Origin: Deltaproteobacteria bacterium
Lineage (GTDB): Bacteria; Desulfobacterota; Syntrophorhabdia; Syntrophorhabdales; Syntrophorhabdaceae
Direction of reading: 5' to 3'
NCBI GenBank assembly: GCA_029559435.1
Contig: JAKQBZ010000059.1
Span: forward strand, 1-38,981
Length of the DNA: 38,981 nucleotides
The notes under the pieces were generated by a model. The model was not told where the DNA came from, did no database searches, and worked only from the letters and a program-made list of their open reading frames with translations. Positions within the stretch are counted from its first letter, which is position 1, and every line of letters starts with the position of its first letter. Of the stretch, positions 1-38,981 are shown piece by piece. Made by a program: the position numbers and the translations under genes.

Positions 1-173
1 CCTTTGAGCATGGAAGAATGATCTACGAAAAGGCTTCGCCGCCGAAGGAGTTCCTCGAGATCCGCGGCGGCCATAACGATGGATTCCTTCTCTCGGGGCG
101 AATATACACAGCCGGGGTCGAAGGGTTCCTTGAGAAATATGCATATAAAGCAGCTCGCGGCTCACAGCAATGA
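1..173 (+). CDS. alpha/beta hydrolase, C-terminal fragment
   Basis: This is the 3' end of a gene that starts before the window. The frame beginning at base 3 is open for 56 codons and stops with TGA at 171-173. The segment IRGGHNDGF at residues 20-28 of the fragment resembles the catalytic-histidine loop of alpha/beta hydrolases of the Bem46/YfhR and dienelactone-hydrolase type, where a hydrophobic strand leads to GxxH and a last helix follows. The His would complete a Ser-Asp-His triad whose other members lie outside the window. Substrate cannot be judged. It runs in the same direction as the crotonase gene downstream but is separated from it by a repeat, so co-transcription is uncertain. 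Confidence 0.6.
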   Translation, partial: FEHGRMIYEKASPPKEFLEIRGGHNDGFLLSGRIYTAGVEGFLEKYAYKAARGSQQ

Positions 174-174
174 A

Positions 175-230
175 CCCGTGAGGCGTTAGGCGTAAGGCGA
201 TTTAACCCCTTACGACTTACGACTTACGGA
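175..230. repeat. period-7 repeat, GTAAGGC family, inverted arms
   Basis: Heptads of the type CGTGAGG, CGTTAGG, CGTAAGG are followed after a short AT-rich spacer by the inverted words TTACGAC, TTACGAC, TTACGGA. The two arms can pair imperfectly. The same word family recurs near 1045, 1244, 11558, 33831, 33873 and 34024, always outside genes. It begins one base after the stop codon of the hydrolase fragment. Confidence 0.8.
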
Positions 231-249
231 TCCAAGAAAGGATGGAAAC

Positions 250-1038
250 ATGAAAGAGCACCATGTTCTCTATGAAGCAAAAGAGCACGTAGCCGTGATC
301 ACGCTGAACCGGCCGGAGGCGAAGAACGCTTTCAGCCCGGAGATGATCAGGCTCTGGCGCGAATACCTTGAAGAGGCTAAACAGGATGACGCCATACGGG
401 CGATCGTCGTCACCGGCAACGGGGACACCTTCTGCTCGGGCGGCGACATACGCGATATGGCTGAAGGGAAGCTGAAATCATGGGACATGAAAAGGTTCCT
501 CTGGGATGGAGTTCACAGGATCGTCTTTGCCCTCGAAGACCTCGATAAGCCGGTGATCGCGGCGATCAACGGCGCGGCGATGGGCGCAGGCATGGACATG
601 GCGATCATGTGCGACCTCAGGGTATGCTCCGAAAAGGCTAAGCTTGCTGAATCATATATCATGATGGGGCTTGTGCCGGGCGACGGAGGGGCCTACTTCC
701 TCCCAAGGGTTGCCGGCCTGCCCAAGGCGCTTGAGCTTCTTCTCACCGGCGATGTCATGAGCGCCGAAGAGGCGTTGCGTCTCGGTATAGTCAACAAGGT
801 TGTTTCCCACGAAAGGTTAATGGCCGAGACGATGAAGCTTGCCGAAAAGATCGCCTCCAGGCCGCCGCTTGCGATCCGCATGACAAAAAGGGCCGTCTAT
901 CAGGGGCTGACAAGCACCCTGCGATCTCACCTCGACTATATCTCCTCGCAGATATCCCTGCTGTCGGAGACGAAGGACCACCAGGAAGCAGCCCGTGCCT
1001 TCCTTGAGAAACGAAAGCCGAAGTTTGAAGGAAAATAG
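250..1038 (+). CDS. enoyl-CoA hydratase/isomerase family (crotonase) protein
   Basis: A 262-residue crotonase-fold protein of normal length. The first oxyanion-hole segment is FCSGGDIRDM (61-70) and the second is GAAMGAGMD (108-116), followed by CDLRV and the PGDGGAYFLPR stretch (143-153). In rat mitochondrial hydratase the two catalytic glutamates are Glu144 and Glu164. By eye alignment they correspond here to Asp116 and Tyr136, so a classical hydratase mechanism is doubtful. An isomerase, hydrolase or other crotonase reaction on an acyl-CoA is more likely. A purine-rich AAGAAAGGA precedes the ATG at about 8 nt. The product would be cytoplasmic and fits the acyl-CoA dehydrogenase and acyl-CoA ligase elsewhere in the window, but no operon links them. 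Confidence 0.85.
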   Translation: MKEHHVLYEAKEHVAVITLNRPEAKNAFSPEMIRLWREYLEEAKQDDAIRAIVVTGNGDTFCSGGDIRDMAEGKLKSWDMKRFLWDGVHRIVFALEDLDKPVIAAINGAAMGAGMDMAIMCDLRVCSEKAKLAESYIMMGLVPGDGGAYFLPRVAGLPKALELLLTGDVMSAEEALRLGIVNKVVSHERLMAETMKLAEKIASRPPLAIRMTKRAVYQGLTSTLRSHLDYISSQISLLSETKDHQEAARAFLEKRKPKFEGK

Positions 1039-1044
1039 ACATAT

Positions 1045-1267
1045 GCCCGTGAGGCGTAAGGCGTGAGGCGAAAAAGCCGTACAGCACGGGAAGGGTATTT
1101 TGTCATTGCGAGCGGAGCGAGGCAATCTCATTCAATATGATCGCCATGTCGTTTCGCTCCTCGTGATGACAATGAAATCAAAAACAACATGAAAGGTTTT
1201 AAACATTTCACCTTTCACCTTTTACATTTCACAGAGGGTCCCCCCCTTACGACTCACGACTTACGGA
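1045..1267. repeat. nested intergenic repeat block between convergent genes
   Basis: The gap between the crotonase and the MetE-like gene is filled with repeats. A GTGAGGC/GTAAGGC arm (1045-1070) and its inverted counterpart of CTTACGA/CTCACGA words (1244-1267) enclose a hairpin element at 1101-1174. They also enclose a second heptad array at 1188-1232 made of words such as ACATTTC and ACCTTTC. No coding sequence is supported here. The block may act as a bidirectional transcript end between the convergent genes (inference). Confidence 0.75.
1101..1174. repeat. TCATTGCGAG-type inverted repeat
   Basis: The left arm TGTCATTGCGAGCGGAGCGA and the right arm ending CTCCTCGTGATGACAATG are near inverse complements around a short centre (ATTCAATATGATCGCC), so the unit can form a long hairpin. 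Elements of this wording are familiar as dispersed intergenic repeats in many bacterial genomes. There is no gene inside. Confidence 0.7.
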
Positions 1268-1276
1268 TTTTCGGGG

Positions 1277-2260
1277 CTATTGCAATTCTCTCAGCAGTTC
1301 CATTGCCCTGCGGGCTTCTTCTGCGGTCAAGCTGCCGAGGCCGCAGCTCGGCGTGACGAGAATGTCCCGGTCTTTTATCGCAGCGCCGATGCCGGCCATA
1401 GCGTCGAAAAACTTTGTCTTTAATGCCTCGATGTCTTTCGCGGAGGCCGCAAGGACCTCTTTGGAGGACGGGACAAGCCCCGGCGAGATCCAGCCGCCTT
1501 TTGCAAGGAACCTGGCGAGGTCGTCCTTGTAGTAAAAGATCGTATCCAGGTAGTTGTACGCGTCGTAATTGATGATGTCCAGATCGGCATTCAGCAGCAC
1601 TGACCAGTCAGTGTTCCCGCAGCAATGGACACCCCTCTTTGCGTCGAGCCCTGAGGCAACCTCATTAAATATGGCAATTACATGTTCCTTTGGGATAGAA
1701 ACATATGCGGAGCCGAAGGAGACCATATAGGGCTCGTCAAAAAAGATGATGACGTCCTTTTCCGGGTAGGATGCCTTGATGGTTTTTATCATCCACTGCG
1801 CCTTCATATGAAGCGCCTTGAGGATGATATCAAAGAACCCATGGTTGTAGATGATCGGCTTTTCCTGTTCATCTTTCAGGCCGAGGCCCATGCTGAAGGG
1901 CCCCGTGAGCTGACACTTGATGAATTTCACATCTTTTCTGATATCCTGCAGCCTTTCAAGGAAACGGTAGAAGCCGGGCGCCATCTTCGACGAAATGGCA
2001 AAGGCATCCAGTGCCTTGCCGGAATAGTTCTCATAAAACCGCTCTATTCCTTCTGTCTTCGTCGTATCGACAAATGCGCTGCCGCTTTCTTCGTCTATGA
2101 CAACCGAAGGGACCGATTCGAGGAAGGCGATATACATGTTCTCGGTGGGCGCCCTCCTGGGGAGCTGCGGCCAGAAAGGTATCTCCCTGCAGGAGGAGAA
2201 GATGACGTCCACCGCCTCATTGATATCTGTAAATGGAAAGCTTCCTATACCCGTTATCAT
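1277..2260 (-). CDS. stand-alone MetE-like (UROD/MetE superfamily) methyltransferase
   Basis: A 327-residue protein that resembles only the C-terminal catalytic barrel of cobalamin-independent methionine synthase; full MetE is about 750 residues. A His-x-Cys pair lies at residues 212-214 (GVHCCGN) and a late Cys at 306 (TPSCGLGS). These match the zinc ligands His641, Cys643 and Cys726 of E. coli MetE. The place of the fourth ligand Glu665 seems to hold Asp233 or a neighbour. The FDEP motif (174-177) is typical of the family. It probably transfers a methyl group to a thiol such as homocysteine, perhaps from a methylated corrinoid protein as in core-type MetE enzymes (inference). No Shine-Dalgarno is visible before the ATG, and a TAATAA hexamer lies 7 nt upstream. 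It diverges from the selenoprotein gene. Confidence 0.7.
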   Translation of the reverse strand: MITGIGSFPFTDINEAVDVIFSSCREIPFWPQLPRRAPTENMYIAFLESVPSVVIDEESGSAFVDTTKTEGIERFYENYSGKALDAFAISSKMAPGFYRFLERLQDIRKDVKFIKCQLTGPFSMGLGLKDEQEKPIIYNHGFFDIILKALHMKAQWMIKTIKASYPEKDVIIFFDEPYMVSFGSAYVSIPKEHVIAIFNEVASGLDAKRGVHCCGNTDWSVLLNADLDIINYDAYNYLDTIFYYKDDLARFLAKGGWISPGLVPSSKEVLAASAKDIEALKTKFFDAMAGIGAAIKDRDILVTPSCGLGSLTAEEARRAMELLRELQ

Positions 2261-2340
2261 AGCTTAATTATTATCATATCCTGAGCATCAAGTAAAGCGG
2301 CCCTCGAAGCGCGGGGCTTGTGCCCGCACGTTTTTCTCTC

Positions 2341-2369
2341 TTGCCGTCGTTGAGATCCGCGTCTATACT
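2341..2369 (+). promoter_or_regulatory. predicted sigma70 promoter and leader of the selenoprotein gene
   Basis: TTGCCG (2341-2346), a 17-nt spacer and TATACT (2364-2369) form a good sigma70-type promoter. It predicts a start near 2376 and a leader of about 97 nt. The leader contains three small hairpins: GCAGACTGC, CGGC-CGAA-GCCG and CTCCC-TTTAC-GGGAG. The last ends just before the GGAGGG ribosome-binding site. No known riboswitch class was recognised. Confidence 0.5.
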
Positions 2370-2472
2370 TATATAAAATATCCGGCACCTTGAACTGAAG
2401 CAGACTGCTGTCGGCCGAAGCCGGTAGCTATTACTTGCTCCCTTTACGGGAGAATAAAAAGGAGGGCTATTC

Positions 2473-3045
2473 ATGGGAGCCATGATAAGATGGGAAACTG
2501 ATCTCGATGCCGCCGTATCAAAGGCCTGGGCAGCGAACAAGCCTATTTTGCTTGATTTTTTTCATCCCGGGTGAATCGGCTGTCAGCAGATGGATGCGGT
2601 TACGTATCCTACGGAAAGCGTTGTAGAGTTCATTGCCGCAAATGTTGTCCCTGTTCGCATCCCTTCCGATACGGAGCCCCTTGCCACTGAATTCAGGATC
2701 AAATGGACGCCCACGCTCATCGTGCTTGACTGGAACGGGAAAGAACATTCGCGGACCGTTGGCTTCATGACGCCGGAGGAGCTGATCCCCTCAATACTCC
2801 TCGGCATTGCAAAGACATATTATGAGCTTGATATGTTCAACGAGGCCCTGGCGGATCTTGACAAGGTCATCGAGAATTATCCGCAAAGCGATGCAGCGCC
2901 CGAGGCAATCTTTTACCGCGGGGTTTGCGGGTATAAAAGCACCCATGACCCAAAACCGCTGAAACAGGCATACGAGAAGCTCCAGGCTGCATATCCGCAG
3001 AGCGAGTGGGCGAAAAGGGCGCTGCCGTACAGGCTCCTGCCCTGA
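2473..3045 (+). CDS. thioredoxin-fold selenoprotein with UxxC active site and C-terminal TPR-like region
   Basis: The reading frame opens at ATG 2473, six bases after GGAGGG, and continues through an in-frame TGA at 2572-2574 to a TAA-free stop at 3043-3045, giving 190 residues. The TGA falls exactly at the first position of a thioredoxin CxxC motif: residues 31-37 read H-P-G-U-I-G-C. Beyond the TGA the same frame encodes the rest of a thioredoxin-like domain, including WTPTLIVLD near residues 74-82, then a helical repeat region (about 110-190, ALADLDKVIENYPQSDAAPE) typical of tetratricopeptide-like tails. A SECIS-like hairpin lies at the right distance. Without recoding only a 33-residue stub would be made. 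The likely role is a cytoplasmic thiol-disulfide or peroxide reductase. selD in the same window supports selenium use. Confidence 0.88.
2592..2609 (+). promoter_or_regulatory. predicted bacterial SECIS hairpin of the thioredoxin-like selenoprotein
   Basis: GGATGCG (2592-2598), loop GTTA and CGTATCC (2603-2609) form a 7-bp stem with one G-U pair. The apical loop starts with G and lies 24 nt after the UGA. This satisfies the usual bacterial SECIS rule of a G in the first two loop bases and 16-37 nt from the UGA. Confidence 0.75.
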
Positions 3046-3062
3046 CAAGCCGCAACGAAAAC

Positions 3063-3102
3063 CACAGAAGGCCGGAGCTTATGAAGGCTCCGGCCTTCTG
3101 TG
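3063..3102. terminator. long hairpin between convergent genes
   Basis: A perfect 16-bp stem (CACAGAAGGCCGGAGC with its complement) closes an 8-nt loop. It lies between the selenoprotein gene (+) and the M24 peptidase gene (-). Plus-strand transcripts have no U-tract after it. Minus-strand transcripts have only a short one (GGTTTTCG). It most likely works as a two-way transcript end or 3' stabiliser. Confidence 0.65.
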
Positions 3103-3124
3103 CCGATATGCAAAAAAGGAGGGC

Positions 3125-4327
3125 TTAGACGTATACTATATCGACCGGATCCCCTGTCACCCTTTCGAGGCCGTTCTTTCTTACAATGAAGTCGAGCTCG
3201 ATCCCTATTGCCCCGTGCGGCGGCAAAACAAATTTCGGCTCAAAGGCGAATACCATACCCTCCTTGAGGGCCCTTCTGTGCCGGGCCGTGATGACGGGCA
3301 GCTCATTTATTTCAAGGCCGAGCCCATGGCCGATGAATGAAACCTGCCCTTTCCCGCACCCCATGAAATGGTCCTGCAGGCGTGCCTTTTCCGCGATGCG
3401 GTACGCCCGCGAGAATACGTCAACGCAGTCGACCCCTTCCTTCGCATAGGATTGTATATCTTCCATTATCTCCCGCGCAGCCTCGTAAGGTTTTCTGAAG
3501 ATCTCCTTGAGCTCCCCTGCCACAAAGACCCTCGTCTCATCGGTAACATATCCATTATACCCGCCGCCATAGTCGATCGTGACAGGGACCCCTTTCTCTA
3601 CCCGCTTGAGCGAAGAGCCTTGCGGCAAAGCGGGCGTCAGCCCGGCCCCTCCGATGGGCACATCTGCATACGGCGTGACCGCACCGGTAAAGCCGCACTG
3701 GACGGTAAGCGTCATCATCTCCTGGTTGATCCCGCGCATGCGCAGGAACCCCTGGTGTCCGAGCTTCCTGCCTTCGGCTACGAGCGTTGCATCGATCTCA
3801 AGCTCGGTGGCGCCCTCACGGACCACCTCTTTTGCCTTCGCGAATACGTGCGTGAGCATCCTGCCTGATTTCTTGATCTGCTCTATCTCGAAGGGGCTTT
3901 TCACTGCCCTCAGTTCTTTTATCAACGCGGATATATCCGCATAACGCTCAAAGCCAATGACCTTTTTCAGCCTCTCAAAGGTAGCTACCGGCAGGACATC
4001 AAGCTCCAGCCCTGCCTTTCCTTCCAGGAGCCTGCTGCTATCGAGTATCTTTTTGATCTCCTTATCGCTCCTGATGGGTATTATGTCGAGGGGCGTCTCT
4101 GCCTTTGCCCTTTCAACGCTTTTCTCAACAAATAACAGAGGCTCTCTGTCGACGGGTATAACGAGGATTCCCTTTTGTATGCTGCCCGTAAAATAGAACC
4201 TGTCCACATTCTGAAAGATGATGCTGAAATCGATGTGGTCTTTTGCCATGAGGCGCTTCATGCCTTCGATTCTCTTCCGCAGGTCTTGTTCCGGAATTCT
4301 GTCAAATACCCATACGTCCTCGATCAT
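3125..4327 (-). CDS. M24 family metallopeptidase (Xaa-Pro dipeptidase/aminopeptidase type)
   Basis: A 400-residue protein with the two-part layout of the family: an N-terminal creatinase-like domain (about 15-145) and a C-terminal pita-bread domain (about 150-395). All five metal ligands can be placed: Asp252 in TIDYGGG, Asp263 in VTDETR, His334 in GHGLGLE, Glu363 in FEPKF and Glu377 in GIELDF. It is therefore expected to be an active two-metal cytoplasmic peptidase that cleaves peptides with proline in the second position. The length matches PepQ/PepP-like proteins. The start is fixed by a GGGAGG site 7 nt upstream of the ATG. It is transcribed alone, convergent with the selenoprotein gene and divergent from the acyl-CoA dehydrogenase. 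Confidence 0.88.
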   Translation of the reverse strand: MIEDVWVFDRIPEQDLRKRIEGMKRLMAKDHIDFSIIFQNVDRFYFTGSIQKGILVIPVDREPLLFVEKSVERAKAETPLDIIPIRSDKEIKKILDSSRLLEGKAGLELDVLPVATFERLKKVIGFERYADISALIKELRAVKSPFEIEQIKKSGRMLTHVFAKAKEVVREGATELEIDATLVAEGRKLGHQGFLRMRGINQEMMTLTVQCGFTGAVTPYADVPIGGAGLTPALPQGSSLKRVEKGVPVTIDYGGGYNGYVTDETRVFVAGELKEIFRKPYEAAREIMEDIQSYAKEGVDCVDVFSRAYRIAEKARLQDHFMGCGKGQVSFIGHGLGLEINELPVITARHRRALKEGMVFAFEPKFVLPPHGAIGIELDFIVRKNGLERVTGDPVDIVYV

Positions 4328-4539
4328 ACTTCTTCAACCTCCCTCGCTTATCTGGCGCAGCATCCACGCATTATCTGTTGTATAGACTATGTGCAGATTT
4401 TTTTAAGTTCTACTATAATTGCAGCAGATAAACAACTTTTTGAAAAAAAATTTGGTAGAAAAAGGCCGCTATTATTGTTAACATAGCTTATTCGTCATCA
4501 ACAGCCGGATTTTAATATTTTTTACGGTGGGTTTTTATT

Positions 4540-5682
4540 ATGGATCTATACATCGGCAACGACCTTAAAGACGTAGAGAATGCGGTAAGCGAATTCTGCG
4601 AGAAAGAGTTCGACCAGGAATACCTCCAAAGGCTTGAGGATGAGCACAAATATCCAATAGGGCTCTATGAGAAGATCGGTGAGCTCGGTTTTATAGGCGT
4701 AGGCTTCTCTGAGGATATAGGCGGTTCGGGGTACGGGGCGCTGGGCCACGTGGTTGCCGTCACGGAGATGTGCAGAAGGCTTCCCGGTATGGGAATGGCC
4801 CTGAGCCTCGGATACATACCCGGTTTTGTCGTTGATATTTACGGAAACAGGGAACAGAGAGAGAAGTATGTACGCCCGATGATAGAAGGTAAGTACATCT
4901 CTGCAATAAGCGTCACAGAACCAGACAGCGGCAGCGATATCGGAAGCTTGCAGACAAGAATGGAGGATAAAAAAGACCATTTTATCGTGAACGGTTCAAA
5001 AGTGTTCACGACGAACGCAGGATATGCAGATTTCTACACGCTGCTTGCAAAGGACGAAAGCGGTCTTACCACGGTTCTTTTTGATAAAGACCTTATAGGC
5101 AAGAACGGCCCCAAGCGTTTTGAGATAAACGACCTCGGCAGGAAGATGGGCATCAATACGACCACGTCCGGCGAGCTTGTTTTTACTGATTTTGCCATAC
5201 CAAAGGACTATGTGATCGGCCAGCGCGGCAAAGGCATGAAGACCGTGCTCAACGGGTTCGAGCTCGGCAGGATCGTGATAGCGGCGCAGGCGTTCGGCAG
5301 CATGCTCTATGGCTACGAGAAGGCAGTGGACTACGCAAAGAAAAGAAAGCAGTTCGGCAGGCCTATAATAAAATTTCAGTCCATCGAGCATGAGCTGGTG
5401 GATATGTATGTAGAGATTGAACAATGCCGGAACCTCCTTTACAAGGCAGCCTGGCTCTATGACCGGAAAGACCCGGAATCAAAAAAATTCTCTTCCATGG
5501 TAAAATTGGCGATCCCGGAATGTGCGATAAGGATATTGAACCAGTCTGTAGATATTCTTGGCGGCTATGGCTATATGCGCGACCAGGGGCTTGAGGGCGC
5601 CCTCAGGGATATAAGGATAACATCGATATACGAGGGCACAAGCAAGATACAGAAGATCGCCGTCGCGAAGCTGCTTTACTGA
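4540..5682 (+). CDS. acyl-CoA dehydrogenase
   Basis: A 380-residue flavoprotein of the acyl-CoA dehydrogenase family, full length. Signature ISVTEPDSGSD lies at 122-132. The second FAD/tetramer signature runs across KKRKQFGRPI (267-276) and GGYGYMRDQG (341-350). The catalytic base is placed at Glu365 in YEGTS near the C-terminus, where short- and medium-chain enzymes carry it. It oxidises an acyl-CoA to the 2-enoyl-CoA and passes electrons to an electron-transfer flavoprotein; the substrate cannot be deduced. A GGTGGG sequence lies 10 nt before the ATG. The 212-nt gap upstream contains a TATAAT at 4414-4419 without a clear -35 partner. The gene stands alone between the M24 peptidase and the transporter gene. 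Confidence 0.92.
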   Translation: MDLYIGNDLKDVENAVSEFCEKEFDQEYLQRLEDEHKYPIGLYEKIGELGFIGVGFSEDIGGSGYGALGHVVAVTEMCRRLPGMGMALSLGYIPGFVVDIYGNREQREKYVRPMIEGKYISAISVTEPDSGSDIGSLQTRMEDKKDHFIVNGSKVFTTNAGYADFYTLLAKDESGLTTVLFDKDLIGKNGPKRFEINDLGRKMGINTTTSGELVFTDFAIPKDYVIGQRGKGMKTVLNGFELGRIVIAAQAFGSMLYGYEKAVDYAKKRKQFGRPIIKFQSIEHELVDMYVEIEQCRNLLYKAAWLYDRKDPESKKFSSMVKLAIPECAIRILNQSVDILGGYGYMRDQGLEGALRDIRITSIYEGTSKIQKIAVAKLLY

Positions 5683-5696
5683 AAAATTTCCCCTAA

Positions 5697-5712
5697 GAGG
5701 CCCTTTGGCCTC
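5697..5712 (+). terminator. short GC hairpin after the acyl-CoA dehydrogenase gene
   Basis: GAGGCC-CTTT-GGCCTC forms a perfect 6-bp stem 14 nt after the TGA. The T-rich stretch after it begins only 9 nt downstream, so it is a weak candidate for intrinsic termination before the transporter promoter. Confidence 0.35.
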
Positions 5713-5736
5713 CCGTCATATTTTGCCTTTTTCTCT

Positions 5737-5765
5737 TTGCCAATTTTTCCATTAGTTGCTATTGT
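5737..5765 (+). promoter_or_regulatory. predicted promoter of the CNT transporter gene (leaderless)
   Basis: TTGCCA (5737-5742), a 17-nt spacer and TATTGT (5760-5765). The ATG at 5773 begins 7 nt after the -10 box and no ribosome-binding site intervenes, so transcription should start at or next to the start codon. An upstream TTG in the same frame is the -35 box itself and is unlikely to be a start. Confidence 0.5.
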
Positions 5766-5772
5766 ATCTTCC

Positions 5773-7071
5773 ATGGGAATATACAACCTTGTATCGGCGA
5801 TCGGCGTCCTCTTTTTCATCGGCTTCCTCTTTCTCTTTTCCACGAACAGGCGCCGGGTAAGCATCAGGGTCATCCTATGGGGCATGGCCTTGCAGGTTGC
5901 ATTTGCCTTTTTTGTATTCCTCCTTCCGGCAGGCACTAAGCTCTTTCTTTTTCTCAACGATGTAACCATGAACGTCATTGACAGCGCGATGGAGGGCACG
6001 AGGTTCGTCTTCGGGCGCCTCGCCATCGCGGCGGGGCAGAAGGGTTCCCTCGGCTTCATCCTCGCCTTCCAGGCGCTCCCCTCGATCATCTTCTTTGCGG
6101 CGCTGATGGAACTCTTTTATCACGTGGGAATCATGGAAAAGATCATCGGCCTCTTTGCCCGCATATTTGTTAAGGTCATGGGCATAAGCGGCGCCGAATC
6201 TCTTTGCGCGTCAGCGCAGATCTTTCTCGGCATCGAATCGAACCTCACGGTGCGGCCCTATCTAAAAGAGATGACGCGGTCGGAATTGATGGTGGTCCTC
6301 ACAACGGGCATGGCGACGATCGCATCGAGCGTCCTCGGATTCTATGTGATCATACTTTCAGGGATATTTCCTACCGTGGCAGGGCATCTCATTTCCGCAT
6401 CGATCCTTCTCGCCCCTGCGGGGATCGTGGCGAGCAAGATCATTATCCCCGAAACAGGGCAGCCGCTGACCCTCGGCAGGGTAGTGCGCGTTGAATACAA
6501 GAAGGCGTCGAACGCTATCGAGGCGATCATCAACGGCTCCATGGCCGGCGTGAGGATGGTCGTGGGGATCGGGGCGCTCCTCATCGCATTTATCGGGCTC
6601 ACCGCGCTCGTTGACGCCGGGCTTGCGGCCTTGGGAAAGCTTCTCAGCTCTCTCCTGGACGCGGGCGTCGACATTACCCTCCATAACCTCCTGTCCTATC
6701 TCTTCTATCCCTTTACGCTTGCCATGGGCGTGCCCCTGGAGGATGCGCCGGCGATCGCCAGGATCATCGGGGAGCGTATCATTGAGACCGAGGTAAAATC
6801 ATACCAGGACCTCAGCGTCCTTGTGAAAGAGGGGAAGATAGTATACGAGCGGAGCATAGTTATCGCCACCTACGCGCTCTGCGGATTTGCCCACATACCC
6901 TCGCTGGCGATATTCGTCGGGGGAACATCGAGCATCGTGCCCGAACGCACAAAAGATATCGCCGTTCTTGGCCTCTGGGCGCTTATCGCATCGAATGTGG
7001 CATGCCTCATAACCGGGGCGATGGCCGGCATCTTCTACACCGGAGGAGGGGGAATGCTATTCAAACCCTAA
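5773..7071 (+). CDS. concentrative nucleoside transporter (CNT/NupC family)
   Basis: A strongly hydrophobic protein of 432 residues from the ATG at 5773. The N-terminal part has two to three membrane segments (LVSAIGVLFFIGFLFLFS first). It is followed by the gate/transport core with SAQIFLGIESNL, GMATIASSVLGFYV and the C-terminal segment with AHIPSLAIFVGG. These are CNT hallmarks, where the ES and SxxS elements contact nucleoside and cation. It should import nucleosides with Na+ or H+ across the inner membrane. The start was moved from an upstream TTG because that codon overlaps a predicted -35 box and the ATG gives a normal CNT N-terminus. It converges on the methyltransferase gene. Confidence 0.85.
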   Translation: MGIYNLVSAIGVLFFIGFLFLFSTNRRRVSIRVILWGMALQVAFAFFVFLLPAGTKLFLFLNDVTMNVIDSAMEGTRFVFGRLAIAAGQKGSLGFILAFQALPSIIFFAALMELFYHVGIMEKIIGLFARIFVKVMGISGAESLCASAQIFLGIESNLTVRPYLKEMTRSELMVVLTTGMATIASSVLGFYVIILSGIFPTVAGHLISASILLAPAGIVASKIIIPETGQPLTLGRVVRVEYKKASNAIEAIINGSMAGVRMVVGIGALLIAFIGLTALVDAGLAALGKLLSSLLDAGVDITLHNLLSYLFYPFTLAMGVPLEDAPAIARIIGERIIETEVKSYQDLSVLVKEGKIVYERSIVIATYALCGFAHIPSLAIFVGGTSSIVPERTKDIAVLGLWALIASNVACLITGAMAGIFYTGGGGMLFKP

Positions 7072-7074
7072 GAA

Positions 7075-7150
7075 ACAAGGCTAAGGCTGAGGTTGAGGCT
7101 AAGTAAAGACCTTTAGCTTCTTCCTGAACCTTAACCTCAACCTTAACCTG
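7075..7150. repeat. inverted repeat of GGCTAA/GGTTGA hexads between convergent genes
   Basis: The left arm consists of hexads GGCTAA, GGCTGA, GGTTGA, GGCTAA. The right arm has the inverted words CTTAACCTCAACC and CTTAACCTG. The unit fills the 81-nt gap between the transporter and methyltransferase stop codons and can fold into a hairpin serving both transcripts. It has a 6-nt rather than a 7-nt period. Confidence 0.7.
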
Positions 7151-7152
7151 TT

Positions 7153-8136
7153 CTATTGTTTCGTTGCTTCCACGAGGCAGTCCATCTTCGGCCCGGTGCG
7201 AAGCAGTTTTACGTTTGAAAATCCTGCTTTTTCAAGGGCGTCCCTCACCTCCCTGAAGGTATAGGTATCGCCGCCGCGCGTATTGACAAGCATGTTGATG
7301 GCAAATACCGTCCCGGAAGGGGGATTGGTGCGCGATTCATCCATGATGTGGTCCCGGATAAGAAGGACCCCGCCCCGAACAAGAGACCCGTGGACCTTTT
7401 TGAACAGTGCGAGGTTTTGTCGAAGGCTGTTCTGATGGATGATCGCCGAGAGCAATGCCAGATCGGCACCCGCCGGAAGAGGGTCTCTGTAGAAATCTCC
7501 TGCCGTGAATTTTACACGCCCCTGGAAGCCCTCCTTTTTTATCTGTCTTTTCGCAAGGCCGATAACGTTTGGGACGTCAAAGATCGTCGCTTTCATGCCT
7601 TGATTCTTATTAAGGAATGCGATCGTATATGTGCCCGATGCACCGCCGATATCAAGGAGCCGCTTGAACCGGGAGAGGTCATAAAGATCGGCGATCTCCC
7701 GGGAAAGATGTTTCCCTACCGAGTGCATTGCCCCGATGAAGGCATCCATAGCCTCTTTGCTTTTTCGCGGGGATGATCTTTTTTTTCTGCTGCCCCCCTT
7801 TCTTACGACCTCGGTCAGCAAGCTCCAGTTGTCCCAAAGATGGCTGAAATGGTGAAGAAAGGGGAGCGCCGTCTCGGGATGGTCTTTCGAGAGATACCCT
7901 CCAACCTCGGTGGTCTCGTAAATATCGTAATCCTTTCTCAGAAGCCCGAAGGCGACGAGTGCGTCCAGGACCCTTGTCGTCGCCCTTGCATCCAGGGCAA
8001 GTTTTGCAGCGAGCTCCGCCGCCGTAGACCTTTTTTTATGCAGATGGGAGAAGAGATCCAGCTCAGCGGCGGTAATGACGATCCTCCCTTTCATAACATT
8101 CCACATATCCTGCAGGATTGTTTCATGGCCGTCCAT
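7153..8136 (-). CDS. SAM-dependent O-methyltransferase-like protein (Methyltransf_2 type)
   Basis: A 327-residue protein with an N-terminal winged-helix dimerisation domain (about 10-85; ELDLFSHLHKKRSTAAELAAKL is typical and reads as a helix-turn-helix). It is followed by a class I methyltransferase domain. Motif I is LLDIGGASG (160-168), the acidic motif II is FDVP (186-189), and a later FTAGDFYRDPLP stretch matches the adenine-side loop. This arrangement belongs to the plant-COMT/hydroxyindole-O-methyltransferase-like family, members of which methylate small hydroxyl compounds. No substrate can be assigned. A clear AAGGAGAGG precedes the ATG. It lies 51 nt downstream of the MFS gene on the same strand and may be co-transcribed with it. 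Confidence 0.8.
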   Translation of the reverse strand: MDGHETILQDMWNVMKGRIVITAAELDLFSHLHKKRSTAAELAAKLALDARATTRVLDALVAFGLLRKDYDIYETTEVGGYLSKDHPETALPFLHHFSHLWDNWSLLTEVVRKGGSRKKRSSPRKSKEAMDAFIGAMHSVGKHLSREIADLYDLSRFKRLLDIGGASGTYTIAFLNKNQGMKATIFDVPNVIGLAKRQIKKEGFQGRVKFTAGDFYRDPLPAGADLALLSAIIHQNSLRQNLALFKKVHGSLVRGGVLLIRDHIMDESRTNPPSGTVFAINMLVNTRGGDTYTFREVRDALEKAGFSNVKLLRTGPKMDCLVEATKQ

Positions 8137-8187
8137 ATCCTCTCCTTAAACTTAGCCTGTTTTTTGCCGAAGCTGACCGCTATATGC

Positions 8188-9444
8188 TTATGTCTCTGGC
8201 CCCTTTTTCGGATATTCCACGAAAAAGATCAACAGCGCGGCGCACAGCGCCGATACTATTGCTGCCGTAAAGGGGATCAGGAAAGAACCTGTAATATCCC
8301 TTATGTGTCCTCCGAACCGGTTCGCGACGATCGCTCCGCACCCGTAAAAGAGGGTAAGCCCGCCTATGACGGTCCCCATAATCTCTTTCCGGAAATAATC
8401 CCCTCCACAGGCGCCGTACATGGGGAAGGTCGAGCCAAAGAAGGCGCCGAGAAAACCGACGCTGACAGAGAGGGCAATCTCATTCGACCCCGAAAGGATG
8501 ATGCAGGCTATGCTGATCGCGATGCATATGTTGGAGAACAAGATGGTAAAACGCCTTCCTATATAATCCGACGCCATGGGTATCGTGAGGACGCCCGCGA
8601 TCTGGCCCAGGCCATGAATAGTGGCGAGGAATGAGGCCCTTCCGTAAGCAAATCCCAGTTCGTACCGCGCGTAATCCACCATGAACGTGAGGAGAAGGTA
8701 GAGCGAGGCAGCGATAAGAAAATAGGAAAAACCGATGAGCCAGAAATTGGGGATAGCGAGGATCCCGGCGTAGCTTATCTTTTGCTTAATGGCGGAAGGT
8801 GCGGCTTGGGCAGCGGGTTTCTCGCTTTCCGGCGTGCCCCAGGGCGCAAGCCCTTCATCTTCGGGCTTGCTTCGGAGAAGAAGCGCATTGATTATGACCA
8901 TGAGAAACGCAGCAATGCCCAGTATATACCAGCAATACCGCCAGCTCCAGTGTGCCACGACGACAGGATAAAATTTGCCCATCGTAGCAAAGCCGAGCCC
9001 GAAACCTGTCGATAAGATGCCGAGCGCCATCCCTTTTTTCTTGATGAAGAACCAGCGCTGGACAAGGGTTACAATGGGCGTCCACATTGCCGCGCCGCCC
9101 ATGCCGACGATCCCGTAGAAGATGCATGCCTGCCAGAAATTCTGGACGGTGCCCATGAGAAAGGTGCCGACACCAAGGATGACGCAGAAGCACGAAATCA
9201 CCTTTCGGGCGCCGAGGCGGTCCGTAAGGTAGCCGGTAAAGAGCGAGAAGAGTATGTACACCACGAAGTAGGCGTTGAAGATGTCGCCGCCCTGCCTCCG
9301 GGTAAACCCCAGCGTCCTTATCATCTCAGGGAGCAGTACGCTGTAGCCGAGGCGTATCCCGTAATTTATAAAGAGGTCGACAAAACAGACGGCAAGGACG
9401 ATCCATGCCCAATGGACAGCCTGCCTGCGTACCTTATCGGTCAT
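8188..9444 (-). CDS. MFS transporter (OFA/monocarboxylate-like)
   Basis: A 418-residue protein with about 12 predicted membrane segments in two halves. The cytoplasmic loop between helices 2 and 3 carries GYLTDRLGARKV (70-81), the standard MFS signature, repeated in weaker form as ASDYIGRR in the second half. A hydrophilic central loop (about 200-225, SKPEDEGLAPWGTPESEKP) separates the halves. The look is that of oxalate/formate antiporter and monocarboxylate carriers, so an organic anion is the most likely substrate (inference). AAGGAGGGAG lies just upstream of the ATG. It probably leads a two-gene unit with the methyltransferase, which might make a compound that this carrier moves. Confidence 0.82.
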   Translation of the reverse strand: MTDKVRRQAVHWAWIVLAVCFVDLFINYGIRLGYSVLLPEMIRTLGFTRRQGGDIFNAYFVVYILFSLFTGYLTDRLGARKVISCFCVILGVGTFLMGTVQNFWQACIFYGIVGMGGAAMWTPIVTLVQRWFFIKKKGMALGILSTGFGLGFATMGKFYPVVVAHWSWRYCWYILGIAAFLMVIINALLLRSKPEDEGLAPWGTPESEKPAAQAAPSAIKQKISYAGILAIPNFWLIGFSYFLIAASLYLLLTFMVDYARYELGFAYGRASFLATIHGLGQIAGVLTIPMASDYIGRRFTILFSNICIAISIACIILSGSNEIALSVSVGFLGAFFGSTFPMYGACGGDYFRKEIMGTVIGGLTLFYGCGAIVANRFGGHIRDITGSFLIPFTAAIVSALCAALLIFFVEYPKKGPET

Positions 9445-9486
9445 AACAACTCCCTCCTTCTTTGGCTCATGGTAAAACCAAACACG

Positions 9487-9617
9487 AAATCCTAATATCT
9501 AAATTCGAAACAATGTCTAAATCCAAATATCAAATGCCCCAAACGCAAGTGTTTTACCGGTTTTGATATTTGAACATTCGTGCTTGTTTAGGATTTAGAA
9601 ATTTGAATTTAGGATTT
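9487..9617. repeat. period-7 repeat, AAATCCT family, inverted arms
   Basis: The left arm reads in heptads AAATCCT, AATATCT, AAATTCG and so on. The right arm carries the inverse words TTGTTTAGGATT and TTTAGGATTT. It fills the gap between the MFS and cooS-like genes, both on the minus strand. The same word family forms the core of the two larger nested repeats near 25.0 and 36.2 kb. Confidence 0.75.
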
Positions 9618-9626
9618 ATCATATCG

Positions 9627-11528
9627 TTATATCCCCAGTTTTTTCCTCTTCTCCTCTATGTGCGCGGCAATCCCGTCCACTGCCTTGACAGGGTCTTTCT
9701 CCACGTCGAGCCTGCCGCCCGTTACATTCGGGCAATCCTCCGTAAGAAGTTTAACGAGATTGGGTCCTCCTGTCACCGTAGGCACAGGGTTGACGTATGT
9801 ATAAAGGCCGAGCGCGAGCGCAAATACCGCATCGATCGTTGCCTTTTGTTCCATGTATTCAGGGGCAACCGCTGCAACGGGCAGGTCGGGGATCGGTACC
9901 CCCAATGCGAGAGAAAGGGCAGCGAGGAGATCGCCGAGACGGCCCGTGTCGGTGCATGTTCCGTAACTTAATACAGGCGGCACGCCCAGGACCTCGCATA
10001 CCTTTTTGAGGCCGCTTCCTGCCAGCTCCCTTGCTTCAGGGGTACACAAGCCGGCGACCTGCATGGCGGCATTTCCGCATCCCATTGAGAGGACAAGGAT
10101 ATCCCGCCTGATCAGCTCCTTCGCGATGCGGACGCTGTGGACATCCTGGCCTGTATCCCTTAACGAGGTGCAGGACACAAGCCCGGCTACTCCGCGTATA
10201 GATCCGGCCTTTATCGCCGCAAGAAGCGGGTTAAGGGTTCCGCCGAGCGCATCAAGGATGCTCTCCGTTGAGAAACCGACAACGGCCTCACCTGTTGCAA
10301 GGCCGGCAACAGGCTCAACGGCCGCCCTCCGCTCCCCGAAGTTGTCAACTGCCATCTGGAGAAGCGCAGCGGCCTGCTTCTCAGCCTCTTCAGGGGCATA
10401 GTCGATCCTGTCCTTTACGCCTTCGAGCACGACAAGCTGGCTGACCGGGATAAGCTTGAATTTATATTTTTCTGCGTAGAAGGGATCTACCGGCATAGAG
10501 CAGTTCATGTCGCAGGCAAAGAGATCGACGGCGCCGCTTGCGAGGACCGCCTCCTGCATGATCCAGTTGCCGGTGAACCCGTAGAACACATCGTCCATCT
10601 CCCATCGCTGGATCATCTCCTGCCCTGTCTCGATATTGGCGATAACGCGCAATCCTTTTGCGCCGGCTGCCTTTGCCTTGTCCTGCCACTCTTTCTTGCG
10701 GGCAAGCTGAACCATGGCAAAGCCGAGGAAAGGTTCATGGCCGTTGGGCAGGACATTGACATAATCAGGATCGAGGACGCCGAGATCCACCCGCATCCTG
10801 TGCGGCCTCGGAACGCCGAAGAGGATATCCTGGCAGTATTCGTTCACTATCTGGCTTTGATACGCCATGGCGATGGAAAGGCGCATCGCCTTCAGGGCGA
10901 GGCTCGCATAATATCCGTCCACGTTGGTAAGGCAGGAGCTTGTGGAGAACATCATCTCGCCGTATATCCCGCCGGGAAAGATGCCCAGCCTCTTCCATGC
11001 CTCCTGCCGCTCTTTCGGGGCCAGGGTCTGCACGATATGGCTCGGCTCGTCATATTTCCTGTTGAAATCAACCTCAAAGTAATTGCAAAGCATGATCGCA
11101 AGTTCCTCGTCAGAGACCGCCGACGGCATCCCGAAGCGATCTGCAAAGGCGACGAGCTTCTCCGGTTCCCTGATGGCAAATGGCGTCTTCCCGTTGGCCG
11201 TAGCCTTCAGCGTTTTTAACGTCTGCTCCGTGTGGTAGTGGTACGTTGACGCGCCCATGACATTCCTGAGAAGCATCATCCGCATCGCCATCCCGTCGCC
11301 TGTGATCCCGCAGACCCCCCGCTTGTCTTTCGCCACGTCGGCACGGCATGGGCCATTTGAACACAGATCGCAGCGTACGCCCCCCTGGCAGAAAGGACAC
11401 CTCTGATCAGGGCTTGCGCCGAGGCCCTGCGCCTCGTAACGGTCCCAGATGTTGCTCATGCCGTCTCTTTTGATCCTTTCGTATACCTTGCGCACCGACT
11501 CGTGCTGAGAGATCCGTTCTCCTTCCAT
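9627..11528 (-). CDS. cooS: CooS-family carbon monoxide dehydrogenase homologue with altered C-cluster ligand
   Basis: A 633-residue protein of normal CooS length and order. N-terminal cysteines bind the electron-transfer clusters: Cys44 and Cys47 form a CxxC D-cluster motif, and Cys53, Cys56, Cys61 and Cys73 fit the B-cluster. Active-site ligands were aligned by eye to C. hydrogenoformans CODH-II. His264 matches His261, Cys343 matches Cys333, Cys453 matches Cys446, Cys484 matches Cys476 and Cys525 matches Cys526. The Cys295 site, normally CCTGNE, reads IETGQE here, so Glu300 replaces the cysteine that holds the unique iron. A CooS homologue lacking a canonical cysteine (CooS-V) is known to carry an Fe-S-O hybrid cluster and not to turn over CO. 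This enzyme may be of that kind. No cooC, cooF or acetyl-CoA synthase gene is adjacent. AAGGAGGTAACC precedes the ATG. Confidence 0.88.
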   Translation of the reverse strand: MEGERISQHESVRKVYERIKRDGMSNIWDRYEAQGLGASPDQRCPFCQGGVRCDLCSNGPCRADVAKDKRGVCGITGDGMAMRMMLLRNVMGASTYHYHTEQTLKTLKATANGKTPFAIREPEKLVAFADRFGMPSAVSDEELAIMLCNYFEVDFNRKYDEPSHIVQTLAPKERQEAWKRLGIFPGGIYGEMMFSTSSCLTNVDGYYASLALKAMRLSIAMAYQSQIVNEYCQDILFGVPRPHRMRVDLGVLDPDYVNVLPNGHEPFLGFAMVQLARKKEWQDKAKAAGAKGLRVIANIETGQEMIQRWEMDDVFYGFTGNWIMQEAVLASGAVDLFACDMNCSMPVDPFYAEKYKFKLIPVSQLVVLEGVKDRIDYAPEEAEKQAAALLQMAVDNFGERRAAVEPVAGLATGEAVVGFSTESILDALGGTLNPLLAAIKAGSIRGVAGLVSCTSLRDTGQDVHSVRIAKELIRRDILVLSMGCGNAAMQVAGLCTPEARELAGSGLKKVCEVLGVPPVLSYGTCTDTGRLGDLLAALSLALGVPIPDLPVAAVAPEYMEQKATIDAVFALALGLYTYVNPVPTVTGGPNLVKLLTEDCPNVTGGRLDVEKDPVKAVDGIAAHIEEKRKKLGI

Positions 11529-11557
11529 GGTTACCTCCTTTTTTGGTCCAGCGCTGA

Positions 11558-11595
11558 ACCCGTAAGTCGTGAGGCGTAAGTCGTAAGGGGTTGAA
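11558..11595. repeat. period-7 repeat, GTAAGTC family, single arm
   Basis: Four heptads in a row (CGTAAGT, CGTGAGG, CGTAAGT, CGTAAGG) lie in the predicted leader of the cooS-like gene. No inverted partner is close by. Confidence 0.75.
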
Positions 11596-11633
11596 TGCTA
11601 TGCAGTTTACCCCTGCCATGTCTGCCGTTTTGT

Positions 11634-11647
11634 TTGATCCAGATCAT
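11634..11647. promoter_or_regulatory. FNR/CRP-family-like operator TTGAT-N4-ATCAT
   Basis: TTGATCCAGATCAT differs from the ideal TTGAT-N4-ATCAA palindrome by one base. It lies upstream of the cooS-like gene, about 20 nt downstream of the transcription start predicted from the promoter at 11668-11696. That position would suit repression or a second, unmarked promoter. It may be a chance match. Confidence 0.3.
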
Positions 11648-11667
11648 CAGGCGCTGTCTTAGAGTCA

Positions 11668-11696
11668 ATTGTAGTAAAGCATATAGTATCCGTCAA
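11668..11696 (-). promoter_or_regulatory. predicted sigma70 promoter of the cooS-like gene
   Basis: On the minus strand TTGACG (11696-11691), a 17-nt spacer and TACAAT (11673-11668) fit sigma70 well. The predicted start near 11661 gives a leader of about 130 nt that includes the FNR-like box and a period-7 repeat. Confidence 0.55.
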
Positions 11697-11718
11697 CCGA
11701 AAAACGGTTCCATTTACC

Positions 11719-11748
11719 TTGCAAAGAGTTGTTGTAAGCTGGTATTAT
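11719..11748 (+). promoter_or_regulatory. predicted promoter of rarA (very short leader)
   Basis: TTGCAA (11719-11724), an 18-nt spacer and TATTAT (11743-11748). The ATG at 11761 follows 12 nt after the -10 box with no ribosome-binding site, so the leader would be about 6 nt. The in-frame TTG at 11719 is the -35 box rather than a start codon. Confidence 0.5.
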
Positions 11749-11760
11749 CTACCTAATACT

Positions 11761-13077
11761 ATGGAATTATTTGACAATGGCATTTTGCAGAAGGGCGATG
11801 CGGGGAAGCCTCTCGCGGACAGGATGAGGCCGAAGACGCTTGATGAGTTCGTCGGCCAGGAGCACCTCCTCGGCGACAACAAAATACTGCGGCTTCTTAT
11901 AGCAAAAAAGGATATACCGTCCATGATCCTCTGGGGGCCGAGCGGGGTTGGGAAGACGACCCTCGGGTGGCTCATGGGAAGATACATGAAGGTCCCCTTT
12001 ATTTCCCTGAGCGCGGTGAATATCGGCATAAAAGAGGTCAAGGAGGTCATACAGAAGACAAAGTTCCAGCGGATAATCCTTTTCATTGACGAGTTCCATC
12101 GCTTCAACAAGCTTCAGCAGGACACGTTCCTTCCCCATGTTGAGAGCGGCGACATCATCCTCATCGGAGCGACAACGGAGAACCCTTCCTTTGAGATCAT
12201 TTCGCCCCTCCTGTCGCGTATGCGCGTCCTCACCTTGAACCCGTTGACAAAGGACTCGCTTGCGGCGATCCTGAGGCGGGCGCTCAGTACCGATAAAGAG
12301 CTGCTGTCTGCCGCGTTAAAGATCAACGACGATACGATCGAAGAGATCGCTGTCCTTGCAAACGGGGATGCGCGGCGCGCCCTTAACCTCCTGGAGGTGT
12401 GCTGCAAGATGGTGAGGGAGACAGGACAGAAAGAACCTGTCATCGACCACGATGTCGTGAAAGAGGCATACCAGAAAAAGATCGCGGTCTATGACAAAAA
12501 GGGCGAGATGCACTATGATCTTATAAGCGCCCTTCATAAAAGCATGCGCGGTTCCGATGCCGACGCAGCCCTCTACTGGCTCGCGCGCATGATCGAAGGG
12601 GGAGAGGACCCGCTCTATATCATGCGCAGGATCGTGCGTTTTGCGTCTGAGGACGTGGGGAACGCCGACCCCTACGCCCTGTCGCTTGCGATGGCTGCGA
12701 CAGAGGCATTCAGGTTCATCGGCCCTCCCGAAGGATATCTGGCGATCGCGCAGGCATGCCTGTACCTGTCGCTCTGCGAGAAGAGCAACGCAATCTATGC
12801 GGCGTATGGAGCGGCGAGCCGGGATGCCAGGAACATGCCCGAATACCCCGTCCCCCTGCACATCAGGAATGCGCCGACGCAGCTCATGGAAGAACTGGGG
12901 TACGGCAAGGGGTATCTCTATCCCCACGATTACGAGAATGCCATCGTCAGCCAGGCCTACCTGCCGGAGGAGCTAAAGGGGAGACGCTACTACCGCCCCA
13001 CCGGCAGGGGTCACGAGAAAAGGCTGAAGGAATTCATGGAGAAGGTGAAGAGGCTCGGCAGGGAAAAAAAGGATTAG
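11761..13077 (+). CDS. rarA: replication-associated recombination protein A (RarA/MgsA)
   Basis: A 438-residue AAA+ ATPase from the ATG at 11761. The N-terminus MELFDNG and PLADRMRPKTLDEFVGQEHL (18-37) are diagnostic of the RarA/WRNIP1 family. Walker A is GPSGVGKT (59-66), Walker B is ILFIDE (106-111), sensor 1 lies in IGATTENPSFE (135-145) and the arginine finger in LLSRMRV. The C-terminal part contains the tetramerisation/clamp-loader-like domain with MIEGGEDPLYIMRRIVRFASEDVG. It acts at stalled replication forks and single-stranded DNA in the cytoplasm. It has the usual length and is transcribed alone from a near-leaderless promoter. Confidence 0.93.
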   Translation: MELFDNGILQKGDAGKPLADRMRPKTLDEFVGQEHLLGDNKILRLLIAKKDIPSMILWGPSGVGKTTLGWLMGRYMKVPFISLSAVNIGIKEVKEVIQKTKFQRIILFIDEFHRFNKLQQDTFLPHVESGDIILIGATTENPSFEIISPLLSRMRVLTLNPLTKDSLAAILRRALSTDKELLSAALKINDDTIEEIAVLANGDARRALNLLEVCCKMVRETGQKEPVIDHDVVKEAYQKKIAVYDKKGEMHYDLISALHKSMRGSDADAALYWLARMIEGGEDPLYIMRRIVRFASEDVGNADPYALSLAMAATEAFRFIGPPEGYLAIAQACLYLSLCEKSNAIYAAYGAASRDARNMPEYPVPLHIRNAPTQLMEELGYGKGYLYPHDYENAIVSQAYLPEELKGRRYYRPTGRGHEKRLKEFMEKVKRLGREKKD

Positions 13078-13259
13078 GTTTGCGGAATGGTTTATTTTTG
13101 TTGCAAAATATCTCATATTGAAAGAGAATAATCACCTATACCGATATTTTGATGAACAGAGAGAAGCAATGAGATCATGTAGCGCGCCTCACACCGTCAG
13201 GTTGAGTTTTTGCTGAAGATCAAAGGTTCTTTTAATGTCGAAGAAGGGTATAACGATAG

Positions 13260-14861
13260 ATGGCGATACTCTATTGCGGTGCAAAGCGTTTTAAGCAGGT
13301 TATCCTGGCGGGGGCGGACTGGGTATTAAGCAACCGCAGCCACCTGAACAAGATCAACGTATTTCCCGTACCGGACGGTGATACGGGGAGCAATATGTCC
13401 ATGACGCTCATCGCCGCTGTCCGCGAGATTGAGGCCCTGCAGGAGGTCTCCCTGGAAACGACCGTCAAGGCTGCAGCCTGGGGATCCTTGATGGGTGCCA
13501 GGGGCAATTCCGGGATCATTCTGGCACAGATCCTGGCAGGGGTGGCCGAGGCGATAGAGGGGCGGGAGCGCCTCTTTGCCGCAGACATTGTTTTCGCCTT
13601 TTCCTGCGCCGTGCAGAAGGCCTATAAAGCGATCCTCCATCCGGCAGAGGGGACGATCCTTACCGTTGTCCGGGAGACGGCGGAGGCCGCGGAGAAGGTT
13701 GTCAAGACCGAGCAGGACCTCGCAGTCCTTCTTGACGAGATGGGCAAGGCAGCGTGGTCTTCCGTGGAGCGGACGCCGCTTCTCCTCCCGAAGCTGAAGG
13801 AGGCCGGCGTCGTTGATGCAGGGGGGCTTGGTTTTTTCTATTTCCTGGAGGGTATGGTGCGCCTGATCCGCGGCACCTTGAATACCGGCGCAGTCATCGA
13901 CGACGAAGATGAGCTCGAAGGCACAGCGGCCGAACCGGTGGAACACCGCTGGAACTACCGCTATTGCACAGAGTTCATCCTCAAGGGAAGCCAGATCTCA
14001 GGGGATGACATAAAAAAGAATCTTGTCAGGATGGGCGATTCTATCATACTGGTAGGGGATACGCGCCTCGCGAGGATCCATATCCATACCGGCCAGCCCG
14101 ACGAGGTCCTGCGTTACGCCTCTTCCCTGGGTCAGGTCTCATCGATCAAAGTGGACGATATGCTCGTTCAGCACACGTCGCGCTTTTCTGACCAGAAGAG
14201 CAAAAAGGCCACCTCCGTCGTTGCCGTTGTGCTGGGAGACGGCTTCAAGGAGATATTTTACAACGCCGGCAGCGAACTGGTGATAGATGGCGGTCCAACC
14301 CAAAACCCCAGCACCTTTGACATTGTGTCCGCAATAGAGACGGTGGCGTCATCGAACGTGATCGTCCTGCCCAACCATAAAAACGTCTGCCCTGCAGCGA
14401 TACAGGCAGCGGGTATGACGTCAAAGGAGGTCAGGGTCTTGAGAACATCATCCGCCCCTGAAGGCCTGTCAGCATTGCTGGCCTATATGGACGACGCCTC
14501 CTTTGAGAAGAACATCAGCAACATGGAAGGGGCATGGAAAGGCGTGAAAAGCGGAGAGGTGGCGCAGGCGTCCAGAAGCGTCACCGCAGGGGACGTTGAA
14601 GTCAAGCCCGGCGATTCGATAGGTATCTACAGGGGCGAGATCCGGTGCTCTTCAGCATCCGTGGGAGAGGCCGTTATGAACCTTGCAACGTCAATGCTCG
14701 ATGCTGCCGACGAGATCATCACCCTTTTTTATGGCGACGCTATCGGAAAGCAGGATGCGGAAGAATTGCGGGCAGAGATGCAGCAGCGTTTTAATGGAAA
14801 AACAGTTGAGCTCTATTACGGCGGGCAGCCGTATGCACAATATATTATTTCGGTAGAGTAG
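13260..14861 (+). CDS. fakA: fatty acid kinase-like DAK2/DhaL protein (FakA family)
   Basis: A 533-residue protein with the three-part FakA layout. The N-terminal DhaL-type ATP-binding domain (about 8-200) shows NVFPVPDGDTGSN (33-45), where the aspartates hold Mg2+-ATP, and GARGNSGIILAQIL (79-92). The middle domain begins near YRYCTEFIL, and a C-terminal DegV-like domain ends in VELYYGGQPYAQY. FakA phosphorylates fatty acids bound to FakB (DegV) proteins; the acyl phosphate then feeds phospholipid synthesis. The next gene is a DegV protein and the one after it a FadL channel, which strongly supports this role. An AGAAGGG site lies 11 nt before the ATG, and in-frame stops sit directly upstream. 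Confidence 0.85.
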   Translation: MAILYCGAKRFKQVILAGADWVLSNRSHLNKINVFPVPDGDTGSNMSMTLIAAVREIEALQEVSLETTVKAAAWGSLMGARGNSGIILAQILAGVAEAIEGRERLFAADIVFAFSCAVQKAYKAILHPAEGTILTVVRETAEAAEKVVKTEQDLAVLLDEMGKAAWSSVERTPLLLPKLKEAGVVDAGGLGFFYFLEGMVRLIRGTLNTGAVIDDEDELEGTAAEPVEHRWNYRYCTEFILKGSQISGDDIKKNLVRMGDSIILVGDTRLARIHIHTGQPDEVLRYASSLGQVSSIKVDDMLVQHTSRFSDQKSKKATSVVAVVLGDGFKEIFYNAGSELVIDGGPTQNPSTFDIVSAIETVASSNVIVLPNHKNVCPAAIQAAGMTSKEVRVLRTSSAPEGLSALLAYMDDASFEKNISNMEGAWKGVKSGEVAQASRSVTAGDVEVKPGDSIGIYRGEIRCSSASVGEAVMNLATSMLDAADEIITLFYGDAIGKQDAEELRAEMQQRFNGKTVELYYGGQPYAQYIISVE

Positions 14862-14874
14862 GAAAGGAGAGGCC

Positions 14875-15720
14875 ATAAAGATCATTACAGACAGCACCGT
14901 TGACCTGCCGCAGGACCTGGTACAGGAATACGATATAGGCATCGTACCGCTGACCATCCACCTGGGAGAAAAAAGCTGGAAGGACTTTTATGAGATCCAG
15001 CCCGATGAATACTGTTCGCTCTTGAGAAGGTCAACGGACTTCCCGACGACATCGCAGCCATCTCCCCAGGATTTTATCAACGCCTTCGCCCCCTTCGCTG
15101 CACAGGGTGAGCCTGTGCTCTGCGTCAATCTTGCGTCAAGGCTGAGCGGCACCTACCAGTCTGCACTCCTTGCCAAAGACCACTTCCCCGGCGCCCGGAT
15201 AGAGGTGGTAGATTCCCTCCAGGCCTCTATGGGGCTCGGCTTGATCATTCTGTTGTGCGCCAGGAAGGCCAACCAGGGAGCTTCCTTTGAAGATGTGGCA
15301 GGCTTTGCCGGAGAGCTCGCCCGGAAGGTGGAGACCTACTTTTCCGTCGATTCTTTAGATTATCTGCAGCGGGGAGGCAGGATAGGAAAGGCCCAGGCCT
15401 TCCTGGGCGCTCTCATGAAGATAAAGCCTCTCTTGCACTTAGTGGAAGGGGAGGTCCTGCCTGTCGAGAAGATACGCACGACCGAGAGGCTGCTGAGCCG
15501 GTTTGTGGAGCTCGTGGGAGAAGAAGCCGGGGGGCATTCGCACATCCTGCTGTCAATGGCAGACATTGGAAACGGCGAAGCTGCGACAGAGCTGCTTCAG
15601 AGGTTCCTGAAAATTCCCGGCCTTTCCCTTGTTTACCGGGGCAAGCTCGGCGGCGTGATCGCATCCCATGTCGGTCCGGGAGGGCTCGGTGTTTCTTTCC
15701 TGAAGGTAACCGATGAGTAG
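14875..15720 (+). CDS. DegV family fatty-acid-binding protein (FakB-like), apparent AUA start
   Basis: The family-defining N-terminus (KIITDSTVDLP, then VPLTIHLG) is encoded right after an ATA at 14875. The in-frame TAG at 14854 lies upstream and no ATG, GTG or TTG falls between. AGGAG at 14865-14869 stands 5 nt before the ATA, ideal for initiation there. Read this way the protein has 281 residues, normal for DegV/FakB. The first conventional start (TTG at 15022) would delete the lipid-headgroup loop. Other conserved parts are LASRLSGTYQSA, the SVDSLDYLQRGGRIGKAQ segment and a C-terminal HVGPGGLG. It should present fatty acids to FakA, whose gene ends 13 nt upstream. An ATG-to-ATA sequence error is the alternative. 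Confidence 0.82.
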   Translation: MKIITDSTVDLPQDLVQEYDIGIVPLTIHLGEKSWKDFYEIQPDEYCSLLRRSTDFPTTSQPSPQDFINAFAPFAAQGEPVLCVNLASRLSGTYQSALLAKDHFPGARIEVVDSLQASMGLGLIILLCARKANQGASFEDVAGFAGELARKVETYFSVDSLDYLQRGGRIGKAQAFLGALMKIKPLLHLVEGEVLPVEKIRTTERLLSRFVELVGEEAGGHSHILLSMADIGNGEAATELLQRFLKIPGLSLVYRGKLGGVIASHVGPGGLGVSFLKVTDE

Positions 15721-15763
15721 CCCATACTTTTTTTCATAAAAAAATTTTGTAGAAGGAGGGGGA

Positions 15764-17068
15764 ATGGATTTAAGAACGATCAGATCTGTATTTATTGGTG
15801 TGTTCTGCCTGGTGCTGGTGTCGGCCGGGTCGGTTTCAGGGGCTGGGTTTGCCCTCATTGAACAGGGCGTAAGCGGCCTCGGGAACGCGTTCGCAGGCGG
15901 CGCAGCCTCGGCCGAGGACGCCACAACGGTCTTTTACAATCCCGCCGGCATGACGAGGGTCCCGACGCAGTTCATCGCCGCGGCGAATATTATAAAGCCG
16001 ACCTTCACGTTCAGGAACGAAGGCTCAACCCACTCCACAGGCGCTGCCCTTATCGGCAACTACGGCGGGAACGCCGGCGTCACGAAGCTCGTTCCGAACG
16101 TTTACTATGTCAAGAAGATCGACAAGCTCGCCCTTGGCATAGGCATCAACGCCCCCTTCGGCCTTGCCACGAAATACGACAACAGGTGGGTCGGAAGATA
16201 CCATGCCATCGAGTCGGATCTTACCAACATCAATATCAACCCTTCCGCCGCTTACCGCTTCAACGAGAAGCTGAGCGTAGGCGGAGGGATAAATATCGGC
16301 TATGTCAAGGCGATACTGACCAACGCCGTTGATTTTGGGTCCATCATAGTAGTGGCCCCGCAGAATGCCGACGGCTTTGTAAAGCTCCAGGGCGACGCAT
16401 GGGGCGTGGGATGGAACCTGGGCCTTCTCTATGAGTTTACCAAGCAGACGCGGGTTGGGGTAGCCTATCGCTCGAAGATCAACTACACCCTTGAGGGGAC
16501 CGCAAAGTTCTCCAATGTCCCCGGCGTCCTGCTCGCCTTGCCGAACTTCAAGAACGACAAGATCAGCGCGCACCTGACCACTCCCGATTCCCTGTCAATG
16601 AGCTTCTTCCACGGCTTCAATCCCAGGTGGTCGATCATGGGCGACGTTACCTGGACGAACTGGAACACCTTCGACGAGCTCCGCATCCGCTTTAATAACG
16701 GACGCACAGATTCCGTTGTAACAACAGATTGGAAACAGGTATTACGCTATTCTCTTGGCGCGACGTACACGCCGAACAAGACCTGGACCTTCCGTGCCGG
16801 CACCGCCTACGACCAGGCTCCCGTTCCCAGCAACAGGAGGAGGACGGCGAGGATCCCCGATGCGGACCGCTTATGGCTCGCCCTCGGCGCAGGGTATGGG
16901 TTTACCGATGCGCTAAAGCTCAATGTCGGCTACGTGCACCTCTTTATCGACGACACGAAGATCACCAAGTCGACCGTCGATCCTGAGGATAACCGGAGAG
17001 GAGGGCTGCTGGGCACTTACAGCGGATCAGTGAACATCGTCAGCGCGGAGCTGAAATGGGTTTTTTAA
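15764..17068 (+). CDS. FadL/OmpP1/TodX family outer-membrane transport protein
   Basis: A 434-residue protein with an N-terminal signal peptide (about 1-26, ending VSAGSVSGA). The mature start GFALIEQGVSGLGNAFAGGAA is the FadL plug signature, followed by EDATTVFYNPAGMTR (51-65). The remainder has alternating beta-strand character and the last residues SAELKWVF end in an aromatic residue, as outer-membrane barrels do. FadL-type channels carry long-chain fatty acids or hydrophobic aromatics into the periplasm. It lies 43 nt after degV and directly abuts the cyclase gene. This suggests a path from uptake (FadL) to activation (FakAB). A GAAGGAGGGGG site precedes the ATG. Confidence 0.9.
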   Translation: MDLRTIRSVFIGVFCLVLVSAGSVSGAGFALIEQGVSGLGNAFAGGAASAEDATTVFYNPAGMTRVPTQFIAAANIIKPTFTFRNEGSTHSTGAALIGNYGGNAGVTKLVPNVYYVKKIDKLALGIGINAPFGLATKYDNRWVGRYHAIESDLTNININPSAAYRFNEKLSVGGGINIGYVKAILTNAVDFGSIIVVAPQNADGFVKLQGDAWGVGWNLGLLYEFTKQTRVGVAYRSKINYTLEGTAKFSNVPGVLLALPNFKNDKISAHLTTPDSLSMSFFHGFNPRWSIMGDVTWTNWNTFDELRIRFNNGRTDSVVTTDWKQVLRYSLGATYTPNKTWTFRAGTAYDQAPVPSNRRRTARIPDADRLWLALGAGYGFTDALKLNVGYVHLFIDDTKITKSTVDPEDNRRGGLLGTYSGSVNIVSAELKWVF

Positions 17069-19147
17069 TTGGCTGAACAAAAGAACCGCATCAGGAACAT
17101 TGTTGTCCTGGCGGTTGCTGCGTTTGCTGTTTCACTTGCCCTGTACGGAACGAACACGCTGCACCTCTTTGAGCTGAAGGCCTTCGACCTCTACTCCCGA
17201 ATTCTCAACCCCGCCCGCTCAACCGACAGGATTGCGATCATTGAGGTAGACCAGCGAAGCATTGATGCGCTGAGCGGGGAGAATATCAACTGGCCGTGGC
17301 CGCGGCAGATGTACGCCCCGATCGTCGAGTATCTCTCAGAGGCCGAGGCCGTCTTTATCGATATCCTCTTCACAGAGCCGTCGTCATACGGGCAGGAAGA
17401 CGACCTTGTCCTTGCGGAGGCTATCGAAAGGGCATCCAACGTCTACCTCCCTTTTTTCCTCTCGAAAAATCCCGGGAGGATATCCCCGGAAGACGTGCTG
17501 TTCATAAAGAAATATTCGGCCGGTGAAATACACGACAAACCCTCGCCATACCGCTCTGCTGCCGTCCCCATCGATCCCCTGAGGGCGCACGTGGCCGGGG
17601 CGGGGAATGTCGCGATCGGCCCCGATGAAGACGGCGTCTACCGCACCATCCCCCTTCTTTTCCAGTTCCAGGAAAAGGTTGTGCCGAATCTCGTATTCTC
17701 TTATTTTATCAAGCAGGCGAAAGGGGATATTGTGAAACAGGCCTCTACCGCAGAAAATGTCCTGCTGCGCTATTTCCGGGAGCCGAGGCCCTTTCGGTCC
17801 TTTTCAGCGGTGGACATCCTGAACGCTGCGATCGGCAAAGACCCCATGCAGTCCATGCGCGTAAAAAAAGGATCCTTCAAGGGCAAGGCCGTATTTATCG
17901 GGATGACAGCGGCAGGGCTGTACGACCTGAAGCCGACGCCTGTCTCCTCGGTCTCAACAGGGGTTCATATTCACGCCACCCTCTTCGACAATCTCCGGGA
18001 ACGAAATTTTATGAGGGCGGTGCACCCCTTCTTCGTTGTGCTGGCCATGCTTTTGATCGCCGTCTTTGTATGCGCCTTTGTCCTTTTCCATTATACAATT
18101 GTGAAAAATCTTGCCCTGTTCCTGGGCGCGTTTTTTATAATACTCGGGGCGACGTCCCTGCTTTTTCTCAACGCCCGCTATTTCCCTGTCGTCTATCCCG
18201 TTGTTGCCCTTGTCATAAGCTTTATCCTTTCCGTGGCGTTCAGCTACGCGGCGGAAGGGAAAGAGCGCATCTTTATCAGGCGCACCTTCTCGCAGTATAT
18301 GGACAAGACGCTTGTTGACCATGTCCTGCAAAATCCGGAGATCATCAAGCCCGGCGGCAGCAGGCTGCGGGTAACGGTATTCTTCGCCGATATCGCCGGA
18401 TTTACGACCATATCGGAGCAGAACCCCCCTGAAGAAACAGCGAAGATGCTGCACGTTGTCCTCGATGCGCTCACAGAGGTCGTTATAAAAGAAAAGGGGG
18501 TTATCGACAAGTACATAGGCGACTGCGTTATGGCATTCTGGGGCGCCCCGCTCCATACCGAGAACGATGAGATCAACGCCTGCCGGGCTGCCCTTAACTG
18601 CATTGCGGAACTCGGCAGCATCAATGAGAGGTTTCAAGGCGAAGGCATGCCCCGCATATCTATCAGGATCGGGATCCATTCAGGCGATGCCGTTGCAGGC
18701 AACCTGGGGAGCACGAGGCTCTTTGATTATACCGTTGTCGGCGATACGGTAAATACCGCCTCGAGGCTCGAATCCGTCAACAAGGTCTTCCGCACGGGCA
18801 TCATTGCAAGCGAGAAGACCCTTGAAAAGACCGGCGGTCTTTTCCTTGCCAGGGAGCTTGGCCTTATTGAGGTAAAGGGCAAGAAGGAGCCTGTCCGCAT
18901 CTATGAGCTGATGGCGGAGGCCGAAGGCGCCGGAGAGGGCCTGAAGGAAAAGGCGGCGCTTTTCCATGAGGCCCTGGCGCTTTACAGGCAGGAGGGGTTT
19001 GCTGACGCAGCAGCCCTGTTTGCTGCTATCCTCGAACGCTATCCGGACGACGGGCCCGCCGCATTTTATAAAAAGCGGTGCGAGGACCTCATGGCGCATT
19101 TTCCTTTGACAAAATCGTGGGACATCCTTACAATGACTGAGAAATGA
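17069..19147 (+). CDS. CHASE2-domain class III adenylate cyclase
   Basis: A 692-residue membrane receptor cyclase. One membrane segment (10-27) is followed by an extracytoplasmic CHASE2 domain (about 35-310, including RIAIIEVDQRSIDALSG). Three membrane segments follow (about 320-395), then a cytoplasmic cyclase domain (about 430-615). The metal-binding aspartates are Asp441 (FFADIAGFTT) and Asp485 (YIGDCVMAFWG). Lys481 and Asp553 (FDYTVVGD) favour ATP over GTP, and Asn562 and Arg566 (NTASRLE) complete the site. It should therefore be catalytically competent. The tail (about 625-670) looks TPR-like. Translation starts at a TTG immediately after the fadL stop codon, with zero gap, and the stop overlaps the next gene, so expression is tightly coupled. 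Confidence 0.9.
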   Translation: MAEQKNRIRNIVVLAVAAFAVSLALYGTNTLHLFELKAFDLYSRILNPARSTDRIAIIEVDQRSIDALSGENINWPWPRQMYAPIVEYLSEAEAVFIDILFTEPSSYGQEDDLVLAEAIERASNVYLPFFLSKNPGRISPEDVLFIKKYSAGEIHDKPSPYRSAAVPIDPLRAHVAGAGNVAIGPDEDGVYRTIPLLFQFQEKVVPNLVFSYFIKQAKGDIVKQASTAENVLLRYFREPRPFRSFSAVDILNAAIGKDPMQSMRVKKGSFKGKAVFIGMTAAGLYDLKPTPVSSVSTGVHIHATLFDNLRERNFMRAVHPFFVVLAMLLIAVFVCAFVLFHYTIVKNLALFLGAFFIILGATSLLFLNARYFPVVYPVVALVISFILSVAFSYAAEGKERIFIRRTFSQYMDKTLVDHVLQNPEIIKPGGSRLRVTVFFADIAGFTTISEQNPPEETAKMLHVVLDALTEVVIKEKGVIDKYIGDCVMAFWGAPLHTENDEINACRAALNCIAELGSINERFQGEGMPRISIRIGIHSGDAVAGNLGSTRLFDYTVVGDTVNTASRLESVNKVFRTGIIASEKTLEKTGGLFLARELGLIEVKGKKEPVRIYELMAEAEGAGEGLKEKAALFHEALALYRQEGFADAAALFAAILERYPDDGPAAFYKKRCEDLMAHFPLTKSWDILTMTEK

Positions 19148-19614
19148 AGAGCAGAACAGCAGCGGTCATCTTGATCATTCTCCTTGCGCCTGTCCCGGTC
19201 TTTGCCGAACAGGCCTCCGTCATCACAAAAGAGAATGCCGTCCGCGAATATTGCAGATTTTTTGCGCCCGTTGTTGCGCCGGTGAGATACAAAGACATTC
19301 TTGAGATTGTTTCTCCGCAGGGCGACTGGTTCAAGGTCAGGTATAAGGGGACAGAAGGGTGCATCCATAAGGCTGCCATAGAAAAGAGGACCGCTTCCTT
19401 TTCGGGCGCGGCGCTGCCGGGGAAGGGGACAGGCGCCGTATCGGAGAGCGAGGCGGCGCTGGCCGGAAAAGGCTTCAACCCCCAGGTTGAGGCATCGTAT
19501 AGAAAAAAATATCCCGCAATGAGATACAGCCTTGTTGACAGCATAGAACATGATAAGGTTTCTGAAAAAGAGATTGCCTTTTTTATTACCAGCGGAGGGC
19601 TCAACAAGCCGTGA
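19144..19614 (+). CDS. secreted SH3-like domain protein
   Basis: A 156-residue protein with a signal peptide (1-21, ending PVFAEQA). It is followed by a small bacterial SH3-like fold (about 30-75: APVVAPVRYKDILEIVSPQGDWFKVRYKGTEGCIHKAAI). The remainder is low in recognisable domains and charged. The ATG overlaps the cyclase stop codon (ATGA) and the stop overlaps the GTG of the protease gene, so it is the middle member of a coupled set. Periplasmic SH3 domains commonly bind peptidoglycan or protein tails. A role in sensing or scaffolding for the CHASE2 receptor or the protease is possible but is only inferred from position. Confidence 0.72.
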   Translation: MKSRTAAVILIILLAPVPVFAEQASVITKENAVREYCRFFAPVVAPVRYKDILEIVSPQGDWFKVRYKGTEGCIHKAAIEKRTASFSGAALPGKGTGAVSESEAALAGKGFNPQVEASYRKKYPAMRYSLVDSIEHDKVSEKEIAFFITSGGLNKP

Positions 19615-20489
19615 CGAAGAGGATAACCGTTTTCGTTTTCTTGATGTTCTTTGCGCTTCACCCGGCAAGCCATGCGATCGACCTTCGCGGGATCACGAAA
19701 CATCTCGATACGTTGAAATCAGTGGTGGGCGCCACAACAAAGGCCGCCCGGCCTATTTCCGACGAAGAAGAATACTATCTCGGCAGGGCTGTGGCCGCGC
19801 GCATCCTCGGAACCTACCCGCTCTCGAACGACAAAGGCCTGACGGAGTATGTGAACCTGATCGGGAAGGCGGTCTCCTTGTCCTCCGATAAACCGTTCAC
19901 CTATGGAGGATACCATTTTGCCGTCCTCGAAACGGACGAAATAAACGCATTTGCCTGTCCCGGCGGCATCATCTTCGTAACGAAAGGCATGGCGGGCATG
20001 ACAACAAACGAGGAAGAGCTTGCCGCTGTGCTGGCACACGAGATCGCACACATCAATAAGCGTGACGGCATAGCAGCGATAAAAAGCTCGCGATGGACAG
20101 AGGCGCTTGCCGTGATAGGAACAGAAGCTGCGCGGACGTACAGCTCATCGGATGTGGCGAAGCTTGTGGCCGTATTTGAAGGAAGCATCGATGACGTATT
20201 CAAGACCCTCGTCGTCAACGGCTACAGCAGATCGCAGGAATTTGCCGCCGACGAGTCTGCATTGCAGTATCTCCTCCGCAGCGGGTACGATCCCGAATCC
20301 CTCAATGCCTTCCTGAAGCGCCTTGCCGGCAGAGGCGGCCCTTCGGGCGGCGGCATAACGGCGACCCACCCCGAAACAGCCGACAGGATAGACAATGTTG
20401 CAGGCAAGGTCCCGTCAGGGCAAACAGATCCTCAATCGGTCCAGATCCGCACCGCAAGGTTCATGGAAGTAATGAAGCCGGCAAAATAA
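19611..20489 (+). CDS. M48 family periplasmic metalloprotease
   Basis: A 292-residue protein with an N-terminal signal peptide or anchor (1-22). It has the zinc motif AHEIAHI with His143, Glu144 and His147, and a third ligand near Glu216 in SRSQEFAADESA. Late THPETADRI is typical of the BepA/Oma1-like M48 group, whose members handle outer-membrane proteins or degrade misfolded ones. Translation starts at GTG overlapping the SH3 gene stop (GTGA). Unlike E. coli BepA it lacks a long TPR tail, as it ends about 60 residues after the third ligand. It closes the predicted fakA-to-protease operon and may look after the FadL channel encoded upstream (inference). Confidence 0.85.
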   Translation: MTKRITVFVFLMFFALHPASHAIDLRGITKHLDTLKSVVGATTKAARPISDEEEYYLGRAVAARILGTYPLSNDKGLTEYVNLIGKAVSLSSDKPFTYGGYHFAVLETDEINAFACPGGIIFVTKGMAGMTTNEEELAAVLAHEIAHINKRDGIAAIKSSRWTEALAVIGTEAARTYSSSDVAKLVAVFEGSIDDVFKTLVVNGYSRSQEFAADESALQYLLRSGYDPESLNAFLKRLAGRGGPSGGGITATHPETADRIDNVAGKVPSGQTDPQSVQIRTARFMEVMKPAK

Positions 20490-20496
20490 TTCCACA

Positions 20497-20552
20497 AGCT
20501 ATCAGCAGTCAGCTATCAGCGTCGATAATCGATCATCGAGTATCGAGCGACG
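20497..20552. repeat. period-7 array, AGCTATC family (8 heptads)
   Basis: Exactly eight consecutive heptads, beginning AGCTATC, AGCAGTC and ending AGTATCG, AGCGACG, fill 56 nt just after the protease gene. Each heptad differs from its neighbours at one to four positions. It is the cleanest example of the 7-nt period in the window. Confidence 0.85.
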
Positions 20553-20584
20553 CGTACCCAGCATTCTGTCAGTTGCAGTATCTC

Positions 20585-20612
20585 TTGATTAAAGCCTGAA
20601 AATGCTTATACT
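20585..20612 (+). promoter_or_regulatory. predicted sigma70 promoter of htpX
   Basis: TTGATT (20585-20590), a 16-nt spacer and TATACT (20607-20612). The predicted start near 20619 leaves a leader of about 24 nt holding the ACGGAGGTAC ribosome-binding site before ATG 20643. Confidence 0.55.
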
Positions 20613-20642
20613 AATGATAAGTATCCGATAACGGAGGTACGA

Positions 20643-21497
20643 ATGAATCAGGCAAAGACATTCTTTCTGATGGTGGTGCTGACAGTAATATTTGTCGCCA
20701 TTGGAAGCATGATCGGAGGAAGCTCAGGCGCATATATAGCCTTTTCCATTGCTGTTGTCATGAATTTTGTGAGCTACTGGTTTTCCGACAGGATCGTCCT
20801 CGCCATGTACAGGGCAAAGCAGGTCTCGGAGAACGAGGCCCCCCAACTATACGCTACTATTGCATCTCTTGCCCAGAAGGCGTCCATACCAATGCCGAAG
20901 GTCTACATCATAGAGAACGACAGCCCGAACGCCTTTGCAACAGGAAGAGATCCGTCTCACGGCGTCGTCGCCGTTACGACGGGCATCATGAGAATACTGA
21001 GCAGGAACGAGCTGGAGGGCGTCCTCGCGCACGAGATATCGCACATAAAGCACAGGGACATCCTGATCCAGAGCGTTGCTGCAACGCTCGCGGGGGCAAT
21101 TACGATGATCGCGAACATAGCGCGATTTGCAGCATTCTTCGGCGGTTCACACAGTGACGACGACGAAGGCGGAGGCAACATTTTCAGCGTAATCATCTTT
21201 TCCATGATCGCTGCCTTTGCCGCTATGCTTATACAGCTTGCAATTTCGCGGTCCAGGGAGTATCTTGCCGACGACGGCGGCGCGAGGCTTTCCGGAAACC
21301 CGCTCTTTCTTTCCGGTGCATTGAAAAAGCTCCACGCCGGCGTCGCACACACCCCGATGAACGATGCGAACCCTTCAACGGCGCCGCTGTTCATCGTCAA
21401 CCCCTTCAGCGCAAAAGGCATCCTGTCTCTTTTCAGCACTCATCCTCCAATAGAAGAGCGGATCAAGAGATTGGAGGATATGGCACATAGAAGATAA
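20643..21497 (+). CDS. htpX: inner-membrane zinc protease HtpX
   Basis: A 284-residue M48B membrane protease of standard length. Two N-terminal membrane segments (about 6-45) precede the catalytic domain. HEISH at 130-134 supplies two zinc ligands and the catalytic Glu. Two further hydrophobic segments (about 145-165 and 178-198) are followed by SREYLADDGGARLSGNP, which holds the third ligand. FSTHPPIEERI near the end is characteristic. HtpX degrades damaged membrane proteins with its active site on the cytoplasmic side. It has its own predicted promoter and a strong GGAGG site. Its 3' end overlaps the predicted AUA start of rsmB by 11 nt, so the two are likely co-transcribed. Confidence 0.93.
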   Translation: MNQAKTFFLMVVLTVIFVAIGSMIGGSSGAYIAFSIAVVMNFVSYWFSDRIVLAMYRAKQVSENEAPQLYATIASLAQKASIPMPKVYIIENDSPNAFATGRDPSHGVVAVTTGIMRILSRNELEGVLAHEISHIKHRDILIQSVAATLAGAITMIANIARFAAFFGGSHSDDDEGGGNIFSVIIFSMIAAFAAMLIQLAISRSREYLADDGGARLSGNPLFLSGALKKLHAGVAHTPMNDANPSTAPLFIVNPFSAKGILSLFSTHPPIEERIKRLEDMAHRR

Positions 21498-22772
21498 TTC
21501 CGCAAACGCCGCACGGGAGCTGTCCGTCAGGATCATTAAGAAGGTTGAAAAAGGTGCATTTCTTGATGAGGCCATAGGCTATTTTTTTTCAAAGCACCCT
21601 TTGCCGGAATCGCAAAAAGGGTTTATATACGAGATGGCCGCGGGGGCGGTACGATGGAAGTCGTATTTTAACTGGGCTCTCTCCCTTTATACGAAAAGGC
21701 CTATCGGGAGCGACCTGCGGTACCTGTTGTGGCTCAGCCTTTATCAGATATCCTTCATGCAAAAGGCCCCGTACCACGTTGTCAACGAGGTCGTAAGCTA
21801 CGTGAAAAAGGAGAAAGGGAAGGGGGCCGCAAATTTTGTCAACGCAATTTTACGGCAGTACCTGAGAGACAGAGATGCCCTCCGGGACGGCAGGACCTCG
21901 CGGCTTGTTGCAGACAACCTGTCGGTCCGGCATTCCTTCCCTGAATGGATCACGGAAAGATGGCACAAAAGGTTCGGCAGGCAAAAAACCATAGAACTTC
22001 TTACCGCCCTCAACAAAACGCCCGACTTTGCGCTCCGGGTGAACGAAAAGAAGATCTCTGTTGAGGAAGCGGCCACGCAGCTCGAAGTGGACGGCATAGG
22101 GACAAAGAGGGGAGTTTTGTTGCCGGCCGCCCTGCACGTTGGAAAGCTGGCGCCGGTTTTGAAGCACAGGCTGTTTCAACATGGCATGGTAACGGTCCAG
22201 GACGAGGCGTCCCAGCTTGTCAGCCTGTCCATCGTCCCCCGGGCGGGGACAGGATACTTGATGCCTGCGCGGGTTCAGGGACAAAGACCCATCATATGAA
22301 GGACATTGCGGCACATGCATTGATAGTCTCAATGGACAGGGAGGCCAAAAGGCTGGAGCTTGTCCGCAACGAAGGAAACCGCGTTCTCGGCGATGCATCA
22401 CGCCCTCCTTTCAGAGAAGAATCCTTCGACGCTATACTGGTCGACGCGCCCTGTTCATCGCTTGGGATCATACGCAAGCACCCTGAGATCAAATGGCACA
22501 AAAGGGAAAAAGACATCAGCGCGCTTGGCGACTCCCAGGTGAAGCTGCTTAAAACCCTCTGGGGCGCCCTGAAAACAGGCGGCCGCATGGTATACAGCGT
22601 CTGCTCTTTCGAGCCGGAGGAAACGACGGGCGTCATCGAAAGGCTCAGAAGGTCGGAGAAGTTTACCCTTGAAAATCCCTTGCCGTTTCTGTTTAATAAG
22701 GAATACTTTTTATCGCTTCCGCACGAGACAGGCATGGACGGGTTCTTTATCGCTAAACTGAGAAAATTATGA
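21487..22772 (+). pseudogene. rsmB: rsmB (16S rRNA m5C967 methyltransferase), interrupted by a single-base frameshift
   Basis: The NusB-like N-terminal domain and first half run in one frame up to DEASQLVSLSIVPRAG (about base 22248). The catalytic half continues in the next frame as ILDACAGSGTKT, DAPCSSLGIIRKHPEIKW and YSVCSFEPEE. Adding one G to the GGGG run at 22245-22248 restores a single frame of about 428 residues, the normal RsmB length. DAPCSS and SVCSFEP hold the two conserved cysteines. The SAM loop CAGSGTKT departs from the usual CAAPGGKT. No ATG, GTG or TTG start precedes the conserved N-terminus; GGAGG at 21473-21477 lies 9 nt before an ATA at 21487, which is the best start. It is either a real recent mutation or a homopolymer error. 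PASTA and rpe genes follow with overlaps. Confidence 0.8.
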
Positions 22773-23479
22773 AGTGGCTTAAAAACTTACTCTACTTTTT
22801 TGTCCCTATATCGGCATTTATTTTGTCCATGTATTTTACCATAGACATAGTTCTCAAGGGGCAGGAGACTACCGTGTGCCCCGACGTGAGAGGGAAAAAG
22901 GTCGAGGTGGCAAAAGAGATGGCCAGGAACAAAGGGCTTAGCCTGATCATCCTCCGTTATGAAAGAAGAAACGACGTCCCGTACAACCATATTACCGTAC
23001 AAAAACCGGATGCAAACATTGCCATCAGGAAGGGCAGGATACTCTACGTCATCGTCTCAGAGGGCCCCCAGCTCGTTGAAGTGCCGGCCCTTACGGGCCA
23101 ACCGTTGGAGAAGGCCGCCGAGATACTTGGCGAAAAGCTTATCACTATCAGGAAAACCATATATATACCGCATGAAAAGACAGGAAGGGTAGTCGCCCAG
23201 GTGCCAAAGGGAGGCAGCACCATTCTCGAACAGGGCGGGGTAACCCTCGTCGTGGGAAGCGAACAAAGGCCTTTCTATATGCTGCCTGTAATAACGGATG
23301 CCAACATAGACGCACTGCTGGATGAAATGGAAATGAAAAGGATCAGATACACAATACAATACGGAAGCAATGGACATGCACCCGGAAGGACGGACATCAA
23401 AACATCGATACCGCCAAAGACTATCTTCAACAACGACAATGAATTGATCATCAAAATAAATACCGGAGGGCAAATATGA
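22769..23479 (+). CDS. membrane-anchored PASTA domain protein
   Basis: A 236-residue protein with a short cytoplasmic start, one membrane segment (8-29) and an outside part made of PASTA repeats. The first repeat runs about 35-100 (VCPDVRGKKVEVAKEMARNKG, ending ILYVIVSEGP). The second runs about 101-168 (VEVPALTGQPLEKAAEILGE, ending VTLVVGSE). A partial third is ILPVITD-like from about 172. PASTA domains bind peptidoglycan or muropeptides. Here no kinase domain is present. The rsmB - PASTA - rpe order is familiar from Deltaproteobacteria, but the function of the stand-alone protein is not known. The ATG overlaps the rsmB stop (ATGA) and its stop overlaps the rpe start. Confidence 0.83.
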   Translation: MKWLKNLLYFFVPISAFILSMYFTIDIVLKGQETTVCPDVRGKKVEVAKEMARNKGLSLIILRYERRNDVPYNHITVQKPDANIAIRKGRILYVIVSEGPQLVEVPALTGQPLEKAAEILGEKLITIRKTIYIPHEKTGRVVAQVPKGGSTILEQGGVTLVVGSEQRPFYMLPVITDANIDALLDEMEMKRIRYTIQYGSNGHAPGRTDIKTSIPPKTIFNNDNELIIKINTGGQI

Positions 23480-24138
23480 GAAGAGTCTTCATAGCTCCTT
23501 CTATTTTGTCATGTAATTTTCTTACGCTTGAGAAGGAGATAAAGGATGTGGAAAGGGCCGGCGCAGACTTGATACATATCGACGTCATGGACGGCCATTT
23601 TGTTCCCAATATCACCATCGGCCCCATGATCGTTGAAGCGGTAAAAAGGGTCGCCACAAAGCCGCTTGACGTTCACCTCATGATCGAAAGCCCGGCAAGG
23701 TACGCGGAAGACTTTATTTCTGCAGGCGCTGACATCGTGACGGTGCACGTTGAAGCAGACTACCATCTCTTCAGGACGGTCGATGTTATAAAATCGATGG
23801 GGAAAAAGGCGGGCGTCTCCCTGAACCCGTCAACCCCGCTTTCAAAGCTTGACCACATTATCAGCGAGGTGGACATGGTGCTGATCATGAGCGTCAACCC
23901 GGGTTTTGGCGGGCAGCGATATATCGCTGCCATGGATGAGAAGATAAAAAAGACAAGGCAGATGATAGAGGAATCAGGACGGTCAATAGACCTTGAGGTC
24001 GATGGCGGCATAAAAACAGAGAACGCAAAAAGGGCAGTCGATGCGGGCGCGAACATCCTTGTCCTGGGCACCGGCATCTTCCACACAAAGGATTATCAAA
24101 AGACAATAGAGGAAGTGAGGAAGAGGGTGGGAGAATGA
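23476..24138 (+). CDS. rpe: ribulose-phosphate 3-epimerase
   Basis: A 220-residue TIM-barrel enzyme with every family motif: APSILSCNF (7-15), HIDVMDGHFVPN with His34 and Asp36, DVHLMIE with His67, SLNPSTPL, MSVNPGFGGQ and LEVDGGI with Asp176. The His/Asp residues are the metal ligands and the two aspartates the acid-base pair. It interconverts ribulose 5-phosphate and xylulose 5-phosphate in the cytoplasm. The length is standard. The start ATG overlaps the PASTA gene stop by 4 nt, which makes rsmB, PASTA and rpe one transcription unit. After the stop the period-7 repeats begin within 40 nt. Confidence 0.95.
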   Translation: MRRVFIAPSILSCNFLTLEKEIKDVERAGADLIHIDVMDGHFVPNITIGPMIVEAVKRVATKPLDVHLMIESPARYAEDFISAGADIVTVHVEADYHLFRTVDVIKSMGKKAGVSLNPSTPLSKLDHIISEVDMVLIMSVNPGFGGQRYIAAMDEKIKKTRQMIEESGRSIDLEVDGGIKTENAKRAVDAGANILVLGTGIFHTKDYQKTIEEVRKRVGE

Positions 24139-24176
24139 GTGGATGGGAAGATGGTCGCTGGATGCTCGATACTTTT

Positions 24177-24262
24177 TCAGCCATTAGCTTTCAGCGATCA
24201 GCTATCGGCATAAAGCCTTTTTTGTTTCAGCTGACGGCTGTGTGCTGAAAGCTGATAGCAGG
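24177..24262. repeat. period-7 repeat, AGCTATC family, inverted arms
   Basis: The left arm (24177-24217) has heptads such as CAGCGAT and CAGCTAT. The right arm (24225-24262) carries the inverse words GTGCTGA, AAGCTGA, TAGCAGG. It fills most of the gap between rpe and the DUF3786 gene. Confidence 0.75.
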
Positions 24263-24272
24263 TTTTGATGCC

Positions 24273-24929
24273 ATGCTTCTGCAAAAACAAAAGACATACA
24301 AAAAGGTCTATGACGCGGCGTGCGAAAGGCTCCTCGGTTCCGACATTGAGCGGCAGCTGAAAAACGCAGCGCTGCAGTACGAAGCGGGGGGCGGCGCATT
24401 TACGGTCGCCATACCCTTCTTTGATGAGGCGATATCCCTCGATTTGCCGAAGCTTGTTTTCAAAAGCGCACAAGGGAACAATATAACACTCGTAACAAAG
24501 ATCATCATTTTGCATTATATCAATACTGCGAATGGCCGCCTTCCTGGAGGCGGCATCGTGGCATACGAGGACATACCCGGCTGCAGGCATTACCGGCCTG
24601 TTTTCGAAAAAAGGGTCGCAAAGCCTTTGCAGTCTGCATTCGCCCGTGACAGATACGCGTTTCTTGAGGCGGGCATGGCCATGGGCGGAAAGAAGGAGGA
24701 ATACGGAGACGCGTCGATAACCCTCTGCGCCCTCCCGAGAGTGCCCATAACCTTTATCCTCTGGGAAGGCGACGAAGAATTCGCTCCTCTTGTCAGGGTC
24801 CTCTTCGATCCCTCGATCACCGGCTATCTTCCGCTCGAAGACATTGTGGTGATATCAAAGCTTGCCGCAGCGAGGATCCTGAAGACAGCAAGGAAGCAGC
24901 ATATGGAGGAAGAAAACTACAGCTCATAG
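24273..24929 (+). CDS. DUF3786 domain protein
   Basis: A 218-residue protein recognised from the DUF3786 pattern. A first part has FTVAIPFFDEAISLDLP. A middle part reads ILHYINTANG and VFEKRVAKPL. The strong block GDASITLCALPRVPITFILWEGDEEF lies near 150-175, and ITGYLPLEDIVVISKLA near the end. The family is common in anaerobes, often near corrinoid or acetyl-CoA pathway genes, but its biochemistry is not established to my knowledge. No signal peptide or membrane segment is seen, so it is cytoplasmic. The start is the ATG after a weak GCAGG site. The last two codons and the stop (AGC TCA TAG) lie in the arm of the following repeat, as do those of the convergent selD. Confidence 0.75.
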   Translation: MLLQKQKTYKKVYDAACERLLGSDIERQLKNAALQYEAGGGAFTVAIPFFDEAISLDLPKLVFKSAQGNNITLVTKIIILHYINTANGRLPGGGIVAYEDIPGCRHYRPVFEKRVAKPLQSAFARDRYAFLEAGMAMGGKKEEYGDASITLCALPRVPITFILWEGDEEFAPLVRVLFDPSITGYLPLEDIVVISKLAAARILKTARKQHMEEENYSS

Positions 24930-25136
24930 CTCTTGGCCCATAGCTGATAGTAAATCCCAAGCACTAAGCACCAAACCCTAAACAATACCAAAATTCAAAT
25001 ATCAAATGTTCGAAACGAAAGTCATTAAATCTGCTTCTATATTTGAACATTGGAACATTCGAATTTGTTTAGGGTTTAGATATTAGGATTTAGGATTTTG
25101 TTTTTTGCTATGAGCTATCAGCTATGAGCTAAGAAC
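24921..25136. repeat. nested period-7 inverted repeat (outer AGCTCAT arms, inner AAATCCT arms)
   Basis: Outer arms at 24921-24950 and 25107-25136 are built of AGCTCAT/AGCTGAT heptads. Inner arms at 24952-25016 and 25039-25098 are of the AAATCCT/CAAATAT family. Both pairs are inverted, so the whole can fold into one long hairpin. The nonamer AGCTCATAG supplies the last two codons and stop of DUF3786 on one strand and of selD on the other. The same architecture recurs at 36099-36303. Confidence 0.85.
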
Positions 25137-26150
25137 TATTTTCCCTTTCGGTTCTGACAGGAACTTCCCTATGATCCAATAATCAACGGTCAGGCTTTTC
25201 GCGTTCTTCTCAAATAACGGCAGGTCTTCCTCCGCCACCGCGAAAAGCAGGCCGCCCGATGTCTGGGGGTCAAAGATGATATCGTAGAAAAAGTCCTGTG
25301 CGGCGCTTACGACATGCGTTTTGTAGAAATCCCTGTTGCTGTAAAGGCCGCCGGGCGCAAAGCCGGATTTTACGAGCTCCACCGCCTCTTCGAAATAGGG
25401 GACCCGGTCCTTGAATATCTCAACGCCGATAGATTCCCCGATCATCTCCTTAAGGTGGCCTGCGAGCCCGAAGCCAGTTACATCCGTACCTGCGTGGGTT
25501 TTCACGGAGAGCATTGCCTCCGAGGCCCTTCTGTTGAGCTGCGCCATTATCTCAACCAATTTTTTGATAGAGCCTTCACCGAGGATCTTCCCTTTGATCC
25601 CTGTGTTTAAAATGCCTGTGCCAAGCGGTTTTGTCAGGATCAGGGCATCGCCGGGGAGCGCCCCTTGATTCAGGATGATCCTGCCGGGGTGGACAACGCC
25701 GGTCACTGAAAGGCCATACTTGATCTCTTCGTCGTCAACGCTGTGTCCTCCCAGAAGGCTCACGCCCGCCTCGCGTATCTTGTCTATACCTCCCCTGATG
25801 ATCTCCTTGAGAACGGCCATATCAAATTTCTTCAGGGAAAAACATACCATGTTCAATGCCGTCTTCGGCACAGCGCCCATGGCATATATATCGCTCAAGG
25901 CGTTCGCCGCGGCGATCTGCCCGAACCAGTAGGGGTCGTCCACAATGGGTGTAAAAAAATCTATGGTCTGGACGAGGGCGATCTCGTCGGTGATCTTGTA
26001 GACGCCGGCGTCTTCGAAGCCCTCTATTCCGACTATCACGTTTTTGTCCCCCGGGATATCTATTCCGCAAAGGATGTTAGCAAGGTCGCCCGGACCTATC
26101 TTTGACGCTCACCCTGCTCCGCGGACATATTTTGTTAATTCTATATCCAT
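25122..26150 (-). CDS. selD: selenide, water dikinase SelD, itself a selenoprotein
   Basis: The full gene runs from ATG at 26150 through an in-frame TGA (26111-26109) to TAG at 25124-25122, giving 342 residues; E. coli SelD has 347. Residues 10-18 read R-G-A-G-U-A-S-K-I, which aligns with GAGCGCKI of E. coli, where the first Cys (Cys17) and Lys20 are essential. The Sec thus takes the place of the catalytic Cys, as in many Sec-containing SelDs. Other motifs are QTIDFFTPIVDDPYWFGQIAA, ALSDIYAMGA, LLGGHSVDDEEIKYGL, VTGFGLAGHL and DPQTSGGLL. It makes selenophosphate from selenide and ATP for Sec-tRNA and selenouridine. A GGGAGA site precedes the ATG, and the start lies 21 nt after the DUF3553-like gene. 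Confidence 0.95.
26083..26111 (-). promoter_or_regulatory. selD UGA-Sec codon and predicted SECIS hairpin
   Basis: After the UGA (26111-26109) come 16 nt and then the loop CGGGC, closed by AGGTC (26097-26093) and GACCT (26087-26083), a perfect 5-bp stem. A G is second in the loop and the distance is at the short end of the accepted 16-37 nt range. Confidence 0.6.
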
Positions 26151-26171
26151 ATTTTCTCCCGTTGCAGCGAA

Positions 26172-26483
26172 CTATTCCTCACCTTTCAACAAAGCCTTTC
26201 TGGCGGGCCTGGGATTTCCGTTGCCCCTGTCCTCACAGAACTGTATCTTGTACTTGCGGTCATCGACCTTCTCTATGCCTGCATAATAGCAGCAGCTCCC
26301 GCTTTTGAAATTATTGTCGAAGACCCGCAATTTCCCGTCCTGAAAATCTATCCGCACGTAGCAAAAACCGCCGGGGAGCTCAGACCTCCGTTCTTCCACA
26401 ACGATGCCGAGACCCCACCGCTTATAATACTTGTGGTATACCCTGTCGCCTACCTGCAAATAAAGCGAGTAGTCCTTTACCAT
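26172..26483 (-). CDS. small DUF3553-like protein upstream of selD
   Basis: A 103-residue protein. The segment LQVGDRVYHKYYKRWGLGIVVEERRSELPGG (9-39) has the GDRVxHxxxxxWGxGxV pattern of small beta-barrel DUF3553/CarD-like domains, then IDFQDGKLRVF completes the barrel. A pair of cysteines follows (SGSCCYY). No signal peptide or membrane segment is seen. It is followed after 21 nt by selD and appears to be the first gene of a two-gene unit. A sigma70-like -10 box ends 6 nt before the ATG and no ribosome-binding site intervenes, so a leaderless mRNA is likely. A function in selenium metabolism is possible only by position. Confidence 0.65.
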   Translation of the reverse strand: MVKDYSLYLQVGDRVYHKYYKRWGLGIVVEERRSELPGGFCYVRIDFQDGKLRVFDNNFKSGSCCYYAGIEKVDDRKYKIQFCEDRGNGNPRPARKALLKGEE

Positions 26484-26489
26484 AGTGTA

Positions 26490-26519
26490 TTTATAGCATA
26501 CCTCCGGGCCATCTCACAA
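26490..26519 (-). promoter_or_regulatory. predicted promoter of the DUF3553-selD unit (leaderless)
   Basis: On the minus strand TTGTGA (26519-26514), an 18-nt spacer and TATAAA (26495-26490). The ATG starts at 26483, six nt after the -10 box, where transcription itself should begin. A GGAGGT lies in the spacer, too far upstream to be used if the start is at the ATG. Confidence 0.45.
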
Positions 26520-26540
26520 CCAAAAGAGCCTGCTGCATAT

Positions 26541-26574
26541 AAAAAAACGGGGGCATAAAGGCCCCCGTTTTTTT
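26541..26574 (-). terminator. intrinsic terminator after the acyl-CoA ligase gene
   Basis: A7, the stem CGGGGGC, loop ATAAAG, the stem GCCCCCG and T7 make a textbook, near-symmetric terminator. On the minus strand it ends the glcD-glcF-ligase operon 19 nt after the ligase stop. It can also work on plus-strand transcripts. Confidence 0.9.
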
Positions 26575-26592
26575 ATATAACAATACCTTAAT

Positions 26593-28200
26593 CTACTGGT
26601 GGTCAGCCCACTTTCCGTATTTTTCTCTCAGCATCCTGTGAAGTATTTTGCCGGCGCCGCTTCTTGGCATCTCCTCATCTTTAATGAAGATGATGTTCTT
26701 CGGTACCTTGAAGCCGGCTATTTTGCCCTTGCAGAAAGTGGTGATTTCTTCAGGTGTTGCGGTCTGTCCTTCATGGAGAACGACAACGGCGGTAACCTGT
26801 TCGCCCCATTTCTCATGCGGCACGCCGATAACCGCAACGTCTTTGACCTTCGGATTTCCCCCAACACAATTTTCGACCTCTGAAGGGAAGATGTTCTCGC
26901 CGCCTGAAATGATCATGTTGGCCTTCCTGTCAACGAGGTAGATGTAGCCTTCTTCATCTCTGTAGCCCATATCGCCCGCGCTGAAGTATTCACCCTTCAT
27001 GGCTGCCTTGGTTTTTTCAGGATCCTTCCAGTATTCCTCGAAGAGCATCGGGCTTCTTGAGTAAAGCTCACCGACTTCGTTCGGTTTCGTCACGAGGTTG
27101 CCTTCTTCATCATAAAATCTGATCAGGTCTGTACCGAGAACCTCACGGCCGCAGGAACCAAGTTTTGTAAGCTGTTCGTTGGGCTTAAGAACGGTAACGA
27201 TACCCGCCTCTGTTGAGCCGTAGGCTTCATTGAGCTCTGAATTCGGAAACATTTTCAATACGCCGAGTTTCGTATCCCTTCTTGCCGGCGCGGAGGAAAT
27301 GAGGAGTTTCTTAACAGTGCTCAGATCGTATTTTTTCTTTACATCATCCGGCAGAGCAAGCATCATGATGTAATGGGTTGGCACGAGGGATGTAAAGGTG
27401 ACTTTGTGGTCAGAGAAGGTTTTCAAAAGGTTCTCGGGATTAAAACTTATCATGTTGTATGCCATAACGGTGCCGCCCACCCAGGTTGCCACGAAGGAAT
27501 AGAAAAGTGAGTTGACGTGGCAGCACGGCATGACAAGAAGATTGCAATCGTCAAAGTTAAACTGGTGGTCAAAGATCATGATGAAATACTGGGCAAACAA
27601 GGATGCGTGCGTCTTCACAACCCCTTTCGGTTTTCCCGTTGTTCCGCCCGTATACATGATGACCCACGGATCGTCAGCGTCAACTGCCGTTGCCGGCTCT
27701 TCAGGGCTCGCCTTTGCGAGGGCATCTTCGTAGGAGATAAAACCATCGTAGTGCGGGTTGTCAAAGGCAAAAGAAACGTATTTTGCCATGGTAGGCAGGT
27801 TTTTCTTCATCTCATCCACCTGCTTTATCCATGGGAATTCCTTGCCATCAGCGGGATCAGATCCACCCTGAACGATGAAAACCTTGCATTCGCTGTGATT
27901 GATGTTGTATTCCATTTCCACAGGTGCAAGCCTGAACATAAGGGGCACACATATAAATCCTCCCTTTGCTGCTGCTGCATAGATCTCAAGCCATTCCACG
28001 CAGTTGTAAGCAAGGACTGCAAACCTGTCGCCCTTTTTCATGCCCATGTCCGCAAGGGCGTTCGCAAGCCTGCAGGCTCTCTCATCCCATTGTTTGAATG
28101 TGTAAGCCTTGTACAAGTCCTTAATGCCGATCTTGTCCGGCCATTTAAAGGCGTTTACCCTCAAAACATCTTTTGCTGTCATCCAGTGACCGTTCTTCAT
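26593..28200 (-). CDS. AMP-forming acyl-CoA synthetase
   Basis: A 535-residue member of the acyl-adenylating (ANL) superfamily, full length. The P-loop-like motif is YTGGTTGKPKG (183-193). YGSTEAG (327-333) binds adenine, GD at 409-410 with SAGDMGYRDEEGYIYLVDR holds the ribose-binding Asp and hinge Arg425. The C-terminal catalytic lysine is placed at Lys518 in SGAGKIL (the usual form is T-GK). It activates a carboxylic acid, probably a fatty or aromatic acid, to its CoA thioester. It is the last gene of a three-gene operon behind a GlcD/GlcF-like oxidase pair, 38 nt after glcF, and ends at a strong terminator. A GGAGGAGG site fixes the ATG. Confidence 0.9.
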   Translation of the reverse strand: MKNGHWMTAKDVLRVNAFKWPDKIGIKDLYKAYTFKQWDERACRLANALADMGMKKGDRFAVLAYNCVEWLEIYAAAAKGGFICVPLMFRLAPVEMEYNINHSECKVFIVQGGSDPADGKEFPWIKQVDEMKKNLPTMAKYVSFAFDNPHYDGFISYEDALAKASPEEPATAVDADDPWVIMYTGGTTGKPKGVVKTHASLFAQYFIMIFDHQFNFDDCNLLVMPCCHVNSLFYSFVATWVGGTVMAYNMISFNPENLLKTFSDHKVTFTSLVPTHYIMMLALPDDVKKKYDLSTVKKLLISSAPARRDTKLGVLKMFPNSELNEAYGSTEAGIVTVLKPNEQLTKLGSCGREVLGTDLIRFYDEEGNLVTKPNEVGELYSRSPMLFEEYWKDPEKTKAAMKGEYFSAGDMGYRDEEGYIYLVDRKANMIISGGENIFPSEVENCVGGNPKVKDVAVIGVPHEKWGEQVTAVVVLHEGQTATPEEITTFCKGKIAGFKVPKNIIFIKDEEMPRSGAGKILHRMLREKYGKWADHQ

Positions 28201-28238
28201 AATGCATCCTCCTCCAATTTTTAGTGATAAATCGTTTT

Positions 28239-29513
28239 TTACTCCACAAGCTCCAGGAGATGGTAAACCTTCTGGGGCATCTTGTTCTGCAGGACGTTAT
28301 CGGTGAGGTTTACCATACAACCCGGACAGGCTGTTACAACGATGTCCGCCCCCGTCGACTTGATACCGTCCATCTTTTTCCCTGCTATCTTCTTTGTAAT
28401 GTCATAATGGTAGACGCTGAAGGAACCGCCCATGCCGCAGCAGAGGTCCGCGTTGGGCATCTCCACGTATTTCAGCCCTTTCAGCCCCTTGAGGATCGCC
28501 CGCGGCTGGTCCTTTATGTTCTGGTACCGTACAAGGTGGCACGGGTCATGCCACGTTGCGGCCTTGCCTTCGAATTCCTTTTTCAATGTAAGCTCTTCGG
28601 GCTTGACCTTCATGATATCGATAATGAATTCCATGGAGTCTTTGACCTTCTTCTCAAACTCTTCAAAGCGCTTCTTCTGGTCTTCCGTGTCGGGGAGATA
28701 TTTCTGGTAATCTTTCAGCGTTGAGCTGCATGTGCCGCAGGCGGTCACGATGTAGTCAACATCCTTGAAGGCCGCGATGTTCTTTTCTGCCTGCAGCCTT
28801 CCTGTTTCAAAGTCGCCGCTGAAATACATCGCAGCTCCGCAGCAGCTCTGGCTCTCGGGAACAACGACCTCTATCCCTCTCTTTGTGAGGAAGTCGATAA
28901 ACTTAAGCCCCAGTTCAGGGTACATAAAATCGGTTGCGCAGCCCATGAAATAGCCGACCTTCATCTTGGGCTTTTCACCATTTTGCGGCTTATACACCGG
29001 CTTTACTATTTCGCGTAAGAATTTATCTGCAAGGGCCGGGATATTCCTCCCCTGCCCGAGGGCCTTCAGAAAATCAGGGAGGTGCCTGATATTCCCTTCA
29101 GTCTTCGGCAGGAGCCACTGGAACGCCTTCGCAAGCTTAACGTAATTTCCGAATGCCTTGCGGTCTGACATAACCTTCCTGAAGGCAAAATTCTTGATAG
29201 CGCCGAGGCCTTTCTCGTTGACCATCTGCGCCCTTGCCCCGACGACGACCCTGTCGATCTGCGTCTTTGCAGGGCACATCGCGACGCACCGCTTGCAGAG
29301 AAGGCATAAGCCGATGATATCGCCCATCTCTTTGGTGAATTCCTGGTTTCCTTTGAGGATCTCTTTAACGAGGTAGTTCTTCCCCCGCGCGACAGATGTT
29401 TCAGTCCTCTCTTCCTGATAAACAGGGCAAAAAAAGCTGCAGAAACCGCACTTCATACACTGATCAGCATACTGTTCTATTTTTTTAAGCTCTTTTAGGT
29501 CTTTCAAGCTCAA
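28239..29513 (-). CDS. (Fe-S)-binding CCG-domain protein, GlcF-like
   Basis: A 424-residue protein with two ferredoxin-type 4Fe-4S motifs: Cys19, 22, 25, 29 and Cys70, 73, 76, 80. Two CCG (cysteine-rich) domains follow, the first with SQSCCGAAMYFSGD and the second with ADLCCGMGGSFSVYH and CPGCMVNL. This is the layout of the GlcF subunit of glycolate oxidase and of related lactate/2-hydroxyacid dehydrogenase partners. It relays electrons from the flavin subunit encoded 12 nt upstream to the membrane quinone pool or another acceptor. Translation appears to start at TTG; codons at 29513 and 29507 are both possible, and the GGGGG site fits the second better. Confidence 0.88.
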   Translation of the reverse strand: MSLKDLKELKKIEQYADQCMKCGFCSFFCPVYQEERTETSVARGKNYLVKEILKGNQEFTKEMGDIIGLCLLCKRCVAMCPAKTQIDRVVVGARAQMVNEKGLGAIKNFAFRKVMSDRKAFGNYVKLAKAFQWLLPKTEGNIRHLPDFLKALGQGRNIPALADKFLREIVKPVYKPQNGEKPKMKVGYFMGCATDFMYPELGLKFIDFLTKRGIEVVVPESQSCCGAAMYFSGDFETGRLQAEKNIAAFKDVDYIVTACGTCSSTLKDYQKYLPDTEDQKKRFEEFEKKVKDSMEFIIDIMKVKPEELTLKKEFEGKAATWHDPCHLVRYQNIKDQPRAILKGLKGLKYVEMPNADLCCGMGGSFSVYHYDITKKIAGKKMDGIKSTGADIVVTACPGCMVNLTDNVLQNKMPQKVYHLLELVE

Positions 29514-29525
29514 CCCCCTTATCCA

Positions 29526-30905
29526 CTATTCCCAGATCTTGCCCGGGTTCATGATGTTATTTGGATCAAAGAGCGCCTTCACCTTCTTCATCATCTCGAT
29601 AACGGCAGGCTCCAGTTGCCTCTTCAGAAATTTCTGCTTTTCAAGACCTATCCCGTGTTCACCTGAGAGCACACCGCCGAGCTCAACCGCGCCCTCGATA
29701 ATCTCATCCATCGCCTTTACCGACCTGTCGTAATGGTCTTTGTTGTTGATATCGGTCAGGATTGCCGGGTGCAGGTTTCCGTCGCCCGCGTGGCCAAGAA
29801 CGACGATCTCAACGTTGTATTTCTTCGCCAGCTCCTTGCATTTGTTTATCAGCGCGGGGATTTGTCCTCTCGGCACGGTCACATCTTCTGCAAAGACCGT
29901 TTTTGCCTTGCCGAAGACCGCAGCAAAGCCTGCCTTTCTCCCCATCCAGTACTTGTCTGCCTCGGCCTGGTCCTTCGCGACCCTCGCATCGACAGCGCCA
30001 TATTTTTTCACGATCTCAACGATCTTTTCCGTTTCTTTCTCTACGCCTTCAGGAATTCCGTCGACCTCAAAAAGGAGCACTGCGTCCGCGTCCTTGGGAA
30101 GCCCCATGGGCATCATCTCCTCTATCCTGTTGATCACCCAGTTATCGAGAAGCTCTATCTTGTCAGGTATTACGCCGTTTTCGAGGACCCTGAAAACGCT
30201 TTCTCCTGCAACGGCGACATCTGCGTATACTACCATGATCGTCTTCTTCGCCGGGGGGATCGGGTTCAGCTTCAGTTCTGCTTTTGTTACCACGCCGAGC
30301 GTGCCTTCAGAGCTGATAAAGATATGAAGCAGGTCATAGCCTACAACATTCTTCAGTGTCCTGCCGCCGAGATGGACAACCTCGCCGTTGGGAAGAACTA
30401 CCTCAACGCCGAGTATGTACTGTTTGGTAACGCCGTACTTTACACAGGCAGGGCCGCCGGCATTTTCCGCGATGATCCCGCCCAGCGTAGCGCCGAGGAA
30501 GCTCTGCGGATCCGGCGGAAAGAAGAGCCCGTCTTTCATGAGCCTTATTGTCAGATCCTGGAGGACAACGCCAGGCTCCACTGTTGCGGTAAGGTTCTCT
30601 TTGTCAACCTTCAGTATCTTGTTCATCTTTGTGGTACAAAGGACGATCCCGCCCATGATCGGTATGGAACCGCCGCTTACGTTTGTACCGCCGCCTCTTG
30701 GCGTAACAGGAATCTTCTCAGCATTGGCGAGCTTCATAATATCGGAGACTTGCTGCGTGCTTGTCGGAAAAACAACGATATCCGGCTCGTGCACCCAGCT
30801 TGTCGTACCATCGTAGGAATACGCCTTCAACGCCTCCGGGGACGTAAGGGCATTTTCCTTACCAACGATTTTTTGGAGTTCTGCTACTATCGATTCTTTT
30901 AGCAT
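29526..30905 (-). CDS. FAD-binding oxidase, GlcD-like
   Basis: A 459-residue flavoprotein of the VAO/PCMH family. The FAD-binding half includes PVTPRGGGTNVSGGSIP (about 70-86), EPGVVLQDL, PPDPQSFLGATLGGIIAENAGG and VGYDLLHIFISSEGTLGV. The FAD-oxidase C domain ends with GHAGDGNLHPAIL and SGEHGIGLEKQKFL, whose histidines bind substrate and metal in D-lactate/glycolate oxidoreductases. It probably oxidises a 2-hydroxyacid. With the GlcF-like protein and the ligase it forms one operon from a strong promoter. The ATG at 30905 is preferred over the GTG just before it because GGGGG stands at the right distance. Whether glycolate, D-lactate or another hydroxyacid is used cannot be read from the sequence. 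Confidence 0.9.
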   Translation of the reverse strand: MLKESIVAELQKIVGKENALTSPEALKAYSYDGTTSWVHEPDIVVFPTSTQQVSDIMKLANAEKIPVTPRGGGTNVSGGSIPIMGGIVLCTTKMNKILKVDKENLTATVEPGVVLQDLTIRLMKDGLFFPPDPQSFLGATLGGIIAENAGGPACVKYGVTKQYILGVEVVLPNGEVVHLGGRTLKNVVGYDLLHIFISSEGTLGVVTKAELKLNPIPPAKKTIMVVYADVAVAGESVFRVLENGVIPDKIELLDNWVINRIEEMMPMGLPKDADAVLLFEVDGIPEGVEKETEKIVEIVKKYGAVDARVAKDQAEADKYWMGRKAGFAAVFGKAKTVFAEDVTVPRGQIPALINKCKELAKKYNVEIVVLGHAGDGNLHPAILTDINNKDHYDRSVKAMDEIIEGAVELGGVLSGEHGIGLEKQKFLKRQLEPAVIEMMKKVKALFDPNNIMNPGKIWE

Positions 30906-30955
30906 CACTACCCCCTCTAATTTTAAACGGATTTTTTATTGTTACATGTTTCACA

Positions 30956-30985
30956 TTTATATCTTTTTCTCTATAATTTTGTCAA
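30956..30985 (-). promoter_or_regulatory. strong sigma70 promoter of the glcD-glcF-ligase operon
   Basis: On the minus strand a perfect TTGACA (30985-30980), an 18-nt spacer and TATAAA (30961-30956). Transcription should start near 30949, about 44 nt before the ATG. Upstream of it TGTGAAC occurs twice (30991-30997 and 31024-31030), 33 bp or about three helical turns apart, which could be binding sites for a regulator. Confidence 0.65.
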
Positions 30986-31083
30986 GAAAATGTGAACAAT
31001 TCTAAACTGTTTTTGTTCTCTATTGTGAACGTTTTTATCATACCATAATCCTGTTGAACATGGCCGGCCGGCATGATAATTTG

Positions 31084-31117
31084 TTCAATGTTCTATGTTC
31101 GAAGTTCAACGTTACGG
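31084..31117. repeat. period-7 array, TTCAATG family
   Basis: Heptads TTCAATG, TTCTATG, TTCGAAG, TTCAACG follow each other without gaps in the region between the divergent glcD-like and AEC genes. An inverted word, TTGAACATGG, lies 20 nt upstream beside a GC-rich palindrome (GCCGGCCGGC). Confidence 0.7.
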
Positions 31118-31165
31118 TAAAACAGACAGGATGAACCGAACAAACCAGATAGACCGTGTTCCTTG

Positions 31166-32095
31166 ATGAACATTATGAGCAATGTCATGTCCGTCGTTGA
31201 AACGATAGTGCCGATATTCCTGATCATTGCTTTTGGATACATGATCCAGAGGAAGGGTTTTCTGAAGGAACATTTCATTCAGGAGATGAACAGGTTTATA
31301 TTTCTCTTCCCTCTCCCTGTTCTGATCTTCAGCGGGATCGTCAAATCGAATCCCGGGGATGTGGAGTTTGCCCATATCCTCTCGGTGCTGCTCCCGACGG
31401 TCATAATACTGTGCGTAGCACTTGTGGCCGGGCTTGTGATCGGCTTAAAACAGGGCAGGCTCGGAAGCTTTGTCCAGACCACCTTTCATGGAAATGTTTC
31501 CTACATCGGCTTGGCCGTTCTCTTCTATCTGCTCGGCGAGGAAGGGCTGAAAAGGGGCAGCATCCTCATCGGCTTCCTGATCCTTCTCAACAACATACTT
31601 GCGATAGCAGTGCTCTCCTGGACGCAACATCAGCAAAAAAATATCCTGAAATTGTTTCTGCCGATCATTAAGACGCCTGTTATTATTGCCACGTTCTGCG
31701 GCATTGCTGTCCTTTACCTCAAGATATCCATCCCGGGCGTGCTCCTGAAAAGCATGGGCATCCTGGCAAATATTGCCCTCCCCATGGCGCTTATCATCAT
31801 CGGCGCGTCAATCACTGTGGGGACGATCAAAAAATCCTTTGCGCTTTCAGGCGTTATCTCATTCCTCAAGCTCGTTGCGCTTCCGGCATCCTCCCTTGTG
31901 CTCTGTAAGCTTTTAGGCGTCCCCCTCAAAGAGGTGCTTCCCGGCGTCATACTGCTTGCAACGCCGACGGCCACAACATCCTATATCCTGGCGCGCGAGA
32001 TCGGCGGCAACGCTGATATTGCTTCGGGGGCAGTTACCCTGTCCACCCTCGCATCGCCCCTTACGTTCATCTTCTGGGCGTCAATTCTGCAGTAA
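31166..32095 (+). CDS. AEC family (auxin efflux carrier-like) transporter
   Basis: A 309-residue membrane protein with about ten membrane segments in two halves. The segments around VPIFLIIAFGYMIQRKGFLKE and FIFLFPLPVLIFSGIV are the usual N-terminal AEC pattern. The second half has NIALPMALIIIGASI (with its conserved helix break) and GVILLATPTATTSYILARE. Bacterial AEC proteins often carry dicarboxylates such as malate or malonate. It is divergent from the glcD-like operon, so it may import or export the acid that this operon handles (inference). No good ribosome-binding site is seen; ATG codons at 31166, 31175 or 31187 are possible starts. Confidence 0.82.
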   Translation: MNIMSNVMSVVETIVPIFLIIAFGYMIQRKGFLKEHFIQEMNRFIFLFPLPVLIFSGIVKSNPGDVEFAHILSVLLPTVIILCVALVAGLVIGLKQGRLGSFVQTTFHGNVSYIGLAVLFYLLGEEGLKRGSILIGFLILLNNILAIAVLSWTQHQQKNILKLFLPIIKTPVIIATFCGIAVLYLKISIPGVLLKSMGILANIALPMALIIIGASITVGTIKKSFALSGVISFLKLVALPASSLVLCKLLGVPLKEVLPGVILLATPTATTSYILAREIGGNADIASGAVTLSTLASPLTFIFWASILQ

Positions 32096-32107
32096 TTATA
32101 GTAATTA

Positions 32108-32926
32108 TTACGCTGAAATCGATTTGAGCCTCTCCAGCAATGGTTCAATGCCGTACTGCTCTATCTCAAAGCTCTCGACAATGATCTTCCCGTCGTAGCC
32201 AAGGTCCTTGAGGCCGCCGACGAGCCTTTTCATATCCATGTCGCCTTCGAGGAACTGGTGGTCATCCTTCTCTCCTGTATTGTTGTGGAGATGGACGTGA
32301 AAGATGTTTTTTATGCCGATGGTGCGCACATCGGCTAAAATTTCGCCTTCAGGGTCCTTCGAGCCGTTTGTGCGCTTTGTGATGTAGGCATGGCCGAGGT
32401 CAAGGGTCATCCCTATGCCCGGCGCGGATTGCTGCAATTCAGGAAACTCGCCAGGGTCGTAGAAAAAGAAATAGGGCATGTGGATATTTTCAAGGGCGAT
32501 CCTCACCCCCTGTTGGCGCGCATAGCCGGTTATCTCCCGCAGATCTTCGATAAATTTTATCCTCAGCCGGTCCTCGATCTTTTTCACCCTCTTTGTCAAA
32601 AAAGAATAGCCGGGGTGGACAACAAGAGGATCGCAGCCGATCTTTGCTGCCAGGACAACGGCCTTCTTGTGCCGCTCTTTCGATATGGCCCTTATCTCTT
32701 CAATGTAGCTCCCAAGGTTGATCTCGAAGAAAGGGCCGTGCATGGAGAACGTTACGCCATTTTCCCGGAGCCCCTTGGCCTGCGCGATAAAAGGTTCGTC
32801 CATGGACAGGACATGGGGCAGCTCATAGGACAGCTCGATCGTCCCGGCCCCTTTTTGAGCGAGCTCGCCGACGATCTGCCCGATGGGCTTGTGCATGCAG
32901 AAATATGTAGAAAAGCCGAATTGCAT
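32108..32926 (-). CDS. TIM-barrel sugar phosphate isomerase/epimerase-like protein
   Basis: A 272-residue protein of the AP-endonuclease 2/xylose-isomerase-like TIM-barrel group. Recognisable parts are the N-terminal strand FGFSTYF, IELSYELPHV, FSMHGPFFEIN (His as metal ligand), LVVHPGYSF, IALENIHMPYFF (Glu), MTLDLGHAYIT (Asp, His) and FHVHLHNNTGEKDDHQFLEGDMD (two His, Asp, Glu). The expected divalent-metal set is present, so it should be active. The substrate could be a sugar or abasic-site DNA; the family cannot be split by eye. It converges on the AEC gene with a gap of only 12 nt. The region upstream of the start is a repeat rather than another gene. Confidence 0.78.
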   Translation of the reverse strand: MQFGFSTYFCMHKPIGQIVGELAQKGAGTIELSYELPHVLSMDEPFIAQAKGLRENGVTFSMHGPFFEINLGSYIEEIRAISKERHKKAVVLAAKIGCDPLVVHPGYSFLTKRVKKIEDRLRIKFIEDLREITGYARQQGVRIALENIHMPYFFFYDPGEFPELQQSAPGIGMTLDLGHAYITKRTNGSKDPEGEILADVRTIGIKNIFHVHLHNNTGEKDDHQFLEGDMDMKRLVGGLKDLGYDGKIIVESFEIEQYGIEPLLERLKSISA

Positions 32927-32933
32927 CGATATA

Positions 32934-33003
32934 TAGCCTTCAGCGATCAGCAGTCAGCCTTTCAAAAAATCTGTAAGCTGACAGCTGTAAGCTGACAGCT
33001 AAT
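32934..33003. repeat. period-7 repeat, AGCTGAC family, inverted arms
   Basis: The left arm (32934-32959) has heptads such as CAGCGAT and CAGCAGT. The right arm (32971-33003) has AGCTGAC, AGCTGTA, AGCTGAC. It ends flush with the stop codon of adk. Confidence 0.75.
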
Positions 33004-33648
33004 CTATTTCACCGCTTTCTTGATCTGGTCAACGATCTCTTCGCTGCTTAATGAACTGATGGTCGTTGTAAGGCCTTCTTTCTTGTAAAAATCGATGAGG
33101 GGTGCGGTCTTTTCATTATATGTTTCAAGGCGTTTCGTAATTGCCTCTACCGTCTCGTCGGCACGCTGGACAGCGGGGGCCCCGCATTTCACGCAGGTCC
33201 CGTCCGGTTTCGGCGGTTTGCTCTTGATATTATATATCTCCTGGCAATCCGGGTTAGAGCAGGTCCTCCTGGTCGTCAGCCTGTCCAGTATGACATCTTT
33301 GGGGACATCAAGGTTTATAACCCTGTCGAGCTTCAGGTTGATCTTCACCAGCAGTTTTTTCAGCGCCTCTGCCTGAGGGATCGTTCTCGGAAAACCGTCA
33401 AGAAGGAATCCCTTCGCGCAATCCGGCTCCTGCAGCCTTGCCTCCATGATATCCATGATGAGGTCGTCGGGGACAAGCTCGCCACGCTCCATAAAACCTT
33501 GAGCCTTTTTGCCAAGCTCGCTTCCCGCCTTAACGGCGTTTCTCAGAATATCTCCTGTCGATATCTGCACCGAACCGTCATAATCCGTCAGCATCTTTGC
33601 CACTGTGCCCTTCCCGGCACCGGGGGCTCCCAACAATACGATTCTCAT
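33004..33648 (-). CDS. adk: adenylate kinase (zinc-LID type)
   Basis: A 214-residue adenylate kinase. The P-loop is GAPGAGKGT (7-15), the AMP-binding part has STGDILR (30-36) and FLLDGFPRT (81-89), and the LID is long. The LID carries four cysteines, Cys130, Cys135, Cys152 and Cys155, which bind a structural zinc as in Gram-positive and many deltaproteobacterial enzymes. DRLTTRR and the RADE motif (162-165) complete the site. It equilibrates ATP, AMP and ADP. The start follows AAGGAGGATG. It is 40 nt downstream of a tiny lysine-rich gene on the same strand and probably shares its transcript. Confidence 0.95.
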   Translation of the reverse strand: MRIVLLGAPGAGKGTVAKMLTDYDGSVQISTGDILRNAVKAGSELGKKAQGFMERGELVPDDLIMDIMEARLQEPDCAKGFLLDGFPRTIPQAEALKKLLVKINLKLDRVINLDVPKDVILDRLTTRRTCSNPDCQEIYNIKSKPPKPDGTCVKCGAPAVQRADETVEAITKRLETYNEKTAPLIDFYKKEGLTTTISSLSSEEIVDQIKKAVK

Positions 33649-33688
33649 CTCACATCCTCCTTATGACAAATTGTTATGAAAAGATTTA

Positions 33689-33781
33689 TTACCTTTTTTC
33701 CTGTTTCTCTTTCCTTTTTTCTTTCAAAGATTTCTTTGGGGCTTTTTTGGTTTCTCTTTTTTGTTTATTTTTTTCTGCCAT
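33689..33781 (-). CDS. 30-residue lysine-rich small protein
   Basis: A short frame just upstream of adk encodes 30 residues, starting MAEKNKQKRE and continuing with KAPKKSLKEKRKEK. About half of the residues are Lys or Arg. It has an excellent CAGGAGGG site 5 nt before the ATG and a TAA stop. Similar tiny proteins with a PKKSLKEKR core turn up in other bacteria, but their function is not known to me. The charge suggests binding to nucleic acid or the ribosome (inference). It is too short for most gene callers. Confidence 0.6.
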   Translation of the reverse strand: MAEKNKQKRETKKAPKKSLKEKRKEKQEKR

Positions 33782-33800
33782 AATACCCTCCTGTTTGTGC

Positions 33801-34057
33801 GGCCCATAGTTCATGGCTCATAGTAGAAAAACCGTAAATCGTGAGGCGCAAGTCGTAAGAGGTTTGATCGTCCAACGCCTGACGCCTTACTTTTTTACGC
33901 TGTCGGTTATCAGCTAAGGTCTAATGAGTAAGTTTATCAAAAAAAGTGAAAAAAATCACGATAAAACCAACGGGAACAACAAGGACGAATTTCGCGTGGC
34001 ACCTCTTGTTTCTCGCTCCTTTTCCCCTCACGCCTTACGACTTGCGCCTTACGAAGG
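33801..34057. repeat. mixed block of period-7 repeat arms upstream of the helicase
   Basis: In order: a GCCCATA/GCTCATA arm (33801-33826), a GTAAATC/GTGAGGC arm (33831-33862), inverted CGCCTGA/CGCCTTA words (33873-33899), a short TATCAGCTAA piece (33901-33919) and another inverted arm CACGCCT/TACGACT (34024-34057). It spans most of the gap between the divergent small gene and the helicase. A frame opening at 33924 crosses it and is probably not translated. Confidence 0.7.
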
Positions 34058-34064
34058 TTTTGCT

Positions 34065-36101
34065 ATGCCCTACCAGTTCCTTGACTTCCACGCTCCCATG
34101 CAGGATAATGTTACGCCAATGAGACGATATACCATCCACAGGGACGTCGCGCCTTCCACGCCACGCATCGACTATGAAAAGGAGCTCAACGAAGAGCAGC
34201 TTAAAGTTGTAATGGACGAGGGCGGCCCCATACTCGTCATTGCAGGGGCAGGGAGCGGAAAGACGCGGGTTGTAACATACAGGGTTGCAAGGCTTCTTGA
34301 AAAGGGCGCATCCCCAAACGGCATACTCCTCCTCACCTTTACAAACAAGGCTGCCCGGGAAATGCTCCACAGGGTAGAGCACCTGCTGAAGATCGACACC
34401 CGGTACATCTGGGGGGGCACATTCCACCACATCGGGAACATGATCCTGCGGCAAAACTGCGAACTGGCAGGCTTTAAAAAGAACTTCACCATACTTGACA
34501 ACGAGGACGCAAAGGACCTCGTCGAGGTCGTCCTTAAAGAATCAAAGATAGACACAAAGGCGCGGATGTTCCCGAAGGGCGGGGTGCTGAAAGAGATATT
34601 CAGCTACTGCGTCAACACGATGAGCAGCATCGAGGAGTCTATCGGGGAAAAGACCCCTTATTTCTGCGACATCGTCGATGAGATCTCGCAGGTTTACCGG
34701 CTCTACACGGAGAAGAAAAGGCTCACCAACGCCATGGATTTCGATGACCTCCTCTATTACTGGCACAGGGTGCTTGCCGAGAACGAGCACCTTCGAAGGC
34801 TCTACGCCGGCACGTTTACTCACATCCTCGTCGATGAATACCAGGACACGAACAGGATACAGTCTGAGATCGTGGACTTCATGGGCCTCATCAACCGCAA
34901 CGTCATGGTCGTAGGCGATGACGCTCAGAGCATCTATTCATTCAGGGGCGCGAATTTTCAGAACATATTCGAGTTCCCGAAAAAGTATGAAGAGGCAAAG
35001 ATCTTCAAGCTCGAGACAAATTACAGGAGCACCCCGGAGATACTGGGGCTTGCAAACAACTCCATATCGCACAACAGGCAGCAGTTCTTCAAGGTCCTCC
35101 GGAGCATCAAAAAAAGCGGCGTCATACCTGTCGTAGCGCCTTCCAGGGACGTGATCCAGCAGGCTGAATTCGTTGTCCAGCGCATACTTGAGCTGCGGGA
35201 CGAAGGGATGCCGCTCGACCATATAGCCGTCCTCTACAGGGCCCATTACCACTGCATGGAACTGCAGATGGAGCTCACGCGAAGGGACATTTCCTTTGAG
35301 ATAAGAAGCGGCCTTCGCTTCTTCGAACAGGCCCACATCAAGGACGTTGTCTCATTCTTGCGCGTCATGGTGAACCCCGACGACGAGGTCTCGTGGCTGA
35401 GGATGCTCAGGATATTTCCAAAGATAGGCAGGAAGACGGCGGAAAGGATATACGCCTATATGAAGGCCTCCGGAAACCCCTTTGACCTTTTGGTCTCGAA
35501 AAAGATAGCCGGCCAGTTCAAGAACATCCAGAAAGACACCCTCGAGACATGGTCAAGGCTGTTCAGGGAGCTCACGGACCTTTACGAACAGGAGGCCCTC
35601 TCAGATATGATCACCGCCGTCCTCAAGCACGGCTACACGGAATACCTGAAATTCAATTATCCCAATTATGAATCGAGGCTCGAAGACCTGGGGCAGCTGA
35701 TCAATTTCTCCACAAAATACCAGTCGCTGGAAAATTTTTTGAGCGAGCTTTCCCTGATGAGCGGCATAAGCGGAGAAGAGATCATTGCTGCGGACAGGGA
35801 CGAAGAGCGGGTCATCCTGAGCACGATCCATCAGGCAAAGGGGCTTGAGTGGAAGGTGGTGTTCATAATATGGTGCGCCGAGGGGAGGTTCCCCAACCCC
35901 AAAGCCATTGAAGACGGCGGGCTGGAAGAAGAGAGGAGGCTGTTCTATGTGGCTGCCACGAGGGCCATGGACGAGCTTTACCTCTGCTATCCCATGCTTG
36001 TTTTTGACAGGCAGGTAGGGCATGTGATCCTGAAGCCGTCGCGGTTCATTTCGGAATTAAGCGGCAGCCATTACGACGAATGGCAGATAACGGAGTATTA
36101 G
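34065..36101 (+). CDS. UvrD/Rep-type superfamily 1 DNA helicase
   Basis: A 678-residue SF1A helicase. Q-motif-like ELNEEQLKVVM (40-50), Walker A GAGSGKT (61-67), LLLTFTNKAAREML (motif Ia), LVDEYQDTN (motif II, DE), VVGDDAQSIYSFRGA (motif III), LETNYRST (motif IV), STIHQAKGLEWKVVF (motif V) and EERRLFYVAATRAMDELYL (motif VI) are all present in order. It lacks the RecB nuclease domain and is shorter than E. coli UvrD (720), nearer Rep/PcrA. It unwinds DNA 3' to 5' in repair or replication restart. The start at 34065 is chosen because AAGG lies 8 nt before it and because the longer version would translate a period-7 repeat. It converges on mreB. Confidence 0.92.
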   Translation: MPYQFLDFHAPMQDNVTPMRRYTIHRDVAPSTPRIDYEKELNEEQLKVVMDEGGPILVIAGAGSGKTRVVTYRVARLLEKGASPNGILLLTFTNKAAREMLHRVEHLLKIDTRYIWGGTFHHIGNMILRQNCELAGFKKNFTILDNEDAKDLVEVVLKESKIDTKARMFPKGGVLKEIFSYCVNTMSSIEESIGEKTPYFCDIVDEISQVYRLYTEKKRLTNAMDFDDLLYYWHRVLAENEHLRRLYAGTFTHILVDEYQDTNRIQSEIVDFMGLINRNVMVVGDDAQSIYSFRGANFQNIFEFPKKYEEAKIFKLETNYRSTPEILGLANNSISHNRQQFFKVLRSIKKSGVIPVVAPSRDVIQQAEFVVQRILELRDEGMPLDHIAVLYRAHYHCMELQMELTRRDISFEIRSGLRFFEQAHIKDVVSFLRVMVNPDDEVSWLRMLRIFPKIGRKTAERIYAYMKASGNPFDLLVSKKIAGQFKNIQKDTLETWSRLFRELTDLYEQEALSDMITAVLKHGYTEYLKFNYPNYESRLEDLGQLINFSTKYQSLENFLSELSLMSGISGEEIIAADRDEERVILSTIHQAKGLEWKVVFIIWCAEGRFPNPKAIEDGGLEEERRLFYVAATRAMDELYLCYPMLVFDRQVGHVILKPSRFISELSGSHYDEWQITEY

Positions 36102-36303
36102 CCGATAGCTCATGGCTCATAGTAAAATCAAGCACTAATATCTAAGCACCAAATCCTAAACAATATCAAAACTCAAATATCAAAGGTTCCAAACAAAAAA
36201 ACCTTCAACGTGTTTTAAATTTTGAACATTGGAATATTTGAATTTGTTTAGGATTTCGATATTAGGATTTTGTGCTTGCTTTTTCATAAGCTGTGAGCTA
36301 ATT
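36099..36303. repeat. second nested period-7 inverted repeat between convergent genes
   Basis: Outer arms at 36099-36122 and 36286-36303 (AGCTCAT/AGCTCAC words) enclose inner arms at 36126-36195 and 36217-36278 (AAATCCT/TTTAGGA families). The order is the same as at 24921-25136. The helicase TAG (36099-36101) and the mreB TAG (36300-36298) are the first bases of the two outer arms. Confidence 0.85.
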
Positions 36304-37329
36304 GATGAACACCTTCTTATATTTGGCCATGTCCTCAAGGGCCCTGCCGCAGCCCATGGTAACCGAGGTAAGGGGGTCATCGGCGATGGTGACCACAACC
36401 CCTGTTTCGTTTTCTATCCTCTGGGCAAGCCCCTTCAGGAGCGCCCCTCCGCCTGTTAGAACGATCCCTGATTCATTAAGGTCGGAGATAAACTCCGCCG
36501 GCAGTTTCTCCAGCGCCCTTCTGACGGCATCGATGATCGCCGCCACAGGCTCCTCGACCGCCTCCCTCACGTCTTCTTTCTGGATCTTGACCGTTTTCGG
36601 TATGCTGGTGAGAAGGTCTTTCCCGACAACGTTTATAGAGTCGCTCAACGAATCGATGGGGAATGCCGACGCCCCTTCGATCTTTATCTTTTCTGCAGCG
36701 ATCACCCCCACGGCAAGCTGAAGCTTTTTCTGAAGATACCTGACGATCGCTTCATCGAGCTCATCCCCGGCAACCCTTAACGATTCGCTGTACGCAATGG
36801 CCGAGAGGCTGATAATGGCAACCTCCGTGGTGCCTCCGCCGATATCTATGATCATATTCCCCTTCGGAAGCTCAATGGGCATCCCGGCCCCTATGGCTGC
36901 AGCCATTGGTTCTTCGATAAGATAGACATCCCTTATGCCGACCTGAAAACAGGCGTCTATGACCGCTTTCTTTTCAACCTGCGTAATCCCCGAGGGGACC
37001 CCCACGACCATCTTTGGCCTCGATATCTTCCGCTCGGTGCTGGCGGCCTTTAAAAAATATTTGATCATCGCCTTGGCAACCTCGAAATCGGCAATAACGC
37101 CGTCTTTTAAAGGCCTTATCGCGCTGATGTTGGGAGGCGTCCTTCCGATATATTCCTTTGCCTCTTTGCCCACCGCGATGACCTTGCCGGAGTTGTTGTC
37201 AATGGCGACGACCGAAGGTTGGTTCAGGATGACGCCCTCTCCTTTCATGTATATGAGGGTGTTCGCTGTACCAAGGTCCATAGCAAGATGGGTATGCAGC
37301 ATTCCAAATAATTTTCTTAAAAAACTCAT
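36298..37329 (-). CDS. mreB: rod shape-determining protein MreB
   Basis: A 343-residue bacterial actin. Phosphate 1 segment MDLGTANTLIYMKGEGVILNQPSVVAI (17-43), GVPSGITQVEKKA, EEPMAAAIGAGMPI, the phosphate 2 segment MIIDIGGGTTEVAIISL and the adenosine segment GIVLTGGGALLKGL are all in place. It polymerises below the inner membrane and guides lateral wall synthesis. The ATG at 37329 is taken, with GGAGGG just upstream, rather than an in-frame GTG two codons earlier. The usual partners mreC and mreD are not downstream; the gene ends at a repeat. It lies 16 nt after the GAF protein gene and is probably co-transcribed with it. Confidence 0.95.
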   Translation of the reverse strand: MSFLRKLFGMLHTHLAMDLGTANTLIYMKGEGVILNQPSVVAIDNNSGKVIAVGKEAKEYIGRTPPNISAIRPLKDGVIADFEVAKAMIKYFLKAASTERKISRPKMVVGVPSGITQVEKKAVIDACFQVGIRDVYLIEEPMAAAIGAGMPIELPKGNMIIDIGGGTTEVAIISLSAIAYSESLRVAGDELDEAIVRYLQKKLQLAVGVIAAEKIKIEGASAFPIDSLSDSINVVGKDLLTSIPKTVKIQKEDVREAVEEPVAAIIDAVRRALEKLPAEFISDLNESGIVLTGGGALLKGLAQRIENETGVVVTIADDPLTSVTMGCGRALEDMAKYKKVFIN

Positions 37330-37345
37330 TACCACCCTCCTTTAT

Positions 37346-38722
37346 TTATTCAATAATCTTTCTATGCTTCCCGTCCTTTGCTTTCTCAAGAAGTTCCCAG
37401 AGGTCTTTGCTGTCTTCGGGGAACATGCACATGCTGCATTCAATGAGGTCGCCTCTGTCAAAGGCCCGCTCCTCCGACAGGATCTTGTGGCCGGTATACT
37501 GGATAAGTTTTATCATATTTCGCACCTCAACCATATCACTTCCTTTCACTGCGATATAGAAGCGGCCTCCGCCCTTCCGCGAGATGTAGGCCTGCGGCCC
37601 TGCAGAATACTGGATGACCTGAAATATCCGCCGCAGAAGATTATGGGTAAACTCATGCCCCATCCTTTTGTTATATGTTTTCACGTGGAGGACCTTTACG
37701 GACAGCAGCGAAAATTTTTCATTCTTTTTTATCATCTTATCGATAATGCCAAGGAACGACGAGAACTGTATGGCCCCCGTTACCGGTTCAAAATCCTTTA
37801 ACCTGTTGATATGCTCCTTCATCCATCGCGATGAGTAATAGAGCGACAAGAACGTTGAAACATTTCTCAGGACGCTGATAAACTGTTCTTTCAGCTTCAC
37901 GTCGATAAGCGAGACAAACCCCAGGACGCCGAGGATCGCGTCGTCTGTCGCAAGAGGGAAACCGAAGAACTGCCGTGCCTTGATCGGTTCGTTGGAAAAA
38001 AAGAGGGGTTTTTCCCTCAGGTAGCCGCTGTTGTAAGGAAGCAGGAGCTCCCGCCCTCCCTCCATTACCATCGATGCGATGCTGGCGCCCGGCTGGCAGT
38101 CCCTTTTCAGCTCATCGGGGCGGTCCACCCCGTATACATCCGTGATAGACAGCCTCCCGTTCTTTTCTACTCCGACGAAACAAAAATCTCCGCCGGAGAT
38201 GCTTAAAACCTCCTTCAGGATCTCGTCGACGGCGATCTTCCCGAGGTTGAGCCCGTTAAAGAGGCCCATGATGCGCTTCTCTGCATAGAAATCTTCAATG
38301 GCCTCTTCAACCTCACGCTCCCTGCTGGCCCTTTCGATCTCTTCGCGGATAACAGAGACAAAAAAACCGAGGATCTTTTTTTCCCTGTCTGTAAAAACAT
38401 ATTTCTTCTTGCTGTCCACAATGACGACAGCTTCGACATCCACAGGGAATCCCATGAAGGACTTGATCCCTTCAGAGGCGCCATAGTAGCCGAGCGCATC
38501 CTCGTCCTTGTCAAAATTCGGTATTATCAGCGGCTCATTGTGTTTTATGACCCAGCCGGGGAGCGTTCCCTCTATGGGGATGCGCCTGTCCTTGTCAAAG
38601 CTTTTTGCAAAGGTGACCGATGAGATGCAGTTCAGGTGCTCGTTGCCCTTCACGTAGAGGGCAACAGTAAAGGCCTCGTAGACATTGAAAAGGAGCTGGG
38701 AAATACCGTCTATCATGCTCAT
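37346..38722 (-). CDS. tandem GAF protein with degenerate GGDEF-like C-terminal domain
   Basis: A 458-residue cytoplasmic protein. A first GAF-like domain spans about 5-130 (TLPGWVIKHNEPLIIPNF is typical) and a short helical linker follows (REREVEEAIEDFYAEKR). A second GAF-like domain spans about 155-300. The last part (about 315-455) has the size and pattern of a GGDEF domain: FSSFLGIIDKMIKKNEKFSLLSVKV, then RKGGGRFYIAV where GGDEF should be. The catalytic Asp/Glu are missing, so no diguanylate cyclase activity is expected; it may bind a nucleotide or act as a dimer switch. Its gene directly precedes mreB (16 nt), hinting at control of cell shape or division (inference). The ATG lies 3 nt after a -10-like box. 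Confidence 0.72.
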   Translation of the reverse strand: MSMIDGISQLLFNVYEAFTVALYVKGNEHLNCISSVTFAKSFDKDRRIPIEGTLPGWVIKHNEPLIIPNFDKDEDALGYYGASEGIKSFMGFPVDVEAVVIVDSKKKYVFTDREKKILGFFVSVIREEIERASREREVEEAIEDFYAEKRIMGLFNGLNLGKIAVDEILKEVLSISGGDFCFVGVEKNGRLSITDVYGVDRPDELKRDCQPGASIASMVMEGGRELLLPYNSGYLREKPLFFSNEPIKARQFFGFPLATDDAILGVLGFVSLIDVKLKEQFISVLRNVSTFLSLYYSSRWMKEHINRLKDFEPVTGAIQFSSFLGIIDKMIKKNEKFSLLSVKVLHVKTYNKRMGHEFTHNLLRRIFQVIQYSAGPQAYISRKGGGRFYIAVKGSDMVEVRNMIKLIQYTGHKILSEERAFDRGDLIECSMCMFPEDSKDLWELLEKAKDGKHRKIIE

Positions 38723-38725
38723 GGA

Positions 38726-38754
38726 ATTATGTCATTCCCCCTGCCTGAAGTCAA
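38726..38754 (-). promoter_or_regulatory. predicted promoter of the GAF-mreB unit
   Basis: On the minus strand TTGACT (38754-38749), a 17-nt spacer and CATAAT (38731-38726). The first ATG begins at 38722, so the RNA would start at or inside it; a second in-frame ATG at 38716 could then be used. A GGGGG in the spacer is an alternative ribosome-binding site for read-through RNA from the upstream gene. Confidence 0.45.
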
Positions 38755-38761
38755 TCGCATA

Positions 38762-38981
38762 TCAGCCATACTGGTCGAACTCCACGGAACGCCCCGTCCC
38801 GAACTTGTCGAGAAGCCGGCAGAAGCTGCATTTATCGCTGAACGTAGGATAGCCGCATTGCTGGCAGTAGCGGCCTTCCCTGCCGTCTTCCTTTTCGTCA
38901 CCTTTTTCCTTTACCACGTTGAGGTAGCCTTTCACAAACATTATTTTCGTGCCCGGCGACGACTCCTCGATGCGGTTCAGG
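38762..38981 (-). CDS. TtcA/TtuA-like tRNA 2-thiolation protein, C-terminal fragment
   Basis: The last 72 codons of a gene that begins beyond the right edge; the stop is TGA at 38764-38762. The fragment reads ESSPGTKIMFVKGYL and then a zinc finger CQQCGYPTFSDKCSFCRLL (C-x2-C, C-x2-C). This closing finger is typical of the TtcA/TtuA/Ncs6 group of ATP-dependent tRNA thiolases (TIGR00269-like), which often have zinc fingers at both ends and a PP-loop in the middle. The PP-loop and catalytic cysteines are outside the window. The stop codon lies 39 nt before the GAF gene, which is on the same strand. Confidence 0.75.
   Translation of the reverse strand, partial: LNRIEESSPGTKIMFVKGYLNVVKEKGDEKEDGREGRYCQQCGYPTFSDKCSFCRLLDKFGTGRSVEFDQYG

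Follow-up and report, generated by a model that had tools for sequence, protein, structure and literature searches.

What is the function of a protein that is recognised as the catalytic subunit of an anaerobic CO dehydrogenase (CODH) and carries glutamate where CODHs hold the unique iron of the C-cluster with a cysteine? The question is raised by a cooS-like gene in a stretch of 38,981 nucleotides from a deltaproteobacterium of the family Syntrophorhabdaceae (assembly GCA_029559435.1, contig JAKQBZ010000059.1; the whole stretch analysed is hereafter called the window), whose genome comprises 2.4 Mb in 348 contigs and has its closest named relatives at 94-98% identity. The gene (Table 1) has AGGAGG just 5' of its ATG, and its product scores 723 bits against TIGR01702, the model of the anaerobic CODH catalytic subunit (cut-off 478), 463 bits against Pfam PF03063, and 30.1 bits, below the cut-off of 360.8, against TIGR01703, the model of hybrid cluster protein (HCP) / hydroxylamine reductase. 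It is 52.1% identical over the full length to CooS-V (CODH-V) of Carboxydothermus hydrogenoformans, 35-37% identical to canonical CODHs and 23% identical to HCP.

Judged by its sequence, the gene product is an ordinary member of structural group D-1 of CODH clade D, within the CooS-V subclade. By sequence, its closest counterpart in the PDB is CooS-V itself (7b7q, 697 bits, canonical CODHs reaching at most 397), and the AlphaFold model, which has a mean pLDDT of 79.5 and a poorly modelled N-terminal cluster region, finds its best fold matches in 7b9a/7b7q (TM 0.93), followed by canonical CODHs (0.88-0.90). In a phylogeny, one of the checks proposed by the first-pass annotation, the window protein, CooS-V and all Glu-bearing rows (34) form one group apart from the Cys295 CODHs (SH-aLRT 98), in a quick-search tree whose sample lacks D-2 to D-4 sequences. 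The D-1 signatures, namely a type III D-cluster, Glu for Cys1, Tyr for the acid-base His and Glu before Lys (Inoue 2019, PMC6344411), are all present (C44/C47/C53, Glu300, Y96, and E560 with K562), together with H264, C343, C453, C484 and C525, and no tested feature differs from the D-1 Ni-CODHs of that study. With CooS-V, the window protein has in common its length, fold, type III D-cluster and B-cluster, as well as Glu for Cys295, Asn-Cys, EQK and Tyr for the acid-base His, whereas it falls into a distinct subgroup that is tightly conserved, with 69-98% identity across bacteria and archaea. The canonical Ni,Fe-CODHs (D. vulgaris, Thermococcus AM4, CODH-II) resemble it in fold, B-cluster and five of the six C-cluster ligands, but the window protein has Glu for Cys295, Tyr for the acid-base His, Asn for Gln before Cys, and Glu-Gln-Lys for Ser-Glu-Lys.

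The exchange itself, reported by the first-pass annotation as IETGQE in place of CCTGNE with Glu300 at the Cys295 position, is borne out by alignment with CODH-II, CooS-V and HCP, which places Glu, not Cys, in this column; the remaining ligands (His264, Cys343, Cys453, Cys484 and Cys525) had been named correctly. No other cysteine of the window protein occupies the Cys295 position when it is aligned with solved structures and with the CODH and HCPs of its own genome, and the complete canonical C-cluster set (five Cys and one His) is thus broken by Glu300. A chance change or sequencing error is ruled out, since Glu300 and every cluster ligand are kept in 80/80 closest relatives, bacterial and archaeal (74-98% identity), and the D-1 frame is intact in 23 of the 39 Syntrophorhabdaceae genomes. 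Relative to canonical CODHs, Tyr96, Glu300, Asn342, Glu560 and Gln561 represent a joint change, and Glu300, Asn342 and Glu560-Gln561-Lys562 match both HCPs of the window's genome; EQK also occurs in HCPs, whereas canonical CODHs mostly have Ser-Glu-Lys at this position. All cluster ligands named for CooS-V (PMC9311411) are present, and the hybrid-cluster ligand residues occupy the same aligned positions as in the two HCPs of the genome. The likeness to HCP therefore comprises His, Glu, Asn-Cys, three Cys and the Glu two before Lys, but the window protein differs from HCP in its CODH-type interface cluster and in the spacing of its B-cluster. According to PMC10502027, Glu295 of CooS-V and the Glu of HCP are not aligned with each other, a claim that finds no support in the present alignment, where both HCPs of the window's genome have Glu in that column. 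The CooS-V subclade seems to share Glu in place of Cys295 as a derived trait (PMC9311411). Because CooS-V belongs to the same clade and has the same exchange, the first-pass comparison with it is more than the analogy it was presented as, and the finding is known, not new; what is added here is the genomic context.

Table 1. Features of the cooS-V-type gene and its downstream neighbour (positions in the window).
Feature	Position	Strand	Basis or remark
MFS permease	8188..9444	-	182 bp downstream of cooS; same-strand neighbour in 11 related loci, spread over several genera
cooS-V-type gene (clade D, structural group D-1)	9627..11528	-	633 aa, ATG at 11528, stop at 9627; TIGR01702, 7b7q, fold match
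Glu560-Gln561-Lys562 (CooS-V Glu556 = cluster ligand)	9843..9851	-	alignments
Cys525 codon (CooS-V Cys521, persulfide cysteine)	9954..9956	-	alignment; role from PMC9311411
Cys484 codon (CooS-V Cys480)	10077..10079	-	alignment
Cys453 codon (CooS-V Cys449)	10170..10172	-	alignment
Asn342-Cys343 (CooS-V Asn337-Cys338; canonical CODHs Gln-Cys)	10500..10505	-	alignments
Glu300 codon (CODH-II Cys295 / CooS-V Glu295 position)	10629..10631	-	alignments; Glu in 80/80 relatives
His264 codon (CooS-V His259)	10737..10739	-	alignment
Tyr96 at acid-base His position (His93 in canonical CODH)	11241..11243	-	alignment
Type III D-cluster (C44-X2-C47-X5-C53) and B-cluster (C53-X2-C56-X4-C61-X11-C73) motifs	11310..11399	-	sequence; invariant in 80 relatives

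Cluster structure, inactivity towards CO and slow hydroxylamine reduction are known for CooS-V only, with which the window protein is compared by sequence. CooS-V contains a Ni-free Fe/S/O hybrid cluster that rearranges on reduction (Jeoung 2022, PMC9311411), and it catalyses neither CO oxidation nor CO2 reduction, as the first-pass annotation had noted for the cluster and for CO. Hydroxylamine is reduced slowly (kcat 0.13 per s, kcat/KM 20 per M per s), with an efficiency below that of HCPs and even of the R. rubrum CODH, and NO reduction does not exceed background (PMC9311411). The reduced cluster is open to substrate, the proposed site being Fe1 with Fe3 and Fe4, and the hybrid-cluster potentials are ~300 mV lower than those of E. 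coli HCP (PMC9311411), which may indicate another substrate. In the window protein, a Ni-free Fe/S/O hybrid cluster would likewise assemble, because the cysteine ligand of the unique iron in CODHs is exchanged for Glu300, and His264, Glu300, Cys343, Cys453, Cys484, Cys525 and Glu560 would hold it. By homology, electrons from a donor would reach the hybrid cluster via the interface [2Fe-2S] D-cluster and the [4Fe-4S] B-cluster. That the gene encodes a CooS-V-type hybrid-cluster protein devoid of CODH activity can be stated with high confidence. The first-pass proposal of a redox enzyme for hydroxylamine-like compounds, not a CODH, thus agrees with CooS-V and with all tested active-site residues, with the reservation that hydroxylamine is a poor substrate of CooS-V.

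For clade D, no clear neighbour pattern has been found previously (PMC13056359). Clustering of 718 ORFs neighbouring D-1 in 80 loci (called mechanically, on contigs that may be misbinned where they come from MAGs) yielded a single recurrent family, whose members are ~260-320 aa long and carry a 4Fe-4S dicluster domain at the N-terminus. Its gene is found near D-1 in 27 of the 80 loci, and in 23 of the 63 that extend at least 1.2 kb on both sides of D-1, always on the same strand, either upstream or downstream, with 16 gaps shorter than 250 bp; it was not seen in the other 53 loci, some of which lie on contigs that end nearby, nor is it beside D-1 in the window or its family. Over most of their length, its members are homologous to the product of the gene that comes immediately after hcp in the window's genome; the name FrdX-like is based on this gene position and not on the original frdX sequence. 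An hcp-linked ferredoxin-like gene under HcpR control, frdX, was described in delta-proteobacteria and clostridia (PMC1274295). Within Syntrophorhabdaceae, the FrdX-like gene is essentially single copy; 28 of the 35 genomes that have it carry it directly 3' of hcp and in the same orientation, and no canonical CODH gene lies within 5 kb of it (0/37). Thus, hcp operons and D-1 relatives have an FrdX-like neighbour in common, and among the 718 neighbouring ORFs no HCP and only one CODH, partial and in locus L056, adjoins D-1. The contexts previously named for D-1 are HypA/HypB and COG1063 (PMC6344411), and FrdX-like neighbours are not among them; relative to the open-access literature, this recurrent neighbour is a new addition, of which an earlier report may exist.

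Examples of this arrangement are locus L021, where the FrdX-like gene is just downstream of 6001-7902, and loci L019, L024, L027, L030, L038 and L041; further cases, L043, L051, L054, L063 and L081, include both bacteria and archaea. In Methanoperedenaceae, the genome of locus L115 (G320:C98) has two different D-1 genes, the second of which is nearer to CooS-V and is transcribed divergently from a neighbouring FrdX-like gene; between this D-1 gene and the FrdX-like gene lies a gene for a putative Lrp-type regulator.

How D-1 is distributed bears on its role. It is present in all 7 genomes of the window's genus and in many bacterial and archaeal phyla; of 247 genomes sampled from its own phylum, 14 have it at 69% identity or more and two others at 52%. 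Lateral transfer is suggested by the identity of 74-80% across domains and by the intermixing of archaea and bacteria in the tree. Among 48 other D-1 genomes, picked for context and not at random (27 have the ferredoxin neighbour and 21 lack it), the FrdX-like gene occurs in 41, mostly as a single copy, and HCP in 4. D-1 is the only prismane-family (CODH/HCP) gene in 12 of these 48, including four single-chromosome assemblies (L021, L032, L058 and L063) with neither canonical CODH nor HCP; a companion CODH is therefore not needed, which contradicts the remark that CooS-V-type genes occur only together with more than one CODH gene (PMC9311411). In contrast, 21 of the 23 Syntrophorhabdaceae genomes with D-1 also have HCP, and a general anticorrelation between D-1 and HCP is not claimed, given this family and the non-random choice of the 48. 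The window's genome itself encodes two HCPs and a single canonical CODH; a flavodiiron-like frame adjoins one of the HCP genes, and an acsB-like frame adjoins the CODH gene (both frames named by eye from their translations).

An exact HcpR-type box (TTGACTTAAGTCAA) precedes hcp by about 67 bp in the window's genome. HcpR-like boxes also precede D-1 in four other Desulfobacterota loci; of the 12 box matches in 0.98 Mb, 4 lie in the 350 bp upstream of D-1, where 0.38 would be expected (binomial p 4e-4). The HcpR box TTGACN4GTCAA, allowing one mismatch, is absent from the whole window. FNR/HcpR control of the window gene was considered for a one-mismatch box (ATGATCTGGATCAA) 119 bp upstream and rejected, the box being unconserved in the 98% identical neighbour L005. 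Additionally, an Rrf2-family regulator gene is found upstream of D-1 in L019, L030, L032, L063 and L080, within about 500 bp in four of them, an arrangement that resembles NsrR-type control of HCP. The Lokiarchaeal D-1 promoters (L047, L052, L078, L081 and L083) have in common a TTGAACATGTTCAA-like palindrome 88-121 bp upstream, a candidate regulator site.

Several other readings have to be weighed against this evidence. That the protein is a true Ni,Fe-CODH, with Glu accepted as a ligand by the unique iron, is very improbable: its fold, D- and B-clusters and five of six ligands match those of CODHs, and genetic evidence hinting at CO oxidation by D-1 proteins has been noted for M. acetivorans (PMC6344411), but CooS-V, with the same ligand set, lacks both Ni and activity on CO or CO2, the C295E variant of CODH-II is Ni-deficient and inactive (PMC9311411), Tyr replaces the acid-base His, cooC is not nearby, and 12 of the 48 D-1 genomes have no canonical CODH. 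The immediate neighbourhood leads to a different proposal. Neither cooC, cooF nor acs was found near the window gene among the ORFs and the Pfam/NCBIfam matches of its neighbours, in agreement with the first-pass statement that the gene stands alone without cooC or cooF; it is nevertheless followed on the same strand by the MFS permease gene, as in loci of related bacteria. The protein could be a hybrid-cluster reductase for a substrate outside nitrosative or oxidative stress, linked for example to this permease, whose best NCBIfam matches, below cut-off, are organic-acid permeases; the CooS-V potentials, much lower than those of HCP, would fit such a substrate. This reading is nonetheless unlikely, as the MFS neighbour is limited to Syntrophorhabdaceae and near relatives whereas D-1 spans many phyla, and co-transcription of cooS and the permease gene is uncertain because the intergenic stretch contains a dispersed repeat. 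This palindromic repeat (9460-9625, with 24-nt imperfect arms) has 46 matches listed in its own genome and further sites in the window near 24980 and 36113.

A protein that reads the redox state through rearrangement of its cluster, as a low-potential sensor or regulator and not as a turnover enzyme, would account for the very slow turnover of CooS-V and for the switching of its cluster and channel with redox state (PMC9311411); redox-sensing or regulatory roles have been proposed for clade D (PMC13056359), and in WOR-3 type loci an Rrf2-family regulator gene is close upstream. However, no partner or output domain is known, the D- and B-clusters form a complete electron wire, and the commonest neighbour is a ferredoxin-like gene, not a kinase or DNA-binding protein, so that we doubt this alternative and give it only a small share of the probability.

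The explanation that we consider likely as a whole is that of a homodimeric CooS-V-type hybrid-cluster protein with an FrdX-like donor, acting as a protective reductase in parallel to HCP. The reduced cluster would reduce small oxidised nitrogen or oxygen species, and the putative donor, the FrdX-like ferredoxin encoded beside hcp in the window's genome, would act from another locus. The context of D-1, i.e., the FrdX-like neighbour, the few HCPs and the genomes with D-1 alone, favours an HCP-like stress reductase; taken by itself, the stress-reductase role with this donor falls just short of an even chance. A tentative extension, somewhat below even odds, is that D-1 represents a second, independently evolved hybrid-cluster detoxification system, which uses the FrdX-like donor of hcp operons and stands in for HCP in many HCP-less anaerobic bacteria and archaea, some of them without any CODH. 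Proteins of this kind carry the annotation CO dehydrogenase (that of the window passes TIGR01702) and can thereby falsely point to CO metabolism, and the FrdX-like neighbour, together with the scarcity of HCP among the other examined D-1 genomes and the genomes in which D-1 stands alone, offers a concrete, testable partner for D-1.
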